From positions 1,674,001 to 1,738,000 of the forward strand of contig JAQFWX010000006.1 in the NCBI GenBank assembly GCA_027605045.1: 64,000 nucleotides of DNA, written 5' to 3'. The DNA comes from Phallus indusiatus. Taxonomy: Eukaryota > Basidiomycota > Agaricomycetes > Phallales > Phallaceae. This document shows, one piece after another, positions 1-64,000 of the stretch (positions within the stretch are counted from its first letter, which is position 1; each line of letters begins with the position of its first letter). The notes beneath the pieces are model-generated. The model saw only the letters and a list, made by a program, of their open reading frames with translations. It made no database searches and was not told the origin of the DNA. Both the position numbers and the translations under genes were made by a program.

Positions 1-991
1 ATAAACGACACAGTACAATCCTGCACAATCTGACTGAGCTTTCTTTGATCATCCCATATTCGTTTTCACTGAGTGCAGACGATGTTCTTGACCTTCTGGC
101 CTCGTCCCCAAAACTGAAGTTCATTTACCTTCATATGGACACCGACCGAAATCGGCCGCTGATGTTACAACATGGACCCACGCTGAACGTCGCTTTACCA
201 GAACTAGAGAAACTTAACATCGAGGGGTACCACGCACATCTTATAAAACTTGTGCTGGAAAACGTGACGTTTCCATCTAACGTTGAATGGCATTTCACTG
301 CTTGTGATACGACTTCTATCGATCACATGCCAAACTCCTTGCCTCAATCATTGTTGAAAGTACCGTTCACTTTCCTTCACCTTCTCTTTGGTCGAGAAGG
401 GAACGAAGCGGAAATGATTTTGGAGGAAAAGCGTATGACATATGACACCAGTCAGACGAAACGAAATATACTTGTGCTGCGTCACGGAAGAGTTTACGAC
501 TTTGCGGACTTGTGGAAAGCTTCAGCAATGAAGTCCGTTAACATGTTTCACGTAACTCGAGCCGTCATTGAATTCGAAGACTCGGCGCAATTCGCCATGG
601 TTATTTTCCCCACCCTTCTGGCCGAGTGGAATGTCTAATTGTCAAATACAACACAGCTCCATCTACACGTTATTTTAGTCCATCCGTATCTTTCTTTCTA
701 ACACTAGCTGTGCGCCTGGAACAACTCTCTCACACCCAATATCCGACAAATGCACATGGCAGGGAATACACCAACATATTGTGGAAGCAATTGTACCCCG
801 AAGCAGGTTCTGACTTCCATAATAATGGGCCGCTTCCTTTCCCGCATTTGCGAGAATTGTTTGTGGAAGTTTCGAGTGAACTGACAAGATCACAATGGAA
901 AATACTCCGCACGTGCTCCCAAAGGCGGTATCAAGGTTACCCTTTAAGAGTCGTCGTGCGTTATCCTTTCAAGAACGTGATTCTGGTATAG
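1..991 (+). CDS. F-box/LRR-like protein, 5'-truncated by window edge
   Basis: The reading frame is open from base 3, so the N-terminus, including any F-box, lies outside the window. Leucine-rich stretches such as LLASSPKLKFIYLHM and PFPHLRELFVEVSSEL resemble the degenerate LRR tail of agaricomycete F-box proteins. The gene at 29477-31126 has the same layout, with a 'LECVTFP' type segment matching 'LENVTFP' here. The first frame stops at 638. A GT-AG intron of 53 bases (about 626-678, GTGGAA donor, TTTTAG acceptor) joins it in frame to the second block ending at 991. The donor is not consensus, so a frameshifted copy is the alternative. F-box proteins usually act as SCF ubiquitin-ligase adaptors; that role is inferred from the family only. 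Confidence 0.55.
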
Positions 992-3040
992 TCTTCAATT
1001 GTTTCAGCAAACAGGAGGAACGAAGAGTACTAGGAGATTATTGTAGTACCATTCAATCTTGCGGTCTTTTGAATTTTTTTTCTCCCATCCCAACACATCT
1101 AAGTAGTCGCAGCTCATTGTGTATTTTGTCTTTCAAGATTTATTTGATACCCACTTTTTTAACAAAGTAAGCCCAACACTAGTAATAAGGAACATAAAAT
1201 AACTTCCCTGTCGCGGTGTAGCCTCCGAATAGGAGTGATCAATGTGATCATTTTAAGATGCGTGGACGTCGAACGAAAAAAAGGGACACATACTCGGAGA
1301 ATAGGTATGTGGGTGAGATAAAATCATCATGATAGTTCACTTTTCCGTTATTGAATGATAAAATTTATATGCAAAAACGTATGTGCTATCACGTAAGACC
1401 TATACAAAGGAAAAGGGAATGTCAGGGACTTGAACAACGGAACAAAACACGGAAGTGTTGCAGAGAGCACAAAGGAACTCGATGCATACGTAGTTTGAAC
1501 AAAGGGTGATGTCTCCGAAAATACACGTGGCCGTACGGGACCGGGTATCTTTCCTTACATTCTTAAATCTTTGTTTCTGATTCCATTATCCCATTTGCTA
1601 CATGAATTTCAAGATCTTAACTTGTTACCCAATTGCAATTTGAATCTTGGAGCGACGCTATTCAAATTTGAACGGAAGGGAATCGCAAGCTCTGCGCTAA
1701 CCCATGTTCAACAGAGTTATACTGACGTGCAATATTGTGTGAGACGTTGGTTAATTCAGTTATTCATGCTAAATCGTACATAAGCATACCTTTAATATAA
1801 AAGCCATGATTCTCGAGCACGGAGAAAAAAACAAGTGAGCAAATGCGGCTCGCCGACGAGCTCCAGCTTGAAACTCCGACTCCGGCCTTGAACCAAAGTT
1901 TACTTCACTCTTTTTCTGCTCAAATTGGCACGGTACTCATAAGCTTGAATACATTGTACGTTTGTTAAGCTTCTACGATCACAAAGATGGAATCACTCTA
2001 ACTGTTTAATCTCGCACTCATTTCGTTGCAATCTAAATCAAAACTAAATCCATTTTTAGCAGAGCTGCACCCTAGATGTAATGTTTTCGCTTTGCTGATT
2101 GGTACATGAAAGGTGCCGGTGGACGCATCTAATTACAAAATACTACGTCAGTAAATCGTCAGAGTCACCATGTAGGATTTAAGAAAATCTGATTCCTTCA
2201 GGATTTGAAAACTCTCGCAGAACTTCAACCGTATATATTGTACTTTCGTCCGAGCAATGACTGGTTCACCGCTGGGAAGAAATGATATGTTTGAGTAACG
2301 GGTAATTCAGGTATTCTCGTACATTTTACTGTTTTTGTTACCTCCCTCCTCTGACAAGCCGTTATGGCAATTATCTTAGGTGTCATCCTGCGAGGTTTTA
2401 TACGCGGAATTTTTAACGGACTTCCAACGCGTTCTATCTACTGAAACCCAAGAGGCTCCATAACCGTAAATTATATTAAGCTTCGTGATAACATCACATT
2501 ACAAGATATTGTAGATTTTGGGATGTTTCGCTCTTGATTAAAGTAAAGAGAGGCATGCTATCGGTGCTACTTTCCAAAACGACATCTTGGAGTGTCAAAG
2601 AAACGTAAGCCTGAATGCGCGAATGATCATTGAATATAGGATTCAATTACTGATCGCTTTCCATGCAGAATCACGCTCAACGTTTGAACGCGAATATCAA
2701 TAGGCGACTGGGTGTCTTGCTTTGTGCCCGCCAAGGTGATCATCTCATTTCTTCCGGGATCCTCTTACATTTGATCCCTCCAAGTCTCAAATCTGCTTGA
2801 ACTGTCTAAAGGAAATGTAAATGTAATTATCATCAAGTAAACAGCGATAGTCCCAGAAGTTGACTGACGGTTTTGATTTATTTTCTCACAGGGCGAAAAG
2901 CAGTGTCAACCCCGAGACTGGCTGGACAGTCTAGATACTAGATGACCTTTGACAACTGGAGAAAAAAGAACCCAAGTTGTTAAGCATCAATCGATGTGAT
3001 TGGGAGAGTGTATTACTCCTGAAGTCATCGACGGCTACAG
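992..3040. other. Intergenic, no gene seen
   Basis: Only short unsupported open frames occur here, such as 70 codons at 1571-1783 with no recognisable motif. The sequence is AT-rich and I saw no terminal repeats or coding periodicity. Confidence 0.5.
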
Positions 3041-3048
3041 TATAAGAA
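3041..3048 (+). promoter_or_regulatory. Candidate TATA element (TATAAGAA)
   Basis: The element lies about 175 bases upstream of the ATG at 3218 and about 120 bases before a probable 5'-UTR intron, a reasonable spacing for a fungal core promoter. Confidence 0.35.
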
Positions 3049-3162
3049 CAAGAAAAAGTTCTCGTTACGCGTCGCCGTCACCACAGTAACCCTTCGGTCA
3101 CGTGAAGGTTATCTAAACTGAATCAATTATCCAACATTGTTCGCCTCTTCCTACTACTACAG

Positions 3163-3214
3163 GTATGTGGAGTTATCTGTCGCGATTATTGCCGTAGCAT
3201 TCAATATACTTTAG
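3163..3214 (+). other. Probable 5'-UTR intron
   Basis: A consensus GTATGT donor follows CTACTACTACAG and a CTTTAG acceptor ends three bases before the ATG at 3218. The length of 52 bases fits basidiomycete introns. It supports ATG 3218, rather than the internal ATG at 3261, as the ancestral start of the next gene. Confidence 0.5.
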
Positions 3215-3217
3215 AGA

Positions 3218-3590
3218 ATGTCTCAACCTCAACTGATGTTTTACGGTTACGTCATGGAGCATGATGCATGACTGGCTATACGACTGGGGAGTCCAGAACG
3301 GGTGTAAACCTACTGGTCCATTTCCTCCTCCACCAAAGAATATCGACATCGTAATGGCTACCGTACGTCGAGCGCGTAACCTGATTTTGAGGAGGGCTGA
3401 TCTTGAAATGAATGCTGGATACCGCGCTTACCCTATCGATGGTGCACATAGCATGTGCCTCGTTCTCACTACGAACGAACAGAATCCGCCGTTTCGTCTT
3501 TTGGATAAGGAAAGATACGCCAAACTCAAAGAAATACTGGAAACTGAGGATGATCCAGATTGGTGGATTGTTGATGACGCGGCAGGCTGA
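3218..3590 (+). pseudogene. Small conserved-looking gene frameshifted by a 7-bp duplication
   Basis: From ATG 3218 the frame reads 17 codons (ending GYVMEHDA) and stops at 3269-3271. From 3261 a second frame runs 109 codons to 3590 with an even, coding-like composition (HDWLYDWGVQNGCKP near the start, DDPDWWIVDD near the end). The break coincides with a tandem GCATGAT-GCATGAC. With one 7-base unit the two frames would join across the residues E-H-D-W-L. No AG or GT suitable for an intron lies at the junction. Either the gene is inactivated or translation now starts at the internal ATG 3261. The family is not recognised; small acidic proteins of this style occur as orphan families in Agaricomycetes. 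Confidence 0.5.
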
Positions 3591-4343
3591 TTACTCCTTC
3601 GTAACATTCGAGCTTTGATCAATGATTGCTAGCTCATCATAGTATTCTCATACTAGTCTTGACGCATTTCGCCATTGTTGAGTTTCCAATGCTTGAATAG
3701 TTAATTACTAGCCAAATTTCAAGTTTTAAGTCAATATAGTTAAAGTTGCAGTAAACGTCAAATACATCCCAACTTCAGTTTGAAAAAGAAACGGATTTTA
3801 ATCTGAACTCGATGTGTTGTCAACCCACATAAAAATCAGGAAATGTTTGACTCGTGAGACCTTTTCTTCAGGCATCAGCTTAACCTTCCATGTCTCTTCA
3901 TAGACTCTCTGAAGTTGAAAAAATTCTCCCGAGGAATGATCAATTGGACGATATTAATAATTCGTGTTAAGGGCACACCGAGTTCGCTGCAATTGTGTTC
4001 GCTCACCCGGCGGGACTCTTATGCACGAACCCCGAATACGAACTTTGATTCATCCTGTATAAAGCAGAAGCAGCGTTATACGAATACAACGGGAAAAAAA
4101 ATACAAGATAGATATACATGATTGAGAATACACAGAAGTAGGTATGTACAGGATATACAAAATACATGATCGATAAACTACACAGTGAAGATGCTGCCAG
4201 TGCGAGATGACAAGTGATATCAAAAGATAAGAAATTGAATAAACGATGAGTGGAGAAGAAAAATATGTTTAGAGAATTGAGGGAGAATGATAAAGAAAAG
4301 ATGAGTATTTTACACTGAAGTCCAAGTCGGTATTGCACCGAAG
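3591..4343. other. Intergenic, no gene seen
   Basis: Convergent 3' flanks of the small gene on the plus strand and the RING gene on the minus strand. The AT-rich block 4080-4330 is probably the 3' UTR of the RING gene. No repeat was recognised. Confidence 0.4.
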
Positions 4344-6036
4344 TTAATCTTCTAAGTCAGCCCCAATCCAAGCATCACCACCACTCGTGTCAGATGAATT
4401 GGACGCGTCTGCTTCATTAATTTCTTCTTCGTATGGATGTCCACGAGCGCCGTGGTTTCTTCTGTCGCCGTCATTCGACCCAGTCCTAATGATACCCGAT
4501 CGACAGACGTTGGGCTGGTAACGAGAACGTTCCAAAACCGTAGGTAAATTGTCTAATATAGGAGGCAAGGTCACGTCTGACGAGGGAGGAAGTGAAAGGA
4601 GTTGGTAGATTGAAGGCAATTGAAGATGAGACTGAGATTGGGACGGGGAGGAAGATGTTAGTTGGCGATGCTGTGATGATTGAGATTCGACATAGGTGGA
4701 AGAAGACTCTGGCGTAGTGCGAAGTTGGGGTTCCGGTGATCGACTAAGTGGTAGAGGTGGTAGTATGTCAGGAGATGAAGCGTCTAGGAACGAGAGGTTA
4801 AGTGGCCAAGAGAGAGACGTCGGCTCTAGATGCACACGCGTATGTTCATTTTGAGACGACGAACTCGAAGAAAGAAGATGTGTTTGACGTTCTTGCTGTT
4901 CTTCAGCTACTCCACGAGCTTCACGAACAGGATCGTACGGCTCTAACCTGCGCCTTTCTCTCCGTGTCCGTGCTGGATGCGTAACACTATAGGGCTGCGC
5001 TCTTCTTTCTGTCCGGTGTTGATGATGATGACGATGCTGTAGACCGCCGCCGCCGCCATTCGCACGAGTACCGCGGAAAAAACTGGGAAGAGGAGTTTCA
5101 ATTTGACCCTGAGTGATCGACGGAAGGAGTATATATGGTGACTGAGTCGGAGAACTTCTTATCGCTGAGCCATCAGCATTAGATGGGAAGATCATCTTCC
5201 ATGGGTCATTCTGTCGATGTCGACTCCATCTCTCGTCTCGCTTCGATTGAGCCCTCGGAGAAAGTGGTGAAGGCCTCAGAGCGTCGACGATATCTCGCAG
5301 TCTGTAGTCTGGCGCAGGTCGTCTCGTTGCTGGTTGTCTACACTCTGGACAGTGTTTTTCAGAGTGCAAAGCCGATCTAGATCTGACGGAGGAGTCCAGG
5401 TGATGGTGGCGGTGCAGAGTAATTGACGTGGCATCCCTCTCGTCGCTGTCTTCTCTCAAGATTGCCACAATCGGGTCATGGTTCGATTGCCCTGACGCCG
5501 TCATCCACCATGTCTGCAAGCAACGGCTGCATGCAGAGTGCCCACATTCGAGTCTGTGGGGAGTTATGAGTTGTTAGTTACGGGTTAGTAGGGGCGAATG
5601 GGTACACATACGTGTACGGATCCCGGATAGGATCTTTGCAAATACTGCAATGGGTCAATTCGACCACACGTGAAAGAGCGTTAGATTTACGAGTTGATTC
5701 CTAGATGGGAGAATTGGAAGTTGATCTTTAGAGAATGAGCGAATGGATTTTTACCTGTTCTACACGCACAAGACGCTCTCTTACTTCTTCGAGCTCTGAT
5801 TGCAACTTCTTGATCTGGGCATATAATACATCCTCCTTCATTTCATTCTCGGCGTGCACAGCGTCCTGGCGAGCGGAAAGAGGCATAACTGTGATAATTT
5901 CGTTTATTGATGTCTCTTCGTCGACCCGGGGTCTTTTGGGGTGGCTGTCATCGTTATAATGCGAATCTGCATTTGAGAGTCTACGTTTCAAGTACGACGA
6001 CGTTCTGTTGGATTTCGAGATGAGAGACATGGGCAT
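4344..6036 (-). CDS. RING-finger (C3HC4) protein with N-terminal coiled coil
   Basis: Three exons fit GT-AG rules in frame: 6036-5755, 5700-5612 and 5553-4344 (526 aa). Residues about 60-94 form a charged coiled coil (QIKKLQSELEEVRERL). The RING spans exons 2 and 3: CSIC, then CGH, then CSRC, then after a long loop of about 55 residues CPECRQP, giving eight zinc ligands. The rest is a Ser/Pro/Arg-rich, probably disordered tail. ATG 6036 follows an in-frame TGA; ATG 6030 is a possible alternative. RING proteins usually act as E3 ubiquitin ligases, an inference from the domain. Two decayed paralogues lie at 12690-13415 and 20085-21760, each beside a DUF6535 gene, so this is the only intact copy of a duplicated unit. 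The unusually long loop before the last ligand pair is notable. Confidence 0.75.
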
Positions 6037-8714
6037 TCAAAGTGGTAGAGGAATGGTGAAGGCAACTGTCGATAGCCAATACAGGGAATGGCAGTAGGAA
6101 AAAGAGGTCTAATAGTCGGGCTTATAAAATCGTTTAGGCAGCGTCCTTAAGTACTTACGTTTTCTCCTACGAGCCATGCATGCTTTGGCCAAAACATGGT
6201 AAGGGCAGGATGAGAGGCGCCAGGGCCATAAGGCCCATAACTTTGTGTGGACCGATAAAATTTTCTGCAGTGCGTCCTCAACCAACGCTAGCGTTAACGC
6301 GTCTCCAGCCATATTCTCTTCAGAGGTATTTTCCAATCAGTTATTCTAGCGGTATAATACTATGCAGACTTTGTCAGTGGAATGATTACGTGTCATACGA
6401 CGACTACGAGGTACTGGTGAAGATTTGAGGTTTGTAAATTTGAAACTCCGTCTCTTGCGGACACGGCCAAAGCCACAACGGGTTTGAGCCTGGCTGTCCA
6501 ATGGCTGACGAGGCCTCGGCGGACCTCAGCGTTCTCGTCCTGACCGGAGAAAAAATGGAGAGGAGGACAACAGTCGGGTATACTCAGCCCGGATTCAGCG
6601 GTGCTCGGCCTCAACTTCAACATCAACCACGCAGATCCATCTACCAGTCGTGACGGAAAAATTCTGCGCGCAGGCCTTCAAACGAGTGTCGAGCAGCAAA
6701 GTCCACAGGTGCATTCGTACGCCTTAACGAACCGTCACAAGAATCAACGTGTCTTCATATCTCAGGTCGCCCTCAATTCTCAAATGCACGGCGAAGGTGG
6801 ATCCCAATCCCATGGAAACGCTGGGCCGAAGCTGGGCCTCTCCACGGGCTGGGTCCCAGATCTCAGTCTTCAGCGAGAGAGTAATACACTCCGTCAATGG
6901 CGCAAACTTTCAGTGTCCGGCGTCAATTATTGCCTTCTCTACATTCAATACCTACCTTTTCGTGACTGAGCGCTCAGCTGGAAGTACGTTTGCATTCGTT
7001 TTCAGGATATACCTTTATTGCTCATCACACGCATCACATTCTATTTTAGCCTCGACCTCAGTCGTTGACGTCATCTCCCAAAGTCATCCCCTCCACATCG
7101 CGTTCACCGCCTTGAGGACCCCTTTGCTCTAATGGACACATACCATCTAACACTCGTTCTTGTCCTCGGTTTTCTTCGCGAGATTCTTCGCCAACAGCTA
7201 TAGCATTCGCCGATATTGATGGAAACTCTTTCCTAGTGGTTCGCCCCGCTCAACATCAACAAACGTTCAGCTGCAGCCGGCAGTCGAGTCTTCCGTCCGC
7301 CAACTCAACAACGCGCTCGGTTTTCTGCATCGCAAATTTGAATAAATTCAACAACTTCCCGATAGAGTGTCTCATATTCTGGAAGAACTGGAGAGCGCAC
7401 GCAACACCCGCTCAACCACAGCCCTCGTGACTCAAGCACAATCTAGTCTTTCACCAACTGCGGCCGCAACAGCAATCACAACAGCAATCACAACCACACT
7501 CCTCACAACAGCTACCGTCACCATCTTCGCCACCGCCATCCCCTCAACGGGAATCTTACCTTGATATAACGGATCCAAGCGCCATCGCAACCGAACTCTT
7601 CTTCCCAAGTTCCTAGAACAAAAAATGCCCGCATTCGCATCGACAACAAGTCAGCAATAAAAACTGCTTTCAAGTTCACTTTTGATCAAGACGCGTTGTG
7701 ATATTATGTACGTCTAATCGGCTGCTACGTAGGTAGGTACGCGGTATTTAATGAAAACCGCCATTTTACTTTTCGTTATCTCGTTCTCAAGAAGTCACTT
7801 GTCCAGCTCTTTGAGGATGACTTTGGTGCATGCAAACAAAGGCCAAAATGGGTTTTGAAGAGAGCGCCTCAGGAGCGTGGCAGGAAAGATACGGGAACCA
7901 GCGACTGTGTGTGTATGAAAATGGAGGGAAAACTGGGGGAAAATCAGTTGTTTATTGTAGATAATGGTGTTTGGTATATATACAGTTTCTGAACAATGAA
8001 GCCACGCGTTGTGTAACGTGACTCGGTAATATCGCGTGTTTCGGGACTTTCCTTGTGTAGCCCGTCGCGGATCACATATCAGCTTACTTGTAAGAATGTT
8101 TGCATTTATTCAGTCAGTTCATAACCAATACCTTCTTCTCCAGACTGCTGAAACACGAACGTTTTTTCCTCTTATGTACGAACCTTGCGGCTTTTTTACT
8201 TGCATCTCCCAAAACATGGTATCGTCACAGATTTTCATACTTTCAAGGGTAGCGAGAACGACGAAATTACACCATTGGAGTAATGCGATCGAGAAATCCT
8301 TGGCAGGATGTACAGTTTCAGGTCTCCGTCCGAGTCGATGTACTACAATTGTTGTTGGAAGTGCAAATGATATCCCGTGTCGCTTTCTGCACGAGGAGTG
8401 AATAAATTAAAGTTGATAAGCCGACGATGTAGTGGAGATGTATATTTGTATCATAACGAATACATAAAAGAGGTAGTTTGGTTTTATCCAGCGGTCCAAG
8501 CCACAAAATACTACGAGTAAGTTATTCACTCAAAGACAACAATACACAGTATCAATGTTTGACTCCATACCTCACTGAAGATTTATGCGCACACATCGGT
8601 TCACGGCTACTATTATTTGGCGAGTGGCTTTGCAATTGGCTACACGCATCCAAACGCTTTTTTTGTCCAATTAGCTACGGAGCGAAGGACTTGCCGCTGT
8701 GTATGTATTATCTC
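6037..8714. repeat. Diverged copy of the duplicated flank; gene remnants, no intact gene
   Basis: Stretches match the flanks of the other two units. 6160-6260 (minus) ends in an exon-like segment reading FWPKHAWLVGENV with a GTAAGT donor; the equivalents at about 13500-13620 and 21890-22010 read LWPNYVWLVGENV. 6415-6600 matches 13765-13930 and 22135-22300. 6680-6700 matches 14640-14660 and 23110-23135. 6700-6960 has an open minus-strand block with KTEIWDPARGEAQLRPSV. 7260-7420 (plus) reads like a helical protein (SVRQLNNALGFLHRKFE) but is interrupted by TAA. 8300-8480 matches 14745-14880, the DUF6535 downstream flank. I see only remnants. Confidence 0.5.
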
Positions 8715-11700
8715 TTAGCATACAGTCTGATAATGATAAACTTTGGGGAAAAATACCTCATTCGGACCAGGCACCTGGGCACGCTCTTCATTATCATGAT
8801 CGTCGTCCAACATTGCACCCGAGGATGTAAATAGTTCCTGGGGCCGACCTATGATGTGTCCGAACACGCGCAAAGACACCTGCAACCGACGATCAAAGTC
8901 TGCCCTTTCGGGAGATCGCCAAAAGTCATTAGGCACAATCGCGAAGTCGTCGAGTCGTTCTCGACGTTTCATGGCAGTAAACAGTGTATCCAACTCTTTC
9001 CTTTTAAGTTTCGATTTTACAAGGAGGAAAAATTGTTTCGGATTCTGTCCGAACCTCAAAATCAGTTCCCATAGTCGGACGAGCATGGACGAGTTGTAGA
9101 AAAGAGTGAATAGGGATATGTTCATAGTGACAGAATCGAGGAGATTCATTAAGAGCGGGTATATGACTGTGCCCTGTTCGCTTGCATCACCACAATTCCC
9201 CAAGTTTCGAAGACATTTTGATAATTGGGACCTGGCTTCGGGGTCATTCTTCGAGAGGATTGTGTCAAGTAAATGGTGGCGGTTCCGTGACAAAAGCAAA
9301 ACTGTGAACATGGGAGATGTGTATTTTGATAATTTTGGGTCGAGATCTCGTGAGCACCATTGATAGATGAGGGAGATCTCGTGATAATCCATACGAGGAA
9401 ATAAGGTAGCATCTTCGGCACTGATGGTGCCCAGACACTGTACTGCCGCAACTCTGGCGTCATCTGTCATAGACTTGGACCAGAAAGAGTCCACGCAGAG
9501 AATTTCTTTGAAGAAAGTGAAGCGGTTGTCGAATGTCCGAGGTACAGCGGAGTAGTACGATGAGAAGCTGCTGAACAGATGTTCCAATGACTTCTGTCTC
9601 TTTTCCTTGTTGGTGATGAATGGATGATCGGAGGTAAGTTGGTGGTAGATGGTGAGAAGGAGACGATATCGTATTGCGTAGGATTTGTTTTCTGAGGAAA
9701 AGTCAGGTTTTTCAAGTCCAAAGTAATGACACAGGTATCCGAATTTCCACCATCCCAACTCGTCACTATCAAAGGATACTAACCCCGCACTATGTAAGAG
9801 TTTACGAGTGGGATCGACACTACAATCGAAGAGAGTTGACTTTTGAAGCTCGAGTATATGCGCAGCTATTGTACGATTCCATAAGTCCCGTCTTAGGAGA
9901 TTACACCACATGGCTAGCGGGAGCTTGACAGAACCACCGCCATTGATTAAACGGTCGAGTAATAGTTCATCGAAACTCAGGCCGATAAAGTTACCGGATG
10001 TTCTTTCCAGAATGCGAAGATAGGCTTTATACTCCGCTTCCTCTAGCCCACTTTCGATCACATGATTGTTGAGTAGATGCCAGTGAGAAGGGGGAAAAGC
10101 GGGACCACCACCACTCAAGAAATCCAGACAAAGTCCATAACGCAAATCCAGGAGGTTTGTTTCGCTGATTTCCAGAGTACGAGAGAGTGTGTCTATGTTC
10201 TCCGTTTTGAACTGTCCAGCGATAGTTGGGTGGACAGCTACAGAGCGAGCAATAATCCGATGAACGCTCATATCAGCCGAAGCCGTGTAGAGCCATTTGA
10301 CCGCTTGGGAATCGAGAAAAGTTGCATTTGAGACAGCTTGCTTCATATTCTCTTCTCTCCACTTTGTGAATTTCGGAAATTCGGCGGAAAATATCTCGGG
10401 TCGATGTCTTTGAACACCCCAATACACGTCACGAGCCAACTCCGAGATATGTGTGAAAAGATGTCGAAAAGGGTCCAGGATGTAGCGAACGAGATGTTGA
10501 ATTGTAAGTAGAGCTTGGAAGTTCACTCTTTCCCAAATAACCCGAAAACCTTGATCCAAAATCTTGCTAATCCAGCGATGACATTCTCGCACGAAGAAAA
10601 AGAGAATTCCAGCATAAATCGTTAACGAGGTGGTATATGGGCATTCCGGATACCAAACGGGCAGTATCACGGAGACGAAGTATAATGTAAAAGTGGTTCC
10701 CGCGATCGCGACAATCGTCCAGGCAATGTGAGCGTCCAGTGGGAACAATAATACCGCAATTCCAGTGAGGAACAGACTGACAGCGATGTGAAGGAGGATA
10801 GGAAGGAGGTCGACGATCACTGCGACCTTCCATTGTTCAAAACCGTTGAACCGCAATTGCCTAGCCCTCACTTTTTCATTCGCCGTTCCGGAAAATGAAA
10901 CTAAATAATAATACAGCCATTGCTTGGCGAGAACCGCAAACAACGCCGTAGATAGGGTAATCGCGAGGCTGGTGAACCATAGACCGTTCACCAAAGATGC
11001 GTTTGTTGACGGTGTGAATGGCGAAGTAGGGGTTATCGTTGAGAAGGGTACATTGGTTATAGGTAGCCCACTGAACTGTGCCCTTAGTAGTTGGACCGTT
11101 TCGAATTGTAATGACGCGGTAACTTGTGTGTTATCTCGCTGAAGGTTCGTGGAAGCCTGTGAGATGAATGTCGTTATAACGCCGGAAAAGAGACCAGCCT
11201 GATAAACAATCAGTGTTGAATGTATAATTGCAAGCAAAGGTATTACTTACGAAAACCAGTAATACATCAACTGTTTCTTTCCACCCTTCTACTCTCTCAC
11301 GATCGAAAGCCTCGGCTTCATCAAGGTAAGTCAACCAGATCCGAGCGTTCTCAGCTGTCTCTTTTCCAAATTGATCTCGTGGATATTTTTGCTCGTAATC
11401 ATACCGATTATTTGCTTATGAGACGAGATGTTAGAAATGCACAGACGACATTAAGTTACTTCAAGAAAAACTCACAACCAACATTTGGCGATAATCCTTT
11501 CGTCAACCCAAAAAATTTCTTGCGTCCTGGCATGTTTTGTTGAATGTGCGGATTAGGATTGTTGTTGAACATTCCTTGACCGGGGTCGGATGCAGCCTCT
11601 ACAATTGTGCAGTGTCAGCACCAGAGATATTTTCATCTGAATCGTAAAACGAGAAACTAACCAAGAAACTCGCGGAAGAGGCCCACCAATCTTTCCATAT

Positions 11701-11914
11701 TCTCATCCGTCCGTCTGACATTCATTGGTACGTTGCGGTTGCCTGAATCATCATGTGCATCCGAACCGTCCTGTGAGAGGTCATCTAGCGATCTGACGCT
11801 CTCAGAGATTTCGCCTTCAGCTCCAGGAATGTCGTTTTGAGGCTCGGCCCATGGGAGAGTGCCACTGCTAATGGCGTGCATCTCTATCCCGTACAAACTA
11901 GCTGTTTCGGACAT
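8715..11914 (-). CDS. DUF6535-type multi-pass membrane protein, copy 1
   Basis: Four exons join in frame: 11914-11662, 11598-11476, 11414-11251 and 11198-8715 (1007 aa). The acidic N-terminus is followed by a conserved block: YDYEQKYPRDQFG, WLTYLDEAEAFDRERVEGWKE, and the membrane hairpin AGLFSGVITTFISQ. Then come LWFTSLAITLSTALFAVLAKQWLYYY and two more hydrophobic segments around residues 320-400. This order (VDVLLVFAGLFS, 'LWFxSL...A.LAKQW') is what I know as the DUF6535 domain, abundant in Agaricomycetes and of unknown function. The remaining 600 or so residues are soluble and mainly helical by appearance. The start is chosen because MSETASLYG aligns with MSQTASSNN of copy 2. It lies beside RING copy B upstream. 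No catalytic motif is seen. Confidence 0.75.
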
Positions 11915-12689
11915 ATGGGTGAAACCTTCACTTGCGAGATATGATTTTGTGTTGAGACGTTGGGGATGCTTATAATGTTGCCACAGAAAATCATCAACCC
12001 GATACCGTCTATTAAATACTATGCACCTTGTCAAATCTCACAACTGTCTCGCATTTCAACTTGTGCACCGCAGTTTAAAAGGCTGTGTGGATCTTTGAAC
12101 AACGAATCTGATTGGATGGCAGATGCTTCTACTCTGTCAATGATAATCAAAAACACTGCAATTCGAAGTTGGCAACAATTATAAAAAAAACAAAGAACTT
12201 GTTGAGTTACAGCCGAAGCTCCTCAAAACTTCATTCAACAGAAGCGGCAGAGTTTCGAAAGATAAATTTAGATGAATCAACTTCGGAATGTGAAAGTGAT
12301 CGTTGGAAGGAGATTGGACTTACTTGTTGGGTTTCGACCTCTATCACCTGAGAGCTGTGTATTCCGCAGTCCGAATCTCACACGAGATAGTCTACATTAG
12401 GATATGTTTGTACACTACACACAGACCATGTACATTAGTATTTAGGTAGTCTTCGGTCAGCTAGATATCGCTGATCGAGAGTCCTGCACAGATACACTGG
12501 TTTTCTCCCAAACCGTCCCAGACTCACCTTAAGCTCTGAGAGTCCTTCACTGGACGTCACCCTTGACTCTCGGTAAATCCAACATAACTAAGCACGTTCA
12601 ATTATTTCATCGTGAATAAAGGATTTTGTGCCTCGGCATAGTCCTACCAGAACCCCTATGAGAGTACTCGAATAACAGATTTGGCTGAG
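11915..12689. other. Intergenic between DUF6535 copy 1 and decayed RING copy B
   Basis: Presumed promoter region of the DUF6535 gene, which reads leftwards. It contains no ORF with recognisable content. The first part (to about 12060) resembles 18470-18540 upstream of copy 2. Confidence 0.4.
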
Positions 12690-13415
12690 AAAGAGTCAGT
12701 CCGTGATATTATCATCTACGTCCATCGTCCCAAACAGGAGCCTTGTGAAGTTGATGAGGTGGTCACTCCTTCGTCGTCACTTTCCCCATTGGTCAATATT
12801 GCAACGACCGGATTGGTTAATTGCGATGGTGACGTCAACCACCATTGTCTCAAGCACTTATGGCATGAAGAATGCCCGTATTCAAGCCTGAAAGGAAGTT
12901 AGTTGCGAGATAGTATGCTACAAGATATTTTAAAAAAAATAAAGAAGGGACGTACATGTATGGGTTACGTATGGGCTCTTTGCAAATGCTACAATGGGTC
13001 AATTCAATTACATTCGAAATGACTTTTGATTTTCGGGTGGATTCCTGAATTGAAAGGAGTTCGAAGCTGATCTAGGACGAGACAGAGATGTGGCTTTTAT
13101 TTACCTATTCTACGGGCGCAAGACGCTCTCTTCCTTTAATTCTAGTTTTAACTTGTTGACTTGCTCATCTATCATTCCCATTGTCACTTTTGTTCCACTT
13201 TCGTTTTATATGACGTCCCGGCTGACAGCAAGGACTAGCACAGTGGTTTGATCGGATGTTGTATCTTCGTCCACGACTCGTCGTTTCTCGTGGTTGTTTT
13301 CGACATCATCCAAGTTTGTAGCTGAGCGTTTACGTTTTGAGTACAGCGACGATAGTTTGTAGGTGTTTAATAAAAGGAATATGATAGTTAAAGCTGATGA
13401 GGTGGAAGCTGAAGA
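12690..13415 (-). pseudogene. Decayed RING-finger gene, copy B
   Basis: All three exons of the 4344-6036 gene can be aligned. Exon 1 carries the KRKRSATNLDD and RRVVDEDTTSDQ segment, then an in-frame TAA at about 13206-13208 where copy C has CAA, and a further frameshift in the coiled coil. Exon 2 (about 13047-12955) keeps ELTHCSICKEPIRNPYM. Exon 3 (from 12887) reads LEYGHSSCHKCLRQWWLTSP, where the first cysteine of the CGH ligand pair is Tyr, and it stops after about 57 codons with no CPEC pair. The RING therefore cannot form. Confidence 0.7.
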
Positions 13416-15081
13416 GGGACGGTGACAACTGTCGGTGGATACGACTAATAAAAAGATTTTTAGTCGAGTTATTCCATAAATATTGTTCTTAAGGACTATA
13501 CCTGCTACATTTTCTCCCACGAGCCATACATAGTTTGGCCAAAGCTTGGTAAGGGCGAGATGAAAGGAGCCAGGTCCATCGTATGGATTCAGACCGAAGC
13601 CAGTGTCTTCAAACAAGGCCACCAAACATTGGCGGGTCTTCAGCCATAATCTCATTGAAGATTTTTCATTGGGTGTTTCGGTCGAGCTGGTGATTTTTAG
13701 TTTTTGATTTCGATAAGTAGTGGAATGATAACCACTGGCACTGGATACGGCTACGAGTCCTGGTGAAGAGTTGAGGTTTGAAAATTTGAAACTCCGTCTC
13801 TTGCGGCCAGGGTCAAAGCAACCACGGGTTTGAGCCTGTCTAATGGCTTACGAGGCAGACCTCAGCGTTCTTGCCCTAATCGGAGAAAAGATGGAGAGGA
13901 GAACAACAGTTGGGTATACTCAGCCCGCCACGTAGATCCATATATCAGTCGTGAGGAAAAATTCTAAGCGCGCAGGTATCGTACTGGTGCATATTATATT
14001 TTCGACCACTTGTTGACGTCGTCCGTGCTTTTAAGACTATCAATTTGTATGATTTCCATATTCACGTTGACTATTGGGTACCACGGTCCAAAGCCATGTC
14101 GAGGGTCATGACGCTTGGTACCAGCTCGGATTTCTGAGGAAGAGATTTTTCGCTGTCGCTGCCAACCCCGAGTCTGAAGAACACACTTGTCGACGCAACC
14201 CACATCGCACACATTTCTCCGTCCAGAGAAGAACCTCAGGGACGTGGCTCCTGGTTACATATGTATATTCACCTCAAGTTTCCACGTCACCACGTCACCC
14301 ACAACACATCGCGCATCCCTCAAAGCCGATTTTTTCAGCCAGTCTTCAACGGCACTTTCTCTCTTCGTGCCCAAACAGGAGCTCCAACGTGTACTTCAGA
14401 CATCATCACCCAAAAAAACGCGTTAAACCCATTAATCAGGCTATGTATTCTGATTTGCCTCCGAAGGACCGCTATTTCCGCGTTAACTACACATAATGGG
14501 AGAAATGTGAATGAGAGGTATTTCTGATCTATTTTTTAAAGAGTCACAAAGCGTGTTCTAACATCCGTTAGCTCCTCAGTTCCGTTCCGCGTGATTTAGC
14601 GCGTCATCCTCAACGGCAGGGCCGCGTTGCGTCCGTAGGGCTTCCAACGAGTGTTGAGCAGCAAAGCGCACGGTACGCTCATATGTTTCAATGATTCTTC
14701 ACCAGAAATCCTTACCGGATGTATTGTTTCAGGTCACTGTCGTCGATGTATATTGCCTGAATCGTTGAACGTGCGAATGATATCCCATGTCACTTCTGAA
14801 TTAGGAGTGGATGAAACTAAAGTGCTATAAGCCGACGATATCATGGATATATATCTTTGTAATCGGGACGAATACATAGTATGCTCTTGAGCAGAGAATA
14901 GTCCCTCTAATAATACACAATACGTTTGACGCGAATTTCTCCATACCTCTATGCGCGCACCCCAGTTCACGACTGGTATTTATTATTTGCTGGATGATGG
15001 CTTAGACCACACGTATCCGAACGCGTTTTTCGTCCAATTAGCTACGGAGCGAAAGACTTGCCGCTGTGTACATATTATCTC
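13416..15081. repeat. Duplicated flank of RING copy B plus DUF6535 copy 2 downstream flank
   Basis: 13500-14270 is closely similar to 21880-22620 of unit C (for example the LWPNYVWLVGENVAG exon-like segment, and a block around 14020-14200 matching 22370-22570). 14340-14660 matches 22860-23135. 14690-15050 matches 8300-8690 downstream of DUF6535 copy 1. Open frames on both strands (such as 14074-14496) have no recognisable domains and carry different lesions in the copies, so I treat the stretch as non-coding or decayed. Confidence 0.5.
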
Positions 15082-18000
15082 TTAGCATACAGTCTGGAGA
15101 AAGATAAACCTTTGCAGAAGAAATACCTCATTCTGAAGAGGCATCTGGGCGCGCTCTTCATTATCATGGTCGTTGTCCAACATTGCACTTGAGGATGTAG
15201 ATAGTTCCTGGGACGGACCTATCATTGACCCAAACATGTGCAAAGACGCCTGCAACCGATGATCAAAGTCTGCCTTGCAGTGGTCATCAAAAAAATCGAA
15301 GGACGGATCCGTCGAGTTGAGCCGTTCTCGATCTTTCATGGCAGTAAATAGCTCATCCAATTTTTTTCTGTCAAGTTTCGATTTCACAAGGAGGAGAAAC
15401 TGTTTTAGATCCTGTTCGAACATCAAAATCAGTTCCCATAACCGGACGAGCACGGACGAGTTGTAGAAATGAGTTAACAGGGGCATCTTCCCAGACTTGA
15501 GGAGATCCATTAAGAGTGGGTATATAACCTCGCCTTCTGTCATCGGATCGTGGCAATTCCCCAAGTTTCGAAGACATGTGGATAAGTTGAACGCGGCTTC
15601 AGGGTCATTCGAGAGGATTGTGGATAAATGGTGGCGGTTCTGTGACAAGAGCAAGACTGTCAAAATAGCAGATGTGGGACGTGATAAGTTCACATCGAGA
15701 TCTCGTGAACACCATTTATATATATGAGACAGTTCGTGATAATCCGTACAAGGATATAGGGTAGCCTCTACGGCACGGATGGCGCCCAGACACCCTACTG
15801 CTGCTTCTCTGGCGGCATCTGTCATGAACTCGGACCAGAATGAGTTCGTGCAGAGAATGTCTTTGAAGAACGTGAAGCAGCGCTCGGGTGTCCGAGGTAA
15901 AGTGAGGCGAAAATTAAAGGTGTACGATTGAAATCTGTCAAACAGACGATACAAGGACTTCCGTATGCCTTCTTCGTTGTTGAAATCGAGAGACACTTCA
16001 GGAAATAGTATGCCATAAAACGTGATGCGTCCCGACTCGTCCAACATATATGGTGTAATTTCCGAAACAATGGAGGTAGTAAGTTGGCGATATACCGTGA
16101 CAAGGAGGCGATAACTTGTTGCATAGGATTCGTTTTCAGAGGAAAAGTCAGGTTTGCCAAGTCCAAAGTAATTAAAGAGGTATTCAAATTTCCACCATCC
16201 CAACTCGTAACTATCAAAGGATACTAACCCCGCGCTATCTAGGAGTTCACAAGTGGGATCAAATCCGAAATCGAAGAGATAGAGCCCTCCATGGTTGAGT
16301 ATATGCGCAGCCATTGTACTATTGTGTGGGATCCGTTTTAGGAAGCAACACCACATGGCTAGTGGGAGCTTGACAGAATCATCTCCGATGGTTGAAAGGT
16401 CGAAGGTTGGTCTATGAAATCTCGAGAGATGAGAGTGACCAAATGTTTCCATCGGAAAGGAAAGATAGCTTTTATACTCTGCTTCCTCTAGCCCACTTTC
16501 GGCCACATGATCGGCAATAGATGCCAGTAGACGCCAGTGAGGGGCAGAAAAGTGATTATTCAAGAGATCTAGACAAAGTCCATAACGCAAATCCTGGACA
16601 TTTGTTTCGCTGACCCCAAGAGTACGGGAGAGTGTGTATATGTTATCCCTTTTAAACTGTCCAGCGATAGTTGGGTGGACAGCTACACAGCGAGCAATCA
16701 TCTGATGTACGCTCCTATCAGGCGAGGTCGTGTAAAGCCAATTGATGGCCTCGAAGTCGAGAAAAGTCGCATTTGAGATAGCTTTCTTGATATTCTCTTC
16801 TCTCCACTTGGCGAATTTCGGGAAATTAGTGAAGAATATTCTGGGTTGATATCTTTTGAAGCCGCGGCGCACGTGACCACTCGCCTTGGAGATGAACATG
16901 AACAGATGTCGGAAGAGGTCCAGGACGTAGTGAATGAGATGCTGAATAGTACGTTGAGCCTGAAAATTCACGCTCTTCCAAGCAGCCCGAAATCCTTTAT
17001 CCAAGACCGTCCTAGCCCAGCGAAGAATTTCTCGCAGAACGAAAAAAAAGATTCCAGCATAAATTGTCAACGAGGTTGTGTACGGGCATGCCGAATACCG
17101 AATGGGTAACATCACGGAGATGAAATATAGAGTAAAAGTGATGCTTGTGATGACGACGATGGTCCAGGCGATGTGAGTGTCCAGCGGGAACAATAGTATT
17201 ATAATCCCAGCGAGGAACAGACCGACAGCGAGGTGGAGGAGAATGGGGAGGAGGTCGACTATGGCTGCGACTTTCCATTGTTCAAAACCATTGAGCCGCA
17301 ACTGTCTCGCCCTCACTTTTTCATTTGCCGTTCCAGAAATTGAAGCCATGTAATAATATAACCACTGTTTAGCAAGGACTGCAAATAGCGCTGCAGAAAG
17401 CGTAATCGCCAGACTGGTGAACCATAGACCGTTTACCAAAGATGCATTTGTTGACGGTGTGAATGGCGAAGTAGGGGTTATCGTTGAGTTTGGTACATTA
17501 TTTATGGGTAGGCCAATGAATTGTGCCCGTAGTATCTGAACTGCTTCGAATAGTAGTGACGCAGTGACTTGTGTACTATCTTGACGGAGGCTTTGAGAAG
17601 CTTGTGAAATAAATGTCGTTATAACACCAGAAAAGAGACCAGCCTGAAACGAGAGATAAGTTTTGAAAAATATAATAACAAATAAACTTCTGCCTACAAA
17701 AACTAAGAGAACATCAACCGTCTCTTTCCACCCTTCTACTCTCTCGCGATCAGATGCCTCGGCTTCGTCAAGGTAAGTCAACCAAATCCGAGCGTTTGGC
17801 GCTGTCTCTTCTCCAAATCGATCTCGTGGATATTTTTGCTCGTAATTGTATCGATTATTTGCTTATGTAGCGAGATGTTAAAAGTGAACAGATGACATCG
17901 AGTCACTTAAAGAAACACTCACAACCAACGTCTGGCGATAATCTTTTTTTCAGCCCAAGAAGCCTCTTGCGCAATGGCATGTTTCGTTGAGTGTGGGGAG

Positions 18001-18464
18001 GATTAGAATTGTTATTGGACGTTTCCGGATCCGAGTTGGATGCAGTCTCTACAAGTTAACAACGTCAGCGCCAGAGATATTTTCATCTGAACCCCAAAAA
18101 GGGGAACCTGACCAAGAAAAACTCGGAAGAGATCTATTAAAATATCTATACTCTCGTCCGCCTGTTTGTCGTTTATAATTATTGGCGCAGCACCGGCCCG
18201 AGCCTGAGAGGAGTGTTCGCTTTTCTCCTCGTGCAAGGAAGTTAACTCATTATGTGTCGGTGCTGTCCTATAACTGTCGGTAGGGGACTCATCGGCTCCT
18301 TCACGTTGGTCATGGTCGCCCGAAGAACCATTATCATCATGTTCATCCGGGTCATCCAATTCGATACTTTCAGACATTTCGCCACCTTGCCCCAAGTCGT
18401 CGGGAGTTTCGATATTGTCAATGATATGCACGTTTAGGTTGTTAGAACTAGCCGTTTGGGACAT
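15082..18464 (-). CDS. DUF6535-type multi-pass membrane protein, copy 2
   Basis: Tandem paralogue of the gene at 8715-11914 with the same four-exon structure: 18464-18113, 18048-17923, 17861-17698 and 17643-15082 (1067 aa). The third exon has exactly the same length (164 bases) in both copies. The conserved blocks are YNYEQKYPRDRFG, WLTYLDEAEASDRERVEGW, AGLFSGVITTFISQ and LWFTSLAITLSAALFAVLAK. The last intron (17697-17644) is 54 bases and has no stop in frame, so the raw frame reads through it. The long C-terminal soluble part carries short insertions relative to copy 1. Function is unknown. A transmembrane sensor or anchor role is only a guess from topology. Confidence 0.75.
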
Positions 18465-18529
18465 GGTAGAAGTCGCTGGCGATGTGATTATACGCTGAGG
18501 GGATGGAATGCTGATAAGGCTGCAAGAAA

Positions 18530-20045
18530 ATAACTGAACCGTTACCGGTCTATTTGAATTCTAATGCACGCTGTCAAACGCCTCGTGTTCAACGTATGCG
18601 TGGCAAAGGTAGATGACAACTTGGCACAAAGATGTGTATTTCGAAGTTCGATCAACCAATCCGGTTGAAGGAAAACAATTTTATTCCAATAATTAAAAAT
18701 ACTGCGAAGTTTGCCGAGGTTGACAACAATTCTAGAAGAACAAACAATCTGCTTCGAAAGATAAAGTTAAACTCTGGTAAATTGTTGCAGAAAGTATTCT
18801 TAAGCGTTTGTGAGTGGAATGGACTTATAAAGAAAGGACGAGGTGTGGTTGGAAGCCTCAGCGACGAGGAGGAGGATGTGGTGAACTTGGGTGAATGGTT
18901 CTGACGTTGGTAGAGGAGAAAGGTTGGCGCAGTGCGCCGCGGGAATTGTTCTGTACAAAGTCTCACCTCCATCGGTGGGTGTACGAAAGTAGACGGCGAC
19001 GACGATGTGGGACTGCGGAAGCTACAGCGTGAATAAGGAATTCCAGTTCGCGAGGAAGGCGAATTCTGTGTATTTGGGCTGTTGATGAACATGCCACCTA
19101 AAGCATTCTGAAGACGGGAATCAGTATCGCTGAGGAGGATATATATACAAAGAGACTGAACGTACTCTTTACCTATCATTGTCAGCTTGTCGATACATCT
19201 CGAATGCAGATACATCGACAGTAGCCATAGAAGAAGGTCTCTTTAGCTGACGAAGTAGTCGAATGACGTGTTTAGGTGAAGAAGAGTCGGTGACTATGAT
19301 TGGAGGAGGACAGTCGGTCATACCCACGCCGTCCATCGTTCCAAGGTCGTGCGCCTCTGGAACTTTCGTCAACTCCTTCGTCAGCTCCTTTGGCACCTTT
19401 GAACAAGCGAGACGGGAGATGGAGTAGACGATGTTGGAATAAAAATGGGTGATTTAGAGCGCAGTTTGCGTGTTACGGGTGCTGGAGATGCGGGAGCAAT
19501 AGATCCTGGATGGCCACCTGAGTGGAATTTGAAATGATTCTGAGCCTTGGTTCGCCTCAGCAATGCGTATTTTGGTTGTGTTCCAGGTTGGTGGGAAGAA
19601 CCGTATCCCTCGTCTTCGAGAAGCTCGTAATTCAAAGGATCTTCCAACTGAGTACGGTTGCTACTACAGTAGTCGAACAGAACATGTTTATGAAGAGTAA
19701 TTCACGCGGCAGAGAAACAATAAAACATACATTATCCTGCCTTCACAACCTTTGCTCTTGCGTTGGCCCCAAAGTCTGTTGTCGAGTTCTTTCCCTCAAA
19801 CCCGTCGCGATAGTACTGCGAACTTGCTTCGAACGCGTTGTAGGTATTAGGCACGTCCATGGTTTCCTTGGGCATCATCAGATAAATGACGCGGTTATAT
19901 TTAGGTGCATACTCACGAACGAATACAGGCTTAAGGTATTTGATAACTACAGGAGTGAGAAAAGGTTGATTGAGAAAGTCGGGCGTCGTCCTCGGCGCGC
20001 TCCAGCGGAGCTTCAACGTTTTCCGTAAGTCAGCCTGAGCCTCCT
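18530..20045 (-). CDS. Unrecognised multi-exon gene or remnants
   Basis: Minus-strand blocks look coding but match nothing I know. About 20030-19740 starts after a GCTGACAG acceptor and contains VVIKYLKPVFVREYAPKYN and VPNTYNAFEASSQYYRDGF. About 19638-19390 starts after a GTACTCAG acceptor and contains DPLNYELLEDEGYGSSHQ and a Pro/Ser-rich tail. 19396-19169 contains DLGTMDGVGMTDCPPPIIV. 19215-18652 is Ser/Pro-rich. They might be successive exons of one gene, but several junctions are ambiguous and no start codon is convincing. This stretch has no counterpart between the other duplicated units. Confidence 0.3.
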
Positions 20046-20084
20046 GTCAGCGTAACTAGTAGAAACACCAACGTTTGCCTTTTT

Positions 20085-21760
20085 TTAAAAATCACAAATT
20101 ACGATAATCATTGATGTATTTAGCTCATACCTTAGGTTTGTTTCTACCTGCTCCAAGCCTGGACGACTAGAATTGATAGAGTCGACCTCGCATTTGAACG
20201 GTGAAATAACGCCATTCCGGAAGGTAAGTCTTGGAATTCGTGAGGAAACTCCATGAAATTCATTCTCTGACGTCGTTACCCCTTCGTCGTCACGTTCCCC
20301 ATTTGTTGAGATTGCGACGATCGGATTAGGAAATTGCGTTGGTGATGTCAACCACCATTGTTTCAAGCACTTATGGCATGAAGAATGCCCGCATTCAAGT
20401 CTAAAAGGAAGTGGGGAGATGATATATTACGAGAGATTGAAAATAAAGAAGCATGCCATAATAACGTCCCACGACTTTCCGTAACGGTCCCGTGACAGTC
20501 CTTAACGTCCCGCGCGAGTCTGATTTCTGCCGAAGTTGTCCTCCACCGTCCCAACTTTCAATTCCTCCTCATCTACTGATGCGATTTTCAAGGTCAAAAG
20601 ACGAAAAAGTTATTATTTATTGGTTTAAATGAGATAAAATTATTTCCAAATTATAATAATAAAAAATGACGGAATGGTGCCCTCAAAACATCGATGACGC
20701 GTCTCAGTTTTTCGGCGTCTATGAACAGGGACTTCGCGAATCTCAGCAAGTTTTGGCCTGTTTTGGCGATCTCGCTTAAGTTCAAATAGGCGCTCACTAT
20801 AAGACTCCAGCTGAGATTTGGCCGAGAAGGCCGCTCATCTGGATTTCGCATGGAACCTACATATTTATCCACAGTAGCACTGTTTTTTCATATGTACTTT
20901 GTTCATTATATTATGAAGAGAATCGTTATGAAAAGAATATTCTGAACCAGGAGTACTCTGTGTCATTCTGTTGTGAAATGAGCAAGAAATAAATGATAAT
21001 TTGAATTTATATTATATACATGAGAAAATGTGCGATTGAAGCTTTCTAAATAATTTTCCAAAACTCTCCTTACTTATAGCTATCCAATCATCAAAAATTT
21101 ATCCAAATCTATCAAGGAAATGTTGAGATATTGAAAGTTGGGCCAGAAATGGTTGGACACATGTGACGAATATTGTTCAGGGAAGTGACGGGAATGGTTC
21201 GGGGAATTGAGACCGTAATAGTTGAATTTAGGGACAGACGCGGCTGAAGGGCGCGACCGTTATGACTGTCACAGGACCGTTACGGACAGTCGCGGGACCG
21301 TTACGGAAAGTCGTGGGACACTATTATAATTTGCAATAAAGAAGGAACATACATGTATGGGTTCCGTATGGGCTCTTCGCAGATGCTACAACGGGTCAAT
21401 TCGATTACATTCGAAATGAATTTTGATTTTCGCATGGATTCCTGAATTGAAAGAAGTTAAAAGCTGATCTAGGACGAGACGGAGATGTGGCTTTTACCTG
21501 TTCTACGCGCGCAAGGCGCTCTCTTACTTTAGATCCAATTATCATTGCCATTGTCACTTTTGTTCCACTTTTGTTTTGTACGACGTTCTGGCTGACAAAA
21601 GGAAGGACTAGCACAGTGGGATGATCGGATGTTGTATCTTCGTCTACCACTCGACGTTTCTTGTGGTTGTGTTCGGCATCATCCGAGTCTGTAGCCAAGC
21701 GTTTACGTTTTGAGCACAGCGACGATATCTTATAGGTGTTTGGTAAAAGGAACATGGTCG
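20085..21760 (-). pseudogene. Decayed RING-finger gene, copy C, split by a mobile element
   Basis: Exon 1 (about 21758-21506) keeps KRKRLATDSDDAEHNHKKRR and ends KVRERLARVEQ before a GTAAAA donor, like the intact gene, but most of the coiled coil is missing. Exon 2 (about 21446-21358) reads ELTRCSICEEPIRNPYM. Exon 3 (about 20397-20085) reads LECGHSSCHKCLKQWWLTSP and stops after about 100 codons without the final CPEC ligand pair. Intron 2, about 50-90 bases in copies A and B, is enlarged to about 960 bases by the inserted element at 20451-21334. Six of eight zinc ligands survive, so a RING cannot close. Confidence 0.65.
20451..21334. mobile_element. Non-autonomous element with long TIRs and 9-bp TSD (Mutator-like)
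   Basis: AATAAAGAA occurs directly on both sides (20442-20450 and 21335-21343). Both ends start GCA, and both then carry GTCCCACGACTTTCCGTAAC in inverted orientation. Inverted similarity continues patchily inwards, for example CCCAACTTTCAAT on each arm. A 9-bp target duplication with long TIRs is the usual signature of Mutator-like elements. The interior is AT-rich and holds no transposase; the open frame at 20651-20872 has no recognisable motif. The empty site is visible in copy B (about 12940-12950), which has one AATAAAGAAG. Confidence 0.65.
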
Positions 21761-21879
21761 TCAAAGCTGATGAGGTGGAAGCTGAAGAGGGACGGTGACA
21801 ACTGTCGGTGGATACGACTAATACCGATAAAAAAAGGGATTTTTAGGCGAGCCTATAATATTGCCTAATATTGTCCTCA

Positions 21880-23160
21880 AGGACTATACCTGCCACATTT
21901 TCTCCCACGAGCCATACATAGTTTGGCCAAAGCTTGGTAAGGACGGGATGAGATGAGCCAGGACCATCGTGTGGACCGACACCATAGTGTCCCCAAACAA
22001 AGCCACCAAACATTAACGCGTCTTCAGCTATAATCTTGTTCAAGATATTTCCCTTGAGTATTTCGGTCGATTTGGAGTATTTTTTTGACTTCAATAAGAA
22101 GTGGAATGATGACCACAGGATACGACTACGAGTCCTGGTGAAGGATTTGAGGTTTGAAATTTTCAAACTTCGTTTCTTCGGTCTCTTCCGGACACAGCCA
22201 AAGCCACAACGGGCTAACTGACGCTTCGGCAGGCTTCAGGCCTCAGTGTTCTTGTCCTGACCTGAAGAAAAAATGGAGAGGAGGATAACACTCGGGTATA
22301 CCCAGTCCGGAAACAGCGGCTTCTGAGCGCGCAGCTATCGTACTGGTGCATATTATGTTTCCAACCACTTGTTGACGTCGTCCGTGCTTTTCAGACTATC
22401 AATCTGTATGATCCTCACATTCACGTCGACGATTGGGTACCACGGTCCAAAGCCATGTCAAGAATCACGACGTTTGGTACCAGCTCAGACCTCTGAGGAA
22501 GCGAGCTTTCGCTGTCGCTGCCTATCCCGAGTCCGAAGAACACACTTGTCGACACAACCCACATCGCCTAGTGGGTCTCCGTCCAGAAAAGAACCTTAGG
22601 GATGTGGCTCCTGATACTACATATACTCACCTCAAGCTTGCACGTCACCTGCAACACATCGCGCATCCCTCACATGTACAGCCGACTTCTTCAGCCCAGT
22701 CTTCCCACAACACTTTTCTCACCTTGTACGCACATTTGACCCTTACTTATTGAATATCAATTATGCAACTCGGAGATGGAACTTCCGCCTTAGGTAAAAA
22801 TTTACATACTGACACTTGAACGCCGTTTTGTATTGACGCGTTTTTTCATGATTAGCCCCAAACAAACGTTCCAGCGTGTACTATCACCCAGCAAAACACG
22901 TTCAAGCCCATTAATCTGGCTATATATTCTGAGAGGCCTCCGGATTATGCGACTGCTATTTCCGTGTTAACTACGCAGAATGGGAGAAATGTGAACGAGG
23001 TCTTTCTGATCTATTTTCAAACAGTCACAAACCGTGTTTTAACATCTTTTAGCTCCTAAGTTCCACTCCACGCGACGTAGCGCGTCATGCTCAACAGCCG
23101 GGGCCGTGTCGCGTCCATAGAGCTTCAAACGAGTGTTGAGCAGCACACGTTCAATGAATA
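21880..23160. repeat. Duplicated flank of RING copy C
   Basis: Closely similar to 13500-14660 of unit B and more distantly to 6160-6700. It ends near 23135 with the segment CGAGTGTTGAGCAGCA, also found near 6690 and 14650. Exon-like blocks (GFVWGHYGVGPHDGPGSSHP on minus, near 21960) are not linked into a full gene. Confidence 0.5.
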
Positions 23161-25035
23161 TTCACAAACCCTAGCGAGTTTTCGGCATTTCAGGTCGTCC
23201 TTACTTTCACTTCTCCTCTGGCGGCTGCCATTTTCAGGGCTGAGTGGCATTGCGAGGGCCGAGTACTGAGTATCGCTGAGAGCTCAAGAGATGCAGCGCT
23301 GCAAACGCCATATGAAGCCGCTGACTAAGCACTTGCAGTTGCTCAAAACGCGCACCGACTGTCGACGACCGACGTACGAAAACCCAAGTTAAGGCGCCAT
23401 CCATCCCCGAGTTTCTTTCATGGCGAATAGGATAGATCAGTTTCCGAAATTATATTAAAAAAGAGTCACAGAATCGTCGATAATCATTTGCGTCTTGGTC
23501 AAAAAGAGCAAGTGCGCTGAGACTGTCTGGTGCAACCATTATTGGGTGTTCAAGGTGTGTAGGTAGCCATCATTATCCCGAATACCCCTTCTCATACTTT
23601 CTTGTAACGTAGAACCGACCTTCTTGAATGGATTGCGTCCAAAAGGAAGTCTCGAAAAGCTCACACGCCGGAGATTGACAGTGAAGCTAGTGAAGCCTTA
23701 CTTGGAGTCGAAAGAATCATCACATACGCCTCCAAGTCCCTTCGTCTTTGACCAAAATTCGAAGGGTTGACTGATTTTGAAACAGTTTTCAGTTCCTTAC
23801 GCTGAGGTAAATACCCTATGTTCCCGCAAGTCGCATGAGTTCCTTGTTACAAATTGTTGCCCTAGACTTTTTCCGCTCTGCCTTCTGATCATTTAGTTCC
23901 TGTTCACAGGTACGCGATGCCTAATCCCAGGTTATTCACATATAGCAACGCTAAACGAGTCCGACTTCTGGATATATCGGCGCTAAACCTGAATTTGAAT
24001 GACCCTTCCAGCGTAAAGGTAAAAGGTTTACTTTACTCCAGCAAGTGGGGACATAAGAACACCTGGGTTGGGAAAATGAAGGTCGACCTCGAGATGACGC
24101 TGCATTGATTCATTTACCATTCAAACTTCTAGTTTTTAAGACTTATGGGAAACTTGCTACAGACACTTCTCACGCGACTTCAAAACCCGTTGGAGAAAGG
24201 TGAAAAGGGAAGTGTCGCATCCAATCATTCATATGATCATCCGTTAAATGGAGTTCTTGGAGGGGGGAAAATTCACTTCGAAATTGTGATGTCTGGTTCT
24301 CCTGTGATCGACCGGAAGCGGCCGCTGATCACGTGAAGATGATCATTGAATGGTTGATGGCGCAAATTAAATAACCCGGGAAGCCCTCGTACGTCTGAGT
24401 TGACACTTTTTTCCGCTTTCTTCCCATGATGACACACTGTCTTGGTGAATCACAGAGGACTACTTGTTTATAGTTCATACTTGCCATAATTTAGTAGGGT
24501 TTTTTGTTCAGTTTATGGAAAAACTGGCAATAAATATTGCATTCAACAAAAAGCTTCTTAGGGTCTTGGCTTTGATCGGCTATTCGAAAAACCCGGTTAG
24601 TGCGTTATTTTCAAATATATTTGCTCCTGAGGGATCGTGAGCATGAGTTCTACGCTCCTGACATGAGTACCTCAGATGACATCAGCGCAGTCTTTCCACG
24701 AACGCCACATTGGAGGTTTAAGAACGTGCTCTTCTAAAATTTACCTTTTGAACCCCGATTTGACATGACGGCAGACGAAGGTTGTCGAATGTTCGGATTG
24801 GCGCCATATTCAAAAACTGATGGCCGCCCTTATATTTGCATCAATTATCAGACATCTGGTATTGAAAGCGCAGATTCGTGAGCTCTTTGAGCCTGGTTAA
24901 GTACCACTAACCGATCCCCATTTCCACGCACTGCATCTTCGACTCCACACGGTGTCATTGCGCATATTGAATTCATATGACTAGGCGGCATCTAACTGTC
25001 ATGGACTCATCAATGCAGGCACGACCTGCAGTTAA
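23161..25035. other. Intergenic, no gene seen
   Basis: Short open frames (63 codons at 23917-24108 and at 24145-24336) show no motif. The last 100 bases are the promoter of the phosphatase gene. Confidence 0.4.
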
Positions 25036-25044
25036 CATATAAAG
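25036..25044 (+). promoter_or_regulatory. TATA box (CATATAAAG)
   Basis: It lies 48 bases upstream of the phosphatase ATG at 25092, in a pyrimidine-rich leader typical of expressed fungal genes. Confidence 0.5.
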
Positions 25045-25091
25045 TCTCTGAAGAGGTTTCTTCTTTCATTTCGCCCTCCTTCTAATCCACC

Positions 25092-26645
25092 ATGGTAAAA
25101 TCAAGCGACCTACTTGGTGTTTTTCTTTTCGCTCGCCACGGAGATCGTCTCGAGTTCTTCCAAGACCCACTTACATTAGATCCTTCTCAAACCTTCCTGA
25201 CCCCTTTGGGAAGTGTACGTACATACCTCACAAAGAACTGAGAGAATTTACAGTTCACGCGATTTCGTAATAGGTTCAAGAGCAACAACTCGGCACTTTT
25301 CTGAGAAACACATATCTCGATCCAGCTTCCGAAAGCTTTATTCCTGGGGTTCAATTTGACGTGGTTAACCTAACCCAAATTCAAGTTCTTGCAGACGCAG
25401 GAGGAGAAGGAGCGACTATTTTGAGCTCTGTCTATGGTCTTTTGCAAGGCCTGTTTCCACCAACGACTGATAATAATATCACCCTTGCTAATGGGACAAC
25501 CGTTATTTCCCCGCTCGGTGGATACCAATATATCCCTGTTGAGTCTGTGGAACCCAACTTAGATATTTCTCTCGAAGGTTTCACGTCTTGTCCAGTTCGT
25601 CCAAAAAAGCTGCATCTTTTATACTGTTTCCTGATCTTTTCTTTTCCTTGCAGAACTTGGACGCGCACACTGCAGCGTTCTTTGATTCGAGTATTTTCTT
25701 GCAGGAAGCTGCAATCGCTCAGCCGTTCTTGGAGAAACTACAGCCATTCTTGCCGGAGGGAACGCCAATCAACTTTACGAACATGGTACGCCAGTGTTAA
25801 ATGAAAAATATTTATGGGTCTGACCAATATTTCAGTTCAACGTACATAAACTCAATCCCACAAATACGAAGTTTTATTGATTAAATTTTGTTTTAGATCT
25901 TTGACTTCACAAATGTTAATATGATTCATAACGCCACTTTTTTCAATGAGCTTCCTCCGACGTTCGCTGCTCAAGCTTATGGATTTGCAAACTTCCATGA
26001 GAACGGCGTTTTCACTGATGTCACGCCTGGAGGTATCGGAAACGGTGAGCCCATTTCAATAGTATTTAGTTCGCGTGTCGTGACTTTTCCCATAGTTGCC
26101 ATTCAAACCATCATACCTTCTCTGATCTCAACTCTTACTACTATTGCCAACACCAGCAGCGGCTTGAAAATAGCATTAGACGAAATCAGCTACAAACCGT
26201 TCATCAGCTTGTTCAACGTCACCGATGCTGCACTTGCTGACCCGTCCATTGCCGGTATTGGTAGGTGAAAGTCAAAAATTTCAAATATAAGCGCAACTCA
26301 GGCTTTTTAAATTTCTTTTTCCCGTGTAGTGCAATATGCCGCAGTTGTCGCACTGGAAGTCTCCCAACCTGCACATTCGCCTGAACCTCTAATTACCATG
26401 AAATTCAAAAATGGCACCGAGGATCCTGAATTCCATACGCTCAGTCTGTTCGGTACTCGTGGTGCCATTCCTCTTACTGAGTTCATTGATAAGTTGCAGG
26501 TATGTAGCTGATTCGAGGTTTCACACGAAGACAAAGAAATATTTAATATTATGCGTAGCCCATTGGGATCAACAATACCGAAGAGTGGTGCATAGCCTGC
26601 AACCAAACAACGTTGCGCGGATGTAATGTCTTCAACATCCAATGA
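25092..26645 (+). CDS. Histidine acid phosphatase-type protein
   Basis: Seven exons join in frame: 25092-25214, 25274-25594, 25654-25785, 25897-26044, 26096-26260, 26330-26499 and 26559-26645 (381 aa). The N-terminal FARHGDR at residues 14-20 is the catalytic RHG motif of the histidine phosphatase superfamily, in which the His is phosphorylated during ester hydrolysis. EGFTSCP around residue 142 matches a conserved block of fungal acid phosphatases, and the C-terminus has paired cysteines (CIACNQTTLRGC). The usual C-terminal HD catalytic pair is not obvious. No signal peptide is seen, since the chain starts MVKSSDLLGVFLFARHG, so the product may be intracellular or cell-wall retained. All introns are 51-111 bases. 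Confidence 0.8.
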
Positions 26646-27278
26646 TAAGCGCTCTCCAAGCTCCACCGGTGATTGATCGCTTTGCGAAAACTTGAATACA
26701 GCTTGCTTATGTATATAAAAAATGATTAGTAACGACTGTGAAGTATGTCGAACGTGTACGACCAAAAACAAGTTATTTCATTTCAATGTTTTTATCCGAA
26801 TCGCTTCAATTCGTTAGCTTGGTCAAACTCGGCTTGATCAAACTTTTCAGATCTCCTCGACAAATTATCATCAATGGTGTTGAACATGAGGACACAAATA
26901 ATATGAGCCTATGCGTACTTCAAAATATACTGAAGTGCGGTAATTGAGAAAAGGACTTTCACTGTTTGGCAGAGACTACGCAGGCTGCGCGTTCACGCCA
27001 AAACGAAATTAAAGTTTGGTTAATGTCGGGCATCCAATGCCCACAATCTCACTAAGAAAGCAACAGAATTATTGTGCCACGGCGAAATTCTAATAAATAT
27101 GTATATTTGTAGCATATATGCGCGTTGAACATAAGATCATTTAATTCACCCTGATATTCGATTATCTTCCTGATTCAAAAGAACCATTATTCTAAAGGCG
27201 GCACACCTGTATGAATAATATAAGTCAGAACTCCGAAACAAAGATCCGAGATGGATGCAAAAACCGGTTATCTATTGT
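26646..27278. other. Intergenic, no gene seen
   Basis: Convergent 3' region between the phosphatase gene and the remnant on the minus strand. No motif-bearing frame. Confidence 0.4.
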
Positions 27279-27760
27279 CTAACAATCAGAAGGATGCATA
27301 CCTTGGCGTCTGAGAGCACTAGTGTACCATTTTGACGAGGCCCGAAGTCTGGACACATCGATGTCTTCAATATCTTGCAATTCCAGAAAACGTTCAGTGT
27401 CTTCATTTATCCATGTGGACTTGCATGGGACAGCCTGTCGTGCGCCACAAATAGCAGCATGCATGAAGTAATCTTGCATCCTTTTCCAACAACGGGAAAA
27501 TGATTTCTAGTGTTACTTCGCATAACAAAGGACAGTGAAATTCGGAAATAGTACACGTCGGTTTCATGTTAGGATTATTGCAGAGATTCGCATCTGCGCA
27601 GAAAGAGTTCAACCACGGATCCCCTCGCAGATCTGGAGAGTATTCCAAGAGTTCTTTGGGTGGTACCAACATTGCCAGGCATCGAAAACACTCTGCATAT
27701 ATTGACGAGGTCCGAGACGGGCTACGCATGGAAAGTCCCGAAACGCGCGATATTACCGAG
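27279..27760 (-). pseudogene. C-terminal remnant of an unrecognised fungal protein
   Basis: The frame 27729-27403 contains CPLLCEVTLEIIFPLLEKD and ARLLHACCYLWRTTGCPMQ and stops at once after HMDK. The other frame carries on with NEDTERFLELQDIEDIDVSR and ends at 27279. A single extra base at about 27406-27410 explains the break, and no intron fits there. The composition is clearly protein-like. I recognise the pair of segments as belonging together but cannot name the family. Confidence 0.45.
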
Positions 27761-27856
27761 TCACGTTACACAACGCGTAGCTTCAGTGTTTCAGAAATTG
27801 TATATATACTAGACCAGTATCTACAAAGAACAACTGATCTTCCCCCAATTTTCCCT

Positions 27857-28416
27857 CTATTTTCCAAACACACAGTCACTGATTCCGGTATCTTTCCTGC
27901 CACTCTCCTGAGGCGCACTCGTCAATATATGCGCAGAGAATGCTGTGAATGCTGCTTTTATAATAGCTAGACTTTTCAGATTCGACAACCCAGCAAAAAG
28001 CAGAGACATCCCTGGGCATGCTGATAAACCCTGTAAAACCATGTAAGTGACATTGGTAAATCCAATATAGCCGTTCGTAATTAAGTTCCAAAAACCAATA
28101 ATACTTTCTCAGTCTACATGAGCGTATATGTATTGACGAGCATTAGACCCATCGTGATCGTAATGATCATTGGCGCCTGAAAGTTCTTTGTGGAAGAAGT
28201 GTGAGCATTTTGCAAATTCACGGTCTGCCAGACAATGTGCGAGATGGAGGGATGTAAAAGGCTCCAAGAACAAAATTTGAAGCAAGGACGATTGGGGGGC
28301 CATCCAACAACTTGTATGAGATCCGCCGTATTTCGTACAGTCAGGGTACGGTGCCGATCCTTAGCGCAGTAGATATTTGTAAGGGTCGACTTACCGAGAC
28401 CGCCGCTTTGACTCAC
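27857..28416 (-). pseudogene. Possible upstream remnants of the same gene
   Basis: Short overlapping frames (28416-28114, 28303-28109, 28042-27857) switch frame repeatedly. One contains FTSLHLAHCLADREFAKC, which recalls the TPLHLA consensus of ankyrin repeats. No continuous model can be drawn. Confidence 0.25.
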
Positions 28417-28492
28417 TCAACGAGTCATACTCACTTTCCGGATCCATATTTCTTTTTATCCTGACTCACTTTATGACTCCAATTATGACTCA
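28409..28492. promoter_or_regulatory. Cluster of five TGACTC motifs
   Basis: TGACTCA at 28409, the reverse-strand form at 28422-28427, TGACTCA at 28462, TGACTCC at 28474 and TGACTCA at 28486. TGACTCA is the established half-palindromic core bound by Gcn4/AP-1 bZIP factors. No gene with a clear start lies next to the cluster. Confidence 0.35.
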
Positions 28493-29476
28493 AACCATTT
28501 CCTTTTTTATTTTATCTCAAAATCTATATAAACACTCAATTTTGTATGCAAATTCCTCAGACTTCGAATAACGAAGATTTAAAACTCTCATCTGCTCACT
28601 CTACTTAAGTCTTTCAAACGTTCGCAAGTCTCTATTTTACGCAAAGTCGATAGTTTATTCCATAACTATTTCTACCGACTTTACAATATTGGTTGACGTG
28701 TGTCAGATGGAAAATAATATCGTGTGTATAGTGAATTACCACAGGTGTCTAGTATAGACATGCTGACCAAGGTTCAGCAACAATACTATCCTCCGGAACG
28801 GTTTCTTTCGTCCGCTCTTCATGAAAATCGGTAAATATGGAGTTGTTAGTCAAATCATGTTGGGATTAGAACACTAAATAAGACTTATCAAGGCTGATGG
28901 CCGTAGTCCTACTAGTAGTACGTGGCGATATATCGTCCAGCGAAATCCTTATGGGTTGTATAAATTGATCTGGTATGGCGATGTAAAATCTGCGCATGTG
29001 AGAAAAATGTTAGCCGTCGGTATGAGAAGAATCAGATATGTTTTTGGATACAACATGAATGTGTATTAGTTCTGACGAACATGGATACCGTCGTGGTGCG
29101 GCCGAGTGAGTGGAAGTTGTGGGAACAAGAGTAAATCCTCGGGAATACCCGGTCGGGGGCCGAATCGAACGTTTTTCTTCAAATTCTTCCGCTACCATAC
29201 AAGTTTAGATATCCTCATTATTGCTCGGGCGCTCTTCAAATTCCTGGAACGAAAATCCTGAAATTCATACCAACGAGACTATCATTAAAGATTCTCTCAG
29301 GGTTCAGTTTCAATAAAAGATGCGTTGTTGCGATACTGCGTCTAATCTGCGTCTAATCAGCTGCTATTAGCTACGTACATATGTTAGTACCGATACCTGC
29401 AATGAATCAACGCTACTACATGCCCATAGTATATGTACAGACTTTCCGCTTGTATGTAAAGGTATTTTTTCAAGTA
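28493..29476. other. Intergenic, no gene seen
   Basis: AT-rich, with small unsupported frames (such as 29198-29010). The right end holds the 3' flank of the F-box gene. Confidence 0.4.
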
Positions 29477-31126
29477 CTAATAAAGGGAACCGTCGGTGAT
29501 GAGGTGAATCGTATCGTTTTCTCCGGTCTGTATCATGGATCCCACACTTTCCTCTATATCGGGGCAATGAACCAATATCCGCAGAGAATGTGCCTCTTCC
29601 CGTCGTCTGTCAGAAAGTTTGCGGAGCATAGATGCATGGTGTTTATTCAATGATTCGCTCAGTTCCACAGTTAATTCTTGTAGAAGTGGACAGGGAAGCG
29701 TGGTTGGTGAAGAGGATGATGAAATAAAGTCAGCGAAGGGAGCATCGTCCTCTATCGAAAGAATGGAGAGCGACGATAGAGCCGGGTGGACCTGTTCCGT
29801 TAGGCCGGCTTCAAGGTTGATAATCGATTTCCAGGGTAACAATGCGGATAAACACGATATGGATGGTTCATCAGTATCATAATAAGGTCCTACAGTCTTC
29901 TGTCTGAGTGTCAAGGATTTGAGACTTCGCATAGCGTGAAGGATTTTGAAGAATGCTGAAGATTCCGCCGTGGTCTCGAACCAAAGGTCCAAAGAAGTGA
30001 TGCGAGACAATTCAATATATGGATTACTTGTATTCCAGAGTATGGCAAAGTGATGTAAGCCATCGAACATAAGCATCAGTTTATTCCGAGAAAATTGATT
30101 GAAATATTGTGGACCGTGCTCTTCTTCTTTAAGAGTTAGGTCAATACCCCTATAGCGATTGAATGCAATCTGTGACGTGGTGAATTGTGCTCGAGAAAGG
30201 AGTTCGGGCAAGTGTGGGGAGTCGTTATGACGTTGATGTCGAACTGAGATATGCCAATTCGTACACTCCGGAAAGGTTACGCATTCTAAGATCAAATCAA
30301 CAAGTTCGGATATGCAGTTGACTTCGATTATCAACCTCTCCAGGAGGGGTAAGTTCACCTCGCGGAATGAATCAGGGAACTGATAAGCTACTGATGAAAT
30401 CCCGTCGCTATAAAGACGAAGCAATTTGAGACGTGGGGATAGTCCGATAAAGTCTAGAAGTTGGCCAAGTTCTATTGAAAAATCAGGCAGAGTGATGTAG
30501 AGTTCGGAGAGATCGCGAAATAGGGAACAGTTGGACTCTCGGAAGTCGAAAGATGGCCGGTAGTGAATCTGTTTGAGATTGGGTGCTTCATTTAAAAAGA
30601 GCGTTTCTAGGTATGTTTGATCGAGGCGAGAAGTGGATTTGTGCCAAAAGCGGAATGTCTCTAAAATGGGTGCGGGTTGTCGGAGGTATGGTAACACTGT
30701 CTGTATCAACACTTCCAACTGATTGACGGACGGCGTTCTAGGGCGATAGGACCCCCAAATATTGACTTGTAGATGTAAAATCCTGAAACGATGGATTTGT
30801 TGAAAAAGGGCTTTCAGTGCAGCCACACGATAATAGTCTCGGCCGTAAGGATGCTTTATGGCGAGAAATACGTTTAATGGAGCGGATGCTGATCGACGAA
30901 GTAACTCGATTATTCCGCTCGGTTTAATTTTTGGAATTGACAGGCACGTCCACATGAACGGATCTGATATTAGATCATATCTCCATGAACGGCAGACATG
31001 AGATGCAGCTATCGGAGGAGATATTAGATGTAAATCGAGTTCGGGTTCGTCAATCTCCTCTGGTTTCGGTATGTACTGGTGGGAGAGATATATTATCTCT
31101 CTAAGGATATCGTAAGGGACGTGCAT
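29477..31126 (-). CDS. F-box protein with LRR-like C-terminal region
   Basis: One uninterrupted exon of 549 codons. The N-terminus VPYDILREIIYLSHQYIP, then SHVCRSWRYDLISDPFMW, is the two-part F-box (helices that bind Skp1) in the form common in Agaricomycetes. The rest has irregular leucine-rich repeats (PNLKQIHY, LPLLERLIIEV, LPCPLLQELTVEL) that would present substrates. It presumably acts as an adaptor of an SCF ubiquitin ligase, inferred from the domain. The left-edge gene at 1-991 is a relative. No intron is needed. The start at 31126 is the first ATG of the frame. Confidence 0.75.
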   Translation of the reverse strand: MHVPYDILREIIYLSHQYIPKPEEIDEPELDLHLISPPIAASHVCRSWRYDLISDPFMWTCLSIPKIKPSGIIELLRRSASAPLNVFLAIKHPYGRDYYRVAALKALFQQIHRFRILHLQVNIWGSYRPRTPSVNQLEVLIQTVLPYLRQPAPILETFRFWHKSTSRLDQTYLETLFLNEAPNLKQIHYRPSFDFRESNCSLFRDLSELYITLPDFSIELGQLLDFIGLSPRLKLLRLYSDGISSVAYQFPDSFREVNLPLLERLIIEVNCISELVDLILECVTFPECTNWHISVRHQRHNDSPHLPELLSRAQFTTSQIAFNRYRGIDLTLKEEEHGPQYFNQFSRNKLMLMFDGLHHFAILWNTSNPYIELSRITSLDLWFETTAESSAFFKILHAMRSLKSLTLRQKTVGPYYDTDEPSISCLSALLPWKSIINLEAGLTEQVHPALSSLSILSIEDDAPFADFISSSSSPTTLPCPLLQELTVELSESLNKHHASMLRKLSDRRREEAHSLRILVHCPDIEESVGSMIQTGENDTIHLITDGSLY

Positions 31127-33643
31127 GTTGCAAGAAGTCCGCTCTTCAGAGAACCCTGATGCAAAGACGCCGCCAAGTTGAAGCCTAGAAAAACATTGAA
31201 TATACCAACGTTAAAAAGCTTCGCCCACTTTTTTGACCCCATTAGAGCACGTACTTTCGTTACCGTTAGTATTAATTCCTCATACAAGCCAATTTGAGCG
31301 AAGAAAAGGATTTGCGGCCTATTTGAAATCAAATCAACCCAAGTTCACTGACCGTTCATGGCTGTTTAGAAACAAAGAGCCAAAAGAAGTTTAGAGGCTC
31401 AAATTGCTTACGTGAGCGTGTCAACTGCCGATGCGGCATTTGAAATTGTTTCGCACTGGCATTTGCGGTGTCGCAACGACAGTGGACGCCCTTCATCTGC
31501 AACTGGTGCATCCATCTAAATCTCTCCATCGGACCCATTCTTCTTTTTCGGGAGAAAACTGTTTCCAATGTATTGGTATGATACACCTCTTGAATATTGT
31601 TTAACTCGATCATACGTTAAAAAGTGAAGGTTTGAATCGAAAAAGGCGTTATATTAAGACATCAAGTAAAAGTAAAATTATGGTCGCATTGTCGGATTTA
31701 AACTCCTCCGCATGACTCACACCAACACGAGAACCTTGGTCTTTTGGTCCTGCGGCTCCAGTCCGTGTCGTAGAGCAATCTTCATTTGTGCGACATGTTC
31801 GGCCAAGATCACGGGTCTGTTCAGGTTCAAGTTTGATGTACTAATATCTTTTAACCAAAAGTATTTTTTTAGATACTGCGATATCGATCTCGAAGTTCTA
31901 AGGACTGTTGCAAAATTTGGTCACTCCTTGGAAACTTGACCTTTGAGGTACAACACGAGTGCGTGGTTTTCTCTCCCTGAAGGCACTGTAAGCACACATG
32001 AGCACAAATTGTCAGGGCTGTTTCTCAGCTATAAAAGCTCGAAGCTCAAAATGTGCTTATTGAGGTATCTATTTCTTTCCCTATGAGAAAGGGATCTGAT
32101 CTGGATTACTTCCCGAAATGCTTCAGATTGAACGTTTATCCAGCCTGTTCTCCGATTCCATTGCACGAAGGTCCATAGTAGAGTCTGTGTTCCCGTGACG
32201 ATTATTGTTCTCCTCAGAACGCGATCACCAGTGATTTGAAAAGCCATTTGTGAATGCGTATGTACACGTTGTTGCAGCTCATCAGCTCATTGTATGAGGT
32301 AATTCGGTTGTATTTCAAGTTCCTGGTTTGGACAGGGTCGTCTCTCTATGGTATAATCTTCAGTCTATTATTTTCTGACATTTTCATGCGCAGCAATTGG
32401 TTCTTAAAGCGCTACAAGGAGAACCTGGACCCCTGATCACTTAAAATGGACAGACTTTTCATTTTTAGGATAGCCGGAGCGAGCGTCAGCACCACTAGAC
32501 CATATGTAAACGACATCTAAAGGCACGATGCTTTCAACAATCCTGTTCAACACCGCCTCTAACCTGACCGAATCACTTGGACTATTCTTGAAGAAGATTG
32601 ACGTGGTGATGTTCGGGCTTTGTTGAAATCATGCGCTACGGTTATTCTTATATGATTCCTCTATTAAAAAAATACTCGCCCATCGTTCAGCGTGCCTTCA
32701 CGGCATTGTAAAAATAATGGTTACCTGCAAGGCACTATCAGCAAAGAAATTTTATGCATAGATACCGTTTAAATCGGTCATCAATCGGTGTATTTCTAAT
32801 TATTTTATCATAATTAGATAGACGGAGCCGGTGTCTCTTCCAAGTAACTTCCAAGCAACCATTACTCTTTTCAGTCCTTCTTTCCAGTTTCCTGGCAAAG
32901 AAAGTAAATACGCATATTCCTCATTATTATCGTTTCCTCACAAATATTCCTTGTACAGAACTCTTTTTTGAGACAAACCAGCCCGGGAAGCGACACTCCT
33001 GTTCGGGATGGGTTTCTAAACCAGACTGGCGCATGAGTGGAGTATCGGTAGAATCCGTCCTCCACATTTAGAATAATAGACTTATCCGAGCCTGAATGGT
33101 TTTAAGATTCCTGATCTTGTGAGCCGCTGATTTTCTTTTCTCCAATATGGTTCGTTTCATTTGAATTTAGCAGATTCAGCCGAGCCAGTACCCTTAGTAT
33201 TACCCAACCAGATACTCTACCGGGTAGCTAAAATGGAAACTGAAGAAGACCTCGGCTTTTAAACTGATGAAAATGAAGGGATGTTTACAGATTATACTCA
33301 TTGGAGTTATGTTAATCACGGGGTTGATGATTCATCAACTTGTCGATCGACTTGGACAGCTGTATTAGCGTTCTACTCGAAAAAGTAAGGTATGCTTCTG
33401 ATTTGCTAGTCATTTTAGACTTCCGGTCCAGATTTTCTAAATTTTTTAGGTACTCAATTCTTTCAAGCCTGACAATCAAGATTATCATTATGCACCCACT
33501 ATTCCCGAGATGGTTGAACCTTTTTCCAGTGGTTTCTCACTACGGAGTGCATCCCTGATATCCTTTCTTTGACTAATGAAGTCACTTTATCTTGTGCTCC
33601 GTTTTCGTAAGTGTATTTCTGACGTGATACACCTCTTGAGTCG
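31127..33643. other. Intergenic, no gene seen
   Basis: Frames of 60-85 codons on both strands lack recognisable motifs, start context and introns. No inverted or direct terminal repeats noticed. Confidence 0.4.
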
Positions 33644-33650
33644 TATAAAA
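33644..33650 (+). promoter_or_regulatory. TATA box (TATAAAA)
   Basis: It lies 103 bases upstream of the secreted-peptide ATG at 33747, within CGTATAAAAGAACG. Confidence 0.55.
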
Positions 33651-33746
33651 GAACGACAAAATATTTCACATACTCCCAGAAACAAATTACAGTTTCTTTC
33701 AGCCTTGAAGGTTTTCACCCACATCTCTTCTTACATACTATCCACC

Positions 33747-34344
33747 ATGCACTTCTCCACCTTGCTCACTGCGCTCGTTGCTACCTGGGCGGTCATTGCG
33801 TCCCCCCTTCCTCAACAATCTGGTGAGTAACATCACATTATTTTATAGTAATAAATAACTAAATGCCTCTGTTCCAGCTTCTGTAAGTATTTCATAGTAC
33901 ATTCGACGACGCAGCAATGTGAACCTATCATAGGTTGATGGCTGTGGAAACAGAGGTGGCAGATCTTGCAATATCACACCACGTGCCGAGTCAATCAGTG
34001 AGTCCTTTGATAGTGCAGTTTGAAATTGAAATATCACTCATCATTCTTCATGTCTCTTTTAGCTCTTGTACGTTTTCATATGGCATATAAGGTCGCCAAC
34101 TCTTACTGACTCATATTTTAGCCTACTGTGACTGATCCAGCGGCCGTTCCTCCCACTGAAACTAATGGTCAGCACTCTCATCTCTTTTTCTTTTTCGCGA
34201 TAAGCTTGTTTACTCATAGACATACATTCAGTCGCTGTACGTTATACGTTATATATGTAACATGTTGGAACAGTAAGTGAGCTTACTAAAAATGTAATTT
34301 TACAGAATGGATGTGGCAATCGTGGCGGGAGATCTTGTAACTAG
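33747..34344 (+). CDS. Small secreted peptide with duplicated CGNRGGRSCN motif and three 5-nt micro-exons
   Basis: Seven exons give 79 aa: 33747-33822, 33878-33882, 33934-33997, 34063-34067, 34122-34167, 34232-34236 and 34306-34344. Exons 2, 4 and 6 are only five bases (CTTCT, CTCTT, TCGCT). Each completes a phase-1 codon and adds one more residue. Every intron (51-69 bases) has a GT donor (GTAAGT, GTGAGT, GTACGT or GTCAGC) and an AG acceptor. The product starts with a signal peptide (MHFSTLLTALVATWAVIAS). Two copies follow of GCGNRGGRSCN, one at about residues 30-40 and one at the extreme C-terminus. The paired cysteines could form a small disulfide loop. The Thr/Pro-rich spacer is PTVTDPAAVPPTE. 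Function unknown; it could be an effector-like or signalling peptide. Confidence 0.65.
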
Positions 34345-34428
34345 ATTTGTATTTTCTTCTCTCTCTCTCTCTTAGTGCTAGGAATTTTCCATTTAATTTT
34401 CTTAACTCTAAGATGAATTAAATCATAT

Positions 34429-34988
34429 TGTTAGAGCGTCACGTGACTGACGTGAGATGAAAACACTCAATTTCTTTAAGACTTCTAATTCGTTCAGGTT
34501 GTTTGTGTTGAGATATACATTTTGTTGGATTAAGTCAGCTTATACTTCGACGAGTCTATGAAGACTTAATGTCTGAGTAGTAGTAGTAGCGACTCAGAGA
34601 TCTCTAGATAGGAGGCGTATGGTAGTATAACCTGATGAGGAGAAGTGTAATTACAGGTTGAATACTATATACTATCTGATATGGTCTGTGCATAAGGAAA
34701 CTACTATGCGGGATATCTAATATCAGTACTGATCTTAATCAGACCTACAGGAAGAGTATAGCTAAATATAACGAGTCATGTGAGATTGCACACATAATTC
34801 CAACACATTTAAACCGTAGTCATCATATACAGCTATATAAAGGAAGTCCGATTCCTTAACTATGAAAACATTGACTCCCAATAAAGTAAGAGATCACGCA
34901 ACTGACTTGGACTCCAAAAAACTCTTGTTTACCTGTTTAAACATATATACTTGAGTTCGAGGGCCCAGTGGAGTGGCTCCCTATTACA
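34429..34988. mobile_element. Possible solo LTR
   Basis: The block begins TGTTAGAGCGTCACGTGAC and ends CCCTATTACA. It contains a TATA box (CTATATAAAGG at about 34832) followed by CAATAAAG (about 34881), the layout of an LTR promoter and polyadenylation signal. I found no matching target-site duplication (CATAT left, TTGCA right), so the boundaries are uncertain. Confidence 0.3.
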
Positions 34989-37900
34989 TTGCATTACAAG
35001 CTCTTTTTCTTTTCTTTTACAATGCGTTCCCACTATCTTTGTAATAGATGGCCTTATTCCCAGCGTATTCAATTTGCCCTTGGTGAATCTCTCCCCGGCT
35101 TCCCCTGCATTTAACTAACACGCTTCAAGTTTTGAATTTGAATCGACATTAAGTAGGTCCAATTTTGAGTTCTGTCAGAGTTGGCTATACATATTATAAT
35201 AGTGTATTTGAAATCTCTCCCGGTTTCGACGCATCTCCTTCGTCTCTATGACTCATGGAGTCTAGCTGGGCTGAAACAGTTCAATTGAACTAACTGGACG
35301 AAAGAAGTGTCAACCAGTGTGTTCAAATTCCAGTTAGTTGGCAACCTTAAATTTCGTGACATATGTCTGGTTTCCGTTCTATTCCTTATGCATTATCCTT
35401 CAAATTGGCCAGCCCAATGCAGATTCATTTTCCGTGCCACTTTGATCTTGTTTTGATTCTTTTTCCCAGCCCTGTCCTTACCCGATGCTTTACAGGCTTT
35501 TTCTGGTTCCCATTCAGTTGGAACTCGGGTATAAGAATCTAGCATAAATCCGTCCCCAAGGTGTAATATCCGTCATCCTTGACACAAAACTAAGCTTTGC
35601 CAGATTCAATTCCCATCCCACGAAATTCAAATAATTGAATGTTTTTATGCGATCACGTCGACGACGTACTTTTCTCTTTCTTTTTATTGCTATTAAATAG
35701 CGTTGTCGTCGTTATTTTGTTTTGGTCTATACACGCGTTCTTCTCGTTGGCTTGACTGGCTCAAGCTCAAGCTTCATCAAATTCTTCTTACTTATCTTCT
35801 TTCCCTCTGAGTCGTTTGATCTATTGTCGAGTAGCGTATAAAGGTCCGTTCCCAGTACGTGTGTCCTCTTCAATTTTTCGTGCGTATGCTGACAGTGCCA
35901 TGATGTATTGACAGCAAACATCGTGAACCTTTCTTCGAAGTTTTGCGGCTGCTGCCGGAGACCCACTGCACTCGTTACGATTATCTTCAACATCATGTCA
36001 TCCTTGATTCTTGAACGAGTTAGACACTGACCGAAAATACTGGGCCTTTTTCTTGCAACTCTCCCTCTTATAAATAAGCCTAGTATCTGTGAGTAATCGT
36101 ATTTCTAGTGTAACAGCTGCCCGTTTCCCACCGTCTATCAATTTTTCCTTTTTGCGCATTTAGAACTACTAGCCCATCGTTGATCCGCTTTCGGTGTTGG
36201 AAGAGAGCAATTTGGTTGTTCTGAATGAGATTGCATTAGAGTGCACGAATATTTGAAGAATTTCTAAAGTAAAGTTGTTCATCAGGAATATAGCCAATGC
36301 AGAAGGCCGGTTTTCATCGTGTGACACGTCAGATCTCGTCAGAATTCGAATTCAAATTGCTGCACCGTAATTAAACCGTATTTTCTAGGTCCTAACTAGA
36401 CGAAGAACTCAAGACACAGAATAAAAATAGGTAAGTTTCCATGTCTTACGACTTGATCTTTATTAAAGTTATGACTCATCCATTTAAATAAGTCCTCGGA
36501 AGGAAGCCTGAGAAGGCCAGCAGATATGATATATGAGAGTAATTGTATTGAAATACATGTGAAGAAACACAATTATATCCAATTCGATAAAATCGTCTCC
36601 CTTGCATGTGTATCAACATTGAATTTGAAGTAGCGATAGAATAATGTCCAGGTACCGGCGCCAGTAACAACTACTACGTATTTCACCAATATGTGTTTTT
36701 GTTTTTGAGAAGTTGACAGTTTTGGTTGATAGGCATCTTCGTGATATCCAGGTCAAGAGTTCGCACTTTAATATCGTAATTTGTATTTGCACCATTAGCA
36801 CCCGGTCCAACGCGTAGATCATTGCTCTGGAATCGCGTGGTATCTCGAGTCCTAGCAACTTCGTTCTATAATTGAAACAGTTGAGGTTTAAAGGTCTTCA
36901 CATGAGAGTTCATTCGTTAGAAGTTCCTGTTTCGAAGAAAATAAATCAATTGTGCTCAAATGAGCAATTATAAAGTGGGGGAGGCGATGTATCAGAGAAT
37001 ATGTTTTGGAGCTTCGGATAGGTTTATATATATATACCGTATTCATATGCAGATCTGATACCATTATATTCAAGCTTAGGAGCTCGGATAATCGATGGGC
37101 CGCCACGGCTGTTCAAACGAATTTCAGGACGGCAAATTCGTATTCCCCTATATACACAGAGAATATATCAGCAGCTGACAGTAACGGTGGTATACGATTA
37201 GAGCCTGGTATGGACATACGATACATTATTCATTGACAAGTAACAGCCTGCGGAGTATGTCTTCCCCCATCATGCGACACCGATGATCGCAAATGTCCGT
37301 GTCAACGTCACAATTGGAAGGCACCCCAGAATCAATGTATGAGAATACCGGTGATTAATCAAAATTGAGTGAAACTATTGCTGAGGCAATGAGAGGCAAT
37401 GTTGGCACTGGACATCGTGATGCAAAACAGGGGTTCAAATTCGGATTTTGGGGCGAATCCGCAATTTGGGCTAGATTAGGATTAGTCTCACATATAAATA
37501 AAGGAAAACACTCCAAAAAGGTTTGATTCTTTCTCCTAGCTGTTTCTCTCTCTCAGGCTTCAGAACAGTGCTTGTGGGAGATTCTGTGTTCTCCGGTTGC
37601 TCTCCACCGGGTGTCATTAGTAAGCACGGAACCTAACGCGAACGTCTCTGCATCTCATGCCATACATCCAAGGAATTTCACCAAGATATCCTATCACAGC
37701 CTTGATTACAGCTCTGATCAAATTGCTGTCGCTGTCTCATCTCATTTTAGAACCGGATACACCGGAAGTATAAGACCTCTAGTCGGTTTTCTGGTCGCCC
37801 CTGACTCGCCTCTGACGCCCGTCACCACCCTCTCCTCTCTCACATACTACTCAGCACATCCAAGCTCAAGTATCGCCACTAACTCGACATTCTCTGAGCA

Positions 37901-38848
37901 TTATTGGGACTTCTAGCTGCTCGTAGTTGCTTTTGAAATTGTGTAAAACGTCGGTCCCGTGTTCTGCTCAGCCTAACGCCACCTTGTTGATCCACCTCCC
38001 AGCTTTTTTTTCCTCGCCAAAAAGTCACAATTTCTTCCTCTTTTCTTGTTGCTTCTCAAGACCTCTGTAACCAAACGTCGTACAGTCTGAAAGTCTTTCT
38101 CTCAACTCCAATCTAGATTTGAACCACGCTGGCACCAACACCAACCCCCACGCTAAACGTACCTACGCCCGACGATCCAGGTTCGTCCCTTATACCCTCT
38201 GCCATTTCTCTCATAACTAATGATCTGCTCCCGTCTTCTTAGGCTAAATTAATTCTTTCCAAGAGAAAAAGGCATTTCACCCTACGGTCTTATCTTTAGT
38301 CTCTTTCCCCTGGCACTTGCCACAGCCACAGCCACCTCCCTTTGTTTCATCTGGCTCTTCAATTTGCGTACGCACGAGCGTAAATACGAACGGTCTCATT
38401 ACGGACGCAGCTTCATCCTGTCTGTGGTACTTCTTAGCGGTTGATCACTCGTTGCCTTGGTTCTTAGCCTTTTTGAGTCTTCTGGCCGTAGTCATTACTC
38501 AATAGGGTAGCATCGACGCCGGGAGTCAGCCACGTTCGATCCGCGACTGGTAGCTAGACATTTTCTCTTCCTCGGTCTTGACCACCCTGCCCGTCCTGAA
38601 AGGCTTGGAGATTGGTTGGCAGAAACCTACACAACGAATAACGAAAATTGTCACCACGTCGATTCAATACAACCACATCACCTGTGTCTCTTCCTTCTTT
38701 TCCAATTGCCAATATCACACATTCTCCACTTTCCAGTTACGCCCCCTGTTCGATCAATTTAATAAAGAAGCGGTCATATCGTCATAGCCTGTCACGTCGT
38801 CATACTCATCGCATACTGGGGATCTCCAAACTCGGATAAAGCACCACG
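34989..38848. other. Long intergenic stretch with possible gene debris
   Basis: 36690-36860 read on the minus strand contains FQSNDLRVGPGANGANTNYD and KVRTLDLDITKMPINQN. 37260-37110 (minus) contains SAADIFSVYIGEYEFAVLK followed by a stop. Both look protein-like but cannot be joined into a gene or named. The 89-codon minus frame at 35996-35727 and the plus frame at 37572-37916 have no motif. 37500-38800 is pyrimidine-rich and may be a long leader or promoter of the GST-like gene. Confidence 0.3.
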
Positions 38849-38857
38849 TATATATAA
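38849..38857 (+). promoter_or_regulatory. TATA box (TATATATAA)
   Basis: It lies 135 bases upstream of ATG 38984 of the GST-fold gene, with a CT-rich tract between. Confidence 0.5.
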
Positions 38858-38983
38858 CATCCGACCTCTCTTTGTTTCAACCTTTATCGCATTCAGTAAC
38901 AACTAAACCTCCATTTCTTTCCTCCCATCACGGTTTACGACATCAACAAAACTACAAACGAAAAAAAAAACAGGACGACATCC

Positions 38984-40807
38984 ATGATTATGCCAATTTC
39001 CTTTATACCCTATCCGTTGCCCAAACCTTCTGAATGGCTGACTCTAACACCTTGGTTCTCCAAATCACCACCCTCTTCTCCGGTTTTACCTTCGCCTTCG
39101 TCTTCCCCGAAAGCGCAGCGATCTTCAGCAACAATGTCATCCCGCCCAACGCCACCAGCGCCGATACTATTACATTCTCCGGTGACGACGACGGCGACAT
39201 CAATCAAAACGCCAGAGATGACACAAGTGCGTCAACACGCGATAATATCTGGAGGCACGTTTTTATTTCCAAGGTCGGATAAGGTGCAAGTCGCTCATCA
39301 GAGTTCGGGGGGTTCTAATGAACGGGAAGACCAGCGGAACATCAATGATCCGGTATCGACAAAGATGAAGAAAAAGACGAAGAACAATGAAACAGAGGCG
39401 GTCATCGAGGAGACCCCCAGGTCTGTGCAACCGAGAGCTTTGAAGCAGAATGATGTGGTCTGGTTGTTCGATCTCAAGTCTGCGCGGGGTGCAGTCCCAT
39501 GGTGCGTTCCTTGTCGTACATTGTACGAACGTTACGCTGATTTCTTGGTTTCCTGCTATTCCTATCTTCTCATCCTTCCTTCCCCGCCACTCATTGTCTT
39601 TGCTTTTTGGTCGTACGTTTATCCTTTATGGCAATCCTACTTCCAACATACGTAGGCACCCCAATACATGGAAGATTCGGTACGCTGCTCCACGTTTTTC
39701 CTTGCGGGTATACCGGAAGCCTCATACATGTCTTGAAACAGGTTGGCCCTGAACTACAAACAGATACCATACACTACAGTGTGGTTAAGCTATCCGTCGA
39801 TGGAGCCTGTCCTGAAGCAGCTAGGCGTTCCGCCAATGCAGCGCAATAGAACAGGGAAGGTACATTATAGTGTACCGGTTATCGTTGATTGGAGGATGTG
39901 TTCTACCGGAACTGGTGGCGGAAGAGGACAACAACAAAACCAGGGAGAGTTATGGGCTGTTTCCGGATCCGAAAGAATCTTGGACTATCTCGATGGAACA
40001 TCTGTCATTACCATCACGACCAGATCAACCTCTTCTTCTAATCACACATCGCGATCTCGCAAGTCAAAGAGTCAAAGCCCACCACCACTTTCATCGTCAT
40101 CGTCATCGTCACGCTCGCAATCACATCCACCCTCCTCGTCATACCGCTCTTACTCTGGTTCAACCGCAGCCTCATCTTCTTCGACATCACTAGCCCGCCG
40201 ACCCAAACTCTTACAATCAATGTTCGATTCGATGGTCGAACGTGTGCTCGATCCTCCATTCTGGAAGATGATATTGCCCCTTGCGTGGATAGGTGGCGTC
40301 CTTGATGAAGAGAGTAAAGTGTACATCTTAAAGATTAAAGGATATCCTGTCGGAGAAGGCGGATTAGGCGCAAGCGCAGGCGTGGACGCAGACGCAGACA
40401 ATATCGGACAAACGGAAAACACGTCGACATCGGGAAGAACAAAGAGATGGAATCCAGAAAGATATGTGACGAGTCGGGACTGGGATGCGCTTAGAGATGG
40501 ATTTGAAACTATTGCTGCTTTTTGCGAGATGCATGGGATTGAGATTGGGGGCATCGCCAAGGGGAAGGATTCGTCGTCCTCAGATGAAGAACGTTCACGG
40601 CACCCGGACTCAGACTCGGACTCGGACTCAGGCTCAACAGGTTCTCTGGTGTTAACACGAGTGGAAATCGTACTGATCGCGTATCTTGCTGCACTACACG
40701 AGTGCGTCTCATCAGAAAAGTGGGCCGAAATCAAGGATACATGGTGTTCCGGCGCATGGGGCGTTTTATGGGACCGCTCCGCACACGTAAGGTCTAACGT
40801 TGCATGA
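38984..40807 (+). CDS. Glutathione S-transferase-fold protein with long disordered extensions
   Basis: Three exons join in frame: 38984-39501, 39656-39679 (24 bases) and 39742-40807 (up to 535 aa). After a Ser/Pro-rich and then charged N-terminal extension comes DVVWLFDLKS, then NTWKIRLALNYKQIPYTTVW created by splicing. PSMEPVLKQLGVPP, HYSVPVIVD and VSGSERILDYLDG follow. This is the thioredoxin-like GST N-domain with the cis-Pro (VP) and S/E-S glutathione-binding region. A helical C-domain follows (about residues 340-535), interrupted by a poly-Ser linker in the N-domain/C-domain hinge and an acidic Asp/Ser run. GSTs conjugate glutathione to electrophiles; activity here is unproven. The start is uncertain: an overlapping frame at 39034-39282 also looks coding, and the core could start at a later ATG. 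Confidence 0.65.
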
Positions 40808-41142
40808 TTGTTGGATTGTTTGGTCCGAGAGGAAAATCGACAACAACAACTATTTGATATTTTTCTCTCTTCTTTTCACTGGTCTTCATACATTGATGGT
40901 TATCATACCTAATAATTGTGCATGCCACGCACACACGGTATACCCCAATAGTCACCGAATCATTTCTCTTTTACGAATTATTGAATGAAGTTAGTTATTC
41001 GTGCTTTTCTTTGAATTATTGTAGAAACATCTTGGATGGGCTTCGTGTATTTTGGTAGGGTTATCGTTATAGTGAATGTGTTATCCTGAAGAGCTTGACA
41101 CACGTACCGAACCTTGTCGGGTGTAGCCGAGAGCTTGAGGGC
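40808..41142. other. Short intergenic, 3' flank of GST gene and left border of the composite element
   Basis: No gene. Just outside the element, GTGTAGCC at 41121-41128 and GGCTACAC at 41140-41147 form an 8-bp inverted repeat that overlaps the element's first bases. Confidence 0.4.
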
Positions 41143-41372
41143 TACACGCCCGGACGAGAAAAGTGAGAATTTGAGGCGATTTAATCACCTCAAAAAATTC
41201 GAGCGTTTTCTGCAGAAATTTTGAGGTTTTTAGTAGAGATTTCTTAGATTCCTCGCTTATCATATTTTCTCTGATTTATGAAAAGATTTGAAATTCCGCT
41301 CGGGATTCGGAGTTTGAGAATCGGCAAGCAAGAATGATTCCGTTCACGGCAGTCACGGCATGAACGGAGACA
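41143..41372 (+). repeat. Left 230-bp terminal inverted repeat
   Basis: Matches the reverse complement of 61225-61454 over its full length with one mismatch. It contains an imperfect palindrome near the inner end (CCGTTCACGGCAGTCACGGC then ATGAACGG). Confidence 0.9.
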
Positions 41373-41526
41373 GTTTCTTCAAAATAATGAACGTTAAGCC
41401 GCAATAAGGCGTCAATAAGGGATTGGCTCGTCAGAAGAACTTAATGGTGGCCAAAAGCAAGCACGGATTCTCCATGTTCCCGTAAAGGAATCAGAGCAAT
41501 GCAAAGCTTGACCTGTATATTTAGTC

Positions 41527-41613
41527 ATTTCAAGGCAACATTACTACTACACTCTTCCCAAAATGACATGTTATTTCACGGCAACATTATTACTACACTC
41601 TTCCCAAAACCTC
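41527..41613. repeat. Two-copy direct repeat
   Basis: The segment GGCAACATTACTACTACACT plus CTTCCCAAAA occurs at about 41533 and again, with one change, about 49 bases later. It lies between the left TIR and the 3' end of the minus-strand gene. Confidence 0.6.
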
Positions 41614-41963
41614 AAGAAACCAATCATTTCCATGTCAAATATTGCGCTCTTCGCAAGAAAAGTACCGCATATTTCAGCTTGTGCCAAAGTCAATGTTGAA
41701 TATATTCACTAACAACAAGAGTAAGATTAATAGCAATGAATTCAAGTTTAATTACATCTACGTATTTCGAGAGGAATTCATCGAAAATTTTAAACAACGA
41801 TCTGGTATCAGTTTTCACATATAATCAAGACAACAATCAAGCGAAAAGTTCAAACTAAAAAAATGGCAACAATCAGAGCACAGGTATATACTATAGAGGA
41901 GCGGATGGTCAAAAGTTCGGGCAGTAACAATCATAATTGCCACAAAGTATCAAACTAAACCTT

Positions 41964-42674
41964 TTAAAGTTCATTGACAATGACTTTTCGTTGGAACTCT
42001 TTGATATCTACTCCCCCGAGGATCCAAGTTTGCCGCAACTTCAACCATTCAACTAGACGAGCGACGACTTCTGCGTTTGTGTCGGATTGCACATATTTAC
42101 CAAGGATAGTCAGCTGCGTGCGATTATGGAGATATTCGCCATATAACGGAGCGAATTCAGGGTCCCAATCAATCGCCGGGTTTGTGACTACAGGGAAGAG
42201 CGGGGAGCTTGCCAGGTAACATATCCAAAAATAATTGATGGCCCAACGCCACTCATCGGTCATACGGTCTTGAACAGTTAATTTTTTGAGCCATCCGTAA
42301 ACATCCGACGCCAACTTCGTCCATTCGCTTTGAGTGGCGGGGCAGTCGACGAGGACACCGAAGGGAAATGGACTTGAGGCGAAGGTGAAGGGACGCTGTG
42401 GGGTATTATTGAGATAATGTTTCCGGAGCGTATTCCTACTCACCTTTTGACTTTGTTGCTGCGCGTTATTGCACTTCTGGCAGTGTAACGGCACTATAAC
42501 CTCGACAGGTTCCTAAAACCGGCTGAGCATAAAAGAACGGTTCAAAGGTCTCAGACTTACACCGGATCCTTCAAATATGAGTCTTAAGTGGGAGTGTTTG
42601 TTGATGGGAATGCTGGATGACAGAAATTGGGGGGAAACGACGACGGTCGACACCGAAGGTGATGACGATGACAT
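41964..42674 (-). CDS. Unrecognised small protein encoded within the composite element
   Basis: Three exons join in frame: 42674-42561, 42512-42444 and 42395-41964 (204 aa). The 48-base intron 42443-42396 (GTGAGT donor, CCACAG acceptor) has no stop and keeps frame. An N-terminal Ser-rich part is followed by HCQKCNN, a single CxxC, and a soluble domain with DEWRWAINYFWICYLASSP and VEWLKLRQTWILGG. It is divergent from the transposase gene, with start codons only 86 bases apart, so the two may share a promoter. Its position inside the TIRs makes it either an accessory transposon gene or a captured host gene. No family recognised. Confidence 0.5.
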
Positions 42675-44083
42675 GGTTGGATGCAAAAACTGGGTGGTTT
42701 CGTAAGCATGTGACCTGCGTGTGACGCAAGCGTCCGCGTCCTGTGCCACTGGTCTGCGGATGGGTTCAAAACTCAATATTTCAGGTAAACAATAACTTGC
42801 GGAATTCCAGAATCTAAATCCATTTTAGAATTTGAGATCTATGAAGAAGCGCGATTAGCCAGATGCCGCTTCTGTAAGAACGCTAACCCGATGGAGTTCA
42901 ACAATGCGAGGGTGCATGCAACCTCTCAGAAACACCTTGCAGCAGTCCGGGCTAGAAACAAAACGGATGATGAAGACTATTTTCCTGAGGTTAATTATAC
43001 GGTCCGCTCTAATAGACCAGGTAATCTTGTCATCCGTTAAGAGGCGATCGCGGTATGTCTAACCCATGATCTCAAGAGTCATCAAGCAGAATCTCGTCTC
43101 TGGAAACTTCTATTCCAGATGACGTCCACAGGAACTCGCCAAATTTTGATCCGATTCAAGAATTCAGTGACTACCATGGAGCTCTTTCCGCCATAAATAC
43201 ACCACCCATGAATGATGATTCCGAACTTCCTCTTGAAGGCTTGCTAAGTGAATGGTGTGATGCGTTTGAGGAGCCTGCGGCTCAAGAAGGTTCGGGTGTA
43301 TGAAATTCAAAATTTAAGCTCTCAGCGAGATTTAATAGATGTTGAGGAAACGGATTGTTACCCAGCCTCCGCACAATTCAAAAATTCAGACTGGAAAAGT
43401 GAATGGGCTCCATATCCAAACAAAGCAGTAAGTTATCTTCAGTCCAGGAGATTTTGCGACTATATCGTCCATTAGATGTTTTTGACGGATATTCTATTTA
43501 ATTCCCCGCGCTTGCGATTTTCAGAAGCACAGAAACGAGCAGTTTTGAAGTGGGGGAAAGATCTTGGAGCACAAGATGTGCCCACGTTGTATGCGCTCGA
43601 AAAAATGCAAAAGGAATTAACAGAGAGCTTTGGCGATCCAACATCTGAAAAACGAACTCACAAAGGGAGCATTTTTTATATCAATGAGATTGGTGCTGCA
43701 ATCTCTAAGGTTTGTATACAATAATCCCTTATTGTTGCACTCGTCTCAGTGTTATTAGGACCTATCTAACCCACTTGTACGACCCCATCTTGTTTTCTAC
43801 CCTATGGTAAATCAAGATGGTTCTATTTCACAAACTTGGCATGGGAAAAAATGGCTTCGCGACCTTCCTGAGGAGCTATTGACACCAATGGCTATTCACC
43901 CGGACGGGCGGCATTTTTATGTCGGGGAAATATGTTTGTCTAGAGATCAGACATATTTTATTCCTCAAAAATGGTTTATCAAAGAGAATAATGGATTATG
44001 GGCAGTCGGCATGCCCGCAACCTTGACACCTGTAAGCGGTTTCCGCTTTCCCTCCTTTCATGACTTATGGCTTGCCTTTTCAG

Positions 44084-45110
44084 TGTTACGCGCCGGGGTC
44101 GGGATGACTAAGCGAGGCTCGGGACAGGATCGGATGTGGGTCGGATGTTGGTCGGCTTCAACTTACTCTTGAGTTGCGCCCTCACGGTGCGTCACCAACA
44201 ATTTCGGGTCGGGGCAGGACTACGAGGCTTTCCTAGGTTAGTACTAGGTCGGACCACGTACAGAGGTCTAGGGTGAGTTCTCCGAGGCTTTAACAACGTC
44301 GGAGGTTCTGGGTAGGGACTGAGTCAGAGGACGTCGGAGTCTGGAGTTAGGAATAGGGTCGGAGAAGTTGGTCAGAGGTAGTTGTTGAAGAGGATAGACA
44401 CAACGTCGCCGACGATGTTCGAGGACGTCGTCAACGACGACAAAGGATCTAAGATGAGATTGGATCGAGATATGAAACGTGTGAGAGAATGGGCGGAATA
44501 AGATCTATATCAGAACTGGAGAAGTGGTTACAGGAAGGTCGATCTTTAAATAGCTATGAAACTAAATAGAGACCTGAAACGGGTTACAACAAGATAACAA
44601 GGACGGAAAAGGAAATGGTTCGGAACGGGGAGACAAAAGAATATAAGCGAGGTACGGAAAAGGAATGAGCGGATGTCAGGGTACGCTACCGCGCACCCTC
44701 ATTTTTCCTCATTATTATCATCGGTATATATCTATTCCTATCTTATTTATATTTCCCGTGCGTTATTTCTACCTTCCGTTTATTCTCTCCGTCTATATTT
44801 CACTTTCTCTACTCGCGCGCGTTGCGCGCTCCTGCCCGGCGTGATGCCCGTGACATCACGCCGCTTAGGCTCGGCTTGGGCGCCTGGCACTTAGCTGTGT
44901 CAGGGCCGCACGCCGCGTCGTCGTTTTATGTATATAGTAGCTGTACCTAGAGTGAGGGTCCCTAAGCTTGTTCTCTTAGGATCCCCTCCCTCTAGGTGAG
45001 TAGTTAGTATTTTCCGCAATATATTATCTTAGGATCCCCTCCCTCTAGCCTGAGCTGAGTAGCCCTAACAGCGGAGCTCCGCTTAAGCGAGGTGTTACGC
45101 GGGCGTGACA
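44084..45110. mobile_element. Solo LTR with nested insertion
   Basis: Begins TGTTACGCGCCGGGG and ends CGGGCGTGACA. The 5-bp duplication TTCAG flanks it (44079-44083 and 45111-45115). It contains another LTR at 44674-45070, so its own length is about 625 bp. It landed exactly at the polypyrimidine-CAG acceptor of a transposase intron, and the restored exon starts GGAGGTTTCG. Confidence 0.75.
44674..45070. mobile_element. Nested solo LTR, copy 1
   Basis: 397 bp, TGTCAGGGTACGCTACC to GAGTAGCCCTAACA, flanked by GCGGA on both sides (44669-44673 and 45071-45075). It contains a TATA-like TGTATATAGT and two copies of TTAGGATCCCCTCCCTCTAG. A copy of the same length lies at 47990-48386. Confidence 0.8.
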
Positions 45111-46475
45111 TTCAGGGAGGTTTCGTTGTGCATACAACCATACAAAAAGAATGTGCTTTGACGGATCTGGTATATACCTTCGAAGATTTGCAAAAAAAGG
45201 GGGATGTCAAATTTTCGGGTATGTTCGGATTTTGGTATTGCGCCTATGTGTTTTCAACTCCCATTCAGAATGTTCCCAAACATTTGGCAGGAATATGCCA
45301 AATCCGAAAAGAATCGCCGCACGTGGACGTCCTTACTATCATATATTTACAAGCTTATTTATTGACGACGTCTCGGGAAACGTATCTAAGCAGTGGAACA
45401 AGCACTACGTCAGTTACCTATCAAATGCTTGTTTGCCCCACGAGCAGCTTGACAAAGAATTCAACGTCCGGTTTGTCGGGAGTTCTCCTAATGTCAATGC
45501 TTTGGAGCTTGCCCAAGGGATTAGAGAATCCTTTTAGTAAGATTTTTCTCATTCGCGCAGTTTTTATTTTAATGACTTCAGCCGAACAAACACCGGGATT
45601 ATTGCATATGATTGCTTGGAGAGGAGGGAATGCATGTTTAAGGTTCTGCCGTATATATTCGCGGCAGATAATCCCATGCATGCTGAAATATGCTGTCAAT
45701 TTGGATTGCAGGCCAACAAATTTTGTCACACATGCAACGTTGGCGGGGAAAAAGTCTACAAGCAATCTGACGAAGGATATTTAAGTTTATTTGAGGTAGA
45801 CCGCAGATCTGATTCTCCTTTCAAGATAATAATGATTTTCTGTAGTGTGGAATCCCTCGAGATATTAATTTAACAAAAGAAGCAATTGACGAACAATTCA
45901 TGCGTGCTTTACAGCCTCGGTCACAGACTGCTATCGAGAACATGGCCCGAGCAACCGGAATCAAAGACACCATTGCTCAACCTTTTATCGAGAATTTCAT
46001 TGATTCGTCCAACGAGTTAAACAAACAGAAAGTATCACACGACGCAATTCAGAAGATCTTGAAAAAAAAATATGATGATCTCAGTATAGGAGGGTATATG
46101 CGAAATCCATTTCTTGATATGCCCGGTATTTCCCATATCGTTCATTTTGAATTATGAAACTTATTTTGATGCAGGTGTAAATGTTCATAATGACTGCCCA
46201 ACAGAGATCCTTCACACCATATTACTTGGCGTCGTCAAATATTTTTGGGGCCAATCAACCCACATAATTGTTCAAGCAAAAACATTTGACACTTTCCGTG
46301 CAAGACTCGAGTCAGTTTCATCTGACGGTCTCAACATACCAAACATCATGGCAAGCTACATGTGTCAGTACCGTGGCTCACTCATCGGAAAACATTTCAA
46401 GACAATCGTACAAGTCATGCCTTATGTGGTGTTTGATCTTGTACATTCTGATCTCCTTCATGCCTGGTTGCTAAT

Positions 46476-47044
46476 TAAGGCATAACACGGGTTTTACCCG
46501 CGGGTTCGGGTACCCGACCCGCGGGTATTTTTTATGGACCCGACTGACCCGTGACCCGACCCGGGTTGTGACATGTCACAACCCGCGGGTTGTCACAATA
46601 CCCACGGGTTGCACAGGTCAACCCGTGTGACAGGTAACACATGGGTACTCGTGTGTTACCTGCAGGTCACATCACGTGTGACTAGATGATATAAACAATA
46701 CTTTCAAGCGAGATGGGCGCCTAATTTAGGCGCCCGACATATATCATAGAGAATTAAAAAATATTCATGACATTTTTTTATTTCCATTTTAAGCTAAATT
46801 TGAGCTCTCTAGAGCCAAAATAAAAAAAAAATCACGATGAAACCCACTCGAAAATCACTGTATGTGTTATATGGCAGGTTACATGGGTACCCAAGGGTAC
46901 CCGTGGTTTACAAAATGCAGACCCGTACCCGACCCGGGTTACATAAGCGCCGGGTACCCGACCCGTGGGTCACAAAACCCGCGGGTACGGATACAGGTAC
47001 CTGTGGGTAAACCCTTAGATACCTGCAACCCGTGTTATGCCTTA
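46476..47044. mobile_element. hAT-type MITE, copy 1
   Basis: 569 bp with an 18-bp perfect TIR TAAGGCATAACACGGGTT and an exact 8-bp target duplication TTGCTAAT (46468-46475 and 47045-47052). Eight-base duplications are the hallmark of the hAT superfamily. The interior is full of ACCCGCGGGT and GGGTACCCG palindromes and a central GGCGCC...GGCGCC palindrome. No coding capacity. It splits a transposase exon. Confidence 0.85.
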
Positions 47045-47989
47045 TTGCTAATGGGCCGCCTCGCTGTTTTATGTTGGCATACAGAGATACAAGACATGCA
47101 TAAATATATTGTAAGATTCACATACTGTTTAATTGTGCACAATTAATTGGTTTTTATAGCAAGAGCTTGATCAGGTTATAGACCAGCTATTGACAAAAGC
47201 AGCGGTGTGCGCCCCTTCAATAATCACAAATAAGCCAAAGTTTCATTTTTTAAAACATTTGGGCTTTTATATACGACACTTTGGTCCCGCCCTTCTTTTC
47301 TCCACCGAAAGATACGAGTCCTTTAATTCCGTCTTCCGACTCTCATCCATCCATAGCAATCGAATGGCCCCGAGTCGAGATACTGCGAGAACATTTGCCC
47401 AAATCGATCGTGTCAAGCATATTGTCAGCGGCGGATACTGGCATTGTGCGAGATCCAAGCAGTATTTCCGCGCCTCCTCTAACGTGACTCGAACGATTAT
47501 GGCCACCTCAGAATATAGGAATCTTCTGGGTTTCTCAAATGCTGACAAGAAGCCAGCTGGTAAGCTACTTCTCCCAAAAAAAGGAATCATTTATTTCAAT
47601 TCTCTAGCATCTATCACGCTGGGATCATCTGATCAGGATGAACATAAAGGCAAGGCTCAGCGTCAAAGTTTTCCGTGGAATAGTCTCTCAATATCAAAGA
47701 CTCCCGAGTTTGCAAATGAGTTTCACTCAAGTAAATTATTTTACAAAGGAAAAAGCGTAATAACGCACAGCGGAGATGTCGCGAAGCCGGCTTCCGTTGT
47801 GATTTTTCGCAATTCAGAGGTAGGGTGAGACATCTTCCCTTGGTATAATTTGTTTAACAGATCATTTTCAGACTTTGCAGCTCGGGCAACTCAAAGAAAT
47901 TTTCAGAGGGGTTTCAGATAGCACAGAATCATTTATTTGTGTTCAGAATTTTAAATTTTTACCTGAGAGACACTCACAACTCGACTTCC

Positions 47990-48386
47990 TGTCAGGGTAC
48001 GCTACCACCGCCTCTCATTTTTCTATTTATTATCATCGGCATCACTTCATTTCCATTCCATTTACTATTTCCGTATTTTACTTTTATCTTCCGTTCCCTT
48101 GTTCAGTCTCTATTTCGCATTCTCTACTCGCGCGCGTCGCGCGCTCGTACCCGGCGTGATGCCCGTGACATCACGTCGCTTAGGCTCGGTTCGGGCGCCT
48201 AGCACTTAGCTGTGTCAGGGCCGCACGCCGCGTTATCGTTTTTCATGTATATAGTCGCTGTCCCTAGAGTGAGGGTCCCTAAGCTTGTTCTCTTAGGATC
48301 CCCTCCCTCTAGGTGAGTAGTATAGTTCTCTCAATATATTTTACTTAGGATCCCCTCCCTCTAGTGTGAGCTGAGTAGCCCTAACA
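47990..48386. mobile_element. LTR copy 2 of the nested family (solo)
   Basis: 397 bp with the same ends as 44674-45070 and similar throughout, in the same orientation. The flanks are CTTCC on the left and CATCC on the right, a 5-bp duplication with one change. It sits between the last recognisable transposase exon and the companion gene. Confidence 0.75.
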
Positions 48387-49195
48387 CATCCAATGGACGT
48401 TCCTGATATTTTCCGAATGCAAGACTCTATTTTTAATGAATCTCGTGTCTCCAATTCCTCCAATCTTGCCAACTTTCCCCATTATTCCAATTTCGGTAAC
48501 CCTTCCAATCCTTCAATTTCTTCCAATCCCGTCAATCATTCACATCCAGTCATGCATTCACATCCTGTCATTCATTCACATCCTTCCAATCCTTCCAATC
48601 CTGCCAATCCTGCCAATCCTGCCAATCAATTCCGCGGGACATATAACCACACTCTCCAGGCTTCCTATACCCCAGCCCCCGTATCAGGCTTGTCCGTGCA
48701 AAGCAACACTAATATGGTGTCTCAACGCCGACCATTGACTCCCGATTCTTCCCGTGGAAGTCTTTCTCGTGACGGGTCCACTCAAGCCGGTGACGACCAG
48801 TCTCATGATTCCCAGAGGCCGGCATCTGCGGTTTCGCCTTTTCGCCAGGCGCATCGACGTCAACGTTCTGAGGTACAGTCACCCTCAGTAAAAACGGGAA
48901 TCCGTCAGACGTCAGACAAACGTCAGACAAACGTCCGGCGCTTGACTATTGTCAAATTTTGTAAACCAGGTAGTGGTTTCCGAAATTAAGTGATCCAATT
49001 TTGATCTATCACATACAATACATTAATATATATTCATCAATATATTCATAATTCAGTCATACTTTGGTCATAGAAAATCAATATTAATGAATATGGTCGT
49101 CTCAATGTCTATAAGCAATCATATACTAGTGCAGAATAATCAAATTACCTCAAAGTATTATCAGCCGAAAGTAATACATCGTCAAATCACAAGAA

Positions 49196-49274
49196 TTTAC
49201 CGTCAGACCATAATCAGTTTACCGTCAGACCATAATCAGTTTACCGTCAAATCATAATCGGTTTACAGTCAATC
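49196..49274. repeat. 22-bp subterminal tandem repeat, 3.6 copies
   Basis: The unit begins TTTACCGTCAGACCATAATC and contains the GTCAGAC motif also found next to the left TIR. Copies start at 49196, 49218, 49240 and 49262 with increasing divergence. Such subterminal motifs are the known kind of binding site for transposon-encoded proteins in En/Spm-like elements. Confidence 0.7.
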
Positions 49275-49559
49275 AATTGTATTCAATATTAATTAATCGT
49301 CAACAGAATGTTGTTTAAATGTCTATTCTAAGTTGTATTATGATTGAATAAATGTCAACTAGTCGTCAAAAATACTACCCCTTCGGCATTGCCAGAATTT
49401 CACTAAGGTACTTATTTATCTCTACCAAGTGCACAGAAGCCAATCCCGTAAGGTAATCTATGCTTTAGCATGAAACAAAAGAAAACAAGTGATCTGATAA
49501 AAACTCGCCTTCTTTAGAGATTTTTTTACCGGACTTCGGAGATACTAAGATACCCAATT

Positions 49560-52003
49560 TATCCACCAAGGCCTGGAGCTGGCTAACGCGCAATTTCTAA
49601 TCGGAATTAATATTAGTAAAGGACAGGAGTCAATTGGAAGAACTCGACTTGCCTTTATCTTGGACCATTCCCGTGTTACAGAAACGGCTTGAACATTAGA
49701 GTCAGGGCTTTGTAAATGATCTTGTTCGGGTAGCTTTGACGGCTCTAACGACACATCTGAAGACTTAAACAAAGCTTAAAAATAAAGTCGAATCACCAAG
49801 ACAACTAAACTCACCTGAGTCACCTCAGCGGCGGCCTCAAAGTGCGCCCATAAATTATTTATGATTGCTTCAAGGTACACATCTGCAAGGATGCTTTCGA
49901 AAGAAACATTGCGTTCGCGGCAGAGGCGTCGGGCAACACGCGACGCTTTTATCGTTGCAGCTAAAATTCTATATGCAGTTTGCTTATTTGCAACCTGCTC
50001 CCAAGTTAACCCATTGAACCCAACGCCACTACGGAAATGGTTGTGTCCCCATGACGCGTTGGTGTTGTCTTCATCAACATCCATGGTGTTTGGATCAGCG
50101 TGTTCAATCCCAGCAAGAAAGTCCTGTACTGCTGGCGACGACGATGCTTCGCATGTCTCTGGAAGCCCATGCAAGGCTTCCAGAAGGTGGTGTCCGTTCG
50201 GGATGGTTTTGTAATCGGGATCATCAGTCATAATAACTGTGCGCAGTGAATACCAAAATAAAACAACAATAGAAAACTTACGTTTAAGACTTTCATATGA
50301 AGCTGGAACTTCAATGGAGGGAATGCCAGCTTCACTCGGTCTGGACACGACAATTTCCGGAACGACTTGGGTATCACAACCTGAACACGAATTAGCAATA
50401 CATTATAATAGAAACAAATTCACTGACTAGTCGTGAACCTCCTTTTTTTTAACTGAAGGACGGGGGACGTAGGGATTATCTTGTGCTTTGCATGCTTGAG
50501 CGGAGACATAGATGGAGGTTGTGGTGGGGCGCTGGCGGCCGATGGGGGAGGAGGCGAATTTGGACGATCCAAATCGTCGTCGTCGTCATCTTCTTCAGGC
50601 TGCGCTTGTGGTGCCGTCGTTGACCTGGCTTTTAAGGCATCCAGGACGTTCAGTATAACCATTTCGACCTTCCAGTGATTGGCGCACAGCTGGAGGAATG
50701 GTTGTTCGAGTTCAAGTTTGGCCACTACTTCCTCCCACTTCTGGGGATACTCCTTCATGAAGAATCTCTTGCGAAAAGGCTTATTGGGGTCGGCTGGTCT
50801 GCATGGCATAAGGATTTCTTCAACGAGTCTGAAAGCCGATCGCTGTATGTCGTCCCAATGAGATTTTGAAATGGGTAATCCGTCGTCCGTACGGATGCAC
50901 TTTCTGACCGGAGGGCGCGTCTCGTTACCTACGGACACTTGGTGGCCGGTGTAGGCCTTTAGATCTTCGGGAAGCCAAATCACGCCCCCAGGATATTCGG
51001 AGGGTCTTGTTGCAGGACGTTTGATAGAGTTTGACGACTCTGATGTGGATAAGTGTGTGCGTGATGCAGAGTCGCTTGGACTGAGAGAGGTCGATACACT
51101 GGAGACATAGGGAAGTTTGCTTGACATGCAAACCATTAAGCAAACTTCAAGCAGAGACCCAGTTTGCTTGGAGTTTCCCACTGTTTCAAACTTTGTACAA
51201 ACTCTCAATTTGATCAGAGTTTACTTGTGTAAATAGATTTCATACAAATTTTCTGACAAACCTTAATTAAATGTTATGTGGATGTTATGCAGATGCTGAA
51301 CAAGCAATCTGCTCAAGGTTTTCATATGATTTGCATCAAAATCTATTCATAGGATACTTAGCCAAGCAAACTTCTATCAAACTCAAAGTGTTCACAAAGT
51401 TTGATCCATCCAGAAAACTTTAGGCAAACTAGGTCTCTGCTTAGAGTTTGCTTAATGGTTTGCATGTCAAGCAAACTTTCCTATGTCTCCAGTGATAAGG
51501 GTGATAGGGAGGAACGGGTTCTTTGGGGCCATCTTAGTTATTTACTAACATCAAAGAAATGAAAACACTTACTTTGTACCCTTCAAATAGTCGTTCTCGT
51601 CTTTCAACTGTTGGATTTGGACCGTTAACTCCGATATCTCCTTGTTCGACTTGGCTAGGCTAGCTTTCAGTTCGTCGTTTTGATCTGACAGTCTATCATT
51701 TCTTATTCCTTGGTTGTCAATTCTCGTTGACAGGCTGTAGATTCTGTTGTATAGACTTTGGATGAAAGGCGGAACCTGAGACGAAGGATCGATTACCGTG
51801 GGGGCCTCAGACGGAGAAGTGAGTGTGGGGGAAGGACAAGGAGATGATGACATAGGGGGCTGGGAATAGGCTAGCACAGAAGGCGGATCAAACGCTGGCG
51901 TAACTGATCGGTCTCGCAGGTCGGGGTGAATTGCATGGCAGCGTTGTAGCTCCGGTGCCAACTGCGGTGCTGGTAATTGTGAAAGGCGATTATTTGAGTC
52001 CAT
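49560..52003 (-). pseudogene. Second gene of the 10.2-kb transposon, interrupted by a MITE
   Basis: Exon 1 (52003-51573, start MDSNNRLSQLPAPQLAPELQ) is proline-rich, then forms a coiled coil (LYNRIYSLSTRIDNQGIRND, LTVQIQQLKDENDYLKG). A GTAAGT donor leads to 51532, where the frame meets the MITE at 51494-51097 and resumes to about 50420. That part contains YPGGVIWLPEDLKAYTGHQ, SHWDDIQRSAFRLVEEILM, MKEYPQKWEEVVAKLELEQP, a poly-Asp run and a basic tail. Further blocks at 50340-49815 (YESLKR, spliced to VIMTDDPDYKTIPNGHHLLE, then WEQVANKQTAYRILAATIKA) are probably downstream exons. It lies downstream of the transposase on the same strand. Disordered and coiled-coil first, helical later: the same general plan as the companion gene at 48393-60982. 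No function recognised. Confidence 0.5.
51097..51494. mobile_element. CACTA-type MITE
   Basis: 398 bp. Both ends start CACTGGAGACATAGG, and the inverted repeat continues for about 65 bases with few changes (AAGTTTGCTTGACATGCAAA). The 3-bp ATA is on both sides (51094-51096 and 51495-51497). CACTR termini and a 3-bp duplication are diagnostic of the CACTA/En-Spm superfamily. No coding capacity. It splits the second gene of the enclosing transposon. Confidence 0.85.
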
Positions 52004-52299
52004 GATGTCAGAAAATAAAAAGGAAGGGAGGAAAGGAGGATAGGAAAAAGGAAATGAGGAAAAGGAAAAAGGAAACGAGGAAAAGGAAACGGGGAAAGGG
52101 GAAAAGGAAACGAGAAGGAAAAAAAAAGAGGAAGTCAAGAGCTGGAAGTCTTCACGGTAGTTTCCATCTCCGACTCCGACATAGCCGCTAACGCGCTGAC
52201 GATGAAGGAGTGCAGTAACGTACTCGGTAATTGATAAAGTGCTAGTGATTCTATCAATGCAAAATATTGTTAAGAATGTGATTGACATACAAGCGACAT

Positions 52300-53704
52300 G
52301 ATAATTAGATTATACCTCCCATATATGCACCTCATGACCAACCATCAAGCCTTGACAGCAAACCTCCTTACGGAAAAGTAGATGTTCTTCCGTTGTCTCT
52401 CTAGTTTCAAGGACCTCTCGTAGGGTGTTAACCGTCTATAGATAGCGCGAGTCTTTTTATATCTTAAATCAAGAGGGAGAAATCCACGGTGGTTTTGACA
52501 TTGCTTCTGGGTTATGACGGTCAACATGAGCTACAAATAGTAAAGATACTGATAGTTACGCAGGAAGCTTTCTTTCTCAACATACTTGATTAAGGAAAGT
52601 CTTGATCTTGCTATCGCGTCGCATGTACCATGAGTGCATGAGCCATGGCTAAGGCTGAAGAACTTCGAGGCTGATGCAGCTCGCGAAATTGTTGCAAAGA
52701 TTATTGATGATCTTTTGGACACTGCGAAAGGCAACCTACCTTTCTCTGAAAAACTTTGTAATCCGGGACCACTACTTGATCAACTAAGCCATCATTTTGT
52801 CGTCATATGCTGTGAAGAAACTTGAGTTCGAAAAATGACCGGTTGTTCACGTTCATTGACCGGCATTATTATTATGACCTCAAAGACAGACCTTGGAATC
52901 TCGTGATTTCGAAAGCTAGGACACAATTTTATTACTAGTAGGGCTCTATTTGAATTCTTAAGTATATGCCAGCCGACCCTCCCACTAATAATGCTCTCAA
53001 CACAATTTCACTTATTGTTCTTATATGTCGTCCCAGATGAATGAAAGAAGATGGGATGGACTATCAAGAGAATATTTCATATCTAATAAAAATCATACAG
53101 TCAACTTATCAAGCTTCAATGCAATGGTTCAAAAGCTGCACAGTCTACCCTTGAGCTTCAAGCGCAGTTAGACGACGGAAGTATATCTAGTACGGTATTG
53201 AGATATAAAGTTACAAGTTTGTGTAACATGCGACGGATAGCGGAATCAACGGGAATCATTGCATAATTAGCCATTTCCTTACTTAAATATATGGAAAAAG
53301 ATCACGCGATTACGAAGGTCATCGCGCAGCTCAGATACATCATGGTATGCTGTCAAAAAGACTTTCAGCAGTCGCTTGAACACATCTGTATAGGGTCTCC
53401 ATGAACAAGAAAGGGCAAAGGTGTTCAATCAAACTTTTGAAAGTCTTTTGACAACATCTATGTGGTTGAGGTGAGCGGTTTTCCACTGTCTGCATCGTCA
53501 TATCACTTTAACAAACAAGTATATGCACATGTCTTGGATCAATAGCTGGCATACATGATGATTTTCTCTACTTTTTTTTGATGATACAAATAGACGGATT
53601 ACAATAGCATCAAAGGAATCGATTTTAATAGTCGTTGGAAAAAATGCGAGCAATACAGAATCAAAATGTACCCAGTTTTCATATTAAGCGGCCGGACCCC
53701 TCCT
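52300..53704. other. Inter-gene region of the 10.2-kb transposon
   Basis: No clear gene. A plus-strand frame at 52634-52825 has a helical look (NFEADAAREIVAKIIDDLLD) but no start context or partner exon. The rest is AT-rich. Confidence 0.35.
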
Positions 53705-56700
53705 TTAAATATCTTCATCGGCAGGTTCTTTGTCAGTCTCGAGCTCTGCTTCTGCCAGGTCTGGCATATGCTGTATGAGCATCTCGAGACCTGGGTGCTT
53801 TTGTATAACATAGACGCGGTTGCTATTTGGAACTCTCCAAAGACCGACAATGGTCGAAATTTCAGAGATCTGTAGAACGTGAAGTTCATCTATCTTGTCC
53901 CAGTGTCCCCGAATAGCAACACCAAACAGTTCCTCTATCTCACGCAATGGCTTATAGATTACCACACTTTTATTTTCACCTTGGTAAGTGAAGTTATAAA
54001 AGGCGTAAGCCTCTCCAAATATCATCTGTGGACCTCGTGCCTACTCACCATCAAATATAAATGCCGAATGAAATTCATTGAAACCTACCTTAAACCACCG
54101 GTAGTGTCTCTTGGCAGGATTTTCCGGTCCTTCGGTAAGCAAACTTCGAAGCACATACCCATTCGACAATCTAAGTTTTCCCCACCGCTGATAATCGTCG
54201 AGTAAAAGACCCGGAGACCCCAGCCATTTCGCAATAGCGGACAATTCAGCTTTTAGTTGATTATGCGCCAAGTTTCCCCACAACTTTTTCTTGGGGGAAG
54301 GAGGTTGTCTAGAGAACATAGGCATCGAAGACGAATCCCGTGAAGATGAAGTTGAATTTAAACGAGCTGGAAAGGACGTCAGCTGGGGATAGTATAATTG
54401 AAGGATCTCGATAAGCTCCTTCTCTTTAACAAGCCGGGTGAGGTTCGCAAAGGGAGCTTTGCGAGAGCGAACTCGATGACCAAGCTCACCAATTGATCGT
54501 TCAACGGTAGCTTGAGAGCCTAGTCGAACGGATCCATTCCAGCGTATATGTGCCGGAATGTGGATGAGCTGGAATACACAGAGACGACACCTTGAGATAT
54601 TCTTGGGATCGTTATTGACATAAATTTTCTCGAATCCGGTGAGAAATTGTGCGATTTTTGAATGAAGATTTTGAAGATCTGTTTCCGTCCTTCCAACCAG
54701 AGTCATTGCATACTCTACAATGTAAACAAATTCCGCAAAATTTCGGATTACTTCAAGATTGGAATCATCGGTAAATTCGAGCATCATCGGAACAAGATAC
54801 CAATGAAGCAGAGCCATCCATTCATATATTTTGTATTGGCTCTGGTTTTTCAAGAAAACGTCCCGAACAGGACCACAGAAAGAAGGGGGCAATGTTGTCA
54901 TGGCCAGGGGAATATTTTCACCGATCATTTGAAGGTATGATTTGTCGACATGACCCGGTTCATCCTTTGACGTTTTCTTTGCCCATAAATCCCAAAAGAA
55001 CGGTAGACAGTTTTCATAGAACAAGTGAAAAGGGTCGAATGGAAAGAAGCTCGGGTGTCGAAATGCAGGACTAGCGGCACATATTGTGAGTCTTGAAATA
55101 CCAGTTTGTTGTGTTATACGTGTTCTCAGAACATCTGTGGTTGCATTATTCAATTTTTGGATTGTTTCCCAATAATGCTTCTGATTTCGCAACGGGAGTT
55201 TGTCGATGTTGTAGTTCGGCCGTTCTGGGTTGTACTTCTCTGCTTCAGGTGGCTGAAGTGGATAATAATTCCGTTTAGAACCCTTTTCGCTTGTTTTTGC
55301 GCCTTTTACCAGAACGAACCTGTCCCCATAAACGGCTGAATGTCCAGCCATGCCGCTGACCTTGGTTGATCCAGGCATGTCCCCAAGACCCATGGTGATA
55401 TACGCTCTGAGCATGAAGAAGGTCGAATCGACGGCATCCCAGACCCAGATCCCTTCAGATGCCCGGGCCATCTCTTGAAATAATGGTACCAGGAAAGAGT
55501 CGAGATTTTGAGGGCTATTTGGGCCCGGAATGACTAGAGTGATGATGACGTTACTAGATTTATAGCGTATATGCGGGGGCAAATTTAGCAGGATCAATAT
55601 AGCGACCCAAACATTCGATTGTCGCTTCATTGTTAATTGAGCTCCGTCGGAGGAGAATGCGAAGGCAATGTCTCGACGATCTTTGAAAAGACCCATGTGA
55701 TTGTAGTGTGTTGCATGCACCTTCGAATCTGGGAAATCTTTGTATCTACTAGCCGCTCCGACGAGGTGCAAAGCCTCCTTGAGATAACGGTCTCTATAAC
55801 GCATGTCGTTTGCGGTAGTTTTGTTGGCAAAGAGAGCGCGAATTGTTGCCATAACTGGTAGAACGGCGAACTGGGCACGGGGCACTGGTTTCTGCTGTGA
55901 TACTCCGGTAATATCACGGTATCTTGTCACCATACAAGGATTGCCATTCTTTGTTGACTCGTGAGGGCAGTGTTTCAATTGGGCATACGACCCAGAATAC
56001 GCTATACAGCTCGCTAGACACATATCTATCATAACTACCCGGTAATCGACTAAACGCTCCGCCAGTTGTCGAACGTTGTGTAATGAGAGGATGGTTTTTC
56101 CTGTTTCACGGGCGATGAGACCTGCATATTGTTTATATCCTAAATCGGTACCATTCGTGTTCCACCATACAATATAGTGAGATAACGATATTCTTTCTTG
56201 TTCCGTGAGGTCATGAGGGCGTGAAGCATAAGGCGGAGGGTCCTTAGAACAAGTATATCCACCTCGCAACTCTTCGCGCAGTTTCACCACCACGTCCGGA
56301 AGCGGTTCCTCGCTGTGACCGTCATTGGGATATTCGTCGTAGGTTTCCTCGTTATTCGAGCCAGAACACTCATCGACGTCAACATCCACGTCAGGTGGTT
56401 CAATGTCGCTGTGGTCTTCTCTTTGGCAGTGCTTCAAGTTATCTGGGATTTCTTCGGGTATATCAGAGTCTGAGTCATCGAATACGTTGATTTCAACGGT
56501 ATCTATAATCTCCTACTATAAGAGTGTGTATTTTAATGATAAATTGAACATTACCATAAGCGTAATCATTGTTCGAAACTAATACTGACAGTCACACAAA
56601 AGATACCGCATACTACAGATACAATGACTCACTTTCATCGTTATTACCGCCCGGTTCAGCGTCAACCTCAACATTTATTTCGTCCGTGTTATTATTATCC

Positions 56701-57205
56701 AAAACTAACTTTTGTCAGACACACAAAAGACAAAGCATACCGGTATGATGACTCACCGTCCGATGCAACACCAATGTCAACGTCCATTTCGTCAACAAAT
56801 TCTTCGTTAGCACAGACACGTTCAGGAGTAGCATGAAGCTCTAATTGTACGATATGTAATTTAGATTATATAGAAGTAGAATGGTTTTACTTGAACGTGA
56901 TCCGGAAGGGAGAGCACTTCGCACTCGAGGTTTTGTTTTCCCTATTGTATCATTATAAATGTGTCCACCGATCACGAAGAAAGTACCTTACTCTTATTTT
57001 CTTCAGCTTGTATTGAACGCTCATTTAATTGGATACATTCTGCATATTCAGCTTTCTGCACCTGAAAGGCTGCGCTATTCGAGTTGTTCAAGATCTCCAG
57101 TTGTTTTATGTCATTCTGTAGGTGATTTCTGATTGTTCTGAGCTGAAAACTATTTGCTCCTCGACATTTATGGCAAAGGCAAGCTATTGAATTACGATTT
57201 TCCAT
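53705..57205 (-). CDS. Tnp2-family transposase of the 10.2-kb element
   Basis: Start ATG 57205; exon 1 (to about 56990) carries CLCHKCRG followed by a coiled coil (RTIRNHLQNDIKQLEIL). Short acidic exons follow (about 56941-56892, 56850-56768, 56705-56640). The main exon runs from about 56516 to 54089 and contains FAFSSDGAQLTMKRQSNVW, NVIITLVIPGPNSPQNLDSF, YITMGLGDMPGSTKVSGMAG, HPSFFPFDPFHLFYENCLP and ERSIGELGHRVRSRKAPF. A 63-base intron (54088-54026) leads to a last exon 54025-53705. The order matches fungal Tnp2/En-Spm-like transposases, which cut and rejoin DNA at TIRs. The CxxC that usually follows the GLxGH motif is replaced (GHSAVYGDRFV). Otherwise it appears intact and may be active. 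Confidence 0.7.
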
Positions 57206-57487
57206 TGAGAGATGATGGAGAGATGGGGAGGGAAAGAGACTCTTGTCACTGGGAAATTGGTGCGTTGAAACGTGTCCAACACGAGTGTGATAACATAAAG
57301 CGATTTGTGCATGTTTGTAGGCTCGGCTGGTGGTTCAGTCACATTACACATATTATGTCTCTTCAATGACAATTAATTTTGAGGGATAGCTCGCAACGTG
57401 TACTTACGTGAGGTCGCGAAGAAGCAAAGGTGCTAAGCGCACTGGAACCAACACAATAATGATTGATAGAGGAAGAAATAAGATAGA

Positions 57488-57622
57488 ATATAAACTAGTC
57501 ATGTGTGGGTGAGGATATAAACTAGTCATGTGTGGACGAGGATATAAACCAGTCATGTGTGGACGAGGATATAAACCAGTCATGTGTGGGTGAAGATATA
57601 AACCAGTCATGTGTGGGTAATT
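57488..57622. repeat. 27-bp minisatellite, 5 copies
   Basis: Units begin ATATAAACCAGTCATGTG or ATATAAACTAGTCATGTG and start at 57488, 57515, 57542, 57569 and 57596; the last one diverges. It lies about 280 bases upstream of the transposase start, within the transposon. Confidence 0.85.
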
Positions 57623-58221
57623 CAACAACTTATGTAGCTGGGTGATTTACAATAAAATCAATCACGAATTGGCGATTCAATAACTTATATAGCTGAGTGA
57701 TTTCGAAGACAGCATCAGTAGCAGCAAAATCGATTCTACATACTAATAGTAGTGTGCCTAAATGGGTATTTTAGAGTAAAAACCAGTTATAGATGAGCGA
57801 TACAATGTATATGATGTGTTATTCTCAAAATAAGATAAACAGTCTTTATATATGATGAATTGGTACGTTCACATGTGTGTTTTTCTACGAACAGTCGGTG
57901 GTCTGTATGATGTGAATACAAATGCAAGTAATATATGCGGTCGAAACTATGCTCAAATCCCACAAAAAGAGACTTTAGTATAGATATTTTATTAAGCAAA
58001 CGTTGAAACTAAAATTAAATCATGAAGCAAAAGAGAGTTTATTGCATCGGCAAAAAGTCGAGCATTGAAAAGCAGACACATTCATACATGATGATAATCA
58101 TCATTGAGCATTCTCAACCAACCATTTCCTTGAATAGGCAGCTTTAATGAATTACGATAGACAGATTAGAATAAAGCTAACTCACCAATAGTCAAAAAAA
58201 GCTGTTAAGACCTTTTAAAGG

Positions 58222-58467
58222 CCGGCGATGTAAAGGGACATTCGAGCAATGGAAATACCTGTAATGCTGGACAGAAGCCAATATAATATCTAAAAACACA
58301 GTTTTTTTACAAGCTCCAATAAAAACTTACCCGAAATCATCAAGTATTTTGGCAGCCGCTGTGATGAGTTTTTCAGCGTTGTAACTTGACAGATTGGTGG
58401 CCAAAGTACTGCCACAGATTGACAGTACAAGCAAAAAAGCGCGGAAAATAGCGATCATAACGTTCAT
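58222..58467 (-). CDS. Candidate small secreted protein inside the transposon
   Basis: ATG 58467 opens a signal-peptide-like sequence (MNVMIAIFRAFLLVLSICGS, then TLATN), followed by LSSYNAEKLITAAAKILDDF. A GTAAGT donor lies at 58330. Two acceptors are possible, near 58286 (TTTTTTAG) or 58259 (CATTACAG). They give different short C-termini, about 70 residues in all. It lies between the transposase promoter and the right TIR, on the same strand as the transposase. Could be a captured host gene or chance. Confidence 0.3.
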
Positions 58468-59789
58468 AATGATAAAGATGTATTGTCTGAAAGACAACTT
58501 GAACAATGGTGGCAGACTACAACGGGGGCAAACAACAACACAATCAACGACATAATCAACGGTATTGAGCGGTCTGGATAACATTGGAGATAGATGCAAC
58601 AAAATAGAAAAATACTAATAAAAATCTATACAGATAATAGCCAAAATACCAAAAATAAGCGAGAGGCGACTAGGGGATTTTTAAGAATCAAACAGCGAGC
58701 GGAATCCAGTTTCTCAACCATTTGCAGGGTTTCCGTATCATTTTTTATATTTTAGTCTTACGGACATTGGGACTTCAATGCTTTCATCAGATGGTTTATT
58801 AGATACCTTATTACATTAGTACTATAGTACATTATGGATTGGATTTTAACGCGTCGACAAGCGGGTCGGGTGTTTGCGTACGCGCGCGTACGTTACAGCT
58901 CAGTTTTACTGACTTCCGCTGACGAGTGTCTGATTAATCGAGACGGGTCCATGACTAGACTTTGACGGTTTTTAAACTCCGCTTTTACTGACATTTGTCT
59001 GACGCCTGTTCGACTAATCCCTGAATCTGTTGACGCGCCACTGACAGGAAACCAACAAACTCCGACGAAATTTGGATTCCCGTTTTTACTGAGAGTCACC
59101 TGTCAGACCCCAACAGGTCCCTTCGGCCGTGGCTAAGGAAAGAACTGCCTCTGAATGGTCTGACTACCTGGATTTGTCGGACAAAAGTAGGCTCAAGGCA
59201 GAGGAAGCCGCGAAGGTGAGCTCCATTTCTTTTATTAATTATTTACTTATCTGATGGGTACTTGTAGATGGACCTTTTCACGCTGCTGATAGCTATATTT
59301 TGCATGATTTTGAAGCTGATTGAGGTTTGCGCGGATCCGACTGGTCAGCTGGAAACTCTCAAGGAGCGTCCATGGGTTAAGGTATGATCTTTACGTTGTA
59401 TTGCATCTTGTTGCTAATGATCCAAATGAATAGAATGAACTTGCGCAATTTTCGAAGGATTTGCTTATGACGCCGGTAATCAAGAGCTACAACAAACCTT
59501 TAACGCACTTTGCCTTTGTGAGTTGAGAGGTTTAAATGTGAATTTATTCTAATATTGCATATAGGAGATGGTCCTCAAGAAAAATTCTCCCTATAATGTT
59601 CCTATTCCTGATAAATATAAAAAAGATATCAACGCAGTAAAAAAGATAAAGTCGCTGTATCTTAGCAACTGCACTGCGTGGAGATCAAGAGCGCATAGAA
59701 TAGTAAACAAACGTTCCTCCTTATCCTATCAACAACTAATAATTTTTCAGATAATGAGGGCTCTCCTGGACAACACGCCTGCTGAAGTG

Positions 59790-60337
59790 TAAGGCTCTCA
59801 ACGGGTTGGATCCGCGGGTACGGGTACCCGTACCCGCGGGTCAGTGTCAAAAATTTGGGTATCCTCGACCTGACCCGGGTTTTGACCCGCAGGTCACGTG
59901 ACAACCTGCGGGTAGGCAGGTCAACCTGTGACAACAGGTAATCTGCAGGTACCTGTGTGTTACCTGCAGGTAATGTCACGTGTGACTAGATGTTACTAGA
60001 TTAAGTTATTAAGCGAGATGGGCGCTTATTTAAGCGCCCAACTTATCTTGTAGAGAATTAAAAAATATTGTTGACATATTTTTTTATTTCCATTTTAAGT
60101 AAGATTTGAGCTCTCTAGAGCCAAAATAAAAAAAAAATCACGACAAACACCACTCGAAAATCACCCACTTGTCACTATGTCTTATAGGGCGGGTTAGCAC
60201 GGGTACCCGTGGTTTCGAAAATGGCTACCTGTACCCGACCCGGGTCAATTAGGCGCCGGGTACCCGTGACCTGCGGGTACGGATACAGGTACCTGCGGGT
60301 TAAACCTGTGCGACCTCTAACCCGTTGAGAGCCTTAA
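59790..60337. mobile_element. hAT-type MITE, copy 2
   Basis: About 548 bp with TIR TAAGGCTCTCAACGGGTT and the 8-bp duplication CTGAAGTG (59782-59789 and 60338-60345; one extra A at the right end). The interior resembles 46476-47044, including GAGCTCTCTAGAGCC and the ACCCGCGGGT palindromes. It splits an exon of the companion gene between TPAEV and LARTLSH. Confidence 0.85.
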
Positions 60338-61224
60338 CTGAAGTGCTTGCTAGAACTTTATCACACTCTGGATTTACCATCACCAAACGTGCCGTCTGGC
60401 GGGCGGGTGCACTGGTAAGTTTGATAGTGTTTGTGAAACTTGGTACTGATGTTTGTATTATAGCGTTACGCTGCATCTTTGCATGATAAAGTCATCAAGA
60501 CAAATAATATTGGTCAACCGGTGGAAATCGAAATCCCGGAAAGAATAACTAGACTCGTCTTCAATAGTCCTTTCGGTCTCAAGGTTACGGTACATTTTAC
60601 AGGTGATTTTTGGCAAGACGTGGACATATTTTTGGCTGCAATGCAGAAGCTGGCCAAAGGGCAATCCCCTTCTTCCGCAACGCATTCACAGTATTTTCAT
60701 CTGTGAATTAAAACTATATCTATTTCTTTCTTTTGACAACTGATACTGCGTATATGTAGTATTGAGTGCTCGTTCTACAGGATTGATGCCGAAGCTTATA
60801 ACCATGAGATCGAAAATATTGTTCAAGAACCACCGTTGTCCCGACAAATCCAAATTCAAGAGATGCTTCAGAATTTCAAGCTCAACGAAGAGCAAGTTCT
60901 TAGGCATGAGACACAATCGAATGTGCACAACGGATCAGCAGCTGCCTCAATGTCAGATGACTGTGAGTGGCCTCATTCTTAATCTTTACTTCTGTTCACG
61001 GCCTTCAAGAGTCAAAAGAGCCTTAGACATCATACCCACAAGCCCCATATCTTAGCGTTTTTTCTAATAATCTTTCCGTGCACCATATTTCATTTATTAG
61101 ACTAGTTAGTTTGAAGAACTTCGCCATATCTTTACAGAACATTCTTTAATATAAAACGTTTACTCTTTAAATGCCAGAAAAAGCCTGTATGTCGCTCGTT
61201 AATTGCTTCCGCGTGCGGAGATTT

Positions 61225-61454
61225 TGCCTCCGTTCATGCCGTGACTGCCGTGAACGGAATCATTCTTGCTTGCCGATTCTCAAACTCCGAATCCCGAGCG
61301 GAATTTCAAATCTTTTCATAAATCAGAGAAAATATGATAAGCGAGGAATCTAAGAAATCTCTACTAAAAACCTCAAAATTTCTGCAGAAAACGCTCGAAT
61401 TTTTTGAGGTGATTAAATCGCCTCAAATTCTCACTTTTCTCGTCCGGGCGTGTA
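61225..61454 (-). repeat. Right 230-bp terminal inverted repeat
   Basis: Reverse complement of 41143-41372 with a single mismatch, read base by base. Confidence 0.9.
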
Positions 61455-61771
61455 ACCAATTGTATTAATATTCCGTCATAGTCAATGTTTATATATCAGT
61501 TCCTCGCGACAAAGAACCGTTAAATAGACTCTGATTGGCTGGAGTGGCTTGAGTGCAAAGAACAAGAAAGACCTGTCTTATTTGCACTAATGTTTAAAGG
61601 TCTATTTTTTCTCTTAGCTTCATCATTGATTGTCCAGGAGAGGCAATCCACGACTGAATCGTGAACATAATTCAGAAAGTCCAGAGAGAAGATTCACGCG
61701 TCACGTTCGATAATGAAATTACATTTGGTAATACATACAATAATATACACGACGGTCAACTTCTCATATTT
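61455..61771. other. Short intergenic, no gene seen
   Basis: Lies between the right TIR of the composite element and the stop codon of the beta-glucosidase; presumably the 3' UTR of the latter. Confidence 0.4.
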
Positions 61772-64000
61772 CTATGCAGCAAAAGTTCCATGTAAATGAA
61801 TTTTCCGCGACGAACTTCCAACAAAAACAGTAAATTTTCCAGAAGGTATAACCCATTTTTGCTTTACCACATTCCTAAATTCAGGACTTTTAATAACCCG
61901 CGTTGAATACGTCCAGCAAATCATGAGCTCACCAGTAACTAATATCTTTGTTCCTAAGAGGAATTTCAACATGAACCGTCTGACCCCGTTTCACAAGGCT
62001 TCTATCAAACCCTCTCAATACTTTGGGCGGTTCACTTGCTTCAGGAGGAAAACCGAGGTAAACTTGGCTGACTTCGTTGCCATCTACTCCGCCAGTGTTG
62101 GTAATGGAATACGTAACTGTGAAGGCCGTATCGTATAGTGATGCTGGACCGCCTGGACTGTTGCTGACGGGAGGTAAGGAAGTTGGAGTAGTGGAAGCGG
62201 TCGAGTTCGCGGTCGAGGTTGCATTCGGCGAGGCCGGGGATGTATGGAAAGAGGTGGTAGCATTGGCCACAGATGTGCTCGTTGAATTGGTCGCAGATAT
62301 ACTGGCTGTACTTGCCACGGATGTACTAGTCGTATTTACGACAGATGTCCTTGTCGCGTTTAGTGAGGATACTGTCGAAGTGGCGCGGAAAGTGCCGGTT
62401 ATTGTGCCGGTCAAATTACTGCTGGTAGGCATCGACGAATTTGACGTTGAAGCCGCGGCCGGGTGAACTGACGAATCACTGACGGCTCGTTTGTTATTGT
62501 TGCTTCCACCGCGTTGGACTTTCAATCCAGAATAAGAAAAAGTTGTATAACTCAACCCAAATCCGAATTCGAATCGAGGAGTGATATTGTTTGCATCAAA
62601 ATGTCTGGAATAGGAAGACGCGGGGGATTAACACAATCAATTTAAAAAATAATATTCAAAAATTCAAACCTGTAATCGATATTGACACCCTCTGAATAGG
62701 TTATCTGGGGAGTCTCATCATCGCTCGTGTACAATACATCCACACCATAATCCTCCGGTTGTTTAGCAATCGTATAAGGTAATCGACCACTGGGGTTGAC
62801 AGCTCCGAACAAGATATCAACTAAACCATGACCAGATTCTTGACCGGCCAAACCCGCGTGAATTACGGCAGTAACATTCGGATGATCAATCCAAGGTTCC
62901 ATAATCACCGGACCGACGATGTTGGCAACGACAATAGTGTTCGGGCATGCTTGTGCTGTCATTTGAATGAGCGTGTCCCCCGCGTGCCAGGTTGTTAGGT
63001 TATTTCTGTCGCCTTGATTACCGTCGACGTTAATGTATTCTGAAAGGTGTGCAATATTAACAAAGCAACAGATGTGGTTGAAGAATATTCACCTTCCCCG
63101 GAATCAGCATTGACGAAAACGAGACATGTATCAGCTTGAGAGGCAATTGACTGAGCCTGCGCGTAATTGAAATCGTCAAGCATTCCTTCAATAACAACAC
63201 CGGGCTTCTTGGATTGGACATAGGTTTGAATAGCTGAGAGCGGGTCGATAAGGTACGGGAACTTAATAAAATCATTGAGTCTCACGAGAGGAAAAACAGG
63301 TTGAAAAATACATACTTGTCCCGTTCCGGATCCCCAACCCATCGCCAAGTGTCCTTGATCACATCCACGACTATACGGATGTTTCAATATTCAACGGATT
63401 CACGAAGAGTATATCGTACTTACTCGCTGCACCCATTAGGACCGTCGGGATTTGGACCAGCGTCACTACCAATGATAGCAATACCTACATCGCGCCGCAT
63501 TTAGTTTATCAGTAACAAGGCGAGTAGTAATTAGACACACGCTTCAGCTTGTTCACATTTAATGGCAAAGCTTTGTTTTCGTTTTTGAGCAGTATCGCAC
63601 TAGCCGCGGCAATCTCTCTAATAATTTTGTAATGATCGCCTTGTGGGCTGCAAACAATCAAACGCGGTCAACCCTTGAAGCCGTCTCAGGTGGCAAAAAA
63701 CTTACTTGACATGTTCATTGATTAGTTCACCTTGCGCGTTAAAAGTATCCTGAGTTAATTGGTCGAAATTGACAGCGGGATAATCTTTGTCTTGTCCCAT
63801 TTTGTAATATGCCTATAAAAAAAGTTGCAATCAAACTTTAGCGGTATACAATGAAAAGGAAATCAACTTACAGACATGATTCTTGTAGCCATGTCATTCA
63901 CCCGCGACTCAGGTATGCTCCCATTATGGACAGCCTCAATCAAAAACATTCCCCAAAAGGTATTGTTTGTATTCAGAGGGTCGAAGCTTTGTGGACCTAA
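61772..64000 (-). CDS. GH3 beta-glucosidase, N-terminus beyond the window
   Basis: Successive minus-strand exons join in frame: 64000-63873, 63812-63706, 63647-63541, 63484 onward and others down to the stop at 61772. Diagnostic blocks are SRVNDMATRIM, REIAAASAILLKNENKALPL, KRIAIIGSDAGPNPDG, MGWGSGTG, CLVFVNADSGEGE, NTIVVANIVGPVIMEPW, GLAGQESGHGLVDILFG, NPSGRLPYTIAK, FEFGFGLSYTTFSYSGL and VVKQKWVIPSGKFTVFVGSS. They cover the second half of the (beta/alpha)8 barrel exit, the alpha/beta sandwich and the fibronectin III-like domain of family GH3. The enzyme hydrolyses beta-glucosides such as cellobiose. A long Ser/Thr/Asn-rich stretch (about 62160-62510) is inserted between GLSYTTFSYSGLK and the FnIII domain. 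The nucleophile Asp and the signal peptide are upstream of the window. Confidence 0.85.

Follow-up and report, generated by a model that had tools for sequence, protein, structure and literature searches.

The window, a stretch of 64,000 nucleotides of the Phallus indusiatus genome (contig C162, bases 1674001-1738000), contains a seven-exon gene, W, on the forward strand at positions 33747-34344. The exons are 76, 5, 64, 5, 46, 5 and 39 nt long and are separated by six introns of 51-69 nt, each of which begins with GT and ends with AG. The phases following the successive exons are 1, 0, 1, 0, 1 and 0, and the frame is open up to a TAG stop codon. Exon 1 (33747..33822) carries the start codon, a putative signal peptide (about residues 1-18) and the beginning of the secreted part, and ends in phase 1. 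Micro-exon 1, CTTCT (33878..33882), is entered in phase 1 and left in phase 0 and together with the flanking G encodes Ala-Ser. It is followed by the first motif exon (33934..33997, encoding VDGCGNRGGRSCNITPRAESI), micro-exon 2, CTCTT (34063..34067), intron 4 (34068..34121) and the spacer exon of the gene model (34122..34167, encoding PTVTDPAAVPPTETN). Micro-exon 3, TCGCT (34232..34236), and the terminal motif exon (34306..34344, NGCGNRGGRSCN and the TAG) are predicted from the gene model. The first-pass annotation of this DNA had described normal exons alternating with three 5-nt exons of the same phase behavior within about 600 bases, which is exactly what the gene model contains, and its coordinates for the first triplet (33822/33878-33882/33934) are correct to the base.

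The product of W is 79 residues long and reads, in order of its segments, MHFSTLLTALVATWAVIASPLPQQS-AS-VDGCGNRGGRSCNITPRAESI-TL-PTVTDPAAVPPTETN-VA-NGCGNRGGRSCN. It has an N-terminal hydrophobic stretch (Kyte-Doolittle peak of 2.15 in an 11-residue window) and two identical copies of GCGNRGGRSCN, which are defined by the gene model and by conservation and are encoded at 33940..33972 and 34309..34341, the second copy closing the protein. The translation thus bears out the earlier description of a signal peptide and two identical Cys-loop motifs, the second of them C-terminal. The signal peptide may be cut between V-I-A and S, a site read by eye from the sequence. Scans of the 64-kb window for tRNA genes and Rfam families, and a search for tandem repeats at 33000-35400, returned nothing that explains the W locus.

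Upstream of the gene, a TATA box (TATAAAA, 33644..33650, forward strand) lies 103 nt 5' of the ATG, and a TACAGTTTC element occupies 33688..33696 on the same strand. The repeat directly 3' of W (34519-34810, about 285 bp) has 18 more near full-length copies in the genome with 93-97% identity, besides shorter or more diverged ones, and looks like a young non-coding mobile element. Elsewhere in the window there are a tnp2-type transposase ORF (PF02992, 798 residues, 54041-56437, reverse strand) and two similar large ORFs at 8715-11237 and 15082-17781 on the reverse strand. The ORF at 8715-11237 has a DUF6535 domain, and its named relatives, from Armillaria and Mycena, are distant (34-44% identity over part of the protein).

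The W gene belongs to a family. Five further genes with the same design, A to E, each with one to three motifs, were found in the 67.2-Mb assembly of 206 contigs, together with a divergent seventh member, F. A, B and D came from the pattern search of the genome, E from a peptide query, C from reading the loci, and F from a query with the B protein. Genes E (1743909-1744481, two motifs) and D (1748707-1749614, five micro-exons and three motifs) lie on the reverse strand of C162, the contig of the window. Genes C (162377-162636, forward strand, one motif and an 11-nt micro-exon), B (163053-163454, reverse strand, two motifs) and A (165756-166286, reverse strand, two motifs) form a cluster on contig C140. 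All three are also present on C130, which is taken as the second haplotype of the cluster. No near-identical second copy of the C162 gene region, or of a control stretch at 38900-40900, was found in the assembly, and C162 seems to be present in it as one copy. Because the genome searches score only the best candidates, seven genes are a lower bound. Two other pattern matches were dropped as the motif is not continued: CGNRGGLSAA followed by a stop on C112, of which C128 holds a near copy, and CGNSGG on C111. Among 20 ORFs selected around the C162 and C140 loci and scanned, no Pfam family was common to the two surroundings.

Taken together, the six micro-exon genes contain 33 introns, all between 46 and 69 nt long. 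Of their 16 micro-exons, 15 measure 5 nt, the exception being the 11-nt micro-exon of C. In all six the phase is 1 after exon 1 and 0 after every micro-exon. In A the phase after the last spacer exon is 0, which would fit a fusion of this exon with its micro-exon through the loss of one intron (34 + 5 = 39 nt). Gene F, on C2 (segment L063, 276-638), carries a single motif, CGQRAGRSCN, with Q for N and A for G, and its match on C150 is identical over 30 residues. It is readable without a micro-exon: in a two-exon model, exon 1 of which ends in phase 1, it encodes 103 residues and has the C-terminal sequence TDGCGQRAGRSCN; there are also five alternative in-frame models with one intron and 30 with two. 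The introns of F could show how the micro-exons of the other six genes originated. Overall, the motif is present three times in D, twice in W, A, B and E and once in C and F, the precursors are 49-106 residues long, and a motif stands at the C-terminus in all seven genes, including the one-motif genes C and F. The TATA-type site recurs at -93 to -109 in five of the six micro-exon genes (B is the exception) and at -95 in F. The element YACAGYTTC, found at -52 to -64 in W, A, D and E and absent from B and C, is thus common to four of the six upstream regions; this TACAGTTTC/YACAGYTTC element perhaps lies near the transcription start.

The splicing of the W gene is seen in one public sequence of independent origin, P0001, a 146-residue protein encoded by a single contig of 1989 nt. 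Its source label, 'lgn', presumably stands for the Logan assemblies of public read sets. P0001 was the sole match, with an E-value of 5.8e-17 among 1829 candidates, of a four-member family profile run against about 5.8 billion proteins; these searches preceded the finding of F, and in so large a database a relative with one 11-residue motif could fall below the threshold. It is more than 1.75 times as long as the single query and surfaced only with the alignment-based search; the single-sequence search with the W product, whose sensitivity for such a short motif is limited, returned no relatives. The collection contains named fungal proteins, yet the sole relative that it yielded is this unnamed ORF. 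Over its full length P0001 is an exact translation of the window positions 33510-33822, 33878-33882, 33934-33997 and 34063 onward. Introns 1, 2 and 3 are spliced out, micro-exons 1 and 2 are in frame and intron 4 is unspliced. In the genomic interval spanned by the first gap there is a single AG-N5-GT site, which is the proposed micro-exon 1.

The match requires TGA to be read as Trp at two places, probably an artefact of the gene caller, which would have chosen code 4 automatically; code-4 calling of this kind may blur further fungal transcripts of the same collection. With the standard code the frame of P0001 meets a stop within intron 4, so that a one-motif product would result. P0001 also reaches past the TATA box on its 5' side and may thus derive from an immature transcript or from read-through. 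It is one contig, keeps intron 4 and does not cover micro-exon 3, and so represents a partly spliced product. Of the three triplets across which spliced reads had been proposed as a check, the first is joined in frame in P0001, the second is joined on its 5' side, with intron 4 kept on the other, and the third lies outside it.

Three 5-nt exons in one gene are improbable a priori, which gives some weight to the suspicion that the micro-exons are an artefact of a reading frame forced on non-coding sequence. P0001, however, already joins micro-exons 1 and 2 in frame, and five paralogs have the same phases. The pattern is also far from what chance produces. When a micro-exon was required to have the form YAG-N5-GTRNG with flanking introns of at least 44 nt, 14 of the 16 intron-micro-exon-intron stretches of the six genes contained one, whereas 300 shuffles that preserved the dinucleotides averaged 0.04 of 16. 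The strict pattern is missed at micro-exon 2 of A, where the acceptor is AAG, and at the 11-nt micro-exon of C. The bare AG-N5-GT pattern was present in 15 of the 16 stretches and in 1.08 on average after shuffling. Branch-like CTNAY sequences 8-45 nt 5' of the acceptor were found in 22 of 33 introns, a modest excess over the 12.1 expected after simple shuffling.

The coding sequence of the motif likewise speaks against an artefact. Among 66 pairs of the 12 motif copies of six genes (F was left out), pS is 0.69 and pN is 0.03, and ten of the 11 positions are invariant; position 5 is R in eight copies, L in two and P in two. Judged from these substitution rates, the motif is under strong purifying selection. 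Between the haplotypes of A and B there are 3 changes in 435 exon sites, all of them synonymous, and 12 in 498 intron sites; those of C are set apart by one replacement in the micro-exon, an indel of 9 nt and 2 changes in 110 intron sites. Between D and E the two rates are similar: pS and pN are 0.14 and 0.16 in exon 1 with micro-exon 1, and 0.20 and 0.14 in the last four exons, the motif included. By the same measure, the protein outside the motif is weakly constrained. When micro-exon 1 is skipped, a stop follows within two codons of the junction codon in five of the six genes, so that no motif can be made there unless the micro-exon is included; in A the shifted frame continues for about ten codons further. 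An artefactual origin of the micro-exons is exceedingly improbable, and the gene structure, the micro-exons and the family are almost certainly real. The earlier claim that the micro-exons are genuine has accordingly gained a spliced sequence for two of them and five paralogs of the same design.

The first-pass annotation had also proposed that exon, micro-exon and motif were copied as a module. Because a micro-exon and the exon that follows it span phase 1 to phase 1, their duplication is harmless to the frame, a rule from which the terminal exon and the fused exon of A are excepted. Such an event is shown in D, where introns 3 and 7, 2 and 6, 4 and 8, and 5 and 9 (numbered from 0) pair at identities of 0.78, 0.71, 0.69 and 0.65. 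For reference, the median identity is 0.51 over 528 intron pairs and the maximum is 0.64 among the 376 between-gene pairs that remain without D-E, so the lowest of the four D values is barely above the between-gene maximum. The duplicated unit in D, as delimited by these introns, is the motif exon, a micro-exon, the spacer exon and a micro-exon with the introns after them. In W, for which the copying had been suggested, no such trace remains: none of its own intron pairs is among the 22 best, and any module duplication in W must therefore be older.

After the signal peptide, Cys residues are confined to the motifs, two in each, in all seven genes; the three others, one in D and two in E, are all within the signal peptide. 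This distribution fits one small disulfide ring per motif. The N-terminus is hydrophobic in all seven proteins by hydropathy, and the linkers, as read from the proteins, are rich in T, P, A and V. All 12 motif copies are preceded by D, E, N or Q, and in each gene the final residue of the last copy is Asn. None of the seven proteins contains a dibasic KR, RR, KK or RK site (A, B and C in both haplotypes). No match was found for the W protein in Pfam, NCBIfam or PDB, or for the D protein in NCBIfam. These results and the single relative P0001 agree with the earlier suggestion that such small peptides, secreted or processed, form a new class; the processing part of that suggestion is weakened, as the usual Kex2 sites are absent.

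The best reading is that the family consists of secreted disulfide-looped peptides which are released by a non-Kex2 route or act uncut. Transcription would start from the TATA promoter, whose sequence is present and whose activity is presumed. The introns of 46-69 nt would then be removed and the 5-nt exons kept, which for the sites other than micro-exons 1 and 2 of W is suggested by the conserved architecture. Splice sites at both ends of a 5-nt exon cannot be occupied simultaneously; from general splicing knowledge, the introns flanking such an exon would thus be removed one after the other. The signal peptide would route the product into the secretory pathway, and the two Cys of each motif, present in the sequence, are expected to close a nine-residue ring. 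The conserved active unit would be the ring and the C-terminal Asn, GCG[NQ]x[GA]GRSCN, while the S/T/P-rich spacers diverge; the internal copies could be cut behind the Asn by some non-Kex2 protease or kept as beads on a string. The explanation as a whole, from transcription to the conserved ring unit, is considered moderately probable, and it is somewhat probable, on the evidence of the sequences, that a disulfide-looped extracellular peptide is the functional unit. An extracellular role of the peptide as signal or effector is a plausible last step, which falls a little short of being probable. Several points weigh against the main reading: a lone 11-residue ring may be without a fixed fold, C varies between haplotypes by its indel and within its micro-exon, D and E have similar rates of replacement and silent change outside the motif, and F has an altered motif and is readable without a micro-exon.

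Three other fates of the precursor have to be weighed. It could remain uncut, with one to three disulfide rings on O-glycosylated S/T/P linkers, and serve as a multivalent binder of the cell wall or cell surface. The lack of dibasic sites in all seven proteins, the many T, P, A and V residues of the linkers and the short precursors of 49-106 residues would suit such a molecule. Multivalency, however, is not needed in C and F, which have a single motif, and the stop at the motif Asn in seven of seven genes suggests a defined end. This alternative is unlikely; with an uncut precursor, 'peptide' would be the wrong word for the active unit.

The constant borders of the motif, G...N in 12 of 12 copies with D, E, N or Q in front, bring to mind head-to-tail cyclization by an asparaginyl endopeptidase. 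The precursors of plant cyclotides and SFTI-type peptides have a comparable Gly at the start and Asn at the end of the cyclized unit. The C-terminal copies of the family, however, have no leaving group beyond the Asn. The two Peptidase_C13 matches, located on C3 and C151, are taken as an allele pair; the search ran exon by exon, and a legumain split over exons could escape it. The C3 match, the sole one compared, is nearer to the GPI-anchor transamidase GPI8 than to legumain (E-values of 9.8e-53 and 2.2e-14). Cyclization of this kind is very improbable.

The motif could also be the core of a modified cyclic peptide made from a RiPP precursor of the dikaritin (UstYa) type. UstYa matches do exist in the genome, and the nearest pair is about 30-32 kb from the C130/C140 cluster. 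Among the 20 matches listed, with exons and alleles counted apart, none is on C162 and none is beside the family genes; C162, C2 and C150, the home of four of the seven genes, are without a match. Dikaritin cores usually have an aromatic residue and the motif core has none, and the Kex2 sites are absent. A dikaritin origin is accordingly quite improbable. The pair on C140 consists of two convergent ORFs at 129.3-130.6 kb (segment L050, 7696-8247 on the forward and 8499-9014 on the reverse strand), about 32 kb from the three-gene cluster, and matches like this pair are also present on C130 and C70.

A link of the family to the mating locus was rejected, as the STE3 matches are on C153, C120 and C61. 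The groups of STE3 pheromone-receptor matches on these three contigs are probably the P mating-type locus. The profile PF02116 of STE2, the cognate receptor of alpha-type pheromones, had no matches in the genome, but it had none in the control genomes either; STE3 was matched by the same method.

The family suggests that runs of 5-nt exons, up to five per predicted gene, are in routine use in a fungus, and it offers a natural test bed for the splicing of exons so short that their two splice sites cannot be occupied together. Gene finders with a minimum exon length would be expected to overlook or fragment six of the seven. It can be proposed, tentatively and with some doubt, that the genes represent a class of peptide hormones or effectors of mushrooms that had escaped annotation, with a disulfide ring, a C-terminal Asn and no dependence on Kex2. 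The class would be encoded by genes with obligatory 5-nt exons, hard for standard gene finders, and its motif copies would have been added by in-frame duplication of a phase-1 module of micro-exon and exon.

No report of a peptide family with 5-nt micro-exons was found in the literature searched, most subscription papers lying outside it, and a search with the letters of the motif returned only an unrelated Leishmania paper. Schistosome micro-exon genes encode small secreted proteins from serial tiny exons, and their micro-exons are multiples of three. The family resembles them in making small secreted products from serial tiny exons and differs in that its micro-exons are not multiples of three (5 nt in 15 of 16, 11 nt in one); as the 5-nt exons are entered in phase 1 and left in phase 0, skipping one of them breaks the frame. 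Schistosome micro-exons are mentioned in the available part of PMC11121469, according to which no functional micro-exon of a filamentous fungus was on record before the Xlr2 switch of Trichoderma virens. Micro-exons in filamentous fungi are shared with Xlr2 and with the NACHT-ANK genes of Tuber melanosporum (excerpt of PMC3689799). Xlr2, however, as described in that part of PMC11121469, is a transcription factor gene with a single, alternatively spliced micro-exon, and the Tuber genes, in the same excerpt, are of the STAND type with codon-sized micro-exons; neither case is a family of secreted peptides with 5-nt exons in series.

On the side of the product, the survey of KEX2-processed repeat proteins (KEPs), in the portion of PMC6339444 at hand, requires at least three repeats and has a class of 9-24-residue repeats. 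Like the KEPs, the family consists of secreted repeat precursors, and its 11-residue motif falls within that class. Unlike them, it has no KR, RR, KK or RK in any of its seven proteins, and the minimum of three repeats is reached by D only, W having two.

The nearest analogues seen are the alpha-pheromone-like loop peptides, namely the two-Cys subgroup of the Ascomycete alpha-type sexual pheromones, for example WCTWRGQPCW (excerpt of PMC11077750), and QSWGGCGGRGTPCW, an alpha-like repeat peptide from the basidiomycete yeast Trichosporon oleaginosus (same portion of PMC6339444). With the alpha-type pheromones the family shares a secreted precursor, a repeated short peptide, two Cys able to form a ring and Gly inside the ring; QSWGGCGGRGTPCW in addition has GCGxRG followed by a second Cys. 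In contrast, the ring of the family is C-x7-C and not C-x6-C, and the family is encoded with micro-exons. The Trichosporon peptide, as presented there, has C-x6-C, a Trp and Kex2/STE13 sites, whereas no Trp is found within three residues of the motif in any of the 12 copies, and without dibasic Kex2 sites there is no STE13 signature behind one. Because the ring size and the processing sites differ, the family is not filed under the alpha-type pheromones. Should its peptide prove to be a signal, the basidiomycete alpha-pheromone-like peptides described in that portion of PMC6339444 would have in it a counterpart made without Kex2, and by analogy the family may work like a peptide of the alpha-pheromone type.
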